From positions 1,025,865 to 1,089,864 of the forward strand of contig CAJNDT010000946.1 in assembly GCA_905221615.1 (NCBI GenBank): 64,000 bases of DNA, written 5' to 3'. This DNA comes from Symbiodinium sp. CCMP2592. Lineage: Eukaryota > Sar > Dinophyceae > Suessiales > Symbiodiniaceae. The notes beneath the pieces are model-generated. The model saw nothing but the letters and a program-made list of their open reading frames with translations, ran no database searches and had not been told where the DNA came from. Below are positions 1-64,000 of the stretch, piece by piece. The stretch's first letter is position 1. Every line of letters starts with the position of its first letter. A program made the position numbers and the translations under genes.

Positions 1-430
1 GATTAACTGTCGCTCGGGTCAAAACAGTGATCGCGTGCAATTACTTTCTGCATGCATCATGAGTCTCAGGCATGAGTGCATTGCAACAGCTTAAATACAG
101 GCCTGTTGGGCTCACTTGCTTGGCTGCACTTATTTGATCAGGTTACGTTGCTTGATATGTCTATATTGCTCCTTACATGTATGATATCACACACCCAAGA
201 TACTGAATAGAAACACGGTAATGTTGTGTGACACCGTGATCGCTTGGTAAAGAAGTAGCCAGGTAGTGTTGTGTGCCATGGCGACTGCTTGATACAGAGG
301 CAACACGGTCTGATCATGCAGTTCCTGATTCGGAGAGGCTCACTGCAAGTTTTGCGTTCAGTTCATCGCTGGGGACATGCCTTTTTCATGCTCGAATATA
401 GAAATATTGCAGAAAGGGTGGGCGCATGGG
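1..430. other. No gene recognised
   Basis: AT/GT-rich unique sequence with stops in all frames. I see no domain, repeat or RNA gene in it. It may be intron or untranslated sequence of a gene that begins to the left. Confidence 0.4.
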
Positions 431-431
431 G

Positions 432-486
432 GGGGTAGCATATATATATATATACACCCCAAACCCTAAACCCTAAACCCTGCACC
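432..486. repeat. TA tract followed by CCCTAAA telomere-like repeats
   Basis: A short (TA)n run is followed by about three CCCTAAA heptamers. This is the first of many interstitial telomere-type tracts in the window. Confidence 0.8.
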
Positions 487-564
487 CTGAAGAGCTTGAC
501 GGAAATCCGCAAGAAGGAGGCCCAGCAAGTCACCACGCTCCCGCAAGCAGTCGAAGATGCTGAG
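487..564 (+). CDS. Possible exon, lysine/glutamate-rich peptide
   Basis: An open + strand stretch reads KSLTEIRKKEAQQV and then TTLPQAVEDAE. It stops exactly where a MITE of family B begins. The residue mix fits an exposed or coiled-coil region and resembles the islands at 961-1037 and 1401-1796, so the three may be exons of one gene. No family is recognised and the length is within chance expectation. Confidence 0.3.
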
Positions 565-742
565 CCCAAAGGGTCCAAAGTACCTTTATAGTAGAATGTA
601 GGGTTTCTTAGTAATAGTCATAGTAATAGTATATAATAGTAATAGTAGTAGTAGTAGTAGTAGTTGTTGTTTGTAGGATTGGGAATTACTATTGTGATTT
701 GGGGAAGTATCCTCCATTACAGTACCTGGGACCCTTCGGGGA
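565..742. mobile_element. MITE family B, copy 1, with TAG microsatellite inside
   Basis: The left end CCCAAAGGGTCCAAAGTACC is mirrored by the right end, which reads CTGGGACCCTTCGGGG. The middle carries the family core (GTAGAATGTAGGG, AATTACTATTATGATTTGGGG). Its loop is expanded by a (TAG)n tract at about 601-663. Confidence 0.75.
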
Positions 743-830
743 GGCCAAGATTATAGCTACAGGGATGTGAAATCCCCCGGAGCTTAACTGATTGCTGTTC
801 CCTAAATCCAATACCATAATATAGAGGCCT

Positions 831-935
831 AGATAATTGCTTATCCTAGTTTTGGGATAGTGATAGTATTGATATACCCCCCCCCAAAAAAAAAAACAAA
901 GCATTCTTCTAATTATTAAGGCCCCTATATAAACC
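831..935. mobile_element. MITE family G fragment
   Basis: The right half (CTAATTATTAAGGCCCCTATA) matches family G. The left half is degenerate and holds poly-C and poly-A runs. Confidence 0.4.
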
Positions 936-960
936 TTCATATCCCCAATTCCAGCCCAAG

Positions 961-1037
961 ATGCTGACCTACAGACAGGATGATGCCGATGCATCAGTTC
1001 AGGACAACTTGCTGGAGAAGGAGAAGGAAGACTTCCG
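961..1037 (+). CDS. Possible exon, acidic coiled-coil peptide
   Basis: The open frame begins after a pyrimidine-rich AG acceptor (CAATTCCAG) and reads MLTYRQDDADASVQDNLLE then KEKEDFR. It ends at CCG|GTGGGT, where TTTAGGG repeats start. It may be an exon of the same gene as 1401-1796, but the phase across the intervening MITE does not join cleanly. No domain is recognised. Confidence 0.35.
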
Positions 1038-1080
1038 GTGGGTTTAGGGTTGAGGGTTTAGGGTTTGGGGTTTAGGGCTT
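1038..1080. repeat. TTTAGGG-like tract
   Basis: Degenerate TTTAGGG copies begin directly at a possible 5' splice site. Confidence 0.7.
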
Positions 1081-1240
1081 ATAGGTTTAGAGTTGGGGAG
1101 TTCCGAAGTTTTTGGGTTGGCAATTTTGGGGGTTCAGCATTTGGCGTTTCATTGGCGTTTAACACAATAGCTAACTCCAGCTCTTGGGATTCAGGGTGCA
1201 CGGTTTGGGGCATCCTGTTTCGGGTTCACATAGGCCCATA

Positions 1241-1399
1241 CGGTCCGAAGTACCTGTATAGGAGAATGTAGGGTTTCTGTGTCAGGAATTACTATTATGA
1301 TTTGGAGAGGTATCCCGCATAACAGTACTTCTATAGATTCATTCAAGGAACCCTATGGATCCCCGCTTAAGGTATCCCCTAGAAAAGTACCCTTTGGGA
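1241..1399. mobile_element. MITE family B, copy 2
   Basis: It contains the family core (GTAGGGTTTC, AATTACTATTATGATTTGG) and the terminal CCTTTGGGAGG, but the right half is diverged. It ends one base before a candidate exon. Confidence 0.6.
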
Positions 1400-1400
1400 G

Positions 1401-1796
1401 GATAAAGACTTGAGGAGCAAGGCTATGTCTCGGAAGATGTTCGCGCAGACAGATTGGCAGACCAAGGTAGACGACTTGCCGTCGCAGTCCGATCAAGCGA
1501 AGCAGGAGGAACTTGCGGCGATGCGTGGTCAGATGGAAACGAAGCTGGGGGAACTTGCGGCCCTGGCAGCAACCCTTAAGGCCAGTCATTGCGATGCTAA
1601 TTCGTTACCGTTACTGACAACGGCTTTGAACCGCAGATATGATGCGGCACTGGCACGGCAGGATTCAGAAGCCAAAGCCAGGGACACCGCCACGCAGTTC
1701 CATGCTGCGCAGCAGCAAAGGAGTACGTTTGAGTTGACTGGACAGTCTTGTCGTTGTCAAGGTCGCACGGCTGAGATCGACGCATGTCCGGCGTGA
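1401..1796 (+). CDS. Helical/coiled-coil protein segment, unassigned
   Basis: An open frame of about 130 codons starts after TTTGGGAG|G (AG|G acceptor form) and ends at a TGA. The peptide includes MFAQTDWQTKVDDLP, QEELAAMRGQMETKLGELAA and RRYDAALARQDSEAKARD. It is rich in Ala, Glu, Gln, Lys and Leu with heptad-like spacing, so I infer a coiled coil. The composition degrades after about 1720, which suggests a splice site there. I do not recognise a family. The protein character makes chance less likely than for most open frames nearby. Confidence 0.45.
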   Translation, partial: DKDLRSKAMSRKMFAQTDWQTKVDDLPSQSDQAKQEELAAMRGQMETKLGELAALAATLKASHCDANSLPLLTTALNRRYDAALARQDSEAKARDTATQFHAAQQQRSTFELTGQSCRCQGRTAEIDACPA

Positions 1797-2178
1797 GTTT
1801 GTCGTGGTGTTTCTGTTGAAGTTTACCACAGTTTTCCTTGCATGACTTCGCCAAACGACGGAAGCCTTCAAGTTCTGGACTCTGGATGATTAGATCTGTG
1901 TACGGACGGGCACAAGACGGGAGCGGACCAATTTTGATCCCCAGGGTAGTAATAGTATATGACCCATTAATGCGAGGGTACAACCCTTAAAGCAGAAGGT
2001 TTTGGATTTGCAGGTGGTTGTAAACACAATATCAAGCACCCGGAACACTATTCGAATTAGTAAGGCCGCTATATACGCATCTTGGAGATCCTATTTGTCC
2101 AACCTTGGCAGGGTTTTTGGGGTTTGGGGTTAGTGTGGAGCTGAGAGGTTGCAGGGTGGACGGAGGTTATGTTCTGCC
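1797..2178. other. No gene recognised
   Basis: Mixed sequence with short telomere-like pieces (GGGGTTTGGGGTTAG near 2120). No motif is seen. Confidence 0.4.
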
Positions 2179-2270
2179 GTAAGGCTCCGAAAAGGGTCAT
2201 GGGCTCTCTGGGGGCTTTGGGGGCTAAGGTTTGGGATCACACTGCGAGGGTCCAGGAGCCTTAGGGTGAA
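2179..2270. repeat. Dispersed repeat U, copy 3
   Basis: A segment of about 90 bp running from TAAGGCTCC to GGTCCAGGAGCCTTAGG. It shares its core (GGGGGCTTTGGGGGCTA, GGGTCCAGGAGCCTTA) with the inserts at 35911-36012 and 36519-36619. Confidence 0.65.
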
Positions 2271-2392
2271 TCCTGTGGTAGCTCGCCTTATCATTCATTA
2301 TCTTGGCTCCTGCAGCGCCAACCTCAAATCTGCAGCTTTCCCCGTAAACCCTATACCCCTAAAGCCCTGTAACCCAATAAATCAAAAGGGGA

Positions 2393-2505
2393 AAAGGAGG
2401 GACCCGCAATGGGGACCCCTTATTCCATAATGGGCTATATAATGGGTATATAATGGCGATATTTCGGATATATACCTAGGGGTCGTTATTAAGGGTCCCT
2501 CCTTT
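2393..2505. mobile_element. Hairpin element (singleton)
   Basis: The ends AAAGGAGGGACCC and GGGTCCCTCCTTT are exact inverted repeats around an AT-rich core. Confidence 0.7.
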
Positions 2506-2643
2506 ATCCTTGAAGCTGGAAACTTCGCCCAACCCCGCAGTGGCCGATAGGGTTTAGGGTTTGAGGTTTAGGGTTCCTCCGACTGAGCCGCAGCCGATCT
2601 TAGACGTAACGCTGGAGTTGCGTGCGGTGCATCCTTGAAAACC

Positions 2644-2762
2644 GTAAGGGTCCAACGTGCCCAAAATATTTAGTTAGTATATACTTTGACTTGAAATTAT
2701 ATAAATATAGGTGCATTGGGCCTGTAAAGTATATACTACTTGGGCACATGGAATCTTAGGGA
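2644..2762. mobile_element. MITE family A, copy 1
   Basis: It has the inverted ends TAAGGGTCCAACGTGCCC and GGGCACATGGAATCTTAGGG and the family core TAGTATATACTTTG. The left end is slightly diverged. Confidence 0.65.
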
Positions 2763-3237
2763 AAGCTACAGAGCCTGCCTATTGACTTGAGAAGGCTTCA
2801 AAGCACACCCCGGCAATGTCTCAGTTCAAGATGCTGGTTGGGTTCAGGTTCAGGCTTTGGGGGGGCTTAAGGTAAATGGCACCTCAGGGTCTCTCGTTTC
2901 TCGAAAATGGACTAGAGTGATGCACGCATAGGCTTTAAGCAGCGGTAGCATGAGAGGGAATCTGACCTAGGCCTAGGCGTAGACATATGGTACGGTCGCC
3001 CGAGTTCTCATGCCCAGGACGCGGTGCCTTCGGCAATCCAGGCGAGACTTTGCTGCTGCAGTGGTTTGCCTATTCTGAATGCTACAGGGTTCCTCGAGGT
3101 CCCCACGAACTCCCAAAACCCCATGGTAGAAGCCCAAAGTTAGAAACACGATAGCTTCAATCCTTAAGGGTGGTGCATATGAAATCCCAGCATTGTCTGT
3201 CCTTAATCCGATTTCCAACTTTCTGGGGTTCACTAAT
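2763..3237. other. No gene assigned
   Basis: Open patches occur on both strands, including an 86-codon minus-strand frame at 2973-3233. None shows a recognisable motif. Confidence 0.35.
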
Positions 3238-3240
3238 ATC

Positions 3241-3319
3241 GGGGCCTAACTTTAGTATACGTATATTGTAATTACAAAGGATCCCCAAACCTGTATTCTA
3301 ACTACTATTGAGGGCCCTA
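3241..3319. mobile_element. MITE family G, copy 1
   Basis: It runs from GGGGCCTAA to GAGGGCCCTACAGTA with the family inner sequence CCCCAAACCTGTATTCTAA. It is degenerate. Confidence 0.5.
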
Positions 3320-3437
3320 CAGTATATGTCAACCTAGACCGTCAGCGCTGAATCCAAAGCCTCGCACAGAGGAGTCAGAAATAAGCATGTGGGGTAAAAA
3401 CCCGAGACAAGAGCTGCCTACAGATTCAGTCTCTGTT

Positions 3438-3549
3438 ACCCTAACGGTCCATGTACCCATATGGCATATGCTTTGGGCCCAATGTACCTATATAGGGAGC
3501 ACTTTAAGGCCAGTGTATATACTATATGAGTACACGGACCCTTAGGGTT
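3438..3549. mobile_element. MITE family A, copy 2
   Basis: Near-complete: CCCTAACGGTCCATGTACCC on the left, TACACGGACCCTTAGGG on the right, and GCATATGCTTTGGGCCC with TATATAGGG inside. Confidence 0.8.
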
Positions 3550-4058
3550 AGATTGAAGACGATTGAACAGGGTGCAGGAGCTACTCTCCCCGGTCTTAAA
3601 GGAGATATTTCAAGTAGAACAGAGAACCCGAAGCCCTGATTCCGAATAGTCGCTCACAGAAATCCTAAAGCCAAACAGCTGTTGTTAAGTCCTAAATACT
3701 GCCTTGCAACTATAGAGCCTTATCTCGAGCCACTGCAATCCCAAAGCTACAGCGCCCTAAATCCTACAATCCTGATATCTCAACTTTCGCAGGCCTCAAC
3801 CTAGCAGTAGAGTAGGTCACCTTCAACATTTTGGGGGGGTACCATAATCCCGGATAGCCCCGACATAATTGCAATGTACTCCGAAAGGTTAACCTTTGGT
3901 TTCCCAGGATACTCGACAAGTAGGCTAAGCACCATACCCAACCCTATCATAACTACACGCTTCTTTATTGGCCCGGGAGTTCATCAGCTACGGCAAAATA
4001 TACTGCTGTGGAACTTCAAGGTAGGCCGTAGTTACACAGACAATCAACAGATCCGCAG
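3550..4058. other. No gene assigned
   Basis: A short + strand patch at about 3577-3630 (VQELLSPVLKEIFQVEQRT) could be an exon upstream of the EF-hand exon. It has no diagnostic motif. Confidence 0.3.
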
Positions 4059-4132
4059 TGAGGAAGTTCGCTTCTCTTGATAGCGACGATAGTGGCGAGC
4101 TGGGTTACCGGGAGACGCTCGGCATACTGAAG
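4059..4132 (+). CDS. EF-hand calcium-binding exon
   Basis: The exon lies between CCGCAG| and |GTGTAAAG. It encodes a helix-loop-helix, RKFASL-DSDDSGELGYRE-TLGILK. The 12-residue loop fits the EF-hand rule: Asp at 1, Asp at 3, Ser at 5, Gly at 6, Leu at 8 and Glu at 12. It should bind calcium. Such loops occur in calmodulin-like proteins, calcium-dependent kinases and protist cation channels, and one exon does not say which. A weaker EF-like exon at 8714-8762 may belong to the same gene. The rest of the gene is not resolved. Confidence 0.65.
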
Positions 4133-4944
4133 GTGTAAAGCTTGAGCTTCACGGCATACTATAGGGGTATGGACAACCTATGGTATCCCCCGTTGCAGTC
4201 CTCATAAAATCATACGATATAGTATCCCACAAGCCCTATTCTAACAAGTAAGATGCCTATCCCCCTAAAGTAGTTGTAGTGTAACACATTTCAAATCCCT
4301 ATTCTAAGGCTCAAGACTCCTTTGCCAGAACCTTGTAATTCGTCCTTGTAGTATCCTTCGAACCTTTCGAAGGAAACGTTGAAGGATACCTTTTTTCAGG
4401 ATGAAGGCCACTTACTTTGTTGGGGTTTATTTCGGTGTTCAACCCTGTACCCTAAACACTGGGTCTGTTGGGTGTGTGGGTGTGTGTACTTCGCTTTTGC
4501 TGCGGAGTTTTCGGTTAGTTTGTCAGGCTTGGGCTTGCGGTTTCGGCTTGCAGGATACCTTTAGGGTCCTTTAGGGCTGTAGGGTTTAGGGCGCAGGGTA
4601 GGATTTTGAGTTCAGCACTCAAAACGTCATGTCGTTTGTTCCAGGGATTCCAGGGTTTGTAAAGCTCTTATGTAACCCCAAACCGCCTTCGGCCCAAGAC
4701 CTAAACACGGAAGCCCTTCAAGCCTAAGCCCTGAAAAGACGAGGGTTTGGTTGTGATATTTGGCTGTTCACGTCGGTGGCAGTCTTGCCGCCCGGGCTTT
4801 CGGATTACGGATTCTCAGGGCTTTGGCGCCTTGGGGTTAGGATTCTTCGGGCTTTGCCCTAGAACTTCGGGGTAGGGTTCAGGGTTTGAGGTTTGAGGTT
4901 GAGGGGGTTGAGGGTTTAGGAGGTAAAAGCCAGGGATTTACGGG
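4133..4944. other. Intron or spacer with telomere-like patches
   Basis: Contains degenerate MITE remnants (about 4150-4290) and TTTAGGG/GGGTTGAGG patches near 4560-4600 and 4870-4925. No coding motif is recognised. Confidence 0.4.
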
Positions 4945-5031
4945 TACCTGGACCCCAAAAGTATATATAATAATAGCCTTTTTGTGGTTTTTTGGTGCAA
5001 TTATTTTACCTACTTTTGGAGGTCTAGGTAG
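4945..5031. mobile_element. MITE family D, copy 1
   Basis: Inverted ends ACCTGGACCCCAAAAGTA and TACTTTTGGAGGTCTAGGT flank the family core ATAATAGCCTTTT...ATTATTTTACC. Confidence 0.8.
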
Positions 5032-5427
5032 GCGCCTTGGGCGTGAGGGGAAGGACATTCGGGGTTCGGGGTTGGGCACTATGTTGGTTACCGAAAGTAA
5101 TCTGAAGAAGCAATTGAAGCTATTTTAAGACCCGAGTGATCAGCTACAGCCCACGGGTCCAAACTGCCAGCAACCACCTGGGGTCCAATCTTTTCGTTGT
5201 CTTCAGAGCTTTTCAACATCATATTGGGCACTGTGTGGATAGGCTTGGGCGTTGAGAATCTGTAGAGTTTAAAATATCAGTATTTAGAGCCGAAAGCCTG
5301 TTTGCTTCTTCGGCATCTAGGCATTGTGCTCCAAACGTGACTCGGGTCCAGAGGTATACCCGTAACCCTCACCCGGTAAGTTGTTCTGGTATCCTCAAGT
5401 TCAAGTAGCTCGTCATAGTCTTGTACT

Positions 5428-5527
5428 GTAGGGGCCTTAGAAATTACCTACACTGTTTTGCGGGTGCCTCATGACAATTACAGTAGAATGGGCCCCAAAA
5501 CCCTGCTCGAATTATGAAGGCCCCTAA
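5428..5527. mobile_element. MITE family G, copy 2
   Basis: Inverted ends TAGGGGCCTTAGAAATTA and AATTATGAAGGCCCCTA, with GGGCCCCAAAACCCT inside. Confidence 0.75.
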
Positions 5528-5679
5528 AGTATATCCGTAGCGTCAAAGAATGTCAGAAACTCTGGACACCCTACACCCCAAGCCCAAAGCCAAACTATCT
5601 CAACGTTGGTCCTCCTCATGAAATTTCTTTGGGCCGTTCCTGTAATGCCAACAGAACGCCCATCGTCCTCGTAGGATTT

Positions 5680-5778
5680 GGGAGTTTCCGAAAATTAGGA
5701 GTACCTTATCTTGGGGTCCTTAAATAGGGATCCTACTATTTATTATAGAAGGGTCCCGTAAATTTTCGGAAAGTCCCA
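5680..5778. mobile_element. MITE family H, copy 1
   Basis: Inverted ends GGGAGTTTCCGAAAATTA and AATTTTCGGAAAGTCCCA, with internal GGGATCCTACTATT. Confidence 0.8.
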
Positions 5779-5911
5779 TTTAGGGTTGAGGGGTTTCGGT
5801 ATCTTACCCAGATCTGATGTCTTCAGCTCTTTAGCCCAAAGCTTCTCCAAAGCAGGGCCAAAGCAGGGCTCTGCCCAAGTTTTCTGTAAACACCATCCTC
5901 GCTCGTTTGCT

Positions 5912-6070
5912 CAGAGGTTAAGCTGGGTCCTTCCGGTTACTTGGAGTGGGGTTTTGAGGGAACTTCTTTACGCTGAGGAGAGGAAGGAACCCGGAGAAAT
6001 GGCAGAACTACTTACTCAGGTCCTATTTTACGGGGTTTCTGAATTTGAGACTTTGGATGTTGCAAGATAA
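5912..6070 (+). CDS. Possible exon, unassigned
   Basis: The open frame follows a pyrimidine-rich acceptor (CTCGTTTGCTCAG). It includes RLSWVLPVTWSGV and LRELLYAEERKEPGEMAELL. A donor is possible at CTCAG|GTCC near 6019. No family is recognised. Confidence 0.3.
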   Translation, partial: QRLSWVLPVTWSGVLRELLYAEERKEPGEMAELLTQVLFYGVSEFETLDVAR

Positions 6071-7130
6071 AGGGCTGGAATGTGCTTGCATGTTTGGAGT
6101 CGTGCGTTGTAGGCATTCAGGATGTGGAGTTGCGTTCGGCTTGTTTATAGGGAAGCGGAAACTATGAACGCGAGATTTGAGGTTGTTTTAAAGCAACTCG
6201 GATTGTTTTAAATCAAGGATGGTTTCGGATTGTTTCAAGACAATCTCTTTCCGATAAATTGCTCTAAACAACCCGAGACAGCGGCACATTTAACCCACTT
6301 GAGCGGCAGCCTTCGCCGTGGGTCACTGGTGTCGAACTGTTGCTGCCCACTGACATTCCATAACGGCTGAAGGATTAGCCCATTCAAAGACCCACCAGCA
6401 TAGCCTTGCTGCGCAGTGTAGGGAATGCCAACGCCCACCGAAACAGAAGGATCTTTGACAGTACCTCTTGAATAAATCACGATTGAATGGCCATAAATTT
6501 AAACACTCGGCAGCTAGCTTACGGTCTGGACGCGTTGGTCTGGAGATCGCGAAAGGGGGTTTGCGAATTTAGTTCTTCTCGGAGTTGCCTCGTCTAGTTT
6601 TACTTCGGCAGTCTGCCCTGTTTTAGGACCCGCGAACCTTTTCCGACTGAATTAAAATCTAGCCGCTTCGGAACCAGAGGCAGCCACAGTCGAATCATGA
6701 ATTGGTCCGATAGCCCATTGAACCAAATTCTAAACCCTAAACCCAACGAAGGCTTCTGCCGCTGCTGAAGCCGGGCGTACCATTGGCACAACTGGAGGTC
6801 GGCCGGCCAAGGTTCGTGCATAGCAGTATTAGTAGCAGCTGCAGCAGCAGTGGTAGTGCTGGTGGCAATGGCAGCAGTGGCAGTGGCGGCATTGGCAGCA
6901 GTGGCAAGTGGCAAAGCAGTAGCGCAGCAATAGCGTAGCAACAACAGAAACTGTAGCATTACCAGCGCTACTGGTGTTATACTTGTGTCATTCTCGCTCT
7001 ACTAGCAACCAGTTCTAGAAGGACAGGATGAAGATGAACAAGTATCAGCAGTATGCATTCGCATTAACTTCCGTGTTCGTTTCAAGCTTCGTCTTCGTGT
7101 GCGTATTCAGTTTTGTGTTCACAGCCGTAG
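6071..7130. other. Unassigned; GCA-rich microsatellite near the right end
   Basis: Open patches occur on both strands. An 81-codon minus frame at 6235-6480 and a + strand patch at about 6379-6460 overlap, so neither can be trusted. A CAG/GCA-rich low-complexity tract spans about 6831-6925. Confidence 0.35.
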
Positions 7131-7135
7131 TCGTA

Positions 7136-7147
7136 GTGCGTAGTCGT

Positions 7148-7203
<56 letters not shown>

Positions 7204-7254
7204 AAATTACTAGCAGTACCAGTTACTACAACAACTACAACTACAACAACGAAA

Positions 7255-7288
<34 letters not shown>

Positions 7289-7505
7289 CTACTACTACTA
7301 CTACTACTACTACAACTGCTACCGCTACTACCACTACCACTACCACTACCACTCCCCCTCCCACTACCACTACCACTACCACTACCACTACCACTACCAC
7401 TACCACTACCACTACCACTACCACTACCACTAGTACTACTACTGCTACTACTACTACTACTGCTGTTGCTGCTGCTGCTACTACTACTACTACTACTTCA
7501 TCACT
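7136..7505. repeat. Trinucleotide mosaic array
   Basis: A continuous run of (CGTAGT)n, (AGT)n, (ACT)n, (CCACTA)n and (CTG/CTA)n units. On the minus strand it opens a valine/alanine-only frame (7119-7655) that is a repeat artefact. Confidence 0.95.
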
Positions 7506-7669
7506 ACGACGACTTAGTAAACTGCTACTGCTATTCCTGTTCAAGCACCAGGCTAGTGCCTCAGCTGTTCGTCTTGGACTTTGGAGGCGAATCCCGTACG
7601 ATTCCGAATCGCGTCGTTCTCCGCAGAAATATCTGTCAGAAAATGCTATACCCAAGTCTCCGCAATTTT

Positions 7670-7779
7670 CTGCTTGGGTCTTAGTAGGGATTGGGAAAAT
7701 GGGTTATTGGGACGACTCCTAAACACATACGAACTACTATAGGGATCCATTCCCCCATTGCCTGCTAAGCACCAGACAG
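7670..7779. mobile_element. MITE family N, copy 1
   Basis: The right end CCTGCTAAGCACCAGACAG matches the second copy at 34664-34776. The left end is diverged. GGGATCCATTCCCCC is shared. Confidence 0.75.
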
Positions 7780-7935
7780 TTCTTGCTTGCACCGGCGGTT
7801 CTTGCTACCCCGCCGACCGCCCGGGCTGAACCCTCCGTACTCCGTTTATAGCAGCCGTTGCATTCGTCGGCCCGGAACCAAGCGTGTAGCTAAACATCTC
7901 AATCGACAGTTTCTCCATAGGTACTGCCCCCATGC
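7780..7935. other. Open patch, unassigned
   Basis: Several frames are open through this GC-rich stretch, one reading FLLAPAVLATPPTARAEPSV, signal-peptide-like. No start and no family are evident. Confidence 0.25.
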
Positions 7936-8028
7936 AGTAAGAGTCTATAATAGGGCTACGAATAAGGTCCTGATATATCTATATTAGGAATATTATTCAA
8001 CTATCACTGAGTGGGGGCCGTACCCAAG
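7936..8028. mobile_element. Dispersed element Q, copy 1
   Basis: Its reverse complement closely matches 31039-31131 (GGGTACGGCCCCCACTCAG, AGCCCTATTATAGA). Confidence 0.75.
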
Positions 8029-8200
8029 TTTCTCCCGAAACCCTCAGCTGAAAGTTACCCTTACACTGTCAAGCATAACCCCCAAGTGCACAACAGCAAC
8101 ACGTAGCCGGTCAGGCAGTAATGCAAAGCTTGGATACAGACAGCAAGGACCTCAGGACGTCATCAGGATTGAGGTTGTGGGTTTTTGGGGCTTAGGTTGT

Positions 8201-8293
8201 TACCCATAGGCCCCATAGTAGATCCTTTTTGGGGTTCATATCTTGAACTCTATAAGTTAATCCCAAAAAGGAACTACTATGGGGCCTATGGGT
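8201..8293. mobile_element. Hairpin element O (singleton)
   Basis: Inverted ends ACCCATAGGCCCCATAGTAG and CTACTATGGGGCCTATGGGT surround TTTTTGGG...CCCAAAAA. Confidence 0.8.
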
Positions 8294-8713
8294 GGTGCAG
8301 ATGAGTGAGCTGTGTTTGAATGCGGTTCTGGTATAGGTGGTATATGGGTTCAGACGGAGGTAGTCTTGCAACTGCGCAGGGCGGATCACAGCAAGATGCA
8401 GGCAGGACTCTGTCCACAGGATTTCTGACACATTGGGTTTTGTGTTTTAGGGTCGTGCATGTGTTTTGTTTCCGGTTGAAGGGGAACACGAACGCGGCTG
8501 GCTACCACAAATGAAGATTCAAAGTTCAGAGTTGCTAATGGGTCACTGAAGCACATATGGCCATATTTCGAATCTCAGCCCGTAGCATTTCCAACACCGT
8601 CATTATTAGTGGAGCCATTGCCGCTATCAATAATCATCCACTGCCTTAAGCAGTTTTTCAGTCACAGCACCGAGCCCCAATTTCCTTGATTTCGGCTGCA
8701 GCACAGACTGCAG
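8294..8713. other. No gene assigned
   Basis: Overlapping open patches on both strands near 8330-8430 cannot be resolved. No motif is seen. Confidence 0.3.
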
Positions 8714-8762
8714 TGAAGATCTAGGCAGCGGTGGAGTTGACGTGCTCGAGTACGCAGGCAAA
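8714..8762 (+). CDS. Degenerate EF-hand-like exon
   Basis: The segment after CTGCAG| reads SEDLGSGGVDVLEYAGK. It matches an EF-hand loop at Ser5, Gly6, Val8, Asp9 and Glu12, but has Glu at position 1 and Leu at position 3. If real it is a weakened site of the gene that holds the exon at 4059. Confidence 0.3.
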
Positions 8763-9650
8763 GTCAGGGGTTTAGGGCTGCAAGGGAATTTTGGGGGGTT
8801 TAGCGTTAACTATAGTCTCCTTAGAGATTATTTTTAGTTTTGTTCATATAAAACCCAAGAGAATATTAAAAAAACTATTTTTATTATTATGCTTCTAGGG
8901 GGGGTTTAGTGTTAAGGGTTTGGAGCAGTCTTTGAGTTTCAGATCGTAGGTTGTCAGCTTGGAAGACACCGGAGAGCCGCAAGACAACCCGACTCTGTAA
9001 ATCAAAAACAACCCAAGGCCCCAAGGCACCGTTTCATGCGGCTGACTATTTACTTATTATTACCTCTTCGTTGAGAGGTGGAGTCCTTTCAGCTCAGCCG
9101 GTCATTTTTCCGAACGCTTATTTAGCGACCGTACGGGCGCATCGTCTTGAGTCTTGTTGTTGGACTTTTCAGTTGTTGATTGTCGGATGCCCGCGTTGGT
9201 GTGTTTCATGATTGTGGCTTCTCCTTTGATTTATACCACTTCACTCTGCATGTCCAGACAAATACATAACTCGGCTGCCGCAGCTTATCATCCGCAGATT
9301 GCTTGTGTTATGATAGTTTGTTTACTTACTTGTTCCATATCATGATGCGGTGCTGCCATGTCTTCATAGTTTTGTGCATGCTTCAATCGACACCATTATG
9401 AGGCCTTGAGTGTCAAGGTATTGTGTGTCTAGGAGTTAGGGCATTGGCACAGTGATGCTGTGACACTAGTCTGCCATGTTGTTAAACTGCTGCACTGACT
9501 AGTGACTAGTTTTCATGTTTGCTTGACGATATTATTCTCCGTGGATTCTCGCTATGTAGTTGGTACTCCCATACACATGCAGAGCCCCGACTGTAAACCC
9601 TGAACCTATAACCTGAACCTCAATCACGTAAACTCTGAGCTCTGGACCTT
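8763..9650. other. T-rich stretch, possibly 3' untranslated
   Basis: Pyrimidine-rich sequence with many stops follows the last EF-like island. I see no terminator or polyadenylation signal that I can name. Confidence 0.3.
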
Positions 9651-9821
9651 ATGTCCAATGTAAGGGACGCAAACATTTCCCCGGTTTGGAGTTTCTCTGA
9701 GTTTCAGGATCTCTTTCCAGGATGTTTTGATCCTGCAGCACGCAAAAAGCAGCTCTGCTGTTGTGTTTGTGGTGGTGTAAACAAGGAAGTTTGTCAAGAA
9801 GAGGTGTTCTTCGGCATATAG
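9651..9821 (+). CDS. Small cysteine-rich open frame
   Basis: ATG to TAG, 56 codons. The peptide includes VWSFSEFQDLFPGCFDP and KKQLCCCVCGGVNKEVCQEE. A minus-strand frame overlaps it (9649-9843). The Cys pattern is suggestive but matches no family I know. Confidence 0.25.
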   Translation: MSNVRDANISPVWSFSEFQDLFPGCFDPAARKKQLCCCVCGGVNKEVCQEEVFFGI

Positions 9822-9876
9822 GACGGAAGCCGACCGGAAGCAATCACTGACAAGCTGATGATTGACTTTGAGACGG

Positions 9877-9904
9877 TGTGTGTGTGTGTGTGGGGGGGGG
9901 GGCG
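9877..9904. repeat. GT/G microsatellite
   Basis: A (GT)n run passes into poly-G. Confidence 0.9.
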
Positions 9905-11045
9905 GGGTGTTCCTTATTATAACTGTAGAATGATTTACTCATTATTAAGGCGCCTACAGTAGCAGGATGGTTTGGAGCATTACGATTTAGGGGTTTGGTT
10001 TAGGGGGATTAGAGGCATTGATCTTAGAGCGCACCTCCCGAACATGACACGACCTTGATGGGAACGATGGACTCCATTTGGGCTAGGCTGAGTAAGTTCG
10101 TTAGTACGTCATGATCACCGTCCAGAATCCTTAAGTCTCGCCGGCCCTATAACGTCGCTTCAAGACACCCGCAGTAATTCCATCTCCCCCAAACTACCCA
10201 GATCTTTCAATATGCACTCACAGAAATACTCCTTGAATCATGTTAGGGATCCTACTGCAATTCAATTCCAATCCTTAATAAAGGGATGTTGGAAGATCCA
10301 GGAAAGCCAGTTGCTGAAGTGGAGCTTTAGGTCCCCTAAACGGTACGGCACGCTTTTTCAAAGGACTGTAGACCTAGCAGTAGAGTATATATCCTTTGAC
10401 CTGTTGTGGCACTGTAAACCGCATATAAGCTCGAAGTTTAAATTGCAGTGCCCCTAGGGTACTGGACAACTAAGAATCTAGAGAACCATCCATAAAACCC
10501 TTACTCCAAACCCTAAACTACCTCGCAGGTGCAATGACGCAGCGGCCTCGGAAGCGTCAGCTTCGCCCCACGACATTACCCGGGCCAAGGCCCTGGAGCC
10601 GAGAGGTTGCCCTCCGGATTGAAGTGGTCTGAGGGTACCGGGACACAGACCCAAACCCTAATGTAGAGTTTATAGAGACCCTCCAAACAACTGGGGTTAG
10701 GTAGTTTAAGGTAGGGTTTAGGGGCCAAATTTTGCAAACCCTATTATAGGCGTCCAACCTGAAGGCCAAGAGCGTGAATAATAATAAGCATTTTTACCTG
10801 CATTCGGGGGTTTTGCTAGGGATTCTAGGGTTTAGGGCGTTTGGGGTTTACGCGTGTCAAGAATTACTACCATGACAACTTTGTTAATTGTCACTGGGGT
10901 GCGTGGATTGAGAGGTTCAGTGGTAAGTACAGCTATGAGTGCTGCCCTTTGCGCCTGATTAACCCCTTTAAGGCCTAAGCGCAGAGTAGATGGGTGCATG
11001 GACCCATCGGCCTCATATGCGACCTTACATAGCCGAGGTAGATAA
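9905..11045. other. Spacer with two weak coding islands
   Basis: Open + strand patches occur at 10027-10105 (HDTTLMGTMDSIWARLSKF) and 10535-10603 (DAAASEASASPHDITRAKAL). A family G right-end fragment lies near 9910-9962. Neither island has a diagnostic motif. Confidence 0.3.
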
Positions 11046-11387
11046 TGCTCCAGCGCCCCGCCCGCGGGCTGGCGACGCGGAACTTCCTTCTCTGGCGCCG
11101 GCGATGTTGAATGGGCACCTTCTCAGCAGGGCCTCGGGTGGAGATTAGTCAAACCCTCCCTTCCTGTTTCTTGCTGAAGGGCCAAGCAGACGGTAATTCT
11201 AGGGTTTAGGTTGTAGGGTTTATACTCAGCAGCCTCGTTCCCTTAAGCAGGAAGTTTCGAAAGAGCCCAATTTTGCTGCCTGTGGGTCATGGGTCGACGT
11301 GGACGTCGCAAGTGTATTGCTAAACCTCTGCACTGATAAACCCGTGGCAACACCACACCCGGCGTTTAACCAAACTAAAAATTATTG
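11046..11387 (+). CDS. Possible exon pair, unassigned
   Basis: A first open patch to about 11148 includes GDAELPSLAPAMLNGHLLSR. A second starts after TATACTCAG| (about 11234) and reads through PNFAACGSWVDVDVASVLL and NLCTDKPVATPHPAFNQ to the edge of a MITE. The short spacer between them holds telomere-like repeats. The protein character is reasonable but no family is recognised. Confidence 0.3.
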
Positions 11388-11496
11388 CCCAAAGGGTCCA
11401 AAGTACCTTTATTGTAGATTGTAGGGTTCCTATAGTAGGAAGTACTATTATGATTTGGGGAAGTATCCCCCAAAACAGTAATTTGGACCCTTTGGG
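11388..11496. mobile_element. MITE family B, copy 3 (most complete)
   Basis: Inverted ends CCCAAAGGGTCCAAAGTACC and TTGGACCCTTTGGG, with TAGGAAGTACTATTATGATT and GGGGAAGTATCCCCC inside. Confidence 0.9.
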
Positions 11497-11724
11497 TTGA
11501 TCCTCAACCCTAAACTCTCGCTGCTCGCCAGCGAAACCCAGGCCTGGATCTAAAATCCCCAAAGCTATCACAAGTCTGAAGAGAATGCATGGTTTAGGGT
11601 TTATAAGGGCCCTGTCTCACTTTGACCCTGTAGTTGAAGCTTCCTGGATTAGCTTGGCAGAGGCTTTGACTACGATGTAGGGTTTAAGGTAGGGTTTCTG
11701 CCGTAGCTTGGAAGGGCTTTAGCC

Positions 11725-11916
11725 CTAAGGGTTTACAATTGTAAGCCGCACCGGGATGATTGCAACTGCCACACCAATAGCTGTGAAATCAGCACAGCTT
11801 GCAATAGCTTCTGCCGGAACCGACAGCTTCTGAACATCCACCCGTGCTTTGGTTTTGGCCACAATACCGAGACCAGAAAAGTTCATTGTTTTCCCGCGCT
11901 TTGTCTTAGTGCTCAT
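11725..11916 (-). CDS. Small hypothetical open frame
   Basis: ATG to TAG, 63 codons on the minus strand. It begins MSTKTKRGKTMNFSGLGIVA. It contains KARVDVQKLSVPAEAIASC and a hydrophobic IGVAVAIIPVRL near the end. It could be a first exon, because the C-terminus runs into telomere-like sequence. No family is recognised. Confidence 0.35.
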   Translation of the reverse strand: MSTKTKRGKTMNFSGLGIVAKTKARVDVQKLSVPAEAIASCADFTAIGVAVAIIPVRLTIVNP

Positions 11917-13511
11917 TGTGAGTCGAGTGCAGCCAAATTCTGCAGCCTCTTCTTGGACTCAAACGACGTGAAAGCATTCACGCAGCGAAGCTCCACAATT
12001 AAGCTCAAACTTCAAGAAAAAACTTTGAATCCTAAACCATGCACACAGTTAGGTCCACACCTGAACGCCTCCATGGTCTTCTCGGCCGAGTCGGCGGCAC
12101 CATGGCCTGTGAGCTGAACTAGGTCATGTCTCCCAGTGGGCCCTTTTCCCTTGTGTCTTGGGCTCTTGCTCCTTATGATATGCAGACGGAACCCTAAACC
12201 ATCCTAAACCCAAAGCCTTAAGCCCTGAAAAGCTTAAGTTCTGAATCTTCACATTTCAAGGGCTACCGGGGAACCTAGCGAAGAGACTGTTGGACTATCA
12301 GATCTCAGTCTCAGGCTTCTGCACAACCTGTCTATGGTGATTATAGTATAGTATCGTAGATCAAAGTATTTTGTAGCGTAGTATAGTCTAGCCACGTGCA
12401 GTATGGTGTAGTAGGCAGAGTATAGTACAGTATGTAGGATAGTATGGTATCGTAGAGTAGATGTTTTGCGCTAGTAGCGTGACAATTCTGAAGCTAAGAG
12501 AAGGAGGCGTATTAAAAGCAAAAACACAAGTTGAACCATCATCGCAGCAACAGCTTGGACCCATGGTCTTCGAATGACCGACGAGGGTTGTTCCTTAATT
12601 TAAACTAAACCTAAAACCCCCTATAAAGCCTAAAGCCTTAAACCTTAAGAAGGCCTTCTTTGGGCACATGGGCGTGCTACCCAATAGACCTAGCGCGTGT
12701 TGACATAGTCACCGATACATAGTTCCTATTAATTGTGGGATCCTAGCCAAGCCAGGAAACTGGTTCACCAAGAACAAAACAGCGACTTCGTTCGAAGACT
12801 ACAGATATGAAGCCACTGCAGCAGCCTACTCACCAACTTCTCGCCTTTACAGCTGCTCTAACGATCAACTCTTGCAGTACCTGGGATCCGACAAACTATT
12901 ATTTTAAGGGCTCCCTCTAGCTATCCGATGTTGCAGGATTTGGGAATACAGGTAAGTCTCGTATGCTGCTCTTGAGTCCTAAACCCCAAACCCTAAACCC
13001 TAACCTGATGCCTAAGCCTACGCCCTTCTTGCCGAGGACGCGCGCGGCGTCCCACCATTTCCCTTCCTCCAGAGGGTCTCACAGCAAAGGCAGGGTTTAA
13101 GGGTTTATAGGGTTCAGGGCCGGGCAAGGCTTGCTCCAAAATAGGGGCCTTCGCAATCGAAATCTTGGGTTGGGACTGGGACAGCTTAAAGTAAAATATA
13201 AGCTTTGGTATCTTAAGTAGACAAGCTTTAGGAGGAGATGCTACTGCTTATTATTGTTCAGACAGAGGTTTTAGATATGATGGACCGGTTCTCAACTTGC
13301 TTGCGTCCCATAGGAGCCTGAATAAGTACCAATACTTTTGCTTTCGGGTTCCTTGTTACCCATACTACCGAGAGCCACAACCCTATTCATATTCTTCCGG
13401 ATGAAACTTGCGCATGCTGCAAAAAATATTTAGCTTTTACACTGAAGAATCTCATACGTGGGTGTTCTCGCCGATGTGACTTGCCTGTTTAGTTGCTTGA
13501 CACTTCTTCGG
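11917..13511. other. Spacer with weak coding islands
   Basis: Open + strand patches lie at 12261-12334 (ETVGLSDLSLRLLHNLSM, between CAAG| and |GTGATT) and 12754-12885 (AKPGNWFTKNKTATSFEDYR). A TAG/TATAG-rich tract occurs near 12340-12470 and CCCTAAA copies near 12983-13008. Function unknown. Confidence 0.3.
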
Positions 13512-13601
13512 TGAATACAGTATATACTTTGGCCCTGCAGTACCAAAATAGGGACTACTTTAAGGCCGAGGTATATAATTTGGGTTCATGGACCCTTAGG
13601 G
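13512..13601. mobile_element. MITE family A, copy 3 (left end missing)
   Basis: It has core AGTATATACTTTGGCCC and right end TCATGGACCCTTAGGG. The outer left repeat is absent. Confidence 0.65.
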
Positions 13602-13638
13602 CAAAGTGTTGACCATTTCGCTCCGAGCTGAGCTGATG

Positions 13639-13832
13639 CCTAAGGCTCCAAGGGACCTGATAGTTAGGGTTCTTTTGAATTAGTTCGATAAGGGGCATAG
13701 CGGATTTTATAGTGGGTTCTAAGAGTCCAAAGGACCTGATAGTTCATTAGGTTCTCAGGTTTCGGATAGTAGTTATGTAGGGAACTATTTGAGAGAGCAT
13801 ATGATTATTAGGTACCTGGTCCCTTGGGGGAT
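13639..13832. mobile_element. MITE family T, copy 1
   Basis: It runs from CCTAAGGCTCCAAGGGACCT to TTAGGTACCTGGTCCCTTGG, with an internal duplication of GTCCAAAGGACCTGATAGTT. Related to 36489-36706 and 43293-43463. Confidence 0.55.
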
Positions 13833-14107
13833 TGTTTATGAGATGCACATGTCATCTATAGCTTCCATCGCATCAGGCTTCCGTCCGCAACCATCCCACA
13901 ACCCTCCTTATTATTAATATGATGGATTTTCGGTCCTAAGTACCTACAGAGTGCAAAGGCCGGTTCCTATAATGGGAATTACCCTGTTTTGGGTATAGGT
14001 ACATAGCATCCTTTGGGTCAGGCCCGTACATGACGTCCGTTTATACTCTGAATTTTCGGGCCCCTTCTCGGTCCCAGGTTACAAGGATTCGCAACCTTTT
14101 TAGCCTT

Positions 14108-14212
14108 TTGAGGGTTTTAGGGTTTTGGGGGCTTTAGGGTTTTAGGGTTTTGGGGGCTTTAGGGTTTTAGGGTTTTGGGGGCTTTAGGGTTTTAGGGTTT
14201 AGGGTTTGCTTA
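14108..14212. repeat. Tandem telomere-derived repeat
   Basis: Three copies of a unit built from TTTAGGGTTTTAGGGTTTTG plus GGGGC, then plain TTTAGGG. Confidence 0.9.
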
Positions 14213-14478
14213 TCGCGGCAAGTGTTGAGGAAGCATATGTCGCATGCTGCTTCGATCAAAATCCTGCTCAAGACCTGGAGCACAATACTACTGTGGATGG
14301 ACAATATCCTGCATGACCCAATATAAGGAATATACCATAATTCCCATAGTTTAGGGTCCTTAAGGTCATGCAGGATTTTGTCCATCAACAGTAGCGCATG
14401 CTGAGCATAGTCAAGCGCTCCAGAATTCAAAGTAGCATCGGTGGGTCGTAAGTAGCCAAGTAGCATCATCAGCAGCAC
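14167..14478 (-). CDS. Open frame spanning a MITE, unassigned
   Basis: A 103-codon minus-strand frame. Its outer parts look protein-like (LLGYLRPTDATLNSGALDYA and VLQVLSRILIEAACDICF). Its middle is the family F MITE at 14288-14393, read through in frame. Either the MITE was spliced or exonised, or the frame is fortuitous. Confidence 0.25.
   Translation of the reverse strand: MLLMMLLGYLRPTDATLNSGALDYAQHALLLMDKILHDLKDPKLWELWYIPYIGSCRILSIHSSIVLQVLSRILIEAACDICFLNTCRDKQTLNPKTLKPPKP
14288..14393. mobile_element. MITE family F, copy 1
   Basis: Inverted ends TACTGTGGATGGACAATATC and GATTTTGTCCATCAACAGTA, with GGAATATACCATAATTCCCA inside, the reverse complement of other copies. Confidence 0.85.
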
Positions 14479-14599
14479 CCATCTACACTTCCATGGTGAA
14501 AATTGGTCCCCGGAACCATAGTAGGAATGGTCCTTTGGTCTGGTGCCTCTTTAATTTCGGAAGAGTAGTATACATTCACTGACCCGTTGGGATACTATT

Positions 14600-14645
14600 A
14601 GATTTTACACGGAGTTATATAACCATCCAGGCTCTGTGTAAAATC
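14600..14645. repeat. Small hairpin
   Basis: AGATTTTACAC and GTGTAAAATCT are exact inverted repeats. Confidence 0.6.
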
Positions 14646-15398
14646 TGTTTCCGAACTCTCACCACAGAGCTGCCACGCAAAGGATCACGCTATTCGCGAC
14701 TATGTTGTGCGATCTTGTTTGAGCCCACGCCCCATAGCCCTGGACCTTAAAGCACTAAATTTAAACGGTCACCTAGCCCTGGAGCCTGAACCTGCTCATA
14801 GGCTATGTTCCGACTTTGTGGGGCTTTGTACTGGGCCTTGAACCCTAAATCCCACAAAGTCAATCTTCCATCGACTGAAGCCTGCAAAAGGAGCGAACAG
14901 CAGCTCACCGCGGCTTCTGCTTCAACTACCGGAGACATGGCCTAGCCTTAAAGAAGCCTTTCGTGGTGGGGTTGCGGGAAAAGGACGGGGAGACGGGAAG
15001 GGGAGAAGGAGGGATGGACGTATGAAGGGATGGAGAGAAGGAGGGATGGACGCAGGGATGGAGGGAGGGATGGCAGGGTGCAGTGCTTCTTGTTTTTCGT
15101 CGTGGCGGTGGTCATGATGACGACGGGGACGATGATCAGCAGAACCCTGAAGATTACGAAGACCAACAGCGAGAGCAGGAGGATGTAGTGAGAATATGCC
15201 CCGTTCGGCCCATGAGGATCGTTGTGGCATGACCATGCTGATTGTAGGGTTCTACGTCTCTTGATTAAGTGCACGCTCATGGTACCAATGATGAAGATAA
15301 CGAGGAGCAACATGATGCGTTATATCCCAAAGGTATGCTTCTGTCATTCTGTCATTGTTATGTGTTGCACCGATCAGCAGTACAAAGATGGCGCCTAG
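14646..15398. other. Unassigned; GGGATGGA-type tandem near 14990-15070
   Basis: A minus-strand 121-codon frame (14948-15313) has two hydrophobic stretches but also a repeat-derived SLPPSLRPS tail. A + strand acidic frame overlaps it. A minus-strand patch ASVDGRLTLWDL (about 14850-14885) looks WD40-like but is isolated. Confidence 0.3.
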
Positions 15399-15491
15399 TC
15401 ATAGGAGCTTCATAGGGGTTTTAGCCTATGGGGGTTTAGTGGCGATGACCCCAAGAATCTTAAACCCCCCTTTTGGCCTCCCATCACCTAA
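15399..15491. mobile_element. Dispersed element P, copy 1
   Basis: It shares CATAGGAG, TTAGCCTATG and CCCCCCTTTTGGCCTCCCAT with 29182-29312. Confidence 0.7.
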
Positions 15492-15550
15492 GGATGAGCG
15501 ACTCTATCCCCTTGAATCGCAAGCAGCTGGATGTTCGGTCGCAGGCATGT

Positions 15551-15810
15551 GGGAATCTCCGAAAATCAGGGGTACCTTAATTTGGGATCCTTAATAATAA
15601 TAATACTAATAATACTAATAATAATACTAATAGTAATAGTAATAGTAATAGTAATAGTAATAGTAATAGTAATAGTAATAGTAATAGTAATAGTAATAGT
15701 AATAGTAATAGTAATAGTAATAGTAATAGTAATAGTAATAGTAATAATAATAATAAGGATCCTACTACTTAGGGTCCTATATCAGAGTCCCGTAATGTCG
15801 GAAACTTCCA
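15551..15810. mobile_element. MITE family H, copy 2, with AATAGT microsatellite inside
   Basis: Ends GGGAATCTCCGAAAATCA and GTAATGTCGGAAACTTCCA. The centre is replaced by about 160 bp of (AATAAT)n and (AATAGT)n at 15597-15756. Confidence 0.85.
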
Positions 15811-16002
15811 TGTGGCATCCAATGTCTCAACTGTGGCAGCTCTTGACCCTCAAGCCAGACCCACTCGATCTTACGTAACCATGTTGAGTTGGGTTGTTGT
15901 CAGACTTAGGGTCCCTTTCTGAGTAATCTAGATGGTAGGTGTCGCTTGATATTAGGGAACCAAAACGGGACAATAATTTTGACAACCAGCCTTAAGCACA
16001 AA

Positions 16003-16083
16003 GTCGGGTTTCTATGAAAGGAACTATTACTATGTTTGGGGTCCGTATCCTCCATGCTATGGGTACTCATGATCCTTTGGCGC
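16003..16083. mobile_element. MITE family B fragment
   Basis: Right half only: GGGTTTCTATGAAAGGAACT followed by TATCCTCCATGCTATGGGTA, a diverged version of the family B core. Confidence 0.5.
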
Positions 16084-16343
16084 ACAGGTGGGCTCGTAGC
16101 TTATTTTGGCAGTGCTCAGTATCATGTCTTTCACTCCCTATTCTTGTCTACTCCGTGTTGAGAATTGCCGTGTTCGTCAATATCCTTAGTCCAAGTATCT
16201 TCTGCACCCTCGAAGGCCTGCCGCAAAAAACACGACACTTACCCAACGGATTTGCCCAGCGCAAGCGTCATCGTGGCATCTTGGAAGCACTATGGCCCAT
16301 TATTCTGATTCCCACAGATATTGCGAAGCGGGGTAGGGCTTGA
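16014..16343 (+). CDS. Open frame, unassigned
   Basis: 109 codons, but the first 25 are MITE B sequence. The remainder includes ILVYSVLRIAVFVNILSPS (hydrophobic) and GFAQRKRHRGILEALWPIIL. It could be an exon with a membrane segment. No family is recognised. Confidence 0.25.
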   Translation: MKGTITMFGVRILHAMGTHDPLAHRWARSLFWQCSVSCLSLPILVYSVLRIAVFVNILSPSIFCTLEGLPQKTRHLPNGFAQRKRHRGILEALWPIILIPTDIAKRGRA

Positions 16344-16686
16344 ATGATTTGGATCTTGTGTGCCAAAGCAGATTGAGCTACATGGGCTTTCATGATTGTT
16401 GAGTTGAGCTGTGTTGAGAGCGCCGTAACTGCAGAGAGTCGGCCAGTGTGCTCACTTTCAGTTCGGAATCACAATTTCTGGGGTCACTGCATGCTAAGCT
16501 GGACTTGGGAGAAACGTTAGTTTCTCGTATTGGCTTAGCATAGAGGCGCAATTTGAAATAAATTTGACTATTGTCATAGTCGACACCCCCTAAACCCTAA
16601 ACCCTAAACGTAGTGAAGTGTACCGAGTCTAGCATATGGATATCGTTGCTCCGAGTTAGCCGGGCTGTCAGTTCCGAGCCGACACT
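16344..16686. other. No gene recognised
   Basis: Stops in all frames; three CCCTAAA copies near 16587-16608. Confidence 0.4.
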
Positions 16687-16793
16687 CCCAAAGGGTCCCA
16701 GGTACTGTTCTGGGGGGGTACTTCCCCAAACCATGGTAATTCCTAATATAGAACCCCTACATTCTACTATAAAGGTGCTTTGGACCCTTTAGG
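16687..16793. mobile_element. MITE family B, copy 4 (reverse orientation)
   Basis: Ends CCCAAAGGGTCCCAGGTACT and GTGCTTTGGACCCTTTAGG, core reverse-complemented. Confidence 0.85.
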
Positions 16794-17386
16794 ATTATAA
16801 TGCAATGATTCCGAGAATTATTGAAAGTGGATGAGGCTGGTGTCTTGCGGGGCACAAGCCTTGTTTCCTTATCGTAATCCCGAAGCTCGAAATCCTAAAC
16901 TACCGTCTTTGAGTAAGTCCAAACCGTTCCAAACCTCAAGACTCTCAGCCACGAGCCCTAGCCCCAAATGCAGCCGCTTAATTAAGACTTTAGAGACCCG
17001 CCCGTCTCCCTCAGCAACCTACGACTCAGGTATTTCATAACGAGCACATCTCTGTTCTCCTCCGCACCCTGCACTCCATCTTGCAGCTGGGCTTCTGAGT
17101 CACTCAGAGTTCATAGCCTGGTAAAAGGATCTCACGAGGGCTTGTCGCTGTGCTTATAAGCATTGACTTACAGAGGTTCATGGATGACCGAGAGTCGTGT
17201 TGCAGCCTTGTGTTGCACTCTCATTTTATGCTGTTCATGTATGCTCGACTCAAGCCCTTGCTTGCCACTTCAATTCTGAAGCCTCGGACATCGCCCACAA
17301 AATGAGCGTATCCCCGGCCACTACAGAGGGCACCCTTGGTTTGGCAGCTGCAGCTGATCACAGGCGGCAGGGACAATGCTGTACAG
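16794..17386. other. Probable upstream part of the GalNAc-transferase gene, exons not resolved
   Basis: This is where the N-terminal membrane anchor and the FHNEA-type motif of the gene starting at 17387 would be expected. Open patches exist at 16825-16872 and 17255-17310 (CHFNSEASDIAHK), but none is a safe match. Confidence 0.3.
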
Positions 17387-17457
17387 TATGCCGTAGAGTG
17401 GTTGCATCCAGATGAGAAGCTGAGGAATCAGTCACCACCGCGATTGCTCGCGCAATT
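17387..17457 (+). CDS. Polypeptide GalNAc-transferase (GT27), exon 1 found
   Basis: After GCTGTACAG| the frame reads YAVEWLHPDEKLRN and QSPPRLLAQ, ending TT before a GC donor. Joined to the next exon it gives LLAQLIVVDDAS, matching the family pattern in which SPPxLLxE is followed by IxLVDDxS just before the sugar-nucleotide-binding aspartates. The enzyme class moves GalNAc from UDP-GalNAc to Ser/Thr in the Golgi. The true 5' exons are not seen. Confidence comes mainly from the in-frame fit with exon 2. Confidence 0.55.
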
Positions 17458-17547
17458 GCTGCTTGTTAGACTTAAGCTTCAGCTACAGCATAGAACTGCA
17501 GCACTTCTGGCGGTTTTCTGTGCAGTATGTTAGGCAACACATGCTAT

Positions 17548-17638
17548 TGGAGTCTCCGAAAATATTTTGGGGTGCTCAAAAGAAGGATCCTACTATTAAG
17601 GGTACTACATCAGGGTCCCCTATTTCCGCAAACTCCCA
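17548..17638. mobile_element. MITE family H, copy 3
   Basis: GGAGTCTCCGAAAATATT on the left, TTTCCGCAAACTCCCA on the right, AGGATCCTACTATTAAGGG inside. It lies in the first intron of the GalNAc-transferase gene. Confidence 0.8.
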
Positions 17639-17737
17639 CATCAGGGTGCCCGGTTTGAGCACTTCCTTGTCCAGGTTGTTGCTTTCTCTCGACTTGAGAC
17701 TCGTCTCTGGTTCATGTCGGAGGTACGTCCCGGTAAT

Positions 17738-17811
17738 ATAGGGCCCTGAACAATTACCTGTACTATTTTGGGTCCCCAAACCCTATTCTAATTATTAAGG
17801 CCCCTATAGTA
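17738..17811. mobile_element. MITE family G, copy 3
   Basis: AATTACCTGTACTATTTTGG and CTAATTATTAAGGCCCCTAT identify the family; the centre is deleted. Same intron as the preceding element. Confidence 0.75.
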
Positions 17812-18007
17812 GATGCTAACTGTTTCCTTATGTCTTACACTAGGGAGTATATAGATCTGCATATGAACTGCGCCATATGTGCGAATTGACCCATAGACTG
17901 TTCTAAAACCTGAACCCTAACTGAACCCTAAATCCGAAATCTCTTAAACCCAAAACCCAGAACCCCAATTAAACTTTAATCCCAAGCCTCATAAGTGATA
18001 ATCCCAG

Positions 18008-18108
18008 GATCGTCGTGGACGATGCCAGCGTCCCCACTGATCGTTTCGACAGAGAACACTGGGAAGCTCTTCAAGCTCCGCTGGCCGAATATTGCGCCTT
18101 GGTCTCGG
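18008..18108 (+). CDS. Polypeptide GalNAc-transferase, exon 2
   Basis: The acceptor is ATCCCAG|G. The frame reads IVVDDASVPTDRFDREHW then EALQAPLAEYCALVS and ends at G|GT. IVVDDAS is the family's EIILVDDxS motif, at the start of the GT-A nucleotide-binding fold, and the following helix L...L..Y is also typical. Phase joins exon 1 (TT+G) and exon 3 (G+GT). The donor lies only about 8 bp from the MITE at 18116. Confidence 0.8.
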
Positions 18109-18115
18109 GTTTTGG

Positions 18116-18216
18116 GTTTACCTGTAGCCGAAAAGACCTACCTTTTTAGGGTTCCTTATTATGGTTTCTATGTATAGTTCCTGCAAAAGGTAGGTCTTTT
18201 CGGCTGCAGGTAGGTT
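18116..18216. mobile_element. MITE family I, copy 1
   Basis: Long inverted ends ACCTGTAGCCGAAAAGACCT and AGGTCTTTTCGGCTGCAGGT. It sits at the 5' end of a GalNAc-transferase intron. Confidence 0.9.
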
Positions 18217-18359
18217 TTATGGTAAAAACTTTAAAGTTGGAACATGATAGTCATTAATCCTGATGCCCTTAAGGTAAAGTAGAAGGTAGTGTAAGGGATC
18301 CCTAGCACTGATCATCCTAAACCTCGCGCTTGGGGTAGTGGATTCATATTGCTACTGTT

Positions 18360-18510
18360 TGGGTTTAGGCGTTTGGGGTTTAGGGTTTGGGAGTTTTGAG
18401 TGTAAGGGTTCAGAATTTAGGGCCTAGAGTTTCCGGGGAGTCAGGTTTAGGGTTTAGGAAACCCTAAACCTTAAACCCTAAACCCTAAACTCCAGGTTTA
18501 GGGTTTAGGG
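18360..18510. repeat. Interstitial telomere-like array, both orientations
   Basis: TTTAGGG copies are followed by AAACCCTAAACCTTAAACCC and then TTTAGGG again, forming an inverted telomeric junction. Confidence 0.85.
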
Positions 18511-18600
18511 CTCGAATTCGGTGGCAGTCTGCTAGGGCTTTTGGTTTTCGTTGTGGTGGGGTTGGTTCTGGGGCACGGCTTTTCTCGGCGTAACGACGAT

Positions 18601-18716
18601 TCCCAGAGCCTCCACAATCCCTGAATTAAGGAATACGCCGGTTAAATCTAATGAATTAATGTTTCCATGATAATTTAAGGTACCTTCCTCATTTATGGAG
18701 ATTTGGAGGCTCTGGG
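18601..18716. mobile_element. Hairpin element (singleton)
   Basis: CCCAGAGCCTCCA and TGGAGGCTCTGGG... style ends (18602-18614, 18703-18716) are exact inverted repeats around an AT-rich core. Intronic. Confidence 0.75.
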
Positions 18717-18799
18717 TTCTGTGGCATCAAGGAAGCAAGGGTTGGGCCGAAATCTGGTCTAGTGAAGCACTGGGGCAAAACCTTTCTGACGGCTCAGGT

Positions 18800-18869
18800 G
18801 TTACCTAGATTGCTGGGTGCTTTTATTTGGGTTATTTATATAGTGCCTTAACAAGGAGGTCTAGGTAAC
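18800..18869. mobile_element. Hairpin element (singleton)
   Basis: GTTACCTAGA and TCTAGGTAAC are exact inverted ends with an AT-rich centre. Intronic. Confidence 0.65.
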
Positions 18870-19476
18870 GTTTCTATCTTCGTTCGTCTGTCGGCGAACT
18901 GAAGCAATCGACACAAGCTAGGCTAGGTTGGCACATCGCAAAACTCCGGTACGAGGTGCCTACCATTACGTATACTCCATCTAGGTGCAAGTCATAATAG
19001 ACACACATATGCGCAATGCATGCGCGTACATACCTACATACCTACCTATTTACCTACATAGCTACATGTATACATATCATCGATCATGAAAGCCTATGCC
19101 TTCGCATGTCAGAACTTCTCATGTTTTACACACGGGCACAAGACACTAGCTAAATGCATGCCCGACTCTCAGGGTTTCGGGTACCTGAGTTCTGCCGTCC
19201 CCGGTTGTATCATCTTAGAATCTTAACTCATGAGTGAGGGTCGCTTTGGGTGCTCAGGGTCGCTTCGGGTGCTCGGCTTTATGGTGCGTAGCTTTGGGCT
19301 TCGATGTAACGTGCGCAAACTGATGGGTGAGGGTCGTTTGGGGGGGCAGGTTTTATAGTGTGTGGCTTTGGACCTCCTCAGCTATCCAAACTCCTAAAAC
19401 CCTAAACCCTACCCCCCTACCCCCTAAACCCCTAAATCCTAAACCTTAAATGCCCTTCAAGCCCCTTTTTCTGAAG

Positions 19477-19539
19477 GTCAGCAGCTGCCAAAGACGCAGT
19501 TGGTTCGGCTGGCAGAACGGCGAGGGCTCATGGTTGCAC
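19477..19539 (+). CDS. Polypeptide GalNAc-transferase, exon 3
   Basis: The acceptor is CTGAAG|GT. The frame reads QQLPKTQLVRLAERRGLMVA and ends C|GTGACC. RLAERRGLMVAR matches the family's (V)R...R.GLI.AR segment. The open frame continues to a TGA at 19586, which I take as intron because exon 4 continues the family sequence. Confidence 0.78.
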
Positions 19540-19833
19540 GTGACCTGCTGGTTCAAAGGCTTTTGGAGTTGAAGTTCAAGGGTTGAAAATGAAGTCTCGC
19601 GGTGACGTTTAGCACATTTAGCTTAGAAGGTGCAGCGTATTCCGCTGAAGTTTCCAGCTGTTCCTTCGTTTTCCCATGTTATGTATACCCTTTCTACACT
19701 TTCTGTAAGTGTGCATATACATACAAGCATCGGACGATGTGCCGATATACCAGCGTGTCAAAAAACATCTGTGCATTGCTCTAAGTCACTTCTCCTCAAA
19801 CCCTCAATCGAAGAGTTTTCGGGATTCCTTCAG

Positions 19834-19880
19834 GTATGGAGGGTGTGTGGAGGGCCACTGGTGACGTGGTGATCTTCCTA
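19834..19880 (+). CDS. Polypeptide GalNAc-transferase, exon 4
   Basis: 47 nt between CCTTCAG| and |GAGACT (GA donor). With the C carried from exon 3 it reads R-MEGVWRATGDVVIFL. ATGDVVIFL followed by DSH in exon 5 is the family's A.G.VL.FLDSH motif, where DSH is the DxH metal/nucleotide site. Confidence 0.82.
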
Positions 19881-20028
19881 GAGACTTGGATTTGAGTCTG
19901 AACTTGTTTGAGGTGCGGGCTCCCCTTCTGTGTCCCAATCCCCAAACCCTAAACCTTGGAATGTTGGATTTCAGGAGTTTGGGGTAAACGTTGACGGTGC
20001 CACGTGCAGGTTTCACTTTTGGGGTTGT

Positions 20029-20107
20029 GCTACAGGGGCCGAAATAATTAACAATACTACTTTGGGGGTTCCCTAATACAATGGGCCCCGAAACCCTAAT
20101 TATTCGG
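20029..20107. mobile_element. MITE family G, copy 4
   Basis: CAGGGGCCGAAATAATTA, GGGGGTTCCCTAATACAATG and CCCTAATTATTCGGG identify a diverged copy within a GalNAc-transferase intron. Confidence 0.65.
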
Positions 20108-20203
20108 GATTTTTTGAGGGGAACTGGGGTGCTTTGAGTCAACCTTTGTGTACAAGATGCTACTATACAGGGGGCCTTAATCTTTGGAACATGATTTTCT
20201 GGG

Positions 20204-20297
20204 CTGTTGTTAAGGGATTATCTTAAGTTACCATAATGAAGAAACCATAGTATGTACTATAGATCCCTATTATTATGGTAAGGGAGATTGAACCCAG
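20204..20297. mobile_element. Dispersed element S, copy 1
   Basis: TGTTAAGGGATTATC, ACCATAATGAAG and CCCTATTATTATGG match 46088-46194 in the opposite orientation. Confidence 0.65.
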
Positions 20298-20716
20298 GAT
20301 TTTGAGGCATAGTGCAGCAATGGTATATGAAGCTACCCTCGAGAAGAATATGCTATATTGCTAAGGCCCCTATACAATAGTTCATATGGGCGAAGCAACA
20401 CCAGCCACTGATAGGAGGATGATACTGGGTCTCCCCGTTAGCCCTTTTTCACATTTGTATTCCGGCTTCTCCTTATTAAGATCGAATCGTAGGAAAAATG
20501 GTACCCTCGTGTTTACGTTGCTACTGGGGAACCTAGGATAGCTTCCCTCAGGCGGGCGGTTGGGGTCCCACCTGGGGGGACTTCAAGGTGTGGGGTCTGT
20601 GGTGCGGGAAGTTGGTTTGGGTATGGGGGGTTGTGTTTTGATTTCGCAGGCCCTGTGTCTTGACCCCTATATTACTTCTTTTCGATCTCCGGCCCCCAAA
20701 GACGTCTGCTTGAAAG
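20298..20716. other. Intron of the GalNAc-transferase gene
   Basis: No repeat family is recognised except a family G-like right end near 20360-20375. A minus-strand 78-codon frame (20548-20784) is judged a shadow of exon 5. Confidence 0.5.
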
Positions 20717-20773
20717 GACAGCCACATCGAAGCCACCCCGGGTTGGATAGAACCCTTGCTGGCCCGCATCAAG
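20717..20773 (+). CDS. Polypeptide GalNAc-transferase, exon 5
   Basis: 19 codons, DSHIEATPGWIEPLLARIK, between TGAAAG| and |GAGCCAC (GA donor). DSHxE....GWLEPLLxRI is one of the most conserved stretches of the family; the DSH aspartate and histidine bind Mn2+/UDP-GalNAc. It joins in phase 0 on both sides. Confidence 0.88.
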
Positions 20774-21397
20774 GAGCCACACATACACAGTGTGTCTGAG
20801 GCCTCTATTGGACGTTAGACGCTATGTAATATGAGCCCAACATAGAGACCTTGATTTGGGAAGACGCTTGTGGATTTCCGAGCTTGGTTCTTTGAGTTTG
20901 GAACATTGGACTTATAGGACCGTGGCGGATGGCTTGGTCTCCCCACCCTTGGGGTTTAGGGTCATGAGGGCGCGTGTAAAGAGAATGATGCAGTTAAGTA
21001 TGGATGCATATGGACGCTAAAGCCATTTTGGACTTGGGCTGTTAAGGGGTGGTGTGGTTGCAATAGCCAGATACTTGATCGACTTGATGACAACGTACAC
21101 TCCAGCTAACTGGCGTGAGCAGAATTTCGGAGTGTTGTTAAGGAGCTTAGTAATCAGTCAGACACTTCCCCACCAAGCAGCCTGCAGAGATTTTTACAGA
21201 CCATCAATAAATCGCTGAAATATTCCATGTCTATTCTGGTAACTACCTTATTGAGAACACAGTTACCCTCGGGCGCAAAATAGCCCCAAAGCCTTGCATA
21301 GTATGGTCTTCAAGCTATGACTCCTTGGAGCCTAACCCTAAATCCTAAACCCCAAACTCCTAACCCTACCCCCCTTAGGTTAGATTCGAAGTCGCAG

Positions 21398-21461
21398 GAG
21401 GACCCCAGAAAGGTGGTTCTGCCCAGAGTCGACACCATTGATGCAGACCTCGGGCTGGAAG
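21398..21461 (+). CDS. Polypeptide GalNAc-transferase, exon 6
   Basis: After GTCGCAG| the frame reads EDPRKVVLPRVDTIDADLGL. Joined to exon 5 this gives LLARIKEDPRKVVLPRVDTI, matching the family's LL.RI....R..VV.P.ID.I. The 3' end is uncertain by several bases. Both flanks of the preceding intron read AG|GAG. Confidence 0.78.
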
Positions 21462-21486
21462 CTATAGCACTATTCTCCTACCCTAT

Positions 21487-21553
21487 GCTTCCAAGGACCT
21501 CTAATCAGGGCCCTAGACTCCTCAAGGACTCAATAATCAGGTCCCTGGAAGCC
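21487..21553. mobile_element. Hairpin element (singleton)
   Basis: GCTTCCAAGGACCT and AGGTCCCTGGAAGC are near-perfect inverted ends. It follows exon 6 closely. Confidence 0.6.
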
Positions 21554-21811
21554 TAGTGCTCTTATTCTCAATCTTGGTACTATGAGTATTTAATGTTGTT
21601 AGTGTTCTTATTGCAATTATTGTTACATGTTGTGACGATTGTGGCTACTGCTACTATTGTTGTTACTTACCCCAAAAACCCTCTTTGAGTCCTATGTATA
21701 TACTATACAGTACTATACAGTATATAGGACCCTTCGTGACTGCATTTTTGTTGTGCATAGGGGCATGCGGGGCGGTCCGGGTTCAGGATTTCTTGACTTG
21801 GACTTGCGATT

Positions 21812-21904
21812 GCAGCATGGCTTAGAGTTGCATGCGCCGCAGGCCCTAAAAGAAACCATGCCAGGGGATTCGGGGCCTGTGGAATTTTGCCTTGTTAGCA
21901 TTTA
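21812..21904 (+). CDS. Possible GalNAc-transferase exon
   Basis: After GCGATTGCAG| the frame reads HGLELHAPQALKETMPGD then SGPVEF, ending at a TAG at 21902. The family expects a W.L.F.W ... P.MAGGL segment here and the match is weak. Position and acceptor fit, motif does not clearly. Confidence 0.25.
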
Positions 21905-22411
21905 GGGGGTCAGGGTTGTCAGGACTGTTAAGATAGTTGCAGCTCGTAGTTTGGAGCTGCTGATGGGGATTGGGAGCTTCGTGCTCATGATTCAAGGAGT
22001 GGGGCTTTGTGGGGTTTAGCAAGTTGGGCTGTGTGATCAACAACGAAGGATCTAAAGCTTGCCGCTTATCTCATGAACAACTTTTGCCTTATGTGTTCGT
22101 TGGGCTGGAGCATTTTGGGATCAGAGTTTCGGGATTGCATGTGTGCATGCATATTGGTCAGGCCCCTTGTGCAGTGCGTCGCAGATCAATAACTCAAGCC
22201 TCGAGTTAGAGGAGGGAAACACACATAATCACACCCATTGAAGCCTCCAAGGACACAGAAGGGCAGACAGTATGTTGCATAGTCTGGTGACCTGCTAATG
22301 GCATCTCGTGCTCTACCTGGACCCCCCAAAAGTAGGTACAAAAATAACCCAACTCCTGTATGCGCGGCTCACAAGCGAAAATCCTGAAGTAGGGATTGAT
22401 TTTACGATTCC

Positions 22412-22524
22412 TAAACCTTAAACCCACAACCCCAAAACCTTAAACCCTAAACCCCAAAACCTTAAACCCTAAACCCCAAAACCTTAAACCCTAAACCACA
22501 AAACCTTAAACCCTAAACCCTAAT
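22412..22524. repeat. Tandem telomere-derived repeat
   Basis: Four copies of a unit CCCAAAACCTTAAACCCTAAA. Confidence 0.9.
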
Positions 22525-22602
22525 GGTTTCACTGGAGGTTTTCATTCATCCCCCGGCGCCCCCACCCAGACCACGCCGACCCCGACCCCCCACTTCCGCT
22601 CA

Positions 22603-22693
22603 GGTAGTTGTCAAAATTATGGTCCTTTTTCCGGTACCCTAAATAATAGGTGCCGTATAGGGACCCCAAAAAAGGGACTATAATTTTGACCAC
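22603..22693. mobile_element. MITE family E, copy 1
   Basis: Inverted ends TTGTCAAAATTATGGTCC and GGGACTATAATTTTGACCA, with GGTACCCTAAATAATAGGTG inside. Confidence 0.9.
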
Positions 22694-23795
22694 CGCCCAC
22701 CCGGAAAATTCTTCATTCTCGGACTCAAAGCAAGGAAACTTTTGAGTACTCGTCCTCAGAGAAAAGTGGCATCGGTGTCCTCGGCTGCTTGAATGTGTTT
22801 CTAGGTCTCAGGAAGCATGCCGTGTCAGATGGGGCTGCGAGCATAAGATTGTCTCCATGTTTATACAGTACCTATATATGTAACAGTAACCCGGTGGCAA
22901 CAAGCACAAGGAGTCAGACTCGTGATCATGACAGAACAGGCAGTCGCGACAGTGATCACACGAGTAAGATCAATACTGCTGTGTGCATAGTGAGTGATGG
23001 CTTTCATCCTCGACATCACCCTGGTTCTCAGGACCGTGATTTTGATTATTTCGCTATCACCATCACCTGAACCTCAACAGTTAGTATCTTCAGTATGTTC
23101 AAAGCGAGAGTTCATTTCCATTCAGCTTTGTGCTTCGTATCCTGCTTCTTGGTCCTTCGTATCTCGCAGCCAGCTTGTTCCACAAACTCCCCAGCGCTGC
23201 CTCTCGTGTGGAGCCGTCGGATTGTTAGCAGCTGCTGTGCTCACGTGTTTCGTGATTCCTTTGCCTTATCGTCGTGTTCGTCGTGCAACTTTTACTCGTC
23301 TAGCGATGACCAGCGTCATTATGCCTACTTATAATGTCGTACTTATTGTCATCCTGCATTTTTATTGTCCACCCCGGACCGGATCGCCCTGAGGCTTCTC
23401 GTGGAGCCTCGGACAGCGGCAATGGCCCGTAGCAGACTACGGCCAGGATCGGCAAAGGGAAGAGGGTTTAGGGCCTCCTCAGGGTATTACGGGTAACCCT
23501 AAACCCTAATCCTAGCTTCGCGCTTCGAGTTCAGAGCTTCGACGATGAACGGGGGAACTTTAAACTTGTTGGCCTTATATATTAGCGAACTTTTTGGGGC
23601 CCGGTTGTTAAAGAAGAGAGAGAGTTCGAGGGCATTGGAGCTTATGAGTTTGGGCTTCTAGGAGGAGCCGGGGTCTACAGGAGCGGGGGACCGTTAAGCT
23701 GCTGCCCAGACCAGATCAGCCACAAAAGTGTTTAATGAGCACCTCCTTCATGCTCATCCGAAGACCCTAGAGACACCGAATCCTACGATCCCAAC
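22694..23795. other. Intronic stretch, unassigned open patches
   Basis: A + strand frame open from 22695 to 23070 and a GC-rich patch at 23372-23466 (RIALRLLVEPRTAAMARSRL) lie between GalNAc-transferase exons. Neither fits the family, so they may be chance or a nested gene. TTTAGGG/CCCTAAA pieces lie at 23463-23512. Confidence 0.3.
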
Positions 23796-23888
23796 ATAGG
23801 GGCCTTAATACTTACCATTACTTGTGGTTCCTTACTATAATTATAGTATACTGGGCCCCCAAACCTTATTTTAACTATCAAGGCCCCA
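23796..23888. mobile_element. MITE family G, copy 5
   Basis: ATAGGGGCCTTAATACTTAC and TTTTAACTATCAAGGCCCC ends, TATAATTATAGTATACTGGG centre. Confidence 0.85.
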
Positions 23889-24560
23889 CCTCGCCAGCCT
23901 CATCCCCGATATCCCAAAGCAAAGCCGTATGTCCGATACGGGAAACCGAACCAGATAACCTCCAAAGTTTCCAAAGCTGTACCAGCCCATACGTATGGGT
24001 TGTTCTCAAAACTAGTGTCCCTTCTGGGTGTCCAAAGTAGGGGCGTCGAGTTAAGAGTAGAATTGTAGAGGGTCCCCCCAAGGGGCCATGATATTGACAG
24101 TTACCTATGTAAATCCCTGTTCATGGAGAACCCTTCCATACTTGCTACAAGTCGGAGTGTATCAAAATTCCTGCAGCTACTATCCAGTTTCATGGTAATT
24201 TACCTTACTACTGGACATTCGGTAGAGAGAAAACTCACGAAAGCTTGGATCCGCTTCGCCACCAAATGTCTGGGAAAGAGAGCTGCGAGTAGGGGACGAT
24301 ACTCACCCTCAGGGCTGATGTAGCTTAACCCTAGACCCTAAACCCACCAAAACGCGCTTGTTTTGTAGGGTTCCTATTATAAAGTCTTTATTAGGGTGTA
24401 TCACGACCTGACAGAACAGTAGGTTTTGGTAGGTGAAGGTAAACCCTAATACCCTAAAGACGGTATCATGCCGCAAGGGTCTCAGAGAGGTCAGTATTAT
24501 CAGGGTTGAGGGGTTTGGGCATAAGGGTCCATGTACTCAAATGCTAGGTACTTTGGACCC
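23889..24560. other. Intronic stretch, unassigned
   Basis: Overlapping open frames include 24123-24323 (ATG to TAG, 66 codons) and 23888-24068. No domain is recognised. A diverged family I-like patch lies near 24355-24450. Confidence 0.25.
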
Positions 24561-24568
24561 GAAGTCCC

Positions 24569-24579
24569 TATATATATAT

Positions 24580-24614
<35 letters not shown>

Positions 24615-24659
24615 TATGTATATATATACATATTATATATATATATATATATATATATC
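24569..24659. repeat. TA microsatellite
   Basis: (TA)n, interrupted, next to a truncated family A left end (GGGTCCATGTACTCAAATG at about 24527). Confidence 0.9.
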
Positions 24660-25334
24660 CCAAGAATCTCTGAGTCCAGACACCGAAGCCGCAGGACGGC
24701 ACGCAACCGGCGCCGTCGCCAATCATGCCAGGAGGACTCTTCGCAGCAGATCGCAAAGAGCGACTGGGCCACAGAGCCTGGGTTTTGAGGTTTTGGCTTG
24801 CGACCTTGGGTTTTAGAGGCATGTCGGGTCAGGACTTTGGATTTTAGATTGCAGTGTTTAGTTCGGGGTTCAGGTGTCGTTTGCATGAGGACGTTAACGA
24901 TTCATCACTTTCCAGCGGACTATGGACAGCGGCAAGTTGCACTCAGTTCGGGACACGGTCTTATTCAAAGTTAAGTCTGGCGAATTTCCGAGCATTAAAC
25001 TCATTGGACCATGTTTGCTGACCCCTACGCCTCCGTGCTGTTTCCTGACATCCTCTGTTCGAAGATGGGGAGCCATAAATGCAGAGGCATATTCTATATT
25101 CAGGGCGCAATAATTAGAAGCTTTTCGGGGTGTTTCATACTGTAGCTGTCAGAAGTGTTTTTCGTCTTCTGAAGGACTTTCAGGTTATCCCTGCTCAGGC
25201 CAGGGAGATGTACACTGGGCAACGCGGTCGTCCTCCGTTTGGTTACTGTAGCAGGTGTCATTAATCTCTTAAAGCACGCACAGAGGGACATGCCATGATT
25301 ATGTACAAGTATACGCAAAGACTCAAGTATGCAT
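24660..25334. other. Intronic stretch, unassigned
   Basis: A GC-rich patch (24660-24790) is open in several frames, and a 63-codon + frame at 24922-25113 includes SGKLHSVRDTVLFKVKSGEF. No family is recognised. Confidence 0.25.
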
Positions 25335-25720
25335 ATAAGTATATATATATATATATATATACATATCTACTGACATATGTTATTTATGCAAAATTTGTAC
25401 ATGCACATATACTGGTAGAGCATGTCAACAGATACGCAAACGCATGCACGTGTACCTACATGCGCACGGACATCCACACAGATGCAGGTTTGGCATGCAG
25501 GCAGACAGGCAGACAAGTATTCAAGCATGCGTACATGCCCGTGTGTGTATGTATATGTGTATATGTATCAGCTAGATGCAGGCCAAAGGGCCGCGTCACT
25601 TTGACACTACGCCCGAAACAGCAGAAACAGCAGTGTATATGTATGTGTGTGTATGTATACATATATATATATATATACACATCTTATTTTCTTTTTATTT
25701 ATATTTATACATACGCAGGT

Positions 25721-25752
<32 letters not shown>

Positions 25753-25755
25753 TCA
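25335..25755. repeat. TA, GT and CA microsatellites
   Basis: (TA)n at 25338-25360 and 25660-25678, CA-type steps, and (CA)n at 25722-25750, separated by GTAT/ACAT-rich sequence. Confidence 0.85.
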
Positions 25756-25883
25756 TACATCGATTTTGGGTATTTCGAGCGCATGCGCGTGTAATAGAGA
25801 CTTCCCTCGTGTTCTTTATGTGCAATCGGACATCTTGAGGTTAGCTGGCCGCTATAAGGCCAGTAGAGCTGTCGGATGCCAAG

Positions 25884-25928
25884 GTTCTTGATGCTCGGAG
25901 GCTACGACCAGGCGAACCTGTACCACAG
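25884..25928 (+). CDS. Probable GalNAc-transferase exon (GGYD motif)
   Basis: After GATGCCAAG|G the frame reads FLMLGGYDQANLYHS. The family has a F...(G)GYD..M..(W/Y)GGE segment immediately before EISFR, which exon 27665 supplies. LGGYD and LY fit, the GGE residues would have to lie in another mini-exon. Exact borders uncertain. Confidence 0.45.
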
Positions 25929-26502
25929 TTCGACCACTCAGGGTTTCGGATTGTCGGTTGGGGGGCTCAATTAAGGTTTAAGTTTAAGTTTTGGCGGAAT
26001 TTGGCAACGGGGGTTCGGGTTGCAACCTTTGCCCCCTACCCTCTGCCCCCCCAGGCATTTGCCGTGCCGTGCAAACCTCCGAAGTTCCCGTTAACAAGAA
26101 GAGATCCGGCATCCCCCGCCTCCCCAACCAAAAGCCCTAAAACCCTAAGCACACAAGACTACACACTGCCTTCACCTGAAACCAGGAACTAACAATTCTC
26201 AGCCTTAGCTTCAGGTGTAGATCATATTTGGACTCCAACTACAATCTCCGGCAGATGAAGTCATGCGCAGGAGATGCGTCTCTACGGCGGCGAGGAGATG
26301 GAGCACTTTGGATTACCCTATTGGCTTTTAGGGTTGAAGGTTTGGAGTTTTGGGGTATAAAGTTCTAAAGAGTTTTCGAAGGTGTTCTGCCGGGGCCAAA
26401 ACAGTTCGTAGTATTGTGCTATAAGGTTCCACAACACAACCGCAGTATATTGTACAATCAAAAACACTTCTAGTTCGTTTCCGTTGCCGGAGGATCGGGC
26501 TG
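25929..26502. other. Intronic stretch, unassigned open patches
   Basis: Patches at 26001-26192 (proline-rich), 26211-26325 and 26373-26474 are open but do not match the enzyme. Confidence 0.3.
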
Positions 26503-26610
26503 ATATGGGTGGTGATCAAAATTATGGTCCCTTTTGGGTACCCTAAATATTAGGTGCTATATTGTAATAAGGACCCAAAAAGGGACCCTAATTTTGACAG
26601 CCACCCATAT
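26503..26610. mobile_element. MITE family E, copy 2
   Basis: Inverted ends ATATGGGTGGTGATCAAAAT and ATTTTGACAGCCACCCATAT, the longest in the family. Confidence 0.92.
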
Positions 26611-26690
26611 AGAGGTTTCGAGCACTTCTTGGCGAGCGTGAGTTTCTCGTACAGGATAACGCCTACATCCTCCGACTAGGACTACCTGGA

Positions 26691-26822
26691 CCCCAAAAGT
26701 ATGTAGAGTAGCCTTTATGAAGGGTTTTGGGTTCAGGGTTTAGGGGTTTAGGGTTGAGGGTTTAGGGTTATAGGTTTTGGGCCATTATCTTAAGTCTTAC
26801 CTACTTTGTGGGGACGAGGTAT
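26691..26822. mobile_element. MITE family D, copy 2, with telomere-like repeats inside
   Basis: Left end ACCTGGACCCCAAAAGTATG and right end TTACCTACTTTGTGGGGACG. The loop is filled by about six TTTAGGG-like heptamers (26728-26785). Confidence 0.8.
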
Positions 26823-27173
26823 GTCGGTGGTATGAGGATCTGGGTTCTCGAGCCCTGGCTTCGAGATGTTGTGTCCTTTCGAGTTTCTACCGTTCCCCCA
26901 AAACTAATGTCGGAACCTGATGAAGAAACCTTGGCCCTTTATCAGGGTTCCTTCTATGAATCCTGCTATTTTGGGGGTATAAGCCCAGGGTTTCTGAGTC
27001 AAGTTCCTACATTACCAGGACCCCCCAAGGGCCCTTTAATAGAGTCCTTATGGCCCTTAATAGTGGGTATTTGGTGGATGTTAGAGGCTACTTGGAGGGT
27101 CTATGTAAACCTCATTTCTTCTGGTTCTTTTGCGGTACGCTGCAACGTCTTCAGCTTTAGGCTCCGGCGATAG
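26808..27173 (+). CDS. Open frame, unassigned
   Basis: 121 codons. It includes RIWVLEPWLRDVVSFRV and LMSEPDEETLALYQGSF. Its middle resembles MITE sequence and its start lies in MITE D. It sits between exons of the GalNAc-transferase but does not resemble it. Confidence 0.2.
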   Translation: MGTRYVGGMRIWVLEPWLRDVVSFRVSTVPPKLMSEPDEETLALYQGSFYESCYFGGISPGFLSQVPTLPGPPKGPLIESLWPLIVGIWWMLEATWRVYVNLISSGSFAVRCNVFSFRLRR

Positions 27174-27218
27174 CAAGCTCTGGACACTGTAGCTCTCTCG
27201 GTTTTATTTGCTTGTCCA

Positions 27219-27301
27219 TAAGGGTCCAAGTAGTTCCTATTTATGGTTTTTGGTACCTAAAAAGGCCCTAAAGTCCTATAATCGGGAGTACTTGGACCCT
27301 C
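27219..27301. mobile_element. Hairpin element (singleton)
   Basis: TAAGGGTCCAAGTAGTTCC and AGTACTTGGACCCT are inverted ends; related in its outer bases to families A and T. Confidence 0.7.
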
Positions 27302-27664
27302 TGGGTGTCACATGGGCCAGAAATATGCTCCGTGACTGTCACAGTTGATGCTGCACCACCAGCAGCGCTGCAAGTGTCATCGGCATGTAGACATGGCTTG
27401 TTACAATCGCGAGAGTGCCAGGCTTGGCGCCCAAAGCTGAGCATACTTACGCGCATTGTATCCCTGGAGCGACAGATCAGAACTAGACAAACTTGGTTTC
27501 AGGGTTAGCAGCCTTTGCAAGGCAATTAAGAAAGCAAAGCAATCAAGAAAGGAAGTGCCTTTGAGGGCTTAGGTAAGCCCTGCCCATGAAGACCCAAATC
27601 CCAAACCGTAAACCTCCAGAAACTCTCCCACCCTTATTGCCTCTTAAGCCTTTCAAGCTTCGAG
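27302..27664. other. Intron before the ISFR exon
   Basis: A 67-codon + frame at 27305-27508 does not fit the family. The last 120 bp are pyrimidine-rich, as expected before an acceptor. Confidence 0.4.
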
Positions 27665-27759
27665 GATCAGTTTTCGGACCTGGATGTGTGGTGGGGCCAT
27701 CGAACACGTGCCCTGCTCACGCGTGGGCCATGTGTTCCGGACTCCGAAGTACTGGCAAG
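27665..27759 (+). CDS. Polypeptide GalNAc-transferase, signature exon
   Basis: After TTCGAG|G the frame reads [17 protein letters not shown] then [14 protein letters not shown], ending G|GACAGG (GA donor). EISFRxWxCGG.(L/I)[11 protein letters not shown] is diagnostic for polypeptide N-acetylgalactosaminyltransferases (GT27): it forms the Gal/GalNAc-T motif and places the His of VGHVF near the donor sugar. This is the strongest single piece of evidence for the gene. Two other frames are open here and were rejected because they lack any motif. Confidence 0.92.
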
Positions 27760-28324
27760 GACAGGTTCGGGATTTTAGGCTCCTGCAAGCTATCCTTGGT
27801 CGTACTACTCCTGTTCAATTCACATCACTGTCACACAGGCTACCAGGATTGCCAATACCACTGCCGTGTGCAGCTATTGCTGCGCTCATGGCTACCTCTA
27901 CAGCTACCGGCATATGAACTACTACAGTAGACGAAACAGATAAGTAAATCAACTAAGCGAGCATGCTTTGGGGCACGCAGGTTTCAATGAACACAGGCCG
28001 CAACATAGCCTCAATTGCCCTCGTCTGGAAAGTAGGACTCTTGTTAATTGTTGTGAAGACCCCAAAGAAGAACAAGTTTCTAAATCGCCGAGGGGTTTGC
28101 GAGGCAGTTGTAAGCAGGAGTAAGAATTTCGACTGCAGATCCTCTTGACACAAAGTCCTTCACACGAACCTGAGTTCTGGTTCACTAGGTGATCAATAGA
28201 CTTTTCATGCTGATATCGATGAATGCTGAGTCCGGCCTATAGCCGCTGTTTGTCGCTGCAACCTAGAACAGGCATTGCATCCCACAGAATATGAAACCCA
28301 ACATAACCCTGCTCACCTGTACGG

Positions 28325-28414
28325 CGGATGATATAAATCCTGCATTACCTTAAGGACCCTAAGCTATGGGAATTAATGTATATTCCTTATTATGGGTAGG
28401 GATTTATATCATCA
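28325..28414. mobile_element. MITE family F, copy 2
   Basis: GATGATATAAATCCTGCATT and GGGATTTATATCATCAACAC ends, centre TATTCCTTATTATGGGTA. It lies in a GalNAc-transferase intron. Confidence 0.88.
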
Positions 28415-28528
28415 ACACTAGGAACTCGAAGCCTCTAAACCTAAAACCGCCGAAAACCCGAAACCCTAAACTTCAACCATCTTAAAGCCTAAAATGAACC
28501 TCAAAGTGGGGATCGGAGACTTGGGCAG

Positions 28529-28554
28529 GACAAGTCTACGAAGTGCCGGGCCAG
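28529..28554 (+). CDS. Polypeptide GalNAc-transferase, 26-nt micro-exon
   Basis: TTGGGCAG| to |GACTGACC. With the G from the previous exon it reads G-QVYEVPGQ. Together: [20 protein letters not shown], which continues the family consensus between the HVFR motif and the RN..R.AEVW motif. Both ends of the upstream intron carry AGGACA, so the splice point is ambiguous within that repeat. Confidence 0.75.
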
Positions 28555-29181
28555 GACTGACCACGGCAAGTCCGCTAGACGTCTCAACGACTTACTAGTA
28601 ATGAGGAGACATAAGATTCCGTTACAATCCTTATCCACGTATATATATATACACATACATACATATATACATATATACATATGTGTATTTCAGGGTTTAG
28701 GGTTCAAACACACATGCATGTGCTAATTTGTTTTTCTCATGTTTTGCATATAACGGCCGGGAGATGCAGGTCCGTGGCTGAAGGGTCGGGGTTTCACGCT
28801 CAAGTTTTCTAGCTGCACCTAGACTCCGGATGGTAGCCTCATCTGTAGGTTATCTGGTTTATGGTTAAGTTAGGGCCCTATATACGACAACAATATCACG
28901 TTGAACGGACACCATCAGGCGAAGTTTTCAGTTCAGGGTAGGCATAGTAGGCATATGGTTGTTTGCAGTATGTGCTTGTACATATTTTATATATATGTCC
29001 ATATATATATATACACACATACATGCATGCATAAGTTAAAGTACAATTCTGCGTATGTGGGTGTATGTATATGCATGTTTCTGTATATGTGCATACACGC
29101 TCGCTCTCCAGCCTGGGGATCCCGAAGCCTCGTGCCGACGGTCGCTGAACCGCTAGGTACACCCCAAGACAGCTCTTACCT
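28555..29181. other. Intron
   Basis: TA/CA-type microsatellite at 28640-28685 and 28985-29035, one TTTAGGG near 28693. An open patch at 29105-29160 (GSRSLVPTVAEPL) is unassigned. Confidence 0.4.
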
Positions 29182-29312
29182 ATCATAGGAGGCCACAAGG
29201 GGTCTTAGCCTATGTGGGTTTAGTAGGGATTAGGGTTCCCATAACAGGGTTCATTTTAAGGAATCCTTCCCCCAAGAATCTTAAGCCCCCCTTTTGGCCT
29301 CCCATCAACCTA
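29182..29312. mobile_element. Dispersed element P, copy 2
   Basis: Shares TTAGCCTATGTGGGTTTAGT and CCCCCCTTTTGGCCTCCCAT with 15399-15491; carries about 40 extra central bases. Confidence 0.7.
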
Positions 29313-29412
29313 AATTCCGAAACTCCTCAGGGTTTGGGTTTGGTCACTCCTTAAGGCGTAGTTTAGGGTCTAGGGTTTGGGTTACAGGACAGCCCTCCTG
29401 AAAGAGCAAGGA

Positions 29413-29527
29413 ACTACCTATAGTCTCCATTATAGTTCCTTTCTTTGGTTAACCAGTTTTATGGCTAGGATCCTATAATATAGAACTTGGTTAACCAAAA
29501 AAGAAACTAGAATGGAGACTATAGGTA
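29413..29527. mobile_element. MITE family M
   Basis: Inverted ends ACCTATAGTCTCCATTATAG and ATGGAGACTATAGGTA, with TTGGTTAACC repeated inverted inside. Confidence 0.88.
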
Positions 29528-29818
29528 TACTGAAGACTTCTGGGCCATATAGAAGTTTTGGTAGAACCACAACTGAAATCTTACTATATGGACTATCAAC
29601 ACTCAAAGGCTGGGTTCAACCAAGTAACTACGTACACGCCCTGCTGTAGTAGGAGAAGTCGAAGGTTCTGAGACGGTATTGCTCGTCAGAACTATTGGCT
29701 TGAGAACCATCGACAATAAAACGGTTAGTGTGATTATTGGATTTCGTAACTACGCTGAATGCAATCAGTACGGTCTGGCTGTGCTCCTTTTCTTGTGTAA
29801 TTACAATCCTGTGGGCAG

Positions 29819-29875
29819 GAGATTGCGCGAAACAAGCTACGTGCTGCGGAGGTTTGGATGGACGACTACAAGAAG
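29819..29875 (+). CDS. Polypeptide GalNAc-transferase, AEVWMD exon
   Basis: After GTGGGCAG| the frame reads EIARNKLRAAEVWMDDYKK, ending near AA|GTGTCT. RN..R.AEVWMDEYK is a hallmark of the enzyme's C-terminal catalytic edge. It joins the micro-exon in phase 0. Confidence 0.87.
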
Positions 29876-30330
29876 TGTCTAGGCATGGCTGGATGGGCAT
29901 TGATCTGACTTTGTGGCTCCAATGCAAGGGACTTTGGTCGATTTTGCCTGTGAGGGTATGTGCCTTGAGTGTAACCACAGCCCAAAGGACATCTCAATAC
30001 AAGGCGCAGCAACCACGGAGTAGCCGAAGCCTTCCACAATCATAGGGTTTAGGGGCTTATAGGGTTTAGGGGAGATGCCATAAACACAGAATTCCTCAGG
30101 TTTCCTCATTGTAGTTAACCACAAACAAACCCCAAAACCCCATTCTAATCATGAAGACCCCCCCACATTACCTCAGCTTAAGGTTGTGAACTTATCTCAG
30201 GTTTCGGAGCCTCGGGATGACGGCAGAGGGTCAATGCTACAACTTCCAATGTTTGCGGTCGTCCGAAACCTCACCTAGTATTCAGAATGGCCTGCTAGCG
30301 TGTGTTCATGGAGGTGTCCGGAGTTTCTAT
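29876..30330. other. Intron; one exon probably missed
   Basis: The family has about 25 residues between DEYK and GDIS.R that I could not locate between 29876 and 31589. An open patch at 30220-30290 is not a clear match. Confidence 0.4.
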
Positions 30331-30440
30331 ACCCTAAGGATCCATGTACTCATATAGCATATACATTGGCCTTAAAGTACTCCCTATATAGATACATTGG
30401 GCCCAAAGTATATGCTATATGGGTACATGGACCCTCAGGG
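30331..30440. mobile_element. MITE family A, copy 4 (complete)
   Basis: CCCTAAGGATCCATGTACTC and GGGTACATGGACCCTCAGGG ends; GCATATACATTGG and CCCAAAGTATATGC inside. Confidence 0.92.
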
Positions 30441-31038
30441 ATAGCTGCACATCGAAGGTCTGTTGCACGGTAGTTCCTGCGAGTTTGTCTTGGTAAGGCT
30501 AATGCAATACGCCACTATGCTGCTTCCCCCGGAACTGTCCTTGGGCGACGTGTCAGCCGGGAGCCCAGTACCATCCACGCAATAGACCCGATCATTAGCC
30601 ATCAACCCTAATCCTTGAAATATTAAGCTTTATAAGCACCGCAAACCCCCGAACCTGAGCCCCAATACTCCAAACCCGGACCTTTCCAACACCTTATCGT
30701 AAAGACCCGAAGTGGCAGTTCCTTTCTGAGGCAAGTTTCCTTTCCTATTTTAGGATCCGACAAGCATGTCTGGCTCATGTTTCCACGTCTTGGACCCGCT
30801 GCAGAGGGTTGCCCGGGGGCAGAATCAATTAGGCACACAGTAGCTGTATGTATGTAGGGATTACATGGGTCATTCCTGAAACTTGTTCCAACGGGTTCTG
30901 GCAGACGAGTCTTGCATTGTTACAGTGCGACTGGAATCTACGACCTCTGGCCTTAACCCTTGCGCCTTGGACCCATGGCCCAAAACCTCAAAGCCTCAAC
31001 TCTGAACTGTTGAATTAAAGCAGAATCGAAGGGTATCG

Positions 31039-31131
31039 CTTGGGTACGGCCCCCACTCAGCAACAGTTGGATAATATTCATAATATAGGTATATTCGGAC
31101 CCTAATAGTAGCCCTATTATAGATTGTTACC
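31039..31131. mobile_element. Dispersed element Q, copy 2
   Basis: Reverse-complement relative of 7936-8028. Intronic. Confidence 0.75.
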
Positions 31132-31257
31132 CAAGGTATCGCAACCAGAGAATCCCCCTGCTTGGTTTCCACATACCTGCTCGACCTGATCCTAACCCTT
31201 AACCCACCCAACCCTCTACCCGAAGCTTCTTAAGCCTTATTATCGCCTATATGTTGT

Positions 31258-31263
31258 ACATAC

Positions 31264-31294
<31 letters not shown>

Positions 31295-31300
31295 AACAAA
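31258..31300. repeat. TA and GA microsatellite
   Basis: (TA)n followed by (GA)n. Confidence 0.85.
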
Positions 31301-31589
31301 AGTAGCTATGCATGTATGTATGTACTGATACTGGCTAAGATGGGGAAAGGGTAGGATTAGGATTTGATAGTATAGCAATGGATAGTAGCAGAAAAGTAGG
31401 TAAGGCAAGGTAAGGTAGAATTCGATCAGGACAACCAAAATGTGGGTAGTTCTGTAAATCAGGGCTCTCTTCTAAGGTACGTGGTACCAGGATGCCGCAC
31501 TATTTGGAGACCGTAAACTCCCAAAATTAGAGAACGACGGGAAACTCTTGTAAGAACGAAACGGAGACATCGAGATTCAATTTGAGTAG

Positions 31590-31637
31590 GATCGAATAGC
31601 GCTTCGACATCGCCTGGGCTGCGCCGGCTTCGACTGG
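31590..31637 (+). CDS. Polypeptide GalNAc-transferase, LRxRLxC exon
   Basis: After TTTGAGTAG| the frame reads DRIALRHRLGCAGFDW. The family pattern is D.S.R..LR..L.C..F.WYL, the end of the catalytic domain, with the Cys disulfide-bonded in animals. The exact 3' border is not resolved; the next exon continues FQNCQP. Confidence 0.8.
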
Positions 31638-31654
31638 CGCGGTGCTGAGCATTT

Positions 31655-31795
31655 AGGGTTTGGGGTTCAGGGCTATAGAGTATATAAGTATAGGCTTAGG
31701 GTTTAGGGTTTAGGGTTAGGTATAGGCTAGGGTTTGCAGGGTGTAGAGTACAGAGTCCAGCACTTAGGGTTTAGAGTATAGGGTTCAGAGATCTA
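31655..31795. repeat. Interstitial telomere-like array
   Basis: Irregular TTTAGGG/TATAGGG copies. Confidence 0.8.
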
Positions 31796-31898
31796 GGCTT
31801 CTCTCATGGATGGCAGCATCGCATGGCCCAGAGGAAAACACAGGAGCAGCGACAGAGCAGCCTTCCCGTCTTCACATCCCATGCCGTTCTTGGAGGTT

Positions 31899-32090
31899 CA
31901 TGGGTAGTTACAAGTGGAGCTATAAGTAGGGTAGCTATAGTTATAACTGGGTTGTCCTTTGGGATTTTTTTGATTTCCCCTACTATTTCGCAGAGAACCA
32001 TAGTGGTAAATAATTTTCAACGGGCTTAAAGGACAACTCAGATAACCCATATTAGGGGACTTCTCACTCCACTTATAATATCCCATGAAC
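31899..32090. mobile_element. MITE family L, copy 2 (long, nested)
   Basis: TTCATGGGTAGTTACAAGTG and CACTTATAATATCCCATGAA are inverted ends; an inner inverted pair (GTTGTCCTTTGGG / TTAAAGGACAACTC) suggests a nested element. Confidence 0.7.
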
Positions 32091-32180
32091 CTGCGAGTTG
32101 ATGCCAGAGGCTGAGCTTTCATCCGACTTGTATAGTTGACGGTAGATAATTTCAGGTTCTTCTTGCTGCGATTCGGGTCT

Positions 32181-32259
32181 ACCTAGACCCCCCAAAGCAG
32201 GCAAAATAATGGCCCTTCCCTACAAAAGGCTATTCTTCTACATTTTGGGGGGTCCAGAT
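32181..32259. mobile_element. MITE family D, copy 3
   Basis: ACCTAGACCCCCCAAAGCAG and ACATTTTGGGGGGTCCAG ends. Confidence 0.88.
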
Positions 32260-32728
32260 ATATGTTTTTTGTGGCTCCTTTGCCCAAACTCCCAGAGTCA
32301 CATGTTAGCATCAATCAAGGAGTGCATGAAGCGCCCTCTCCTTGCTTGAAGCGCATGCCCAGGTATCTCCAGACCGTGGCGCAAGGCCACCTGCAATGCC
32401 TACCTTCTTACTTGCAGATGTTTGGTTAATGCAGGAGGTGTCGTTAAAGGCTAGCAAGCAGCATTGCTCCGGTGAACTTGGTGAAAGGTAGTGCGTATGT
32501 GCGCCAGCATTTTTTGGAGCATTCTGTAGCCCTGATGAACAAGCCCCGTTTTTCCCAGGCCTTAAGATCTGCGCACCTCGAACCTACATTGCCTGCACCC
32601 TAAACTCTAAACCCTAACCCCTAAAACCAAACCCTAAACGCTTAACCCGAAACTTTAAACCCAAGCCCTCAAGCCCCAAAGCCCGAATCCTGAAAGGCAA
32701 TGTCCACAATCCCACTCGTCAACAAAAG

Positions 32729-32810
32729 TTCCAAAACTGCCAGCCAGGCATGCATGTGCCAAACATCTCCGATGCTGCCCGTGTCGGGGCGCTGCAAAAC
32801 AAGAGGCTTG
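32729..32810 (+). CDS. Polypeptide GalNAc-transferase, linker exon
   Basis: After CAACAAAAG| the frame reads FQNCQPGMHVPNISDAARV then GALQNKRL and ends G|GCATTT (GC donor). It corresponds to the W(Y/F)L.N..P segment that closes the catalytic domain and the G.L.N start of the lectin domain. Confidence 0.75.
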
Positions 32811-32891
32811 GCATTTCCGTGCGTCTAAAGCCCTAAACCCTAAACCCTATCACCACTGACGATCTTTTGAGCTAAATTCGGGGACCCCGAA

Positions 32892-32950
32892 AGGGATATC
32901 CCTACCATATTCGGCTTCATTATAAGGGGGTATATGGGATATCCCTGTCC
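32892..32950. mobile_element. Hairpin element (singleton)
   Basis: AGGGATATCCC occurs at both ends of an AT-rich core; intronic. Confidence 0.6.
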
Positions 32951-33101
32951 TTATTCTTGCTTATGTATTTTCTTTGGGCTCTGTCAATGTCGCAGGATGA
33001 ATCGTTCAAGGCCTTGAGAACACTTTTGGAATCATGCATCCTATCCCATAAGCCCCACAGCATAAACCCTAAACACTAGACCACTAGTTGAGGGCCTACA
33101 G

Positions 33102-33126
33102 GCCAGTGTGTGGACGCGAGGAAAGG
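33102..33126 (+). CDS. Polypeptide GalNAc-transferase, 25-nt lectin micro-exon
   Basis: GCCTACAG| to |GCACATG (GC donor). With flanking bases it reads GQCVDARKG, giving ALQNKRLGQCVDARKG, the first CxD loop of a ricin-type (beta-trefoil) lectin domain. Confidence 0.7.
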
Positions 33127-33169
33127 GCACATGTTAACTTAAACAAAAGACCTTAAGCCACCGGCGCTG

Positions 33170-33310
33170 AACCCTTAATCTTAATAGAAGCCCTTAACGG
33201 AACCCCTGAAGGAACCCTTGAAAGGAGGAGCCCAAAAGGAACTCTTAAAAGGAACCCTTAGGCAGAACCCTTAACAGGAACCCTCAAAAGGAACCCTTAA
33301 AGGAAGCCCA
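33170..33310. repeat. Degenerate tandem GGAACCCTTA repeat
   Basis: About twelve copies of a 10-13 bp unit around GGAACCCTTA; same motif at 34545-34640, 34797-34858 and 44030-44140. Confidence 0.85.
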
Positions 33311-33316
33311 CCGCAG

Positions 33317-33399
33317 GTATGGCGCCTGTCTGGACACTTTGGGCCACAGCGGCCATGGTGAGGAGATCGATCTCTTCACCTGCCACGGGCAGTCGCCGG
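33317..33399 (+). CDS. Polypeptide GalNAc-transferase, CLD/CHG lectin exon
   Basis: CACCGCAG| to |GTCTTC. It reads YGACLDTLGHSGHGEEIDLF then TCHGQSP. CLDTxG...G......CHG is the alpha-repeat signature of the enzyme's C-terminal ricin B lectin domain, which binds GalNAc on already modified substrates. Confidence 0.87.
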
Positions 33400-33410
33400 G
33401 TCTTCATAGC

Positions 33411-33800
33411 GTTTTAGGGCCTTTTAGGGTTTTGGGTTTATAGGGCTTAGGGGTTAGGATGTTAGGGTTTCGGTTGCAGGGTTTAGGGCTTTAGGGTTTT
33501 AGGGCTGAGAGGTTTTAGGGCTCTCGGGTTTTTGGGGTTTTAGGGCTTTGTGGTTTTAGGTTTAGGGTTTTAGGGTTGTAGGGGTTTAGAGTTTAGGGTT
33601 TTAGAGTTTAGAGTTTTTAAGCTTTAGGGTTTTAGGGTTTAGCGATTTTTCTGTTTCAGGGTTTAGGGTTTTAGGGTTTAGGGTTTTAGGCTTTAGGGTT
33701 TGGGGGTTTGAAGGGTTTTAGTCATTAGGGCTCTACGGTTTTGTGGTTTTAGGGTTTGAGGTTTAGGCTTTTAGAGTTTTGAGGTTTAGGTCTTTTTAGG
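33411..33800. repeat. Long degenerate telomere-like array inside an intron
   Basis: Nearly 400 bp of TTTTAGGG, TTTAGGG and GGGCTTTAGGG variants directly after the lectin exon. Confidence 0.92.
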
Positions 33801-34136
33801 ACATTCACTGCTTATAGAGCTGAGGGGGAAGACTCAGGGCACGGATATGGCTTTACAAAGAGCTGTTACAAACGGTGTTACGAACGGGGCTGCAAGGGTT
33901 CTTGTACAGTTGCATGAGGGTCTGGTCAGGTTCTTGTAGGTTTGCGCGCGCATTCACAGGCAAACGGGCTGAGAAACAACAGTCATCAGGGACGTGTGCA
34001 GGAGTTTCTTGGTCTGTACTTTGGGTTTTCTGTCGGCAGAGTCTGGCTTCGAATCAGGTGTGTTGTTCGTCCGATAAACAACTGCTCCGCATGTTGATTG
34101 TGATGCTATGACCTTCTTGATAGCACAACTAAATAG

Positions 34137-34138
<2 letters not shown>
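33801..34138. other. Intron, unassigned
   Basis: A 78-codon frame (33875-34111) lacks recognisable motifs. Confidence 0.35.

Positions 34139-34170
<32 letters not shown>
34139..34170. repeat. TA microsatellite
   Basis: (TA)n of about 30 bp at the edge of a MITE. Confidence 0.95.
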
Positions 34171-34172
<2 letters not shown>

Positions 34173-34316
34173 GGGATACTGGCCCAAACCATCATAGTAG
34201 TTCCTGTCGCAGACCTGTATCCCCGAACCCTACACAATAGTGGACGGTGAATTTTTGGATCCCCAGGGAGACTCTACATTCTACTACATAGGTGCTTAGG
34301 ATCCTTTGGGGAAGGG
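34171..34316. mobile_element. MITE family B, copy 5, rearranged
   Basis: Right end TCTACATTCTACTACATAGG followed by GGATCCTTTGGGG matches the family; the left part is disrupted by GGGGATAC...GTATCCCC, an inner inverted pair. Confidence 0.55.
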
Positions 34317-34663
34317 ATACTTCAGGGGCTCTGGTCAGGTCTACGACTGGGGAAACCTAACCCTAAGGCCCTGAGGGATCATGTATCCACATAGTAGCAA
34401 GCAGTATATACTGTGCCCCTATACAGGAACCTCTCCAAGGTCTATTTTTCAGTATACCGTTTATACACTGCATAGGAACATGAACCTTTATACTCATATC
34501 ATATTATGCCCTGGACCCTGCACCCTTATGGTGCCTGCCGTGATAAAGCGCTTATGGTACCCTTCAAGGAACCCTTATACAGCCCTTATGGTACCCCTAA
34601 AGGAACCCTTATAGAGCCCTTATGGTACCCTTAAACGAACCCTTACGGTACATATGGGCCCTT

Positions 34664-34776
34664 GCTGTCTGATGCTTCGTGGGGAAGGGGGAATGGGTTA
34701 TGGGGATTACTTTGGGGGACCGTAAGGGGCTCTCATAGGGATCCATTCCCCCCTTCCCTGCTAAGCACCAGACAGC
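34664..34776. mobile_element. MITE family N, copy 2 (complete)
   Basis: CTGTCTGATGCTTCGTGGGG and CCCTGCTAAGCACCAGACAG ends; GGGGGAATGGGTTATGGGG and GGGATCCATTCCCCC inside. Confidence 0.9.
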
Positions 34777-35074
34777 TTAGGGTAGGCCTAAACCCTAAAC
34801 CCTTAAAGGAACCCTTATAGAGCCCTTATGTTGCCCTTAAAGGAACCCTTACGGTACATGGACCCTTGGTTTACTGGGTTTGGAGTACCATACTTGAATA
34901 CTGTTTCTTAAAGGAACCATTATGAAATACAAGTTTATACTATTTCTCCTTTGTTACTTAAACCCCCAGTTTAAGCATTTATACCTAAACCTCTTATAGC
35001 ACCCTTCCCTTATAGAGCCGTTCTGAAACCTTACGGTACATGGACCCTTAGTCAAAGCATGCCGAGGAGGGGAG

Positions 35075-35135
35075 CCCAATCCTTCGTGATGGACGGAGAT
35101 GGTTTGCTTCGACTTCCGCAGCTGCGCCGAGATCT
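35075..35135 (+). CDS. Polypeptide GalNAc-transferase, lectin exon
   Basis: After GGGGAG| the frame reads QSFVMDGDGLLRLPQLRRDL. It fits the (Q).F......G.(L/I)R segment following CHG in the lectin domain. Right border chosen at the ACGA repeat shared with the next exon. Confidence 0.68.
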
Positions 35136-35214
35136 GACGAGCCCCTAAGGGCCCTTTAAGGGTTCCTACGGAAAGGGCACATGTTCCCAGACCACAAAAC
35201 TTAGGGGGTGCTTA

Positions 35215-35370
35215 GCAATTTTTTTAATTTGGGGTTATTATAATACCTAATTAACAGCTAAAATTGCAATTTTTGCTAGGGTTCTAAGTTCAGTATGGTA
35301 AAAGTAGGTAAACTAACGGCCCAAACCCTGTAAAAGGCTGTTATTCTTCTTTTTTTGGAGTCCAGGTAAG
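35215..35370. mobile_element. MITE family D remnant and adjacent AT-rich hairpin
   Basis: GGTAAAAGTAGGTAAACTAA and TTTTTTTGGAGTCCAGGTAA are family D ends with a damaged left side. Confidence 0.5.
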
Positions 35371-35391
35371 GGCCTTTAACGGTTCCGACGG

Positions 35392-35487
35392 TCGGTGACA
35401 TAAATCCTGCATTACCCATAATACGTAACATCCAATACTACCCATAGTCTAGGGTCATTAAGGTAATGGGATGTATATCATCAACCG
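35392..35487. mobile_element. MITE family F, copy 3
   Basis: GACATAAATCCTGCATTACC and GGATGTATATCATCAACCG ends; centre inverted relative to copy 2. Confidence 0.82.
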
Positions 35488-35549
35488 CATGATTGAGGGT
35501 TTCTTTATGGGATCTAGACGGGATGTCTTCTTCACTCCTGGATCCATCA

Positions 35550-35632
35550 GAGTCCAAGTATCATTATGGTATATACTTATGGGGTATTTTGGGGGTCCAA
35601 GTATATACCATAATGATACTTAGACCCTTTGG
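35550..35632. mobile_element. Hairpin element (singleton)
   Basis: GTCCAAGTATCATTATGGTA and its inverted copy TACCATAATGATACTTAGAC. Confidence 0.88.
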
Positions 35633-35842
35633 GTATCTTTCAGGGAGAGGGGAGGCGGGAGTGTAGGTTTCGTTTCTGTTGGTACCCGCTATTGGAGACT
35701 TTGGGGACTGGGGCTTTAGTATTTTGGGGCGTTTAGGGATTAGGGTTTTGGCGTTTTGTTTGGGATTTGTTCAGAGTTGGGGGGCTTTAGGGTTGGGAAT
35801 TCCTGAGTTTGGCGCAGGGTTTTGGGGGAGCTTGGGTCTTTT

Positions 35843-36053
35843 CCCCTAAGGGTCCATGTGCTCATATAGCATATACATTGGCCTTAAAGTACTCCCTATA
35901 TAGATACATTGCCTTAAGGCTCCTGGACCCTTGTAGTGAGATCCCGGACCCTAGCCCCCAAAGCCGAAACCCTCCCCCAGAAAGCCCAAGACCCTCTTAG
36001 GAGCCTCTAGGTGGGCCCAAAGTACATGCTATATGGGTACATGGACCCCCAGG
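35843..36053. mobile_element. MITE family A, copy 5, with repeat U inserted
   Basis: Outer ends CCCTAAGGGTCCATGTGCTC and GGGTACATGGACCCCCAGG. The core is interrupted at 35911-36012 by repeat U (GGCTCCTGGACCC...GGAGCCTCTAG). Confidence 0.9.
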
Positions 36054-36488
36054 TTTCGTAGCTTTTGAGCTTGGGCAGTGCAGTATAAAGGCCTGGCTAG
36101 GGTTTTAGGGTTCAGGGATTGGGGTCCTTACGCAATACTGCGATTAGTCCTGAAAGATATACCGCAATAGCTACCCCCCAAAACCCTCGCAGCATCATGA
36201 TAGCTGCCCTTCCTAGAACCCTCAATAGAACCCTATTCTTGTCCAATCAGAAAGGCTCCTTTATGGGGTATGTATACCCTAAACTTTCTAAACCCTAAAC
36301 CTTCAAGCAAGAATCCTGAGCCCTGTTCTCCGAGATCCCAATACCCTTTATGTAGTTAAAGAATATACTTTAAATCAGAAATAGTAAGCCCCCGATAATT
36401 TCAGGTATGTTCCTTCATTAAGGGGTACTGGGATCTCAGGGTTGCGGTGGTGAGACTCGTGGCTTCGGGTATGGGAGAGTTTTGGGTT

Positions 36489-36706
36489 GCCCTAAGGCTC
36501 CAAGTACCTAATTAATTACCTAGAGGCTCCTAAGAGGGTCTTGGGCTTTCTGGGGGAGGGTTTCGGCTTTGGGGGCTAGGGTCCGGGATCTCACTACAAG
36601 GGTCCAGGAGCCTTAAGGTATCATATACTCTCCTAAACAGTAACCTACGCAACTACTATTGCTATCCTAGACCCGAGTACCCACTTATTGGGTGCTTTGG
36701 ACCCTC
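36489..36706. mobile_element. MITE family T, copy 2, with repeat U inserted in reverse
   Basis: Outer ends CCCTAAGGCTCCAAGTACCT and GGGTGCTTTGGACCCTCC. Repeat U at 36519-36619 is the reverse complement of the insert at 35911-36012. Confidence 0.88.
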
Positions 36707-36714
36707 CGAGGCAG

Positions 36715-36765
36715 ACGAACTATATCGGCTGCGTGGCCAAGAAAGACCAGAAGCTCATCATTGAG
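36715..36765 (+). CDS. Probable GalNAc-transferase lectin exon
   Basis: CCGAGGCAG| to |GCTTTTG (GC donor). The frame reads TNYIGCVAKKDQKLIIE. Joined upstream: RRDLTNYIGCVAKKD, plausible for the CL...... L.L..C part of a trefoil repeat. The upstream intron is flanked by ACGA on both sides. Confidence 0.5.
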
Positions 36766-36979
36766 GCTTTTGAGTTTAATTTTTGTTGAGGCTTTGGGGT
36801 TTAATTTTTGTTGGGGCTTTGGGGTTTAGTGTGTTTGAGGTTTGGGGTTTTTGGGTTTGGGGAGTTGGGGGTTTAAGGGGTTTTGAGGGTTAGCAGTTGA
36901 GGGTCATTGAGGTTTGGAGAACTATGCCCCTTAAGCCTTTGTGCCGATTCCGACGACAACTATATGTTGGCATCTGCAG

Positions 36980-37035
36980 GTCTGCGATGCGCAGCTAAAG
37001 AGCGCGCGCAGCTTGGCCGCCCTTCGGTTCGCTCG
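36980..37035 (+). CDS. Possible GalNAc-transferase C-terminal exon
   Basis: After CATCTGCAG| the frame reads VCDAQLKSARSLAALRF. Joined to the previous exon it gives KLIIEVCDAQLKSA. The last trefoil repeat would end nearby; no stop codon is assigned. Confidence 0.38.
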
Positions 37036-37589
37036 CCGCCCCAGGGTGTAGGGTGTAGGGCAGCTAGGGTGTAAGATTTTTGCGGTTCAGGGCGCCAGGC
37101 ATGTAGGGGGTAGTGCTTGCGGTATTTAGGGGTTTTAGGGTATTTAGAGTTTGGGGGTGCCGCATACCTGCATCCAGGGCTCACGGCTTATAGGGCTGTA
37201 TATCATATGGGGCATTCAGAGAACGACGCGTTCTTGTCTAGAGATCATTTAGTAAGGATCTTGCTGCTCAGGATTCTATGTGAAATTCTCACACTCCTAG
37301 AAGGTAGAGTACAACTGGTCTTCTTCTTCTGTGGATCGTGGTCTACTCGCGGGCCCTCAACCCCAAATACTCTTACCTGAGCTGCCCTGAGCCATAAACC
37401 CTAGATAACCTACAAGCCTGAGTACTACAAACATTTTTCATTCCGACTACGGCTCCATATTGTATTTAATCATATTGTAACCATACTACAATCGTTACCC
37501 GAAACCCCCCTGAACTTGATGAGGCCCCTGCGTGACCCTCTCCTGAACTGCCACTGCTGATGCAGCTGTTCGAATTTAGGTTTTAGGGT
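37036..37589. other. Unassigned
   Basis: An 87-codon + frame (37117-37380) includes SENDAFLSRDHLVRILLLRI. The start of this frame is telomere-like sequence. Not recognised. Confidence 0.25.
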
Positions 37590-37590
37590 T

Positions 37591-37678
37591 TACCTGGACC
37601 CGCAAAATATGTAGAATACATAGCCTGTTAGTGGTGTTCGGCCGTTTTTTTTTGGGGGGGGGGGGGGGTACAGGTAGG
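37591..37678. mobile_element. MITE family D, copy 4
   Basis: ACCTGGACCCGCAAAATATG on the left; the right half holds a poly-T/poly-G run before TACAGGT. Confidence 0.65.
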
Positions 37679-38162
37679 TTGAGGGTTCAGAGTCGTGTCT
37701 CTCCCGAGCACCACACTCGGGTTCCTGCTTGTCCGGTAGTCCTTCAACCCCAACTTTTAAACCGGAAACCCACGAACCCTTCGGCCCCACAGGTCTCAAA
37801 ACCTCAAGCGCTATATCTATATCCTAAGACTGAAGCTGCAACTCCTTACAAACTCCCAATATCTCACAGTGTAGCAGTCAAACACATGAGACCTTGTAGT
37901 AGCCTTGTAGCACATCCAAAGCAAACCCTGAAGTCTCTAAGCCCTAAAACGCCACCGAAGCCCCTAACTCCTAAACTCCCTAAAATTCCTTTAACCCTAA
38001 ATCCTAAACAGCCATCGAAGCCATTGCACTTTAAAGAAAAAAAAACAGCCATCGAAGCTTCATCTTCGAGCGGTTGCCGAGGATGGACCTGGGACACATC
38101 CACGTGGCAGTTCCGTCCCAGAGGGAAGTCGCAACTGGGCTCTCTAGTGGGTGGTTTTTCAT
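37679..38162. other. Unassigned; open in several frames
   Basis: The patch at 38055-38145 is open on both strands. CCCTAAA-like copies occur at 37935-38010. Confidence 0.3.
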
Positions 38163-38241
38163 ATTAGGGCCCCGTTTTTGTCCTTCATACCGAGCAGCAC
38201 CGAATATTTAGGGTACCCAGAAAAGGACCCTAATTTGGAGA
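38163..38241. mobile_element. MITE family E, copy 3
   Basis: TTAGGGCCCCGTTTTTGTCC and GGACCCTAATTTGGAG ends; ATATTTAGGGTACCC inside. Confidence 0.7.
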
Positions 38242-38830
38242 ACTACAGTCGCTAGTGGTAGTAGCCATTATACTAATTAACGACTATACTGCACCATCGA
38301 AAGGCTGGTTCAAGAACCAGGTTTGAGTGAGTTGTTTATGAGCTTGATACTGTCATTTCCTACTTGGCATGTGTTTGTTTCTTGAGGGTTTTTTCGTTCA
38401 GAAACTTAACTTTACGGTTCTTGCACTGTGTGGATTGTGTTGTTTCGAATCAGGGCCTTGATGTGGTTTGGCTTCTAGAGTTCTCTTTCAGAAGCTGAAG
38501 TTAAATTTGTGGTGCGTATAAGAATCCTTCAACTTGCGCCATATGTCAACTCATGTTCCGCATTGCATCGTCAGTGCTCAGCATCATGGCAGATCAAGTC
38601 AAGTTTATTGACAATCTTCCCAAACCCTTGTAAGACTTAAGCATACTGTAAGTATCAACAGTTGGTGCAACGTTTACTAAACGCTACACAACCACCATTG
38701 CCAAGAAGGCCTATAACACCCTAAACCGGACATCACCCTAAATCCCAGCACCGTACATACCCCGCACTATAGCCTAACAAAAAGCCTCTCTATGTCCTGA
38801 AATCCCACTAATTCAACCATAAACCCCAGA
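38242..38830. other. Possible 3' end and untranslated region
   Basis: A short + frame after the MITE reads SLVVVAIILINDYTAPSKGW and stops at TGA 38314. The following 400 bp are T-rich with no long frame. Assignment to a gene is not possible. Confidence 0.3.
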
Positions 38831-38949
38831 CCTTCGAAGAGGGCATCAATGACAAGAGGGCATGAAGTGAGTCGGCGGACGTTGTGACACGTGCGCACCC
38901 AAGGGTGTGGGGCTGTGGCAAGCGCAAGTGCACGACAGGTCCATTGCAC
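38831..38949 (-). CDS. Possible minus-strand exon, unassigned
   Basis: On the minus strand a pyrimidine tract and TTTCAG| are followed by VQWTCRALALATAPHPWV and RRLTSCPLVIDALFE, ending AAG|GTCTGG. Both splice sites are good; no family is recognised. Confidence 0.4.
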
Positions 38950-38959
38950 CTGAAATAGA

Positions 38960-39085
38960 ACAAACCCTAAAACCTCAGCCCAAACCCCTAGAACCCTAGA
39001 CCCTCTAAACCCTATAAACCCTATAAACCCTGAACCCTATGAACCCTAAACCCTCTGAACCCATGAACCCTAAACCCTCAACCAC
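38960..39085. repeat. CCCTAAA-like array
   Basis: CCCTAAA, CCCTATAAA and CCCTGAA variants. Confidence 0.88.
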
Positions 39086-39190
39086 TTTTTACATTCAGGA
39101 AATGTCTCGAAGTGCGAGTGGGAGCTTCGAAGTACAAGCTGGGTCTCTCGGCGCCGGGAGCCTCTCTTTAGGCCCCCCCCTTAAGGGTTC

Positions 39191-39274
39191 TACGGTTGAT
39201 GATAAAAATCCTGCATTACGTTAATAAGGACCCTAAACTATGGGAATTATGGTATATTCCTCATTATGGGTAAT
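39191..39274. mobile_element. MITE family F, copy 4 (right end missing)
   Basis: TACGGTTGATGATAAAAATC and ATGGTATATTCCTCATTATG; the right inverted end is lost. Confidence 0.75.
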
Positions 39275-39716
39275 TTAGAGGGCTCCTTTTCAGGGTTCTA
39301 GTCTAGTAGGTTTAAGGAGGGTCTTTATGGGGCCTTAAGGGTAACTACAGGGGTTCCCTTGAGGGTTGAGGGCTTAGGCGCTCCTTTTGGGGCTTCCTTG
39401 TAGAGTGGGCTCCGTTCAGGGTTTGTCTTGGGCTTTAGGAGTGTTCCTGTAAGGCTAGCCATCCGTGTCATGTCCGCCCGAGAAACACACACATAATGGC
39501 ATCTGATCCCTAAACCCGAAAACCATACATGCCTAAACCCAAAAACCTGAACCTCAGATCCTGCAACCCTAACGACCGGTACCTGAACAACCCTAAACCC
39601 TAAACTCCATTAACCATTGGTTCAAAGAACTTCAAAAGCTCTATTTCAAAAAAGACCGAAGGCCCCTAAATCGTGACGTCTAAGCCTTCAATCAAAAAGA
39701 GCAGGCGAAACCCTAA
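39275..39716. other. No gene recognised
   Basis: GGGTTC/CTTTAAGG and CCCTAAA-like patches; stops in all frames. Confidence 0.4.
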
Positions 39717-39818
39717 TGTAGGGGCCTAAATCATTTCCTATACCATTTTGGGGGTTCCTCCTTATAGTTATGGTGTGATGTACCCCAAAACCCTATTCTA
39801 AGTATTACTGCCCCTGTA
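39717..39818. mobile_element. MITE family G, copy 6
   Basis: TAGGGGCCTAAATCATTTCC and TAAGTATTACTGCCCCTGTA ends. Confidence 0.78.
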
Positions 39819-40132
39819 TCAGACCATCTCTCACCTCTCTGGCACGATGCCCTAGGCTTCGCAAAGTGCCGCGAGCACCTGGGTTGCATTGCATTCCACG
39901 TGTTTTTTTCCGAGGATTTCCTAGACCCCCCTATAAAGTAGGTAGAATAATGGCCCAAAACCGATAAAAAGGCTACTAGTCTACATATACTTTTGGGGTC
40001 CAGGTTGTGCTCCTCGATCCGAACCCTACATGAAGTAGGACTCATGTTCTTTGACGATCGTCGGTAGGGTGCCTGCTTAGTGTTTTGGGTGCTAGTATGC
40101 CATTGCGCCGACTCTTCTATTATATGCAACAA
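39731..40132 (-). CDS. Open frame crossing a MITE, unassigned
   Basis: 133 codons on the minus strand. The first part (IIEESAQWHTSTQNTKQAPY) and a middle part (EKNTWNAMQPRCSRHFAKPR, then a GTGAGA donor-like site) look protein-like. Between them the frame reads through MITE D (39919-40006) without a stop, and its end is MITE G. Confidence 0.28.
   Translation of the reverse strand: MLHIIEESAQWHTSTQNTKQAPYRRSSKNMSPTSCRVRIEEHNLDPKSICRLVAFLSVLGHYSTYFIGGSRKSSEKNTWNAMQPRCSRHFAKPRASCQRGERWSDTGAVILRIGFWGTSHHNYKEEPPKWYRK
39919..40006. mobile_element. MITE family D, copy 5
   Basis: CCTAGACCCCCCTATAAAGT and ATACTTTTGGGGTCCAGG ends. Confidence 0.87.
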
Positions 40133-40374
40133 TAACCTCGTAGTCTAAGTAGAATAGATACCTTTATTTCTGCTGGACAACTACGATAATTACCTCTCTT
40201 GCTTCAGACCTTACGCGCTTGGCCCACACTCTGGGCAAGCCAAGGAACGCCCCCGAGCAGCAATGGTTCTGGGATGCCTGAAGCACACCTGGTTGAGGCT
40301 GCTGGAGAGACCAGGAGCCACAAGTAAACAAAACACCTATGAACCCGAATCGCCTACATTGTTTGCACCGACCC

Positions 40375-40471
40375 CTACCAGTAGCCGAAAAAACCTACAA
40401 TTTGGAGTTCCGGGTTTTATGGTTTCTATACATAGTTCGCTTAACGGGTAGGTTTTCTTGGGCCAGAGGTA
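40375..40471. mobile_element. MITE family I, copy 2
   Basis: CAGTAGCCGAAAAAACCTAC and GTAGGTTTTCTTGGGCCAGA ends. Confidence 0.75.
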
Positions 40472-40952
40472 CATCTTTGTACTAGAACCTGAACCCTTAG
40501 CCACGGAAGCCATAAACCTCGAACCTGGAACACCCTAAACCCTAAGTCCCAAAGCCTAAGCCCTAAACCCTAAGCCCAGCTCTACCTGAAGCGTTTTGAA
40601 GTCTGGATGAGCATAAACCCTGGGCTGTGGCTTTATCTGGACTCGAAAAATCCTTTTATGTTCTCAACAGTCATATAAAGACAGTACAAAAGGAGCTTTC
40701 AAAAGATTGTTCAACGTAAACTCTCCGAGGAGAACTTTAAATCCTAAGCCCTTAACCCTCTAAACCATCCTACACCCCAAATTCTACACCCCTACCCTAA
40801 GCGTCCTAACACTTAGGGAACCTCAAAATGTAGGATTTCTGAGACCCCCCAAGAGACCCAAAGGCTCTCCCTACGAGATTCCGACTTTCCTAAGGAGATA
40901 CATAGACCCTTAGGGTAAACCCTAAACCCTGAAGCCTAAATCCTTCCCGCAG
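40472..40952. other. Telomere-like and unassigned sequence
   Basis: CCCTAAA-type copies near 40540-40580 and 40740-40800, 40915-40935. Confidence 0.45.
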
Positions 40953-41036
40953 GGCTCAGAGATACGGGCTGCGATGGAAGCCAGGAAAAGGTCGCTGACG
41001 AGGATCCGCTCTCGGCTTTTCTCTGACCCTGGGAAT
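40953..41036 (+). CDS. Possible exon, basic peptide
   Basis: After TTCCCGCAG| the frame reads GSEIRAAMEARKRSLTRIRS then RLFSDPG. The splice site is good and the composition protein-like; function unknown. It may precede the island at 41176. Confidence 0.35.
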
Positions 41037-41083
41037 TTAGGGTTTAGGGAATGTAGGGTTTAGGGAATTTAGGGATGTTACGA

Positions 41084-41161
41084 GACCTTAGGGACCGTGG
41101 CAATACCTATATGGATACTTTGGGGTCAAAGTATGTGCTATTTGGGTACGTGGACCCCTAA
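41084..41161. mobile_element. MITE family A, copy 6 (short)
   Basis: GACCTTAGGGACCGTGG on the left and TGGGTACGTGGACCCCTA on the right. Confidence 0.6.
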
Positions 41162-41175
41162 CCCTCATTGGGCAG

Positions 41176-41379
41176 GCTAACCGCTACACCTTCAGACCTT
41201 CACCCGAAAATAAGCTGTTCTTAAAAGACTGTGCGCATGGCATCGCACGAGGATTTGAGCCTTCATCCTTGCCCGAGAAAGCTCTGCCTCATATTCTTGA
41301 GTTTGATCCGGGGGCTAGAAGCGTGAGGCTTGCCCAGACCCCAACTGTTGCTACTAGACTAAATAATCTTTGGGCTTAG
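41176..41379 (+). CDS. Possible terminal exon, unassigned
   Basis: After TTGGGCAG| an open frame of 67 codons ends at TAG. It includes ANRYTFRPSPENKLFLKDCA, HGIARGFEPSSLPEKALPHI and ARSVRLAQTPTVATRLNNLW. No family is recognised, but the composition is more protein-like than neighbouring frames. Confidence 0.4.
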   Translation, partial: ANRYTFRPSPENKLFLKDCAHGIARGFEPSSLPEKALPHILEFDPGARSVRLAQTPTVATRLNNLWA

Positions 41380-41504
41380 GGTTGCATGTCCACGACGCGT
41401 GGGAGGACGATGCTAGCCGCTAGCCAGTCGTCATGGACAGCAACACGGGGACCACGACAGCTGGACCGTGCTCCGATCGATTGGAAAAAGCAAATCCCTG
41501 CCTG

Positions 41505-41613
41505 CCCAGAGACTCCCATATCCCTTAGTTAAGGAATATTCCTTAAATCATATAAGGGATCCTACTATAATTTATGGAATATTCCTTAATTAAGGGATAT
41601 TGGAGTCTCTGGG
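41505..41613. mobile_element. Hairpin element (singleton)
   Basis: CCCAGAGACTCCCATATCCC and GGGATATTGGAGTCTCTGGG are inverted ends; GGAATATTCCTTAA repeats inside. Confidence 0.92.
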
Positions 41614-41678
41614 TGGGCTTCCCATAGACAACCGAAGGCTCTTCTCTGGGGGCTCCCATCTTCCGGCTCGCGATACAC

Positions 41679-41783
41679 TACGGTTGATGATATACATCCT
41701 GCATTAATTTAAGGACCCTAGACTATGGAAATTATGGTATATTCCTTATTATGGGTAATGCAGGGTTCATATCATCAACCGTA
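41679..41783. mobile_element. MITE family F, copy 5 (complete)
   Basis: TACGGTTGATGATATACATC and TTCATATCATCAACCGTA ends with the canonical centre. Confidence 0.92.
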
Positions 41784-41812
41784 TCTTCTCTCCATCTATC
41801 TGTTTACAGGCC

Positions 41813-41960
41813 TGCCTACCTACCTACCTACCTACCTGCCTATCTATCAATATCTCTCTGTGAGTGTTTGCATCTGGCTGTCTGTCTACCCGCTCTGTTT
41901 GTTTGTCTGCCTGGCTGTCTGTTCGTCTGCCTCTGTCTGTCTGTCCCTCTTTGTGTGTGT
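41813..41960. repeat. CTAC/CTGT microsatellite
   Basis: (CTAC)n then (CTGT)n-like steps; the frames it opens are artefacts. Confidence 0.85.
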
Positions 41961-42171
41961 GTTTTTGGTCAAGGAATCTGTCAGTGAAGGCGTTCCTACT
42001 CGACTCTACTCGCGGGAACCGGCTCTCCTTAGCTTCAGGTCCGACCCGTAGCCTAAGCTATGGCAGCGTGCCGGGCAGGAGCACTCGTACCCCGAAGCAG
42101 ATCTGCTGCAAGCAAGTACGACGAGTTGATTTCAGCTTCTGCTGCGTTCTTCGATCGTTCAGCATCCTCCG

Positions 42172-42528
42172 ATGGCTCAATCTGTCAGCACAGTAATTAG
42201 CTTCCCGGCGGACATGTTTGGAGCTGGAGAAGTGTTCCCATCACACCACTGGTTGCGAGCTGCGGAATTGCACCAAGTTTCGGCACAGACGGGCCCGGCA
42301 CAGTCCGACAAGCCTTTTCGACGAAAGCTGCGGGTTCGCTTCGCACTCGTGGTGTTCGGGTGTTCTATACCGGCCAGTCACTGCATCAGAGATGGGCATG
42401 ATGTTTGGACGATGGAGCGCATGGCCCTTTTCAACAACCACTCGCGCAATGTGATCCCCGACTGGGGACCTCAAGCATACATCGACCAATCTGTGAACTT
42501 TGCAAACATGCTGCGGCGCTGTTTTTAA
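42172..42528 (+). CDS. Hypothetical protein, 118 codons
   Basis: ATG to TAA. It begins MAQSVSTVISFPADMFGAGE and ends PDWGPQAYIDQSVNFANMLR plus RCF. The island is about 54% GC with no repeats. I do not recognise a family. The frame may extend upstream to TTTCAG|CTTCTGC near 42132. A minus-strand 82-codon frame overlaps (42241-42489); the + frame is longer and has ATG and stop. Confidence 0.4.
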   Translation: MAQSVSTVISFPADMFGAGEVFPSHHWLRAAELHQVSAQTGPAQSDKPFRRKLRVRFALVVFGCSIPASHCIRDGHDVWTMERMALFNNHSRNVIPDWGPQAYIDQSVNFANMLRRCF

Positions 42529-42787
42529 GCTGCACTACAGGCATCGTAGCAGGGTCAGAAATCGTGCCAGCCGGTAGTTTTAGTCGTCAACAGCACGTAC
42601 ACCGCTAGCTAACTCCTCCACTATAAGTCATACCCAACTGCATGCACAGCTTTCCGGCTTTTCGAGCATCGACGCCGCTTGGACTAAGGTAAGGGACTCG
42701 TCTCGCACGACTACATCTTGAAACAGGCGGGGCGGGGGGGGAGACAGCAACTTTCCTACTCTGCTGGGGGCCCGCATCTCGACCCCT

Positions 42788-42880
42788 ACCTCAACCCGGA
42801 ATAACCTACCTTCTTAGGGTTCCTTATTATGATTTCCTTTTGTAAGTCCTTAAAAAGGTAGGTTATTCCGGGTTAAGGTA
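42788..42880. mobile_element. MITE family I, copy 3 (complete)
   Basis: ACCTCAACCCGGAATAACCT and AGGTTATTCCGGGTTAAGGT ends. Confidence 0.92.
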
Positions 42881-43292
42881 AACCCTAGGCCCTAGGCCCT
42901 AGGCCTTAAACCTTAACCGATCTTGACCCGAAGTTGCCTCTCCTTCTGAGACGCTGCCTGTTTGGAGGTTGAATTGAAGGGTCAGGGTTTAGGGTTTAGG
43001 GGCAACCCTAAATCCCTCCCGCTAAGTAACGTTAGCCCGCGACCCTGCAACACAACTTCCTTTGCCAAGGTCTATAAACTCTAAGCCCAAGACTCTAAAC
43101 CCTATACCCTAAACCATTAACGCTAAACCCGAAACCCCAAACCCTAAATCCGAAACCCCGGAGGTCGACTGGACGTCGTCTGGGCCGATCCTCCATGACG
43201 TCCTCGGCATCCTTGCGCTCCGATCCCTGGCGATCCTGGGCATGCGCAGGCTCTCAGGTTTCCCCGAGGGTGGGTTCTAGACTGGGGTTCCC
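42881..43292. other. Telomere-like patches and one open island
   Basis: CCCTAGG tandem at 42880-42905 and CCCTAAA-like sequence to 43160. The island 43163-43282 (DWTSSGPILHDVLGILALRS) is open on + and unassigned. Confidence 0.3.
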
Positions 43293-43463
43293 TTAAGGGT
43301 CCAAAGAATAGTTAGGGCTCCTTTGAAGGTTTCTATAAGGAGTTTCGAGGATTTTACAGTAGGGTACAAGGATCCAACGAACCCAAGTTCAGGTACTCGG
43401 GTTTAGGATAATAGTTGTGTAGGTCACTATGTTGGAGAGTATATGAAAATTAGGTACTTAAAC
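43293..43463. mobile_element. MITE family T, copy 3
   Basis: CCCTTAAGGGTCCAAAGAAT on the left and AGAGTATATGAAAATTAGGT near the right, passing into CCCTAAA repeats. Confidence 0.6.
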
Positions 43464-43593
43464 CCTAAACCCTAAACCCTAAACCCTTAGGGGTTGTGGG
43501 CTTTGAAGGGTTAGGCTTCAATCGTTCAGCTTTCGGGGGTCATAAGTTGAGTCATAAGGGTTTAAGGAGATTGTAGGACATGTTGCATCACTT

Positions 43594-43709
43594 GGAAGGG
43601 CAGGGGACTTAGTAAGTCGTTTACAAGTAGGGTTATAATTGGGGTAACTCCATTTAGGGTACTTATAACTCTACTTATAACCTACTTACTAAGTCCCCTG
43701 CCCCTCCAA
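43594..43709. mobile_element. MITE family L, copy 1 (complete)
   Basis: GGGCAGGGGACTTAGTAAGT and ACTTACTAAGTCCCCTGCCC are perfect inverted ends. Confidence 0.95.
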
Positions 43710-43806
43710 GCAGGGTTTGGGGTTAAAGCGCCAGACCAGAAGCCGAAAATCCTGCACAGCGAAGCCATTGGCCCGAAATTGCAAGGTCGTACAGCAAGAG
43801 TGAGAG

Positions 43807-44023
43807 CCCAAAGGGTCCAAAGCACTTGCATAACTAGGATGCCCAGTAGTACCCTTATTCCCTTTTTGTAGTCCTAGGCCTAGGTTCCTTATAAAGTTAC
43901 CCAATACCAAAAAGGGAGGCCTTTTTATTATAGGTTACTGGGTATCCTAGATAATGGAGTCATTACTACTAATTACGTATGGCTTGGGGAAGTATCCCCC
44001 ATAACAGTACCTAGGACACTTCT
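43807..44023. mobile_element. MITE family B, copy 6, with family C nested inside
   Basis: Outer ends CCCAAAGGGTCCAAAGCACT and ACAGTACCTAGGACACTTCT. An independent hairpin (ACTAGGATGCCCAGTA / TTACTGGGTATCCTAG) occupies 43833-43951. Confidence 0.88.
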
Positions 44024-44150
44024 ACCCTAAACCCTTACAGAACCCTGAAATGAACCCTTATAGAACCCTTAAAGGACCCTTACGGTAACCCTTGTAGAAC
44101 CCTTCAAGGACCCTTGAAGGAACCCTTATAGAACCCTGAGAGCACCCTTT
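44024..44150. repeat. Degenerate tandem GGAACCCTTA repeat
   Basis: About ten copies of the decamer-like unit, as at 33170-33310. Confidence 0.85.
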
Positions 44151-44152
44151 GG

Positions 44153-44249
44153 GGAGGTTCGCATACCTGGAGATCGGGGGATCTCACCTGCGCCATTTCT
44201 TCGCGCAAACACGGCTTCTACAGGAACTTTGCAGCTCCTTCGATGAATG
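44153..44249 (+). CDS. Possible exon, unassigned
   Basis: After TTTGGGGAG| the frame reads FAYLEIGGSHLRHFFAQTRL then LQELCSSFDEW, ending TGG|GTTTAGGG so that the intron begins with a telomere heptamer. No family is recognised. Confidence 0.3.
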
Positions 44250-44683
44250 GGTTTAGGGTCTATAGGGTTTAGGATCAAGGGTTTAGGGTGCTTTTCCTCA
44301 GGTAGCAGCAGGGAGACGCCTTAAAGGGGACATTATATTCTTAAGCCTACTTCTGGCTCTCTTAGAAGCGACCTTATTGAAAGGGTCTATATTTTTAAGG
44401 GTCCATTTTACCCTAATTCCTGGTTTGGGCCAGTTCTGTAGGGGGTTACGGATTTAGGGTGTGGGGTTTAGGTTCTTGTGGACTTTGAGACTCTAGGCTT
44501 TAGAAGGGTGTATCTTCAATGCGTCATCCGATGCCCCAAGGGGCCAGGGCGATTCGGGCTCAGGTGTCGACCTTGTGCTCTAATTTAGAGTGCGCCTTGA
44601 AGCTCAAGTCCCTAACCTGACTCAAACCCTAAGCACAAGACTCAAACGCCCTCAGGCACGAAGCCTTACTCTGAAGACCTGTC
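44250..44683. other. Telomere-like patches, unassigned
   Basis: TTTAGGG copies at 44250-44300 and 44455-44475; an open patch near 44515-44630 is unassigned. Confidence 0.35.
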
Positions 44684-44803
44684 TATAGTAGAAGCCAGAA
44701 AGTTGGAGCATGACTTAAGGAGGATTTGTGCTAGGATCCCTTATACTTTATCCTATAAGGACATGAGGATACTGATGTTCCAACTTCCTGGCTTCGACTA
44801 TAT
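44684..44803. mobile_element. MITE family K, copy 1
   Basis: TAGAAGCCAGAAAGTTGGA and TCCAACTTCCTGGCTTCGAC ends; GGATCCC at the centre. Confidence 0.92.
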
Positions 44804-44969
44804 CTTTGAGATGCCTCTTCAGGTGATCATGGATGGTTGGCTGTGGCCATGGATGTGGAGGTGGGAGTCTTTCCATGTGAGAAACACAGGAGATCTGATT
44901 CAGTCTTTTTTGTGACTCTTGTGTGTTCTAGGCATATGTAAGATCATATGTATGTACTATGTGTATGAG

Positions 44970-45010
44970 TATGTATATATATATATATATATATATAGAT
45001 AGATATAAAT
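44970..45010. repeat. TA microsatellite
   Basis: (TA)n with GATA at the right. Confidence 0.9.
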
Positions 45011-45117
45011 ATATGTCTGGATAGTAGCGAATTGCTTGGTGCATTTTGTACTGCAAACTTGACGGGGATGTGGAGCAAGGGTAGTCGCGCTGAGCCTCCT
45101 AGACACATGCCCGAACC

Positions 45118-45215
45118 CGAAACCTTGAACCATGAACCGTCACCCCTAAACCCTAACCCCAAAACCCTTCAAACCCCTAAACCCTAAACCAATAAACCCT
45201 AAACCCTAAATCCCA
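45118..45215. repeat. CCCTAAA array
   Basis: CCCTAAACC and CCAAAACCC variants. Confidence 0.88.
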
Positions 45216-45575
45216 TATTGCAAGCACGGAACCTGAGCAAACACTGCTCAAGGCCATCCTAGCCAGGAAAGCTTAGACCTTGGACGGCGAGGTCCTACAG
45301 ACAAACCTCCGACAGCCGTGCTAAGCTTGAGCCGTCTTCTTTTAGCTTCTAAAGACCCCGCAACTTTTTGCACAAGTGATAATGCAAAAACCTCTTCAGC
45401 CTTGTGGGAGCCTTCTCACAACTCTGAAGTCGAGAACTCGAGAACCACTCCACTCTTGGCTTGGCTCAGAGGCGCCCAACCCGGCTGTGGAGCGACTGTG
45501 GTTTGGGAAACGCCCCACGGCAGCAGTGGGAGGGCTAGGGGAATCCCACAGGGCCATTTTTGGTTAACACAAGTT
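45216..45575. other. Unassigned open island
   Basis: GC-richer stretch open in two overlapping + frames (45318 and 45376 onward). No motif; frames continue into a GT microsatellite. Confidence 0.3.
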
Positions 45576-45578
45576 CAA

Positions 45579-45581
<3 letters not shown>

Positions 45582-45612
<31 letters not shown>

Positions 45613-45692
45613 ATATGTATGTGTGTATATATATATATACAATATCATATAAAATAATATATATATATATATATATATGTAGGTATATGATA
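45582..45692. repeat. GT then TA microsatellite
   Basis: (GT)n at 45582-45606 and (TA)n at 45626-45680. Confidence 0.95.
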
Positions 45693-45892
45693 TATGAGGG
45701 CGTTTAGCAGGTCTTCGGGCCCAGGCTGGCGCCCAACAAAACATAAGTGCATATAAGATGTGTGTACATAGGCCGGGACTGCAAGGGTTTCGGCCGCGCT
45801 TGCAACGTAGGTTGTTGCATGTTGCACAGTTTACTAGAATGGCACAGGGCACCGGGACTTTGGAGTTGGGGCTTCAGTTGTTTTGCTTCAGG

Positions 45893-46033
45893 TGCGAAGT
45901 CACATCGCAGAGAGAGACAACAACCGCTCGCCCGGTAAGGTCACGAAGCCAGCTGGAGCAACGACTGGGCTTGCAGTTCAGAGAACTCGGAGAGCATGTT
46001 AGGGGCTCTTTCCTGTGGGCGGGACAGCTCTGA
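45893..46033 (+). CDS. Possible terminal exon, unassigned
   Basis: After TTTGCTTCAG| the frame reads CEVTSQRETTTARPVRSRSQ, LEQRLGLQFRELGEHVRG and stops at TGA. An internal CCCG|GTAAGG is a strong alternative donor. Unassigned. Confidence 0.3.
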   Translation, partial: CEVTSQRETTTARPVRSRSQLEQRLGLQFRELGEHVRGSFLWAGQL

Positions 46034-46087
46034 ACATCTGTTTGCATATTGGCCTTGGTCTGGGTCTCGACAACAGCGCACCTGGGC

Positions 46088-46194
46088 TCCTGTTAAGGAG
46101 CTTGATTAGTTTGAACTACCATGATAATAGGGATCTACAGTAAATAATTAGGTCTCCTTATTTTGGTAACTTAGATCAAATCCCTCAACAAGAA
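46088..46194. mobile_element. Dispersed element S, copy 2
   Basis: GTTAAGGAGCTTGATTAG and TCAAATCCCTCAACAAGAAC ends; core shared with 20204-20297. Confidence 0.7.
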
Positions 46195-46349
46195 CCCAGG
46201 CTTGCAGAAGTTTGTGAAGAAGAACATCTCGCGCAGCATTTGGTATCTACAGGGAACGATTGTTGATGGACGTCAGGCAGACTTCCGTGACTGCATCCAC
46301 CGGGTGTCCAAAGCACGTGCTGGCGATTGGAAGTGTTGCTATGCTTGAA
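46195..46349 (+). CDS. Open island, unassigned
   Basis: Directly after element S, an open frame reads LQKFVKKNISRSIWYLQGTI, VDGRQADFRDCIHRVSKARA and stops at TGA. It lacks an ATG, so it would be an exon. Protein-like, but I do not recognise a family. Confidence 0.35.
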
Positions 46350-46514
46350 CCGCAGTCTTATACTCATCGCAAAGTCCTGTTAATAGCTCAGCCCTGGCAC
46401 GGTCAGTGCCGTCACTGGTGTCCGCAGGTACTGGCAAAGTAGTGCTAACAGCTTTGAACCGTTTCCGATGTCACAGAGCCACTGCATGACCGGAGCATCA
46501 TCCAACTTGCGACT
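46350..46514. other. No gene recognised
   Basis: Continuation with stops; unassigned. Confidence 0.35.
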
Positions 46515-46629
46515 CTAGGGCCATTAATGATTACCTACACTATTCTGAGGCTCCTACACTATTCTGAGGTTCCTTGTTATAACTATAGTATAATGGATCC
46601 CAAAACCCTATTCTAATTTGTAAGGCCCG
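46515..46629. mobile_element. MITE family G, copy 7, with internal duplication
   Basis: TAGGGCCATTAATGATTACC and CTAATTTGTAAGGCCCG ends; CTACACTATTCTGAGG is duplicated. Confidence 0.85.
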
Positions 46630-46906
46630 TTTTTCAGCCGATAACTAAACCCTCAGCCGAGGCACTGCGAAAAGCCCAAAAGATCGGGTCACTACTTCTG
46701 GGATGCTGCTACCAAGCGTTGAAGACCAGGAAAATGTCTGGAGCATCCTGGGTCAACGCCTAGATACACAGAACTTGCGCCTCGCCCCGCTTAGGGTTTA
46801 GAAGTTAAAAAAAGGAGTTTATAGAGGTTTACAGTCCCTTAGGGTTTAGAAGTTTAGAAGGAGTTTATGGAGGCTTCTAGTGCTCATAGGGGCTTATAGG
46901 GGGTGA
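46630..46906. other. Unassigned
   Basis: Several overlapping open patches (for example ENVWSILGQRLDTQNLRLAP near 46725) and TTTAGGG/GGCTTATAGG repeats at 46790-46900. Confidence 0.3.
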
Positions 46907-47012
46907 TACGGTTGATGATATAAATCCTGCATTACTTTAAGGACCCTAAAATATGGGAACTGTGGTATATTCCCGATTATGCGTAATGCAGGATTGTTGT
47001 CATCAACCGTAG
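46907..47012. mobile_element. MITE family F, copy 6 (complete)
   Basis: TACGGTTGATGATATAAATC and GATTGTTGTCATCAACCGTA ends. Confidence 0.92.
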
Positions 47013-47104
47013 AGGTCATGGGTTTACGGTTCAGGGCGTCGACTTTCGGGTTTCGGGGCTCCCGGGCTAGCCGAGGCGTCTCTGGATGCTGGGAGTTAAA
47101 TTAA

Positions 47105-47217
47105 CCCCGAGGCTGCATGTACCTTTATAGTAGATACTTAAGCCTTGAAGGGGGTCCCTATGTGGGTACTTTAAAGCCTAAGTATATACTATATGGGCAC
47201 ATGGATCCTTAGGGTAA
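47105..47217. mobile_element. MITE family A, copy 7
   Basis: GCTGCATGTACCTTTATAGT left, ATGGGCACATGGATCCTTAG right. Confidence 0.82.
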
Positions 47218-47239
47218 AGGGCTTCCCTAGCTCCATGTT

Positions 47240-47292
47240 AGTGTAAAACGGGGTTCTTGTATAGAAACTATAGTACAGTAACTTTAGGGCCA

Positions 47293-47342
<50 letters not shown>

Positions 47343-47370
47343 TGCATAGGTACATGGATCCTTAGGGTAG
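47240..47370. mobile_element. MITE family A, copy 8, with TA microsatellite inside
   Basis: Right end TAGGTACATGGATCCTTAGG; the loop is (TA)n at 47290-47340. Confidence 0.75.
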
Positions 47371-47637
47371 GGTTACTGTTCTTAACTCACTGTTTTTAAC
47401 CTAGCAAGCGATAAAGCCCTGCCCTGTTACTTGGTTAAAACCTTGATCCCCAAACCCCAAACCATCGTCAGCAGTCGCAAAAAGGTGCTCAACAAAAACC
47501 AAAACCATCCTACCCCCAAGCGCCAACAGCAAAGTGCAACGCGGCACTCAGGAATCTGATCTTTTCCGATGCGGTCCACTCGCCCAATGCTGTGCATTTC
47601 GAGTATCGAGCCTTGACGAACGAGCACTCTCAACTTC
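47371..47637. other. Unassigned open island
   Basis: Both strands are open here: minus 47427-47633 (68 codons) and + from about 47468. No decision is possible. Confidence 0.25.
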
Positions 47638-47722
47638 TACCTAGACCCCCCAAAAGTAGGCACAATAATGGCCCAAAACCCATAAAAGGCTGTTATTCTA
47701 CATATTTTGGGGGTCCAGGTAA
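47638..47722. mobile_element. MITE family D, copy 6 (complete)
   Basis: ACCTAGACCCCCCAAAAGTA and ACATATTTTGGGGGTCCAGG ends; the family's reference-like copy. Confidence 0.95.
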
Positions 47723-48493
47723 CGGTTGACGCATAAACGCGTACAACTACTTTCGTAAGTCAGTCTTTGGATCTGAGATCTTTTGCTTCAACTGTGTGCC
47801 GTGCTCCCGAGCGATTTAAACCGCGCTTAGACATGTATCATGTTTAAACACACTTGTTCTAAACGCACATTCAAATCGAACTTGCCTCGTGGAAACCTAC
47901 AGAAAAGGCCTGAAATTGCAACCTTGTCAGCTTGTAAGGGCCGGTACAGCCTTGTAGAGTGTATGGTTCGCTAAACTCATTCTTAAACACTTAGGCCTAA
48001 GTATTTAGTCTCGTGTGTGATATAAACTGGCCTGAAAAAGGTTAAACGGTTTAGGCATGACCACGTGAGGCTTAAGCATAAGCCCTCAGCCCCTAAACCC
48101 AAAGCAGATGCCCCTAAACTGCCAAACCGTCGTGCAAACCCAAAAGTCCCAAAACGAACCCTAAGGCCGCTGATTGTGGCATCCCTTACAGCTGTCCCAT
48201 GGTAGCCCTCGTCGTAACCTAAACCCTAAACCCAAATCCTATTCCCTAAACAGTAGTGGTTGGCAACTCGCTGGCCGGAAAAGAGGCGCTTACAAGCAAC
48301 AAATACGGTTTCTTGGGTTTGGAAACCCTCAACAGACCTCAAGAACCCCTAAACCCTAAAGCCTAAATCTTAAACCCTAAACCCTATTATTTTTAGGGGT
48401 TTGGAGTTCGACTGAACGGCAGCAAAGGAATGTGGACGAAGTACGGCATGCTACCAGACCTGTGCTCCGGCAGAAAAGTTTCTTGCAGCATAG
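47723..48493. other. Unassigned; telomere-like patches
   Basis: CCCTAAA copies at 48218-48250 and 48346-48390. Short open islands at 48250-48330 and 48410-48495 have no motif. Confidence 0.3.
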
Positions 48494-48608
48494 CACTAGG
48501 ACCCAGGGTAGGCCCTTATTCCCTTTTTTAGGGTTTAGGTTCCCTTATAAACCCCCTTTAACCCAAAAAGGGCACCCTTTTTATTCCTAGGCTACTCTTA
48601 GGTCTAGA
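48494..48608. mobile_element. MITE family C, copy 2
   Basis: GGCCCTTATTCCCTTTTTTA and CAAAAAGGGCACCCTTTTTA arms, the same element that is nested at 43833-43951. Confidence 0.75.
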
Positions 48609-48841
48609 GCATTATGTAGTATACATTAGTATAGTTTTGTATCGTGTAGTCGAAAATAGCAGAATCATTGTGAGATAGTATAGTCTGATATAGGATCGTG
48701 AAGTGTAATATGGTTAAAATCGAGTACAGTATGGTACAGTACAGCGCAGTGTAATAATTACCTTTTAGTGGTTTTGGGGTGCCCCGCCCCCTTCCCCTTC
48801 GGCCTCCTGTCTTGCTCCTCTCTCGCGGGCAGAACATGAAC

Positions 48842-48912
48842 GCCCTGTAATAGTGGTATAATAGGAATACAGCAGGGCCCTAATCTAATCCTTATAGTCA
48901 CTATTACAGGGT
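48842..48912. mobile_element. Hairpin element (singleton)
   Basis: GCCCTGTAATAGTG and CACTATTACAGGG are inverted ends. Confidence 0.85.
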
Positions 48913-49084
48913 GGGGGCAGCTTCTAACATGAATGTACCAACCCAGCCGGCCCCCAACGCGTTCCTAAACCCTAAAGCCCACCTTTTGCAGTATCTAGAC
49001 CCTGTACTGTAGCAAGTCTGGTCCTAACCATGAAAATAAGAAGTTATCCGAAACAAAGTATTGCATTCTAGGGCCTAGGCATCA

Positions 49085-49231
49085 TACGTCGAACTTTAGC
49101 TACGGACCTTGAACCCTTCATCAGGGCTCATCTGACTGACAAAGGCTGTCGCCGGAAGCCTGAATCCCCAATCGTACCTAAGCCAAAAAACCCATGGCAA
49201 AAACGCGAGTCATTCAACCGTAAGTTCCCAT
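49085..49231 (+). CDS. Open island, unassigned
   Basis: The frame reads RRTLATDLEPFIRAHLTDKG then CRRKPESPIVPKPKNPWQKR and stops at TAG. Exon-like, no motif. Confidence 0.28.
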
Positions 49232-49269
49232 AGGACCCTCATAAAAACATATTGAAAAGTCTACAAGAT

Positions 49270-49452
49270 TCAACCTGAGCCCTAAACCCCTAAATCCTAA
49301 ACCCCCAAACCCCTAAACCCCTTAACCACCAAACCCCTAAACCCTAAACCCTTAAATTAAACCCTAAACCCTAAACCCTTAAACCCCTAAACCCCTAAAC
49401 CCCTAAACCCCAACTCTAAACCCCTAAACCCTCTAAACCCCAACCCGAAACC
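49270..49452. repeat. CCCTAAA array (minus telomere orientation)
   Basis: About 180 bp of CCCTAAA/CCCCTAAA units, some in perfect register. Confidence 0.95.
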
Positions 49453-49457
49453 CCCAA

Positions 49458-49555
49458 ACCTCCGAGGAGAAACCGTCGAGAGAACCATGCACCACTGGCG
49501 GTGGTTTGGGACGACTGCCACCAAAATCAGCTTGCCTGCGCCATCCTCGAGGCTC
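49458..49555 (+). CDS. Open island between head-to-head telomere arrays
   Basis: The frame PRRNRRENHAPLAVVWDDC then HQNQLACAILEAP is open; other frames are also open. No family is recognised. Confidence 0.3.
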
Positions 49556-49562
49556 CTTTAAA

Positions 49563-49660
49563 GGGGTTTAGGGTTTAGGGGTTTAGGGTTTAGGGTTTAG
49601 GGGTTTAGGGGTTGAGGGTTTAGTGGTTTAGAGTTTAGGGTTTAGGGTGTAGGGTTTTTG
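49563..49660. repeat. TTTAGGG array (opposite orientation)
   Basis: About 90 bp of TTTAGGG/TTTAGGGG units facing the array at 49270-49452. Confidence 0.95.
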
Positions 49661-49986
49661 AAGGGCTCCTTTAAGGTTCCTTTAGGGTTCCTTTACAGGG
49701 TTCCTTAAAGGGCTCTATAGTAGGGTCCTTTACAGGGGTCTACAAGGGCAATTAGTTTAAGGATCTAGTATAGGGGCTTGGAGAAAACCTACATATAGTA
49801 TAATGCTCATGATACCGAGATCGCGGTTTAGGGTTTAGGGGTTTAGGGTTTATGGGCTCGTAGGTTGCAGAGTTCTGAGCCAGAGATATCGGTTGCTCGT
49901 TGTGCAAAGATCCAAGTGCCATTGTAATAGGTACTTCGCAGATATGAGCCTCAAAAGTCAAGAGTGTAAATCATACCCCTCTGGGT
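49661..49986. other. GGGTTCCTTTA-type repeat and unassigned sequence
   Basis: Short tandem GGTTCCTTTA copies at 49664-49740 and TTTAGGG copies near 49826-49850. Confidence 0.4.
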
Positions 49987-50301
49987 ATGATTCTGGCGGA
50001 GCTCCGAGAGGTTATTCAAAGTATTCTCTTTATGTTGGTTTCAAGGGATGTACCTTCCACGGCCTTGGATAGGGCATTCGGTATGTGTCTTGCTTCAGAC
50101 TTGGGGAGTTTGGGCTTGCAAATCTTTACGGGTGTCCTCCATACCGCCGGTCCGTATCGAGTTCATGCCATACTTAAGCGAATCACTGGGATTCCTATAC
50201 GCTCCTCTCCTCGGCCACGATACCTTCGCTTCACCCACAGGGCCCCAGTAAGCCGTGACTTGCCTATGTCGGGCTTTTTGCTAGGTCTGCTTGAACCTTA
50301 G
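49987..50301 (+). CDS. Hypothetical open frame, 104 codons
   Basis: ATG to TAG. Begins MILAELREVIQSILFMLVSR; later HTAGPYRVHAILKRITGIPI. A second + frame (50048-50251) is equally open, so the frame is uncertain. No family is recognised. Confidence 0.28.
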   Translation: MILAELREVIQSILFMLVSRDVPSTALDRAFGMCLASDLGSLGLQIFTGVLHTAGPYRVHAILKRITGIPIRSSPRPRYLRFTHRAPVSRDLPMSGFLLGLLEP

Positions 50302-50465
50302 ACCCTGTAAGGCATAAGAGTAAAAAGTAAGAGTTTAGGGGTTTAGGGCAGTCAGGAGTCGCGAGCATGTTCACGTCATGGGCTGTCGAAGCGCCAGAAG
50401 CCTTAAATTGTGGTCCTATATCCCAAGCCGGTTTAGGGTTTGCAATAACTGCCAATGCTGCTCTT

Positions 50466-50583
50466 TTATGTGTATATATATATATGTACATGTACATATA
50501 TTTTTACATATATATATATATATAAAAATATATATATATATATATATATAGGCGTGTGTGTGTATGTGTATGTGCATATATAT

Positions 50584-50616
<33 letters not shown>

Positions 50617-50618
50617 AC
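50466..50618. repeat. TA/GT microsatellite
   Basis: Long (TA)n with (GT)n interruptions. Confidence 0.95.
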
Positions 50619-51160
50619 CCGGATTATTGATGTGTTGGGCTTAAGGGTTAAAGGTTCGGGGGCACATGTTTGTTGTTTGCTCCTGGAGGTCATCCAGCAG
50701 CTGGTCACGGATACTCTTGACCACTTAAGCTTGGCTCTGGCACCTGCTTGGCTAACCGCCGCCTGGACTCCGAAAGTATGTAGAATTACTAAATGGCCCT
50801 TTGTTTTGCGAAATTGGAGGGGCTTAGGTACTCGTCTTGGGAATTTGGCTTCGAAAGTCTGAATCCGGTTTTAGAGCTTTAAAGCTCAGGATTTAGGACC
50901 TTAGGATGAGGGTTTAGGGATACAGGACTTCCTTTTGTTTTCTGCTTGCAGGCAGAATCTGTGCGACATGTACTTACATGTGCATCTATCTGTTCCGATG
51001 TGTGCCGTTGTACTTACATGTGAACTTCTGCTCCTGTTGGCATGTTGTGCAGCCTGTGTACAGGCAGGTTAGTTTGGACATCTCTTCTCCGACCGCTACC
51101 GTTCTGTCTCCCTTATGCGAACCGTAGCGTCGTAGCAAATAGCTGAGCGCCTGCAGCAGT
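50619..51160. other. Unassigned; family D fragment at 50757-50800
   Basis: An open + patch at 50662-50758 ([20 protein letters not shown]) precedes GCCTGGACTCCGAAAGTATG, a family D left end. Confidence 0.3.
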
Positions 51161-51164
51161 CTAT

Positions 51165-51205
51165 ACCTAGACCCACAAAATAGGTAAAATAATGGCCCTT
51201 ACAGT

Positions 51206-51259
<54 letters not shown>

Positions 51260-51288
51260 TATATAGGTACATGGACCCTTGCAGGAAC
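51165..51288. mobile_element. Chimeric MITE: family D left half, family A right half
   Basis: Left ACCTAGACCCACAAAATAGG plus AATAATGGCCC is family D. The centre is (TA)n (51208-51265). Right GGTACATGGACCCTT is family A. Confidence 0.8.
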
Positions 51289-51355
51289 ACTTAACGGAAG
51301 CCTTGAAGGTCGGGGCGGGGGGGGGGGGCGCAGTATCTCGCCCAGGTTTGCCGTG

Positions 51356-51510
51356 GCCCTAAATCCCAAACCCCAAACTTAAACCCTGGACCTGAAACCC
51401 TGAACCCTAAACTTAAACCCTAAACCCTGAACCTTAAACCCCAAATCCTGAACTTCAAATCCTAAACTCATACCCTAAACTTAAACCCTGAACCCTAAAC
51501 CCTATCGCCC
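51356..51510. repeat. CCCTAAA/CCCTGAA array
   Basis: Degenerate telomere-like units, AAACTTAAACCC alternating with CCCTGAACC. Confidence 0.9.
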
Positions 51511-51720
51511 ACTCCTGGCCTACTGGCCTTCGTGCTTGCCGAATGCCTGGCGGACATTAAAGAGGATTTAAAACAAACAATCGCCCAGGTTTGCCTGGGC
51601 TCCTTTTCCATCCCGGGCTCCTGGGGTCCCGGCTACCGGAGCCACAAGGCGACTAAAAACGGAGGGTTCTGGAGTTGTAATGTAGGGCGAACCTTGAAAA
51701 TCAGCTATCTTAGGATATAA
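51511..51720 (+). CDS. Open frame, unassigned
   Basis: Open from within the telomere-like array to TAA. It includes GLLAFVLAECLADIKEDLKQ, TIAQVCLGSFSIPGSWGPGY and SHKATKNGGFWSCNVGRTLK. Protein-like; no family is recognised. Confidence 0.33.
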   Translation, partial: TPGLLAFVLAECLADIKEDLKQTIAQVCLGSFSIPGSWGPGYRSHKATKNGGFWSCNVGRTLKISYLRI

Positions 51721-51755
51721 AAAATTGTGCTATAATATACTGTATTAATCATACT

Positions 51756-51769
51756 GTGTGTGTGTGTGT

Positions 51770-51820
<51 letters not shown>

Positions 51821-51924
51821 CATACATATGAATAAATAAATAAATAAATAAGTATATATATATATATATATACAACATACAGTGTGTGTTCATCATCATC
51901 GTCTGTCAGACATTTGTGCATATA

Positions 51925-51995
<71 letters not shown>
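51756..51995. repeat. GT, CT, AAAT and TA microsatellites
   Basis: (GT)n at 51756-51773, (CT)n at 51774-51818, TAAA steps and (TA)n at 51855-51995. Confidence 0.95.
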
Positions 51996-52000
<5 letters not shown>

Positions 52001-52384
52001 GTGGAATGGGGGTTGCAGTTATGTTCTAGCAGCATTCTATACTCAACCGCCATACCCGAGAAATACTAGTGCTTGCATGTTCACACTCGTGCCAGTAAAG
52101 CCTCGGCGATACACATGCGAGGTTAGCGGCGGGCTAGTTTGATGCTACATCACGCCCGATTTCTTTGTTCGGTCCTGTATAGGGTTTAGAGATAAACAGA
52201 CGGGCTTGGTGTTACAGTTCCAAGAACGGGATAGTCTCCGTCTTCTCAGGTTCTTCGGTACTTCTGAATCAGGTCGGCATGGGGCATGTATTAAGTGCGC
52301 ATCCCTGTGTCTAGCTGGATTCTGCTGCATTGTCCGTGCATGAACTGTGAGGCCTCGAAAGCCTAAGACTTGGTGTTGGAGTGT
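51996..52384. other. No gene recognised
   Basis: Unique sequence with stops; a 61-codon minus frame (52145-52330) without motif. Confidence 0.35.
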
Positions 52385-52456
52385 ACCCTAAGGGTCCATG
52401 TACGCAATAGTATATACTTTGGCTTTAAAGTACTCCCAATACAGGTACATATAGAG
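52385..52456. mobile_element. MITE family A, copy 9 (right end lost)
   Basis: CCCTAAGGGTCCATGTACGC and AGTATATACTTTGGC are clear; the right inverted end is degraded. Confidence 0.75.
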
Positions 52457-52756
52457 CCTCCCGAACCCTGTTTCGACAACTGAGCCTCCTCTTTCATCAG
52501 GAAAGCGTAACTTTCGAGGGTCACTTTCTACCGCTTTTACTCGAGCCGAATTCTTGAGGCCACTAAGTTAGGTTTGTGTCGCAGTCACTGGTTCTCGGGT
52601 CCTTCGATTTAGTTCTCTCGCACTTGGCATTTTAGGGTTTAGGGTTTAGGACCATAGGGTAGGACTGCCTGTGTGTAGGAACGACATGCTTTGGGCCGGG
52701 TTGGGCTGCCAGGGTGTGTGGCATGTAAGGCTAAGTGAGATGCATGGGCCATCCCT
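52457..52756. other. Unassigned
   Basis: A + patch at 52466-52570 (PLSSGKRNFRGSLSTAFTRA) ends in TAG; TTTAGGG copies at 52632-52648. Confidence 0.3.
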
Positions 52757-53049
52757 CCGAGTCCATGTACCCCGATAGTATGTACTTTGGCCCTAAAATA
52801 CCTATATAGGGACTAGTAGTAGGTAGTTGTAGTAGTAGTAGTAGCAGTAGTAGTAGTAGTAGCAGGAGGAGGAGGAGGAGTAGGAGTAGGAGGAGTAGGA
52901 GTCGAACTAGGAGTAGGAGCAGGAGTAGGAGCAGGAGTAGGAGTAAGAGTAGCAGCAGTGGCAGTAGCAATAGCAGAAGCAGCAGGAGCAGGAGCAGGAG
53001 TACTTGAAGGTCGAAGTAGATACTGCTTGGGTACATGGACCCTAAGGGT
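52757..53049. mobile_element. MITE family A, copy 10, with long trinucleotide array inside
   Basis: Ends GAGTCCATGTACCCCGATAG and TGGGTACATGGACCCTAAGG. The loop holds about 190 bp of (GTA)n and (GGA/GTA)n at 52812-53000, which opens a poly-Leu minus frame. Confidence 0.92.
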
Positions 53050-53064
53050 ACTGCAGTGATCATA

Positions 53065-53250
53065 CACCTCATGTGGCCCCCAGCCCCGTCCCCAATCAGT
53101 ACATGCACTGCAGGTGTGTCTCTTCTCGAACTATGCGATCTTTGATGCTCCAGGAGCAGGGACAGGTCCCTTCGACCCACACGATCAAGCTACGACGCTC
53201 TGTCGACTTCTATGAGCATTACCAGTTCCCTTGGAGTAGAAAATTATAGA
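53065..53250 (+). CDS. Possible terminal exon, unassigned
   Basis: Open from the MITE edge to TAG. Includes HTPHVAPSPVPNQYMHCRCV and KLRRSVDFYEHYQFPWSRKL. A second + frame is also open. Confidence 0.3.
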
Positions 53251-53877
53251 ACCAGAACTGTCAGGATAGTTTGTTAGCTGCCATTTTATTACAGGATGGC
53301 TTTCAGTTGACAGACGTTTGCGCTGAGAGACGACTCAGTGTATGAGGACAGAGTCTTTTGCAGAGTAGGTGGTCCAAAAGCCGAGGCCCACAGAAGCGGC
53401 AAGCCTACTGCATACCACTCACCTTGAATCCGAAACCCCGAACCCCGAACCCCTGAACCCTAAATTCCATAATCGAAATTCCTAAAGCTGAACCCGATCG
53501 AATTTCAAGAATTCGAAAACCTTGGGCCCACTACGCTGTGAAGCATCCTCATGTGTAGCCGGCAAGCTTCGCATTACTTCAGGCTTGACGTTGGAGGCGA
53601 TTTTCGGGCCTCCACAAGGGGTCCATAATGGGTTGGTTCTTTTGAGGCTTTTGGGTTTAGGTGTTGCGTTGTAGCCCCCAAAATTCCGCCTCTTGTTTAC
53701 GGTTCCTTGGACATCCGTTTACATGTCCTGACAACGTTAGGTTTTCGGGTGTTGAGGCATGGCTGTCATAGACTGAAAGATTCTGATCGAGGGTTTGGGG
53801 TTTTGCAGGGTCATTATGTATACAGGGCCTATAGGCTAAACCCTATAAACCCTAAACCCTAGCTTCCGGTTTCGAGT
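53251..53877. other. Unassigned
   Basis: Open + patches at 53297-53424 and 53523-53620; CCCTAAA-like copies at 53435-53465 and 53830-53860. Confidence 0.3.
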
Positions 53878-54177
53878 TTAGGGTTCTTGAACCCTTGACC
53901 CAGGATTGGCGGCTGGATGGTATCTGACAATGATCTGGTCTGTTTCGCGCGGGGAGAATGGGCAGTACTCCAGGAACCCAGGCCCCCTGTTGCGGACTCG
54001 AACGCACGAAACATACGGGTATCTCTCAGGGTCGTTTTGCAGATTCACAAACTGGTACGGCGCTCTTATCAAAGGGGGCCTAAAATAGAGAACTACCCAT
54101 ATAGAGGTCTCAAAAGGTTCCCCTATCGTCGAAGCAACTACTTTCGAACATAATTTCCCCGAAATCGGCGAGAGCAC
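53878..54177. CDS. Coding-like island, strand unresolved
   Basis: Minus frame 53878-54177 (99 codons; PYQFVNLQNDPERYPYVSCV) and two + frames (for example RNPGPLLRTRTHETYGYLSG) are all open. The stretch is probably coding, but I cannot choose a frame. Confidence 0.3.
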
Positions 54178-54724
54178 TCTACTCGAGTCCTATTCGAATA
54201 TTTTTCTGATGAACATGTAGCTTTCTGCGGGTCAGGGATAGTCAACAGGCTTGGCATCGTACCGACGTTGTCTCTACGCACTGGTTCTTCGAAGTGTTCT
54301 CCAAAAACTTCTGTCGATCAGCGTGCAGGATACCATGCGCCCTGAAACGCAGACCAAAACATTGCCAAGGCATGATCAACCATTTCCGAAGACCTCCTCA
54401 GCCGCAGGTTCTGGGAGAAGTTTGCGTCCGCAAGTGGCTGCGAAACTGCAAGCGGAGAAGAAAAGAACGGTCCCTTCGTGCACGATGGTTACACACATTG
54501 TTTGAGTAATTCTATCCCCTGTGATTTCGACCGCAACATGCCATCTACCACAGTCTGAGCTGAACACCCCGAGACCCTAGAGCAGGGAACCTAAGTTGGC
54601 CCCAGCCTATTTCCTTGCAAGAAGTGGAAACGCTTTCTGCATCAAAAGGCAAGCGATGTCTTCCCAGACGTAGACTTTTGATGGTCAGAAGTCATGGCCT
54701 AGGGGGTTGGTTTAAAATATAGGG
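54178..54724. other. Unassigned
   Basis: Overlapping open frames on both strands (54251-54567). No motif. Confidence 0.3.
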
Positions 54725-54822
54725 AACTCCAGAAAGTTGGAATATGGATTAATGGTAGGATCTCCTATAGTTTACTTTAAAGGGGTTACGATAATGATAT
54801 TCCAACTTTCTGGCTTCTACTG
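54725..54822. mobile_element. MITE family K, copy 2
   Basis: CTCCAGAAAGTTGGAATATG and ATATTCCAACTTTCTGGCTT ends. Confidence 0.9.
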
Positions 54823-54823
54823 T

Positions 54824-54946
54824 AGGAGGTCAAAGTTGCAGGCGTTGAATGATGTAGTACAGTATTTATTGCTCGAAGTGGTTAACATCGAAGCCTGGAG
54901 AGCTCGAATCTGTTCCTCATACTTCGTTATGAAAGAATATACATAA
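54824..54946 (+). CDS. Possible terminal exon, unassigned
   Basis: Open from the MITE edge to TAA: RRSKLQALNDVVQYLLLEVV then NIEAWRARICSSYFVMKEYT. Protein-like, no family is recognised. Confidence 0.3.
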   Translation, partial: RRSKLQALNDVVQYLLLEVVNIEAWRARICSSYFVMKEYT

Positions 54947-55336
54947 GCCCGAAGCCCTGTTCAAGCTATTATTAAGGCCCCCCATGTTATTCCAAGCCTG
55001 ATAATAGCCCTTATAGATACCCGTTTGAAGGAACCCTGGAAGGGAACTCTAAAAGGCAGTCTACGTATTCTATTTGTGCCCCGCGGTGTGCTTGATCTCG
55101 GATGCTGTGTGTTGCTCCAATATGACCTTTCCCTGGATTCGATGAGTTTCAGTTGCAATGATAAGGAATCTAATACAGTAGATAGCATCCCAAAAACCCT
55201 AAACCCTAAGCCGTAATTAAACCTTGAACCCTGAAGATGTTGACTTAAATCAAAAATACTGTGTTTGATTTTTCGTAAAACTGCAAATAATATGGGTTTC
55301 TTTTCATGGTACATCACTTAGCTAAATTCCGCAACC
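54947..55336. other. Unassigned
   Basis: Frames on both strands are open at 55025-55216. No motif. Confidence 0.3.
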
Positions 55337-55412
55337 TCGAGTAACCTACCTGTTTAGGGACGTGTATAAGGAACTCACACTTCATAAGGAACACTGAAAA
55401 TGGTAGGGTTTT
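55337..55412. mobile_element. MITE family I fragment
   Basis: AGTAACCTACCTGTTTAGGG and ATGGTAGGGTTTTTGC; centre diverged. Confidence 0.5.
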
Positions 55413-55433
55413 TGCAGGGTTAGGGAATTCCTT

Positions 55434-55535
55434 CCCTAAGGATCCATGTACCCCAACAGTACATACATACTTTGGCCTTTATATGGGTACTTTAGGGCCG
55501 AATTATGTGCTATTTTGGTATATGGACCCTTATAC
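55434..55535. mobile_element. MITE family A, copy 11
   Basis: CCCTAAGGATCCATGTACCC and GGTATATGGACCCTTATA ends. Confidence 0.85.
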
Positions 55536-55781
55536 CCTGAACCCTATGTAGAACCCTTAATTATAGTAACTGCTGAAGTGCATGCCACCTTTGCAGCTCA
55601 TGCCGCATGCCAGTTGTACATGTTCATTTTTCCGTCGCTCTTTAGGCTATGCACAGGTTGAGCCTTGAGCACGCTTTTAAACAAAACACATGTACCATAG
55701 TTGTAGGTGCCACGCCCAACGTAGCACTAACTTCGGTCCTTTGCTTGCGTGTAAAAAATAACTCCGCCTACTGTGTGAGCC
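55536..55781. other. Leader or partial 5' LTR of the retroelement
   Basis: Only about 245 bp separate the last MITE from the first ATG of the element. No TG...CA boundary or primer-binding site could be fixed, and the 3' LTR is outside the window, so the LTR cannot be defined. Confidence 0.4.
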
Positions 55782-56891
55782 ATGTCTGGGAGTTCTGGTG
55801 CAGGGGAATTGATCACTCCACTTGTATCTTATTCCCAGCCTGCTGGTTCACACCAGCAGGTTATGAGCCCAACGCTTGGGCAGGGCTATGGCACCACAGC
55901 ACAGCAGCCATCCCCACCTCCCGGGAGGGATGGTATGCCAAATGTACCAGGTTCAACGCCGGCACTTGTACATGGCCAAACAGGTGGAATGGGCTTTGAA
56001 CCTATGGCTACGGGAGGGGCACTTGGAGGCATAGACCAGACTGGGGTTTGCGCAGACTCAGGGGGAATGCCACAAGTGTCGACCGCCACTGAAGGCGGTG
56101 ATGAGGTACAGATGGTTGTGCCGATACCGGGCAATGTTGCGCCGGGCGGGAGCCCAGGGCTAGAGGCCAGCACTGGCATGTTAGGTACCGCGAGTGGTGA
56201 CGCAGAGCCAGGGGGTAGAGTAGTCGCTGGTGCTTCCACGGAGGGGTTTGTGACCCCACGATCGCAACAGGGATTGCCAACCATAGCTGAGATGGTTGAG
56301 GGCTTCCCTAGTACAGGGCTCCAGCTTATGACGCGAGTTGGGGATTTTTTCCGTGTAGCGCGCACTGAGGTGGTGCAGGTACCCGCAGTGGCGCAAGGCA
56401 CACACGCCACACCACCACGAGCAATCACATCACAATCACGTGATAGTCCCAGCGGTGTTCCAAGGCAATTGGCTCTGGGAGAAGGGAGTTTGGGTTCGCA
56501 GAGTAGCTCGCCACCACAGTTGGGAGCGCATGGTACACCCACTTCCTTTGCACCGCCTCCTGGAAGGGATGGCTCCTTGTTGAGCGCGGACATGTTGCAG
56601 CGCATGCAAGCTTTAGAACAGAGGGCCCCCTTACTTTACGGTAGCCTGCCCGAAAAACCCCCATCGAGAACAGACTCATCGTCCCTGCCCCAAGAAGCGA
56701 TTCAAGCTGAGGTTGCAAGGCAGCTAGCGGGGTTTGATCAACGGGCGCAGGCTCAGGACTTGGAAATACAGAGGATGCGGAGGCAACTGGAGGAGGCGGC
56801 CCAAAGGGAACAAGCTCTTAGGGAACAGGTAAGGAGAGAAGTGGCAATGACCAGTAAGTGCCCCAATGGCTCCAACGACACCCCTTGCTGA
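55782..56891 (+). CDS. Retroelement ORF1: gag N-terminal region
   Basis: 369 codons from ATG (CCATGTCTGGG context). The N-terminal 280 residues are Gly/Pro/Ser/Thr-rich and disordered-looking, with two PPPGRDG motifs. The last 60 residues (QAEVARQLAGFDQRAQAQDL, EIQRMRRQLEEAAQREQALR) predict a coiled coil, as in many copia gag proteins. It ends in TGA and overlaps the next open frame (+1) from 56833. A CAG|GTAAGG donor at 56829 and an AG|G acceptor at 56891-56892 would join the two frames correctly by removing 64 nt. Confidence 0.8.
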   Translation: MSGSSGAGELITPLVSYSQPAGSHQQVMSPTLGQGYGTTAQQPSPPPGRDGMPNVPGSTPALVHGQTGGMGFEPMATGGALGGIDQTGVCADSGGMPQVSTATEGGDEVQMVVPIPGNVAPGGSPGLEASTGMLGTASGDAEPGGRVVAGASTEGFVTPRSQQGLPTIAEMVEGFPSTGLQLMTRVGDFFRVARTEVVQVPAVAQGTHATPPRAITSQSRDSPSGVPRQLALGEGSLGSQSSSPPQLGAHGTPTSFAPPPGRDGSLLSADMLQRMQALEQRAPLLYGSLPEKPPSRTDSSSLPQEAIQAEVARQLAGFDQRAQAQDLEIQRMRRQLEEAAQREQALREQVRREVAMTSKCPNGSNDTPC

Positions 56892-59800
56892 GGTTCCCAG
56901 GCCACCCCTTCAGGATGCGCAAGTGCGCACTCCAATAGCGTATCAGGTGCATGATGCTGCAGCGCAGGCGGTTGAGGCTTTGAGAGCGCCTGCTCAAACA
57001 GCAGCTTCAGCAACTTCAGGGTTATGGTCCAACTTTTGGTCGGGGTTGCAAGGTTCCCAAAGGTTACCTAGCAATGCAGCGCCACCCGGAAGGGTTGGGC
57101 AGCCAAGCAGCGCATTATCGGGTGTGCAAGGGGATTCCACCTCTTCTGGCCCAGACCCCCATTCTCGAGCCGAAAACCCGGGTTTGGGCCAGATCAGGGC
57201 TTCGGGCTCTGGTTTCCAGTCAGTTGCTGCCGCTAGTGCCCCAATTCCCCAGGCTTCAGCTGCTCAGGCCAGCACGGCGCCAGTAGGAGCAGCCAGTGTG
57301 TCGCCGGGGGGAACCCAAGGCCCTCCCACATCAGGTAACACCGTACTTGATGCCGTATTGTTGGGAGTGCAGCAACTGCAAACTTTGCAAGCCCAGCACC
57401 TTAGCAGTAGCAGGAAGGAGGATGCCCCGGAAACGGTGAAAACGGGCATTACAACCTTTCCCAAATTAGCCCCACCAGATCCCGCTGGAGGTTCGTTGGA
57501 ATTCCAGGATTGGTTGCAGCTCATTGCGGGCTTGATGAGTGACTTTTCGGATTCCTCTCAACTTTGGTGGTCAGGGGTAGTCCAGGTAAGCAAAGATGCG
57601 TACGATAAGTGGGTCGTCGCTTCCCCCATCGAGCGCTTGACGGTTGAGCCTGATGAGAGGCCTGAGCTTACGGAAGGCAAATGGGGGAGAGTGAATGCCC
57701 GTGCATGCGCGATGCTCTTAGATGCCCTGGACCCCACGGTTAAATCCGATATCATAGCCCGTAAAGCGAATCAAGCTGCATCACAGATCTTGTTTAGGCT
57801 GTATACGACCTACCAGCCCGGGGGAACAGGGGAACGCAACCTGGTGTTGAGCAACTTGCAAAATCCCCATGTGGTGCAGGATGCAGCCTCAGGTGTGTCA
57901 GCATTGAGGGCGTGGGGACGGTGGTATCAAAGGTGCATAGACTTTGGTATGAGTTTGCCGGATCCAATGGTGTTGGTGGGAGGCCTAACCTCAATGACAA
58001 AGCCCGTCATCTCTAAGGAGCCGGAGGTTTCATGGCGAACCGAGATGGTGAAAAGTGCACTGCAGTTGCATGGTCGACCCTCGGAAGAGGCGGTCAAATC
58101 CTACCACAAACATTTGTTGGCCGAGTTTGAGACTTTGGCTGGAGCTCATGTTGCCAAAAAGGGTGGATCAGGTAACCTGGCATTGAAGGCAGCTGGTGTT
58201 GCTGGGGATAAGCCGGGAAAGGGGAGTGGAGGCAAGGGTGGAGGGAATGCCAACACATGCAAGTATTTCCTTTCGCCGAAGGGGTGTAGGTTTGGGTCCA
58301 AGTGCAAAAGCCAACACTCCATGAACGAGTTGTCTAAGGCGGAACGGTTTAAGAAGTGCTTGAATTGTGGTTCCGAGGAGCATCGCGCTAAGGATTGCAA
58401 GGCCGGTAAGGCGGAACCCAAAGCACCGGATCAAAAACCTTCCGTACAGGCAGCCTCATCCCCCACATCCTCGGGCCAACCCGTTGTCCAAGCCACGCCA
58501 GTGCTCAACATGGAAACCTTCATGCAACAGGCAGTCCAGGCTTTGAGGCAGTTGGAGGCCAATCCACCGTGCAGCGGCACCACGCCGCAAGCCCAGCCGC
58601 CTCAACCTCAGCCGGAAGGCTTGAGTACTGCATCGCAGCAGCCCTCAGTGCCACCGGCACCGGCTGCGCCCGCATCGTCTGCACCCAATCCTTCGGTGAA
58701 GAGGCTCACGATTCGCTCAGTCGTGCCCGCAAGCTGTTTCCCGGTTTCGGGTCTCCCAAACCGGGACTTCCAACCCCCCCATCAGGAGGCTCCAACTCGC
58801 GGGTTGGGAAATGCAAAAAATCAGGGTTTGGCAAACCCCCATTCTCGAGCCGAGAATGGGGGGTTGCTTGAGGCCCCCAAACCCATAGCATATGCGCTTT
58901 TGGACTCTGGGGCCACCCATGCCATGAGGCAGGCCATGGATGAGGAGGAGTGGGAGGCCGCATCGGAAGTACAGGTGAGCCTAGCCGGCGATACCACCAC
59001 AACAATGCGGCTCACATCCTCAGGTACTTTGCTCCTGCCTCCCGGGAGGGATGGCCTAGTGCAGCCAATAGTCCCAATGGGCGCAATCATCGAGCAACTT
59101 GGGTATAAACTGGTTTGGTCAGCCGGTAGTTGCAAGCTGTATCCTCCCGATGGTAAGTCGTTGAGGCTTAGGGTCAAAAATGGTTGCCCGGAATTGGTAG
59201 AGAGCCAGGCCCTTCCGCTGATATCACGGTTGGAGGAACACAAAATGCAACAGGTTGAGGAGCTCAGGCGAAGAACGGATGAGGGGAAGGATCGCATCAG
59301 ACAGGCGAAAATCGCGATGCAGCGCACATGGTGGGATCATTTGGTGGAGCATGTTAGCTCGTCAGCGCCAGCAGCGGGCCACATGGCAGTATCCACGGCG
59401 CCATTCTTTCAGGATGTGCCCGATCGTGCATTGTCAGGCCTACTCCCATCGGAAGATGTGGACTCCAAGACTTTGTGGAAAGCTCTTGAAGAAAGTATGC
59501 CAAACCTCAACCGGCGAAGGAGGAAGGCACTTCATCGAGCATCCAATTGGGTTGTTCACTTGTTTGCGGGCCCTGGCTCGCACAAGGCTTTCAAACGATT
59601 GGAGTCGCAGGATACAGTTGTTGTTGAGCTTGACATTTGCCGCTCAAGGAGCCAAGATCTTTACCATGATCCGCTTTGGACGCTTCTTGCTAAGGTTGCA
59701 AAGTTGGGACGAGTTGCGGCGGTCATTGGAGGTCCACCAACCCGCACGTGGTCCATGTCAGGGCACCGCGCCGATGGACCACATCCACTCCGCTCGCCCA

Positions 59801-62800
59801 CTGAACCGTTTGGCCTGAGCACTCTCACCTCTGACGAGCGTGATCTCGTTGATCGTGATACGGGTTTGTATGCTCGCATGTTGTGGTTGCATGCACTTTC
59901 CACCGCCGGGAGGCGTGTGCACCCTAACCCGTCGGATGGAACATCCATGGTGGCATTCATGTTGGAGCAACCGTCGGTTGAACACCACATGGCTTCAAGC
60001 CATTCTGCTGTGGGTAGCGCCCCGTCGTTTTGGAATACCGCGCTGTGGCAAACTTACGCTGAAGAGGCTGGTTTGTTTGAGGTGCATTTCCGTCAAGGTC
60101 CGTTGGGGCACGCGGGCGATAAACCCACAACTGTTGGCACCAACTTGCCCGACCTTAGAGACTTGCAAGCGTTTCAGGGTGAGGTATCGCAGGTTTGTGG
60201 TAGCACCGACAGCCGTGTGTCTCCAGTGTGGGCGCCGGGGTTTGTGCAAGCCATCGTGTACGCACTCCAACGTTGGCCCTGTTACCGCATCATGAAATTC
60301 ACCCAGGCGGATTGGGAACAGCATGTTGCGAACAATCACGTGCCGTACCGCCGTGATTGTGCAGTTTGCGTGCACGGTGCCGGAAACGGCCGCCGCCACC
60401 ACGGTGTAGTTCACCCGGATGTGTATTGCATGTCAGCCGACATTGCGGGGCCCATCCGTGTGAAGGGCAAAGACCCAGAAAGCCGCAACCACCGACCAGC
60501 CACGTTCAAGTACTTCCTCGCTGTGTCGTACCGCTTCCCACGGCTCAAAGGAGTGAAGGAGGAGTCAGACCCCAGCCAAACCGAGGGGTTTGATGATGCA
60601 GCACTCCTCCCGGGAGGGACGGATGACCTTGCAGATGAGGCCTTTCCCGCAGCAGAAGGCCCCCCGCACGAGGATTACGAGGACTCCCTGTACGAGCCAA
60701 GTTTAGCGGAAGAAGAGGAGGAGGCGGAAGGTGAAGGAGTTGAAGGGCCGAGGGAGTTTGCAGCCAAAGTTGCCGAGGAGCATCCCTGGGAGTCAGCCAG
60801 GTGTGAACTCGAAACACCGCCTGACATGGCGAGGCTGGTGTTTGCAGTGCCACTTCACACAAACAAGGGTGATGATATCCTAAATGCCCTCCAACAGGTG
60901 TACATTTCCCTAAGGTCCCTAAACCTCCCCGTGCTTCGTTTCCACACAGACCGCAGTCGTGAGTTCTTCAACAAAAGGACTCGAGCTTGGTTTCACGAGC
61001 GTGGAGTCCGCACAACAACAACAGAAGGAAACGTTCCGCAGCAGAACGGCTCTGCTGAGAACACCGTGCGCTGGCTCAAAGCACGAGCACGAACCCTTCT
61101 CACCTCTGGCGAGGTCGACTCGTCCTTGTGGCCTTGTGCAATCATGACAGCTGCAGCTCAGCAACGGGCGCAGCAGCTGGGCATGAAGTCCAAGCTTGCC
61201 ATCCATTTTGGAGGGAAGTGTTCCGTGAAGCGAAAGTTTTTTAGCAAGAAGGGTGATTTGGAGGATAGATGGGTTGAAGGTAAGTATATGGGGTTGTCAC
61301 CATCTGTGAATGATGGTCACATCGTGTTGCGCAGCGATGGTGTTGGCAACGGCTTTGTGCAAACACTCCATGTTCGCACCCGCCTTGTTTCTCCGGATCC
61401 ACCGCCCTTGCAGTTTGTAGGAGACTCGCTTGAGGAGGAGCACACACCACCTCCACGCAGGGTTCGCGGCAAGCGGTCTGCTGGTGTGAGACTTGACGAC
61501 GTGTTTGCACTTGACCCGCCGCCTCCCTTGCCGCCGCCAGCAGAAGCTCCAAACCCGGAAGGGCCTGTGTCACCGGTTGAGGAGGAGTCTGCCCGTGTAG
61601 CGCGCTTGAGTCTGCAAGACCTCGAAGGTTTAGCTACGGAGCTTATCGAGGACGACTGGGACCTTGATGAAGCGTTGTGGGTGTTAGCCGAAGTGTGCAG
61701 AGCAGCGCCCCAGCTGCAACACAAAGCTGGGTTGTACCGTCACGGAGGTGTCGTAGGAGTTTTAGGGGGTACCACAGATAAGCCTTGGCTGACAGAGCTT
61801 ATGAATATGGTGCTTTCCGCAGTTGCACCCACAGCTGAGTACACCTCGCTTTGGTTGTCTAATTCCACTGTTCAACCCGTGCACGCCGACCACCACAACC
61901 TGCAGGGATCCACAAATGTAGTCCTCCCTTTGAAGCTCCCGCCTAACGGAGGGGATTTGTGGATAGAACTCAAGCCTGGTGACCTAGTCAGTGGCCCTGT
62001 AGAGGAGCGGGTAGACGGCAAAGGTAGGCGCTGGTTAGGGACAACTCACAAGTTAGAGCGCGGTAAGCCCTTTTTCCTAGACCCTACTCGCCGCCACGCC
62101 ACCACTCCCTGGAAGGGTGAGAGAGCAGTCCTTGTTGGCTACACTGTCAACACGTTAGGCAAAGAGCTTGAGCACGAGTTTCAAAGCCTTGAAGCTTTAG
62201 GTTTTCCACTCCCAGCGTCGGTACGTTTACCGCTGACTGAGCAGCAAGACGTGAGACGTCTAGACGCGTTTGACTGCTTCGAAGAAGAGCCCCTTCAGGA
62301 GACAAAGGCACGTCACCCTGACGGGAAGACTTCGGAGTTGGCGATTGGGACTGTGCTTGAAGGCGGAGGTTGGAAAGAAACCCAAGCCGTAGAAGCAGGT
62401 ACTGTAGAGTTGGAGGTGTCGTGGAACCTGAAACACTCGCCGGACCAAAGGCGAACCCAGTCTGAGCACGCCCTGCTGGCTTGCCAACCAGACACCAAGA
62501 CACAGGTTGAGGAGGAGGAGGAGGGCTTAAGCGAGGACTCCTTGCCGGAACAACCAGTGCTGTGGGAGTTGTGGGTTCCACACCCGCAGACAGGTGAGCA
62601 GCTGTGTGTTCTCAGGTCTGACGACTCGGACGCGAGTGAAGCTTGTGCCCTTTGCAAGTCTGAGCCGGTTTACACTACCAACGTAGAGCTGTTGCTTGAC
62701 GGGTTGCAAGAACCACTGCAGGTAGTCCACACTGTAGACCCTCGGGATGCAGAGCAATGCATCGAGAAGTGGATGCCGTCCATTCACAAGGAGATCGGTG

Positions 62801-64000
62801 TCATTGGGAAGGCTGTGCGGCGACTGCCCCCTGCAGAGGTCCGTTCCGGAGGTTGGCTAAAGCGCAAGGAAGTGAAGGTGGTTCCGTCTAAGTTTGTGTT
62901 CACAGTCAAGCCACCAGACCCTGCTGAAGCCTCCCTCGCTACCCGGAAGGGTCAGGCTTACCACAAGCGCAAGGCTCGCCTGGTTGCTTGTGGCAACCAC
63001 GCCCCAGGCACGGGGTCCGAAGTCTACGCTTCAGGTGCTGCTGCAGAGACACTCCGTTGTTTTGTAATCATCAGCTCCAAGAGGAATTGGTGCATCGGGT
63101 CTCTAGATGTCACCTCAGCTTTTCTGTTGACCCCAATCCCGCAAGGCAGAGGTTTTCCAGTGTTTGCTCTCACGCCGCCTAGGTTGCTAGTGAGACTAGG
63201 TTTGGCAGAGGAAGGGGAGCTTTGGATCCTCACGCACGCTGTGTACGGGTTGAGGGAGTCGCCTAAGCTTTGGTCGGACTTCAGGGACTGCCAACTTCGG
63301 GCGCTGAGGTGTGTTGTTGACGGAGTTGAGCTGCAGCTCCAGCAAGGAAGGTTGGACCCAAACTGGTGGCGTGTTGTTCGCACCTCTGACGGGGTAGTCG
63401 TAGGAGGGTTGCTCACTTACGTTGACGACTTTTTGCTTGCAGGCAGTAAAGAGGTGATCGAAGCCTTGGCTACGGCCATCCAGGGCATCTGGAAAACGAC
63501 GCCTCTCGCACTTGCCACCGCAGAGCACCCGCTGAGGTTTTTAGGGGTTGAAATCCTAGTGCAAGGTTCCGGGTTTGTGTTGTCCCAGCAGGCTTACGCC
63601 GAAGAGCTGCTGCGTCTCAACGACGTGAAGCCCACTGCACTAGGTAAGGTCCCCTGTCCGCGTGACCTTGTTTCGTTTGACACTCTCCTGACGGACGAGT
63701 CCCCAACTGAGGAGACCGTTCGAACAGCGCAGAGACTGACTGGAGAAATCCTGTGGCTGAGCCAGCGCACCCGGCCTGACTTAGCTTTCACTGCTTGTGT
63801 GCTTGCCTCTCTCAGCACGAAGGCGCCGCAACGAGCCATCCGCATTGCAGAAAAGGCCCTTGCGTATGTGCAGCGTACCAAGGCGCTATCCCTCACCGCT
63901 GACGCGGATGACACAGGATTGATCGCGTATAGTGATGCCAGCTATGCGCCGGAAGGGAATCGTTCTCACACGGGGTGGGTGGTTTTCCTTCACGGGTCGC
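56833..64000 (+). CDS. Retroelement gag-pol polyprotein (open at right edge)
   Basis: One frame without a stop from 56833 to the window end, 2,389 codons. No convincing ATG marks the start, so it is probably expressed as a fusion with ORF1 by splicing or frameshifting. Copia pol polyproteins are usually 1,300-1,500 residues; the extra length is explained by the methyltransferase-like and oxygenase-like domains and by acidic linkers (for example 61561-61690 and 62500-62530). The gag core is at 57460-58090 (EFQDWLQLIAGLMSDFSDSS). Domain positions are listed separately. Confidence 0.93.
58258..58398 (+). other. Gag zinc motifs: CCCH and CCHC
   Basis: First a C-x8-C-x5-C-x3-H finger (CKYFLSPKGCRFGSKCKSQH, 58258-58317), the type normally found in RNA-binding proteins. 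Then a C-x2-C-x4-H-x4-C retroviral knuckle (CLNCGSEEHRAKDC, 58357-58398). Both bind zinc and presumably the element's RNA. Confidence 0.9.
58882..59220 (+). other. Aspartic protease domain
   Basis: IAYALLDSGATHAM gives the DSGAT active site (Asp at 58903-58905). It cleaves the polyprotein. Preceded by a Pro/Gln-rich linker with micro-palindromes. Confidence 0.88.
59521..60270 (+). other. Cytosine-C5 DNA methyltransferase-like domain, catalytic Cys replaced
   Basis: VVHLFAGPGS (59551-59580) corresponds to motif I, the SAM-binding FxGxG loop. AAVIGGPPTRTWS (about 59716-59754) corresponds to motif IV, normally PPC, here PPT (ACC at 59740-59742). FMLEQPS (59956-59976) fits the ENV/EQP motif VI. 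FRQGPLGHAGDKPTTVGTNL (about 60091-60150) is the C-terminal target-recognition side seen in retroelement DNMTs. The fold is likely intact, but without the nucleophilic cysteine ordinary methyl transfer is not expected from this copy. Confidence 0.75.
60298..61480 (+). other. Integrase: HHCC zinc domain and DD35E core
   Basis: HVANNHVPYRRDCAVC (60325 on) is H-x4-H-x6-C-x2-C. The first core Asp lies in CMSADIAGP (60439-60441), the second in FHTDRSREF (60949-60951), and the Glu in NGSAENTVRW (61057-61059); 35 residues separate the last two. Between the first and second Asp there is an acidic insertion of about 100 residues (60559-60800). The C-terminal part ends VEGKYMGLSPS...HVRTRLVSP, as in copia integrases. 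Confidence 0.92.
61741..62200 (+). other. Putative 2-oxoglutarate/Fe(II) oxygenase domain, TET/JBP-like
   Basis: STVQPVHADHHNLQGSTNVV gives H-x-D-x-x-N (His 61882, Asp 61888, Asn 61897). LPPNGGDLWIEL follows. FFLDPTRRHATTPWKGER then AVLVGYT supplies the distal His (62095) and the 2-oxoglutarate-binding Arg (62122), nine residues later. This is the iron triad plus Arg of the double-stranded beta-helix oxygenases; HxDxxN is the form used by TET/JBP enzymes, which oxidise 5-methylcytosine or thymine in DNA. The assignment rests on motif spacing alone. Confidence 0.55.
62755..63660 (+). other. Reverse transcriptase domain
   Basis: CIEKWMPSIHKEIGVIGKAV opens the domain; RKARLVACGNH, GSLDVTSAFLLTPI (catalytic Asp 63106), LTHAVYGLRESPKLWSDF and LTYVDDFLLAGS (catalytic DD 63424-63429) are the usual copia RT blocks. 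All catalytic residues are present. Confidence 0.97.
63661..64000 (+). other. RT connection and start of RNase H
   Basis: RLTGEILWLSQRTRPDLAF then IAYSDASYAPEGNRSHTGW (first catalytic Asp at 63934). The domain is cut by the window end. Confidence 0.92.

Follow-up and report, generated by a model that had tools for sequence, protein, structure and literature searches.

The window, that is, the whole 64,000-nt stretch of DNA analyzed, carries a recently inserted Copia LTR retrotransposon of the coral-symbiont dinoflagellate Symbiodinium. The following features were located in window coordinates.

55571..55859, + strand: 5' LTR of 289 bp, 100% identical to the 3' LTR over 289 bp
65221-65509 on the window scale, past the window end: 3' LTR, identical to the 5' LTR
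55779..56891, + strand: Gag-like first ORF of 370 aa, in a frame differing from that of the main ORF
56851..64000, + strand: main polyprotein frame (locus L010), open to 65007, beyond the window
58258..58398, + strand: Gag zinc fingers (CCCH and CCHC knuckle; zf-CCHC 1e-3 and zf-CCCH_4 4e-3, both under the Pfam cut-offs)
58903..58923, + strand: aspartic protease motif DSGATHA, read by eye
59503..60420, + strand: methyltransferase-like (Rossmann-type) domain, then the pre-integrase zinc region, from motifs, alignment and model
59560, 59728, 59959 and 60121, + strand: methyltransferase-like motifs LFAGPG, GGPPTRTWS, MLEQP (EQP at 59965) and KPTTVGTN, respectively
60433..61062, + strand: integrase core (SADIAGP, HTDRSREF, PQQNGSAEN; rve 8e-4, under the Pfam cut-off)
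61618..62250, + strand: TET/JBP-like 2OG-Fe(II) oxygenase domain, from profile, alignment and model
61882-61899, 61948 and within 62089-62124, + strand: oxygenase motifs HADHHN, GGDLWIE and the distal His and Arg, respectively
62866..63615, + strand: Copia reverse transcriptase (RVT_2; E 8.5e-14, residues 2006-2255), with YVDD at 63418
63928..64000, + strand: start of RNase H (YSDASYA), read by eye; the frame continues to a stop at 65007

The identity of the LTRs, in combination with the 4-bp target duplication TAAC flanking both ends of the element, indicates that the insertion is young. The LTR pair with a short target duplication also places the element among Copia, as does the protease, integrase, reverse transcriptase and RNase H order, in which RVT_2 reached 52.2 bits against a cut-off of 31.6 and the other motifs were found in order by eye. 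The succession of LTRs, Gag zinc knuckle, protease, integrase, reverse transcriptase and RNase H is shared with standard Ty1/copia elements (RVT_2), from which this element differs by two inserted enzyme-like domains and a total length of about 9.9 kb. The main frame is free of stops from 56851 to 65007 (2,718 codons, stop to stop), and the methyltransferase motifs, the integrase, the HxDxxN/H/R domain and the reverse transcriptase follow one another in it as the original prediction had described. Its claim of one polyprotein held for the two domains, which do share a frame, but not for the polyprotein as a whole, since the 370-aa Gag-like ORF lies upstream in another frame. This ORF probably belongs to a single polyprotein frame, as in the sibling copies: a single frame spanning 2,983-3,075 aa occurs in 10 of the 31 near-identical copies that have all domains. 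Because the ORF is out of frame here and joined in those siblings, the window copy probably bears a frame break in gag. The window element belongs to a Copia family whose copies include many with long open frames.

The identification of the domain between integrase and reverse transcriptase as a TET/JBP-like oxygenase, also put forward in the original prediction, is supported by several lines of sequence comparison. A profile built exclusively from Copia oxygenase sequences (17 rows) matched the corresponding domain of a second retroelement type with a probability of 99.6% and a score of 169.8, compared with a maximum of 22.5 among 150 shuffles; that domain in turn matches Pfam Tet_JBP at E 3.6e-6, under the Pfam cut-off, which establishes profile homology to PF12851-matching proteins. 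Among 19 members of the oxygenase alignment, four matched PF12851 (best 4.2e-7), and the precomputed annotation assigns PF12851 to the homologues P0040, P0042, P0044 and P0046, three of which matched the window domain in direct BLASTP comparison (E 8e-17, 1e-16 and 2e-15). The window domain itself produced no match in Pfam, nor did the oxygenase searches return one from PDB sequences or PHROGs. Its relatives scored 15.1-29.6 bits against the curated Tet_JBP cut-off of 34.9, and we therefore use the name TET/JBP-like and assign no family membership.

The active site is conserved. The Fe(II) triad and the 2OG-binding Arg are present in the window as H1678, D1680, H1749 and R1758, and among the 44 rows kept after 37 of 81 were dropped for gaps, HxD was found in 42, the distal His in 42, and the Arg in all 44. 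The AlphaFold2 model is beta-rich and confident (pLDDT 91.7, pTM 0.88); its ten strands include eight that lie from residue 77 onward. Two further positions bear on the substrate. All 44 ungapped rows carry an Asn three residues past the HxD Asp, presumably as in TET2, which speaks for a 5-methylcytosine substrate. TET2 reads the base with a His, and at the position that we take to be equivalent most rows have Val, Pro or Thr; a substrate other than that of TET2 may therefore be used.

We considered the host's own TET as the origin of the PF12851 sites in this genome, and rejected it: all four such places lie in the second retroelement type, one (L041) by detailed reading and the other three by 96-99% identity to it, in a search that an intron-split host gene could escape.

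The pairing of the oxygenase with a methyltransferase-like domain is not confined to the window. The original prediction had proposed looking for polyproteins with both domains, and in 12 of 23 homologous polyproteins the methyltransferase-like match ran contiguously over 250 residues or more, as it did in all four divergent loci of the same genome. The trees of the two domains have three starred clades in common and no starred conflicts, and the second retroelement type of this genome carries the pairing as well. Viral contigs scanned with the alignment of that second type (A4) yielded none that was confirmed. Another possibility is that RNA or protein, for instance genomic RNA or Gag, is the target of the oxygenase instead of DNA. 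The diversity of 2OG oxygenases is well known, and RNA is the first cargo of the polyprotein that contains the domain; nevertheless, Tet_JBP was the only family below E 0.05 for the 19 members, with neither AlkB-like nor prolyl-hydroxylase families listed, the oxygenase adjoins an integrase and a DNA-methyltransferase-like domain, and this partnership is repeated in a second element type. An RNA or protein target is accordingly unlikely in our judgment.

Both domains appear to be maintained by selection. Only L047 and L049 are similar enough for the calculation; between them, pN and pS were 0.088 and 0.787 for the oxygenase and 0.113 and 0.845 for the methyltransferase-like domain. Homologous polyproteins retain both blocks even at identities as low as about 30-40%, and the motif order therefore exceeds chance. 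Inert hitchhiking in decaying repeats would fit the probable gag break of the window copy, the frame-breaking gaps in several near-identical copies (e.g., L022 and L026) and the absence of part of the methyltransferase-like domain from some models (P0001 and P0002), but the identical LTRs, the many long open frames and, in the pair compared, a low pN beside saturated pS, a substitution pattern that already contradicts it, make it very improbable.

The methyltransferase-like domain is constrained, and in the window element it is probably not a standard cytosine methyltransferase. The original prediction is compatible with the motif order and the predicted topology, the model (pLDDT 78.5, pTM 0.79) agreeing with a Rossmann order of strands with motifs I, IV and VI; it fell short in that PF00145 is not matched and motif IV reads GGPPT, with a Thr, overlooked at the time, in place of the catalytic Cys of C5-methyltransferases. 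The Cys is also missing in the closest relatives of the window element. Across 53 rows (29 of 82 having been dropped for gaps) the nucleophile position holds 28 Cys, 7 Gln, 7 Ser, 7 Thr, 3 Arg and 1 Gly. None of the 14 alignment members matched PF00145, in searches where the HMMER filters let few matches above E 0.1 through, and Pfam, PDB and NCBIfam gave no methyltransferase match, none being below E 0.1. Weak similarities came from PHROG entries named 'DNA methyltransferase', one matched by a single member of alignment A3 (E 0.1) and another by the domain of the second element (E 0.2). The domain profile scored 33.5 against the DNMTs of the genome (null maximum 24.1) and 22.5 against phage methyltransferases (null 25.2), the latter at chance level. 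A tblastn search of phage records returned nothing below E 1. Among the best 10 of 26 records, nine are annotated as DNA methyltransferases, at E 2 to 8, which is suggestive only.

Most rows nevertheless keep motif I, the motif VI Glu and the KPTTxGTN block, and constraint is seen even between L047 and L049, both of which have Gln at the Cys position, as would be expected if the domain were a working methyltransferase using Thr for Cys or acting on another substrate. No C5-methyltransferase is known to us that can do without the Cys nucleophile, and Thr and Ser are nested in a clade of otherwise Cys rows, as loss predicts; we regard retained catalysis in the window element as improbable. With the catalytic Cys missing and PF00145 unmatched, the kit first envisaged, by which the element would both lay down its own marks and change them, does not follow for this element.

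Transposon-borne methyltransferases are known from the same algal group. According to de Mendoza et al. 2018 (PMC5890265), Symbiodinium DNMTs sit in LINE and DIRS elements and Copia is without any DNMT domain, which contradicts the assumption, made at the outset, that DNMT-carrying Copia occur in dinoflagellates; that count was of PF00145 domains, to which the methyltransferase-like domain of the window type is invisible. The cytosine methyltransferases of SymbioDIRS-Dnmt3 and SymbioLINE-Dnmt are under purifying selection, and cDNA methylation has been proposed for the DIRS type (PMC5890265). Those DIRS and LINE elements bear PF00145-type DNMTs, whereas the present Copia combines a domain beyond the reach of PF00145 with a TET/JBP-like oxygenase. 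A mobile TET/JBP dioxygenase with the HxD/E-H triad is likewise shared with fungal transposons (Biology 2025, 14:1741, PMC12730594), although the carriers there are DNA transposons and Helitrons, and that study reports finding TET/JBP in no retrotransposon. In the literature searched, which comprised few subscription papers and included passages of PMC5890265, PMC12730594, PMC6723414, PMC11071213, PMC11244446 and PMC11453091, neither a retrotransposon in general nor a dinoflagellate Copia was described as carrying TET/JBP, and the pairing in one polyprotein had no earlier description either, in line with the original prediction, which knew of none.

Taken together, the reading that we favor, with some reserve, is that a young Copia whose polyprotein has gained a Rossmann methyltransferase-like domain after the protease and an active TET/JBP-like oxygenase after the integrase oxidizes bases of its own cDNA or insertion site. 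The oxygenase would be catalytically active and would enter the particle together with integrase and reverse transcriptase, where it might convert thymine to 5-hydroxymethyluracil, or oxidize 5-methylcytosine; modification of the element's own DNA, with one of these two bases as substrate, is its likely function judging from sequence. The oxidized bases could allow new copies to mimic the heavily modified DNA of the host or to evade silencing. The methyltransferase-like domain may work in the same complex, and in the Cys-less clade it would more likely bind or position DNA than methylate it.

The oxygenase might instead be a 5-methylcytosine demethylating, anti-silencing enzyme unrelated to hydroxymethyluracil, as proposed for the TET-bearing fungal DNA transposons, a reading that we hold to be possible though less probable than self-modification of the broader kind. 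The conserved Asn is in its favor, as are the ubiquitous CG methylation described for relatives of the host (PMC5890265, PMC6723414) and the speculation that fungal transposon TETs counter hypermutation of methylated cytosine (PMC12730594). On the other hand, singletons in 27 copies gave, in a weak test, only a mild excess of CpG transitions (10 at 422 CpG sites versus 23 at 1,629 other C/G sites), and the presumed base-reading His is not conserved.

Among kinetoplastids, JBP thymine hydroxylases, enzymes of the TET/JBP family to which the present oxygenase is likened, produce 5-hydroxymethyluracil; they are host enzymes outside retroelements, and are also named in PMC12730594. In dinoflagellates, 5-hydroxymethyluracil replaces 12-68% of thymine and in Breviolum is enriched over most repeats (PMC11071213), and it has been considered a likely product of the TET family (PMC6723414), the accessible sections of these two papers identifying no responsible enzyme. 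A link between the oxygenase and this base is plausible. We consider it rather doubtful that the Copia and the second type go as far as to encode thymine hydroxylases that mark their own DNA and, with at least some hundreds of copies of these elements, are a main source of the 5-hydroxymethyluracil of dinoflagellate genomes, with a partner derived from a cytosine methyltransferase, its nucleophile lost in several clades, serving as the DNA-binding or base-flipping half.

That two retroelement types carry the same pair of domains suggests a benefit of base modification for retrotransposition in these hosts. If true, a TET/JBP trait so far reported in DNA transposons would extend to LTR retrotransposons. 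The conserved and abundant domain offers a concrete candidate for dinoflagellate 5-hydroxymethyluracil that can be cloned and assayed, and a TET/JBP-like Copia may help explain the abundance of modified thymine in these algae.

The element is a Copia LTR retrotransposon lying in a genome assembly of 1.1 Gb and 5,383 contigs; its LTRs are 100% identical, which indicates a recent insertion.

Features of the Copia element (window coordinates; codons of the main open frame)
55571-55859: 5' LTR, 289 bp, TAAC flank
56851-65007: main open frame, 2,718 codons
59503-60420: methyltransferase-like domain (METHYLTRANSFERASE-like), codons 885-1190
61618-62250: oxygenase-like domain, codons 1590-1800
65221-65509 (window scale, past the window end): 3' LTR, 289 bp, TAAC flank

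Pfam recognized RVT_2 (E 8.5e-14), rve (8e-4) and Gag-type zinc fingers in the polyprotein, and the protease motif DSGATHA, the integrase residues, YVDD and RNase H were recognized by eye. A 370-aa Gag-like ORF lies upstream of the main frame in a different reading frame; since 10 of the 31 near-identical full-domain genome copies among the matches listed carry one single frame of 2,983-3,075 aa, the window copy probably bears a frame break in gag. The gag region also holds a 35-nt direct repeat (83%; 57152-57186 and 58832-58866), by which HSRAEN is encoded twice in frame. Beyond the window end, the polyprotein extends about 215 aa past RNase H (1360-2007 of L010, the locus running past that end), with hydrophobic stretches (1456-1497 and 1564-1626) and a Cys-containing tail read by eye, an extension that is unusual for Copia. 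A downstream ORF of 461 aa (L010:5580-6965) is made of GDGSVVTWG-pattern repeats and presumably resembles RCC1. The motif CCCTAAACCCTA, which we take to be the plant-type telomere repeat, has 148 matches (up to one mismatch, both strands) in the 64-kb window versus 0.68 expected, spanning 457-55546 with none within the element (55571-64000). A search of the same genome gave at least 151 matches, 150 of 4,842 candidates being scored.

A protein search with the oxygenase region alone retrieved 23 polyprotein-length proteins at 30-100% identity, nine of which carry names, all Symbiodinium GIP or RE1; the three database proteins matching at 100% identity all belong to Symbiodinium sp. CCMP2592. 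The window's own oxygenase domain produced no Pfam match, and none of 18 whole polyproteins matched Tet_JBP at E up to 1. Among 19 domain members scanned with Pfam, only two of them from a second retroelement type of this genome, Tet_JBP was found in four (best E 4.2e-7; members not itemized), and all other families remained at E of 0.05 or above. The genome-wide Tet_JBP search yielded four places (E 2-3e-4, under the cut-off), all within frames of the second type. A profile built from the 19-member alignment recovered 50 proteins, four of which (P0040, P0042, P0044 and P0046) carry PF12851 in their precomputed annotation, and a Pfam rescan of ten of the 50 gave Tet_JBP in six, at 15.1-28.7 bits and thus all under the cut-off of 34.9 bits, and no match in the other four. 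Direct comparison of the window domain with the second type showed 29-30% identity (E 8e-12 to 1e-14). As a guard against circularity, the second-type rows were removed and the remaining 17 Copia rows were compared as a profile with the second type, resulting in a probability of 99.6%, E 5e-25 and a score of 169.8, against at most 22.5 in 150 column shuffles and 14.1 for the reversed profile.

The alignment of the window with 17 of the 23 homologues contains 36 invariant columns, of which 19 fall in the oxygenase domain and the other 17 in the integrase region; the remaining polyprotein regions could not score as invariant where rows were incomplete. The invariant oxygenase residues include H1678, D1680, N1683, G1700, G1701, W1704, E1706, H1749 and R1758. 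Across the 44 of 81 matched stretches that were ungapped at the motifs (the 37 dropped for gaps were mostly fragments), HxD was conserved in 42, Asn in 44, His in 42 and Arg in 44, counts that are non-independent, many rows being near-copies. The four exceptions (P0025, P0028, P0031 and P0048) are each a separate ORF, 235-366 aa in length, and a few gap-dropped stretches, such as P0063 and P0068, also bear motif substitutions. The AlphaFold2 model (mean pLDDT 91.7, pTM 0.88) exhibits ten strands, with eight in the part that begins at residue 77, and the domain is predicted to be a beta-helix. In TET2, base recognition relies on an Asn and a His; the position equivalent to this His is mostly Val, Pro or Thr in the ungapped rows. 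With the Asn kept and the His position changed, the substrate may be thymine just as well as 5mC.

For the methyltransferase-like domain, Pfam gave a methyltransferase match in none of 14 alignment members, NCBIfam and PDB sequence searches returned nothing relevant, PHROGs returned one weak 'DNA methyltransferase' (E 0.1), and PF00145 was present in none of the 51 proteins recovered by a profile search. The AlphaFold2 model (pLDDT 78.5, pTM 0.79) alternates strands and helices, with motif I ending strand 1, an acidic residue ending strand 2, GGPP after the next strand, EQP after the strand following that of GGPP, and KPTTVGTN as the last strand. In profile comparisons, each with 150 shuffles as the null, the Copia profile scored 59.8 against the second type's domain (null up to 23.0), which in turn scored 42.3 (null 25.1) against three phage C5-methyltransferases selected from its own best phage matches. 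Against the PF00145 proteins of the genome (eight rows, five distinct) the Copia profile scored 33.5 (null 24.1), the motif IV stretch alone being aligned, and directly against the phage set 22.5, within chance (one of 150 shuffles reached it). Together, these comparisons make descent from C5-methyltransferases likely, though not proved. At the nucleophile position, readable in 53 of 82 stretches, we counted 28 Cys, seven Gln, seven Ser, seven Thr, three Arg and one Gly (non-independent counts). The window's Thr/Ser clade (support 100/100) is nested, in an unrooted tree, in a clade of seven rows (97/97), the remaining three of which carry Cys, so that loss of the Cys is the simplest reading. 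Gln, Arg or Gly also occurs in other clades (P0014, P0016, P0018, L046, L047, L049, P0020 and L048), in domains that are otherwise conserved.

The original prediction of one Copia polyprotein carrying both domains extends to many of its homologues: 12 of the 23 polyproteins match the methyltransferase-like domain in one contiguous stretch of 250 residues or more, and 21 have some match, which in five (P0004, P0013, P0019, P0021 and P0023) covers just 23-66 residues, with no match in P0009 and P0012. The domain is also present in all four divergent loci of the same genome. Trees of the 17 rows bearing both domains, whose deep joins are unsure owing to long branches, have three starred clades in common (window, P0003, P0005 and P0006; P0005 and P0006; P0015 and P0017) and none in conflict, a pattern that fits joint inheritance of the pair.

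The second element type, at C485:47410 and elsewhere, encodes a 1,283-aa frame with a TET/JBP-like domain (E 3.6e-6) directly followed by a methyltransferase-like domain (PPCGTASRAR, LENPANS, KTTRLLTN) whose PPC motif is intact. Further on lie a weak RVT_1 match (17.2 bits versus a cut-off of 29.6) and an RNase H-like part seen by eye; RVT_2 was not matched. A query of the TET-like domain plus the methyltransferase start gave at least 140 genome matches, with 127 of the 5,477 candidates being scored. In 34 of these matches the alignment starts at residue 1 or 2 and ends at residue 312, with an identity of 83-100%. Loci of this type include L041-L044, L054-L057, C485:47410-48345 and at least 139 further matches. 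That two kinds of retroelement carry the same domain pair speaks for a joint role of the two domains.

Between L047 and L049, two copies of a divergent subfamily in the same genome, pN and pS were 0.088 and 0.787 in the oxygenase, 0.113 and 0.845 in the methyltransferase-like domain, and 0.092 and 0.816 in the integrase. Since synonymous sites are saturated in this pair, as in the other nine (dS above 2 or not computable), we describe the domains as strongly constrained. Both copies have Gln at the Cys position, and a methyltransferase-like domain lacking the nucleophile is thus still under constraint. Among 30 near-identical copies, the oxygenase displayed 25 distinct synonymous versus 15 non-synonymous variants (p 7e-7; about 1:3 expected by site counts), a weak test because the copies were chosen by protein similarity, which favors synonymous changes. 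The flanks, counted in 28 of these copies after exclusion of two for low identity, displayed 40 versus 47 on the integrase side and 116 versus 132 on the RT side, where the decayed copy L026 (97 non-synonymous differences) contributes many non-synonymous variants. In 27 near-identical copies, 110 singletons were observed at 60118-63750: 33 T>C/A>G, 23 non-CpG C>T/G>A, 10 CpG transitions and 44 transversions. The relatively common T>C singletons might reflect reverse-transcription errors or modified thymine.

Mobile elements with a DNA-modifying enzyme are a known kind, and a Copia element with both domains is, as far as we have seen, a new form. De Mendoza et al. describe Symbiodinium Copia as lacking any DNMT domain (PMC5890265); the methyltransferase-like domain would have been missed there because PF00145 domains were counted. 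A 2025 fungal study reports the TET/JBP dioxygenase in no retrotransposon (PMC12730594), and no contrary report to either was found in the literature searched.

The oxygenase domain may be catalytically active with DNA as its substrate, and may act where the element integrates or on the cDNA within the particle. In DIRS elements, the Dnmt3 occupies a place in Pol like that of the domains here, and cDNA methylation has been proposed for that enzyme (PMC5890265). In Breviolum, most repeat classes show an enrichment of 5-hmU, Maverick elements the strongest, and the authors of that study consider a primary role of 5-hmU in modulating repeats quite possible (PMC11071213).
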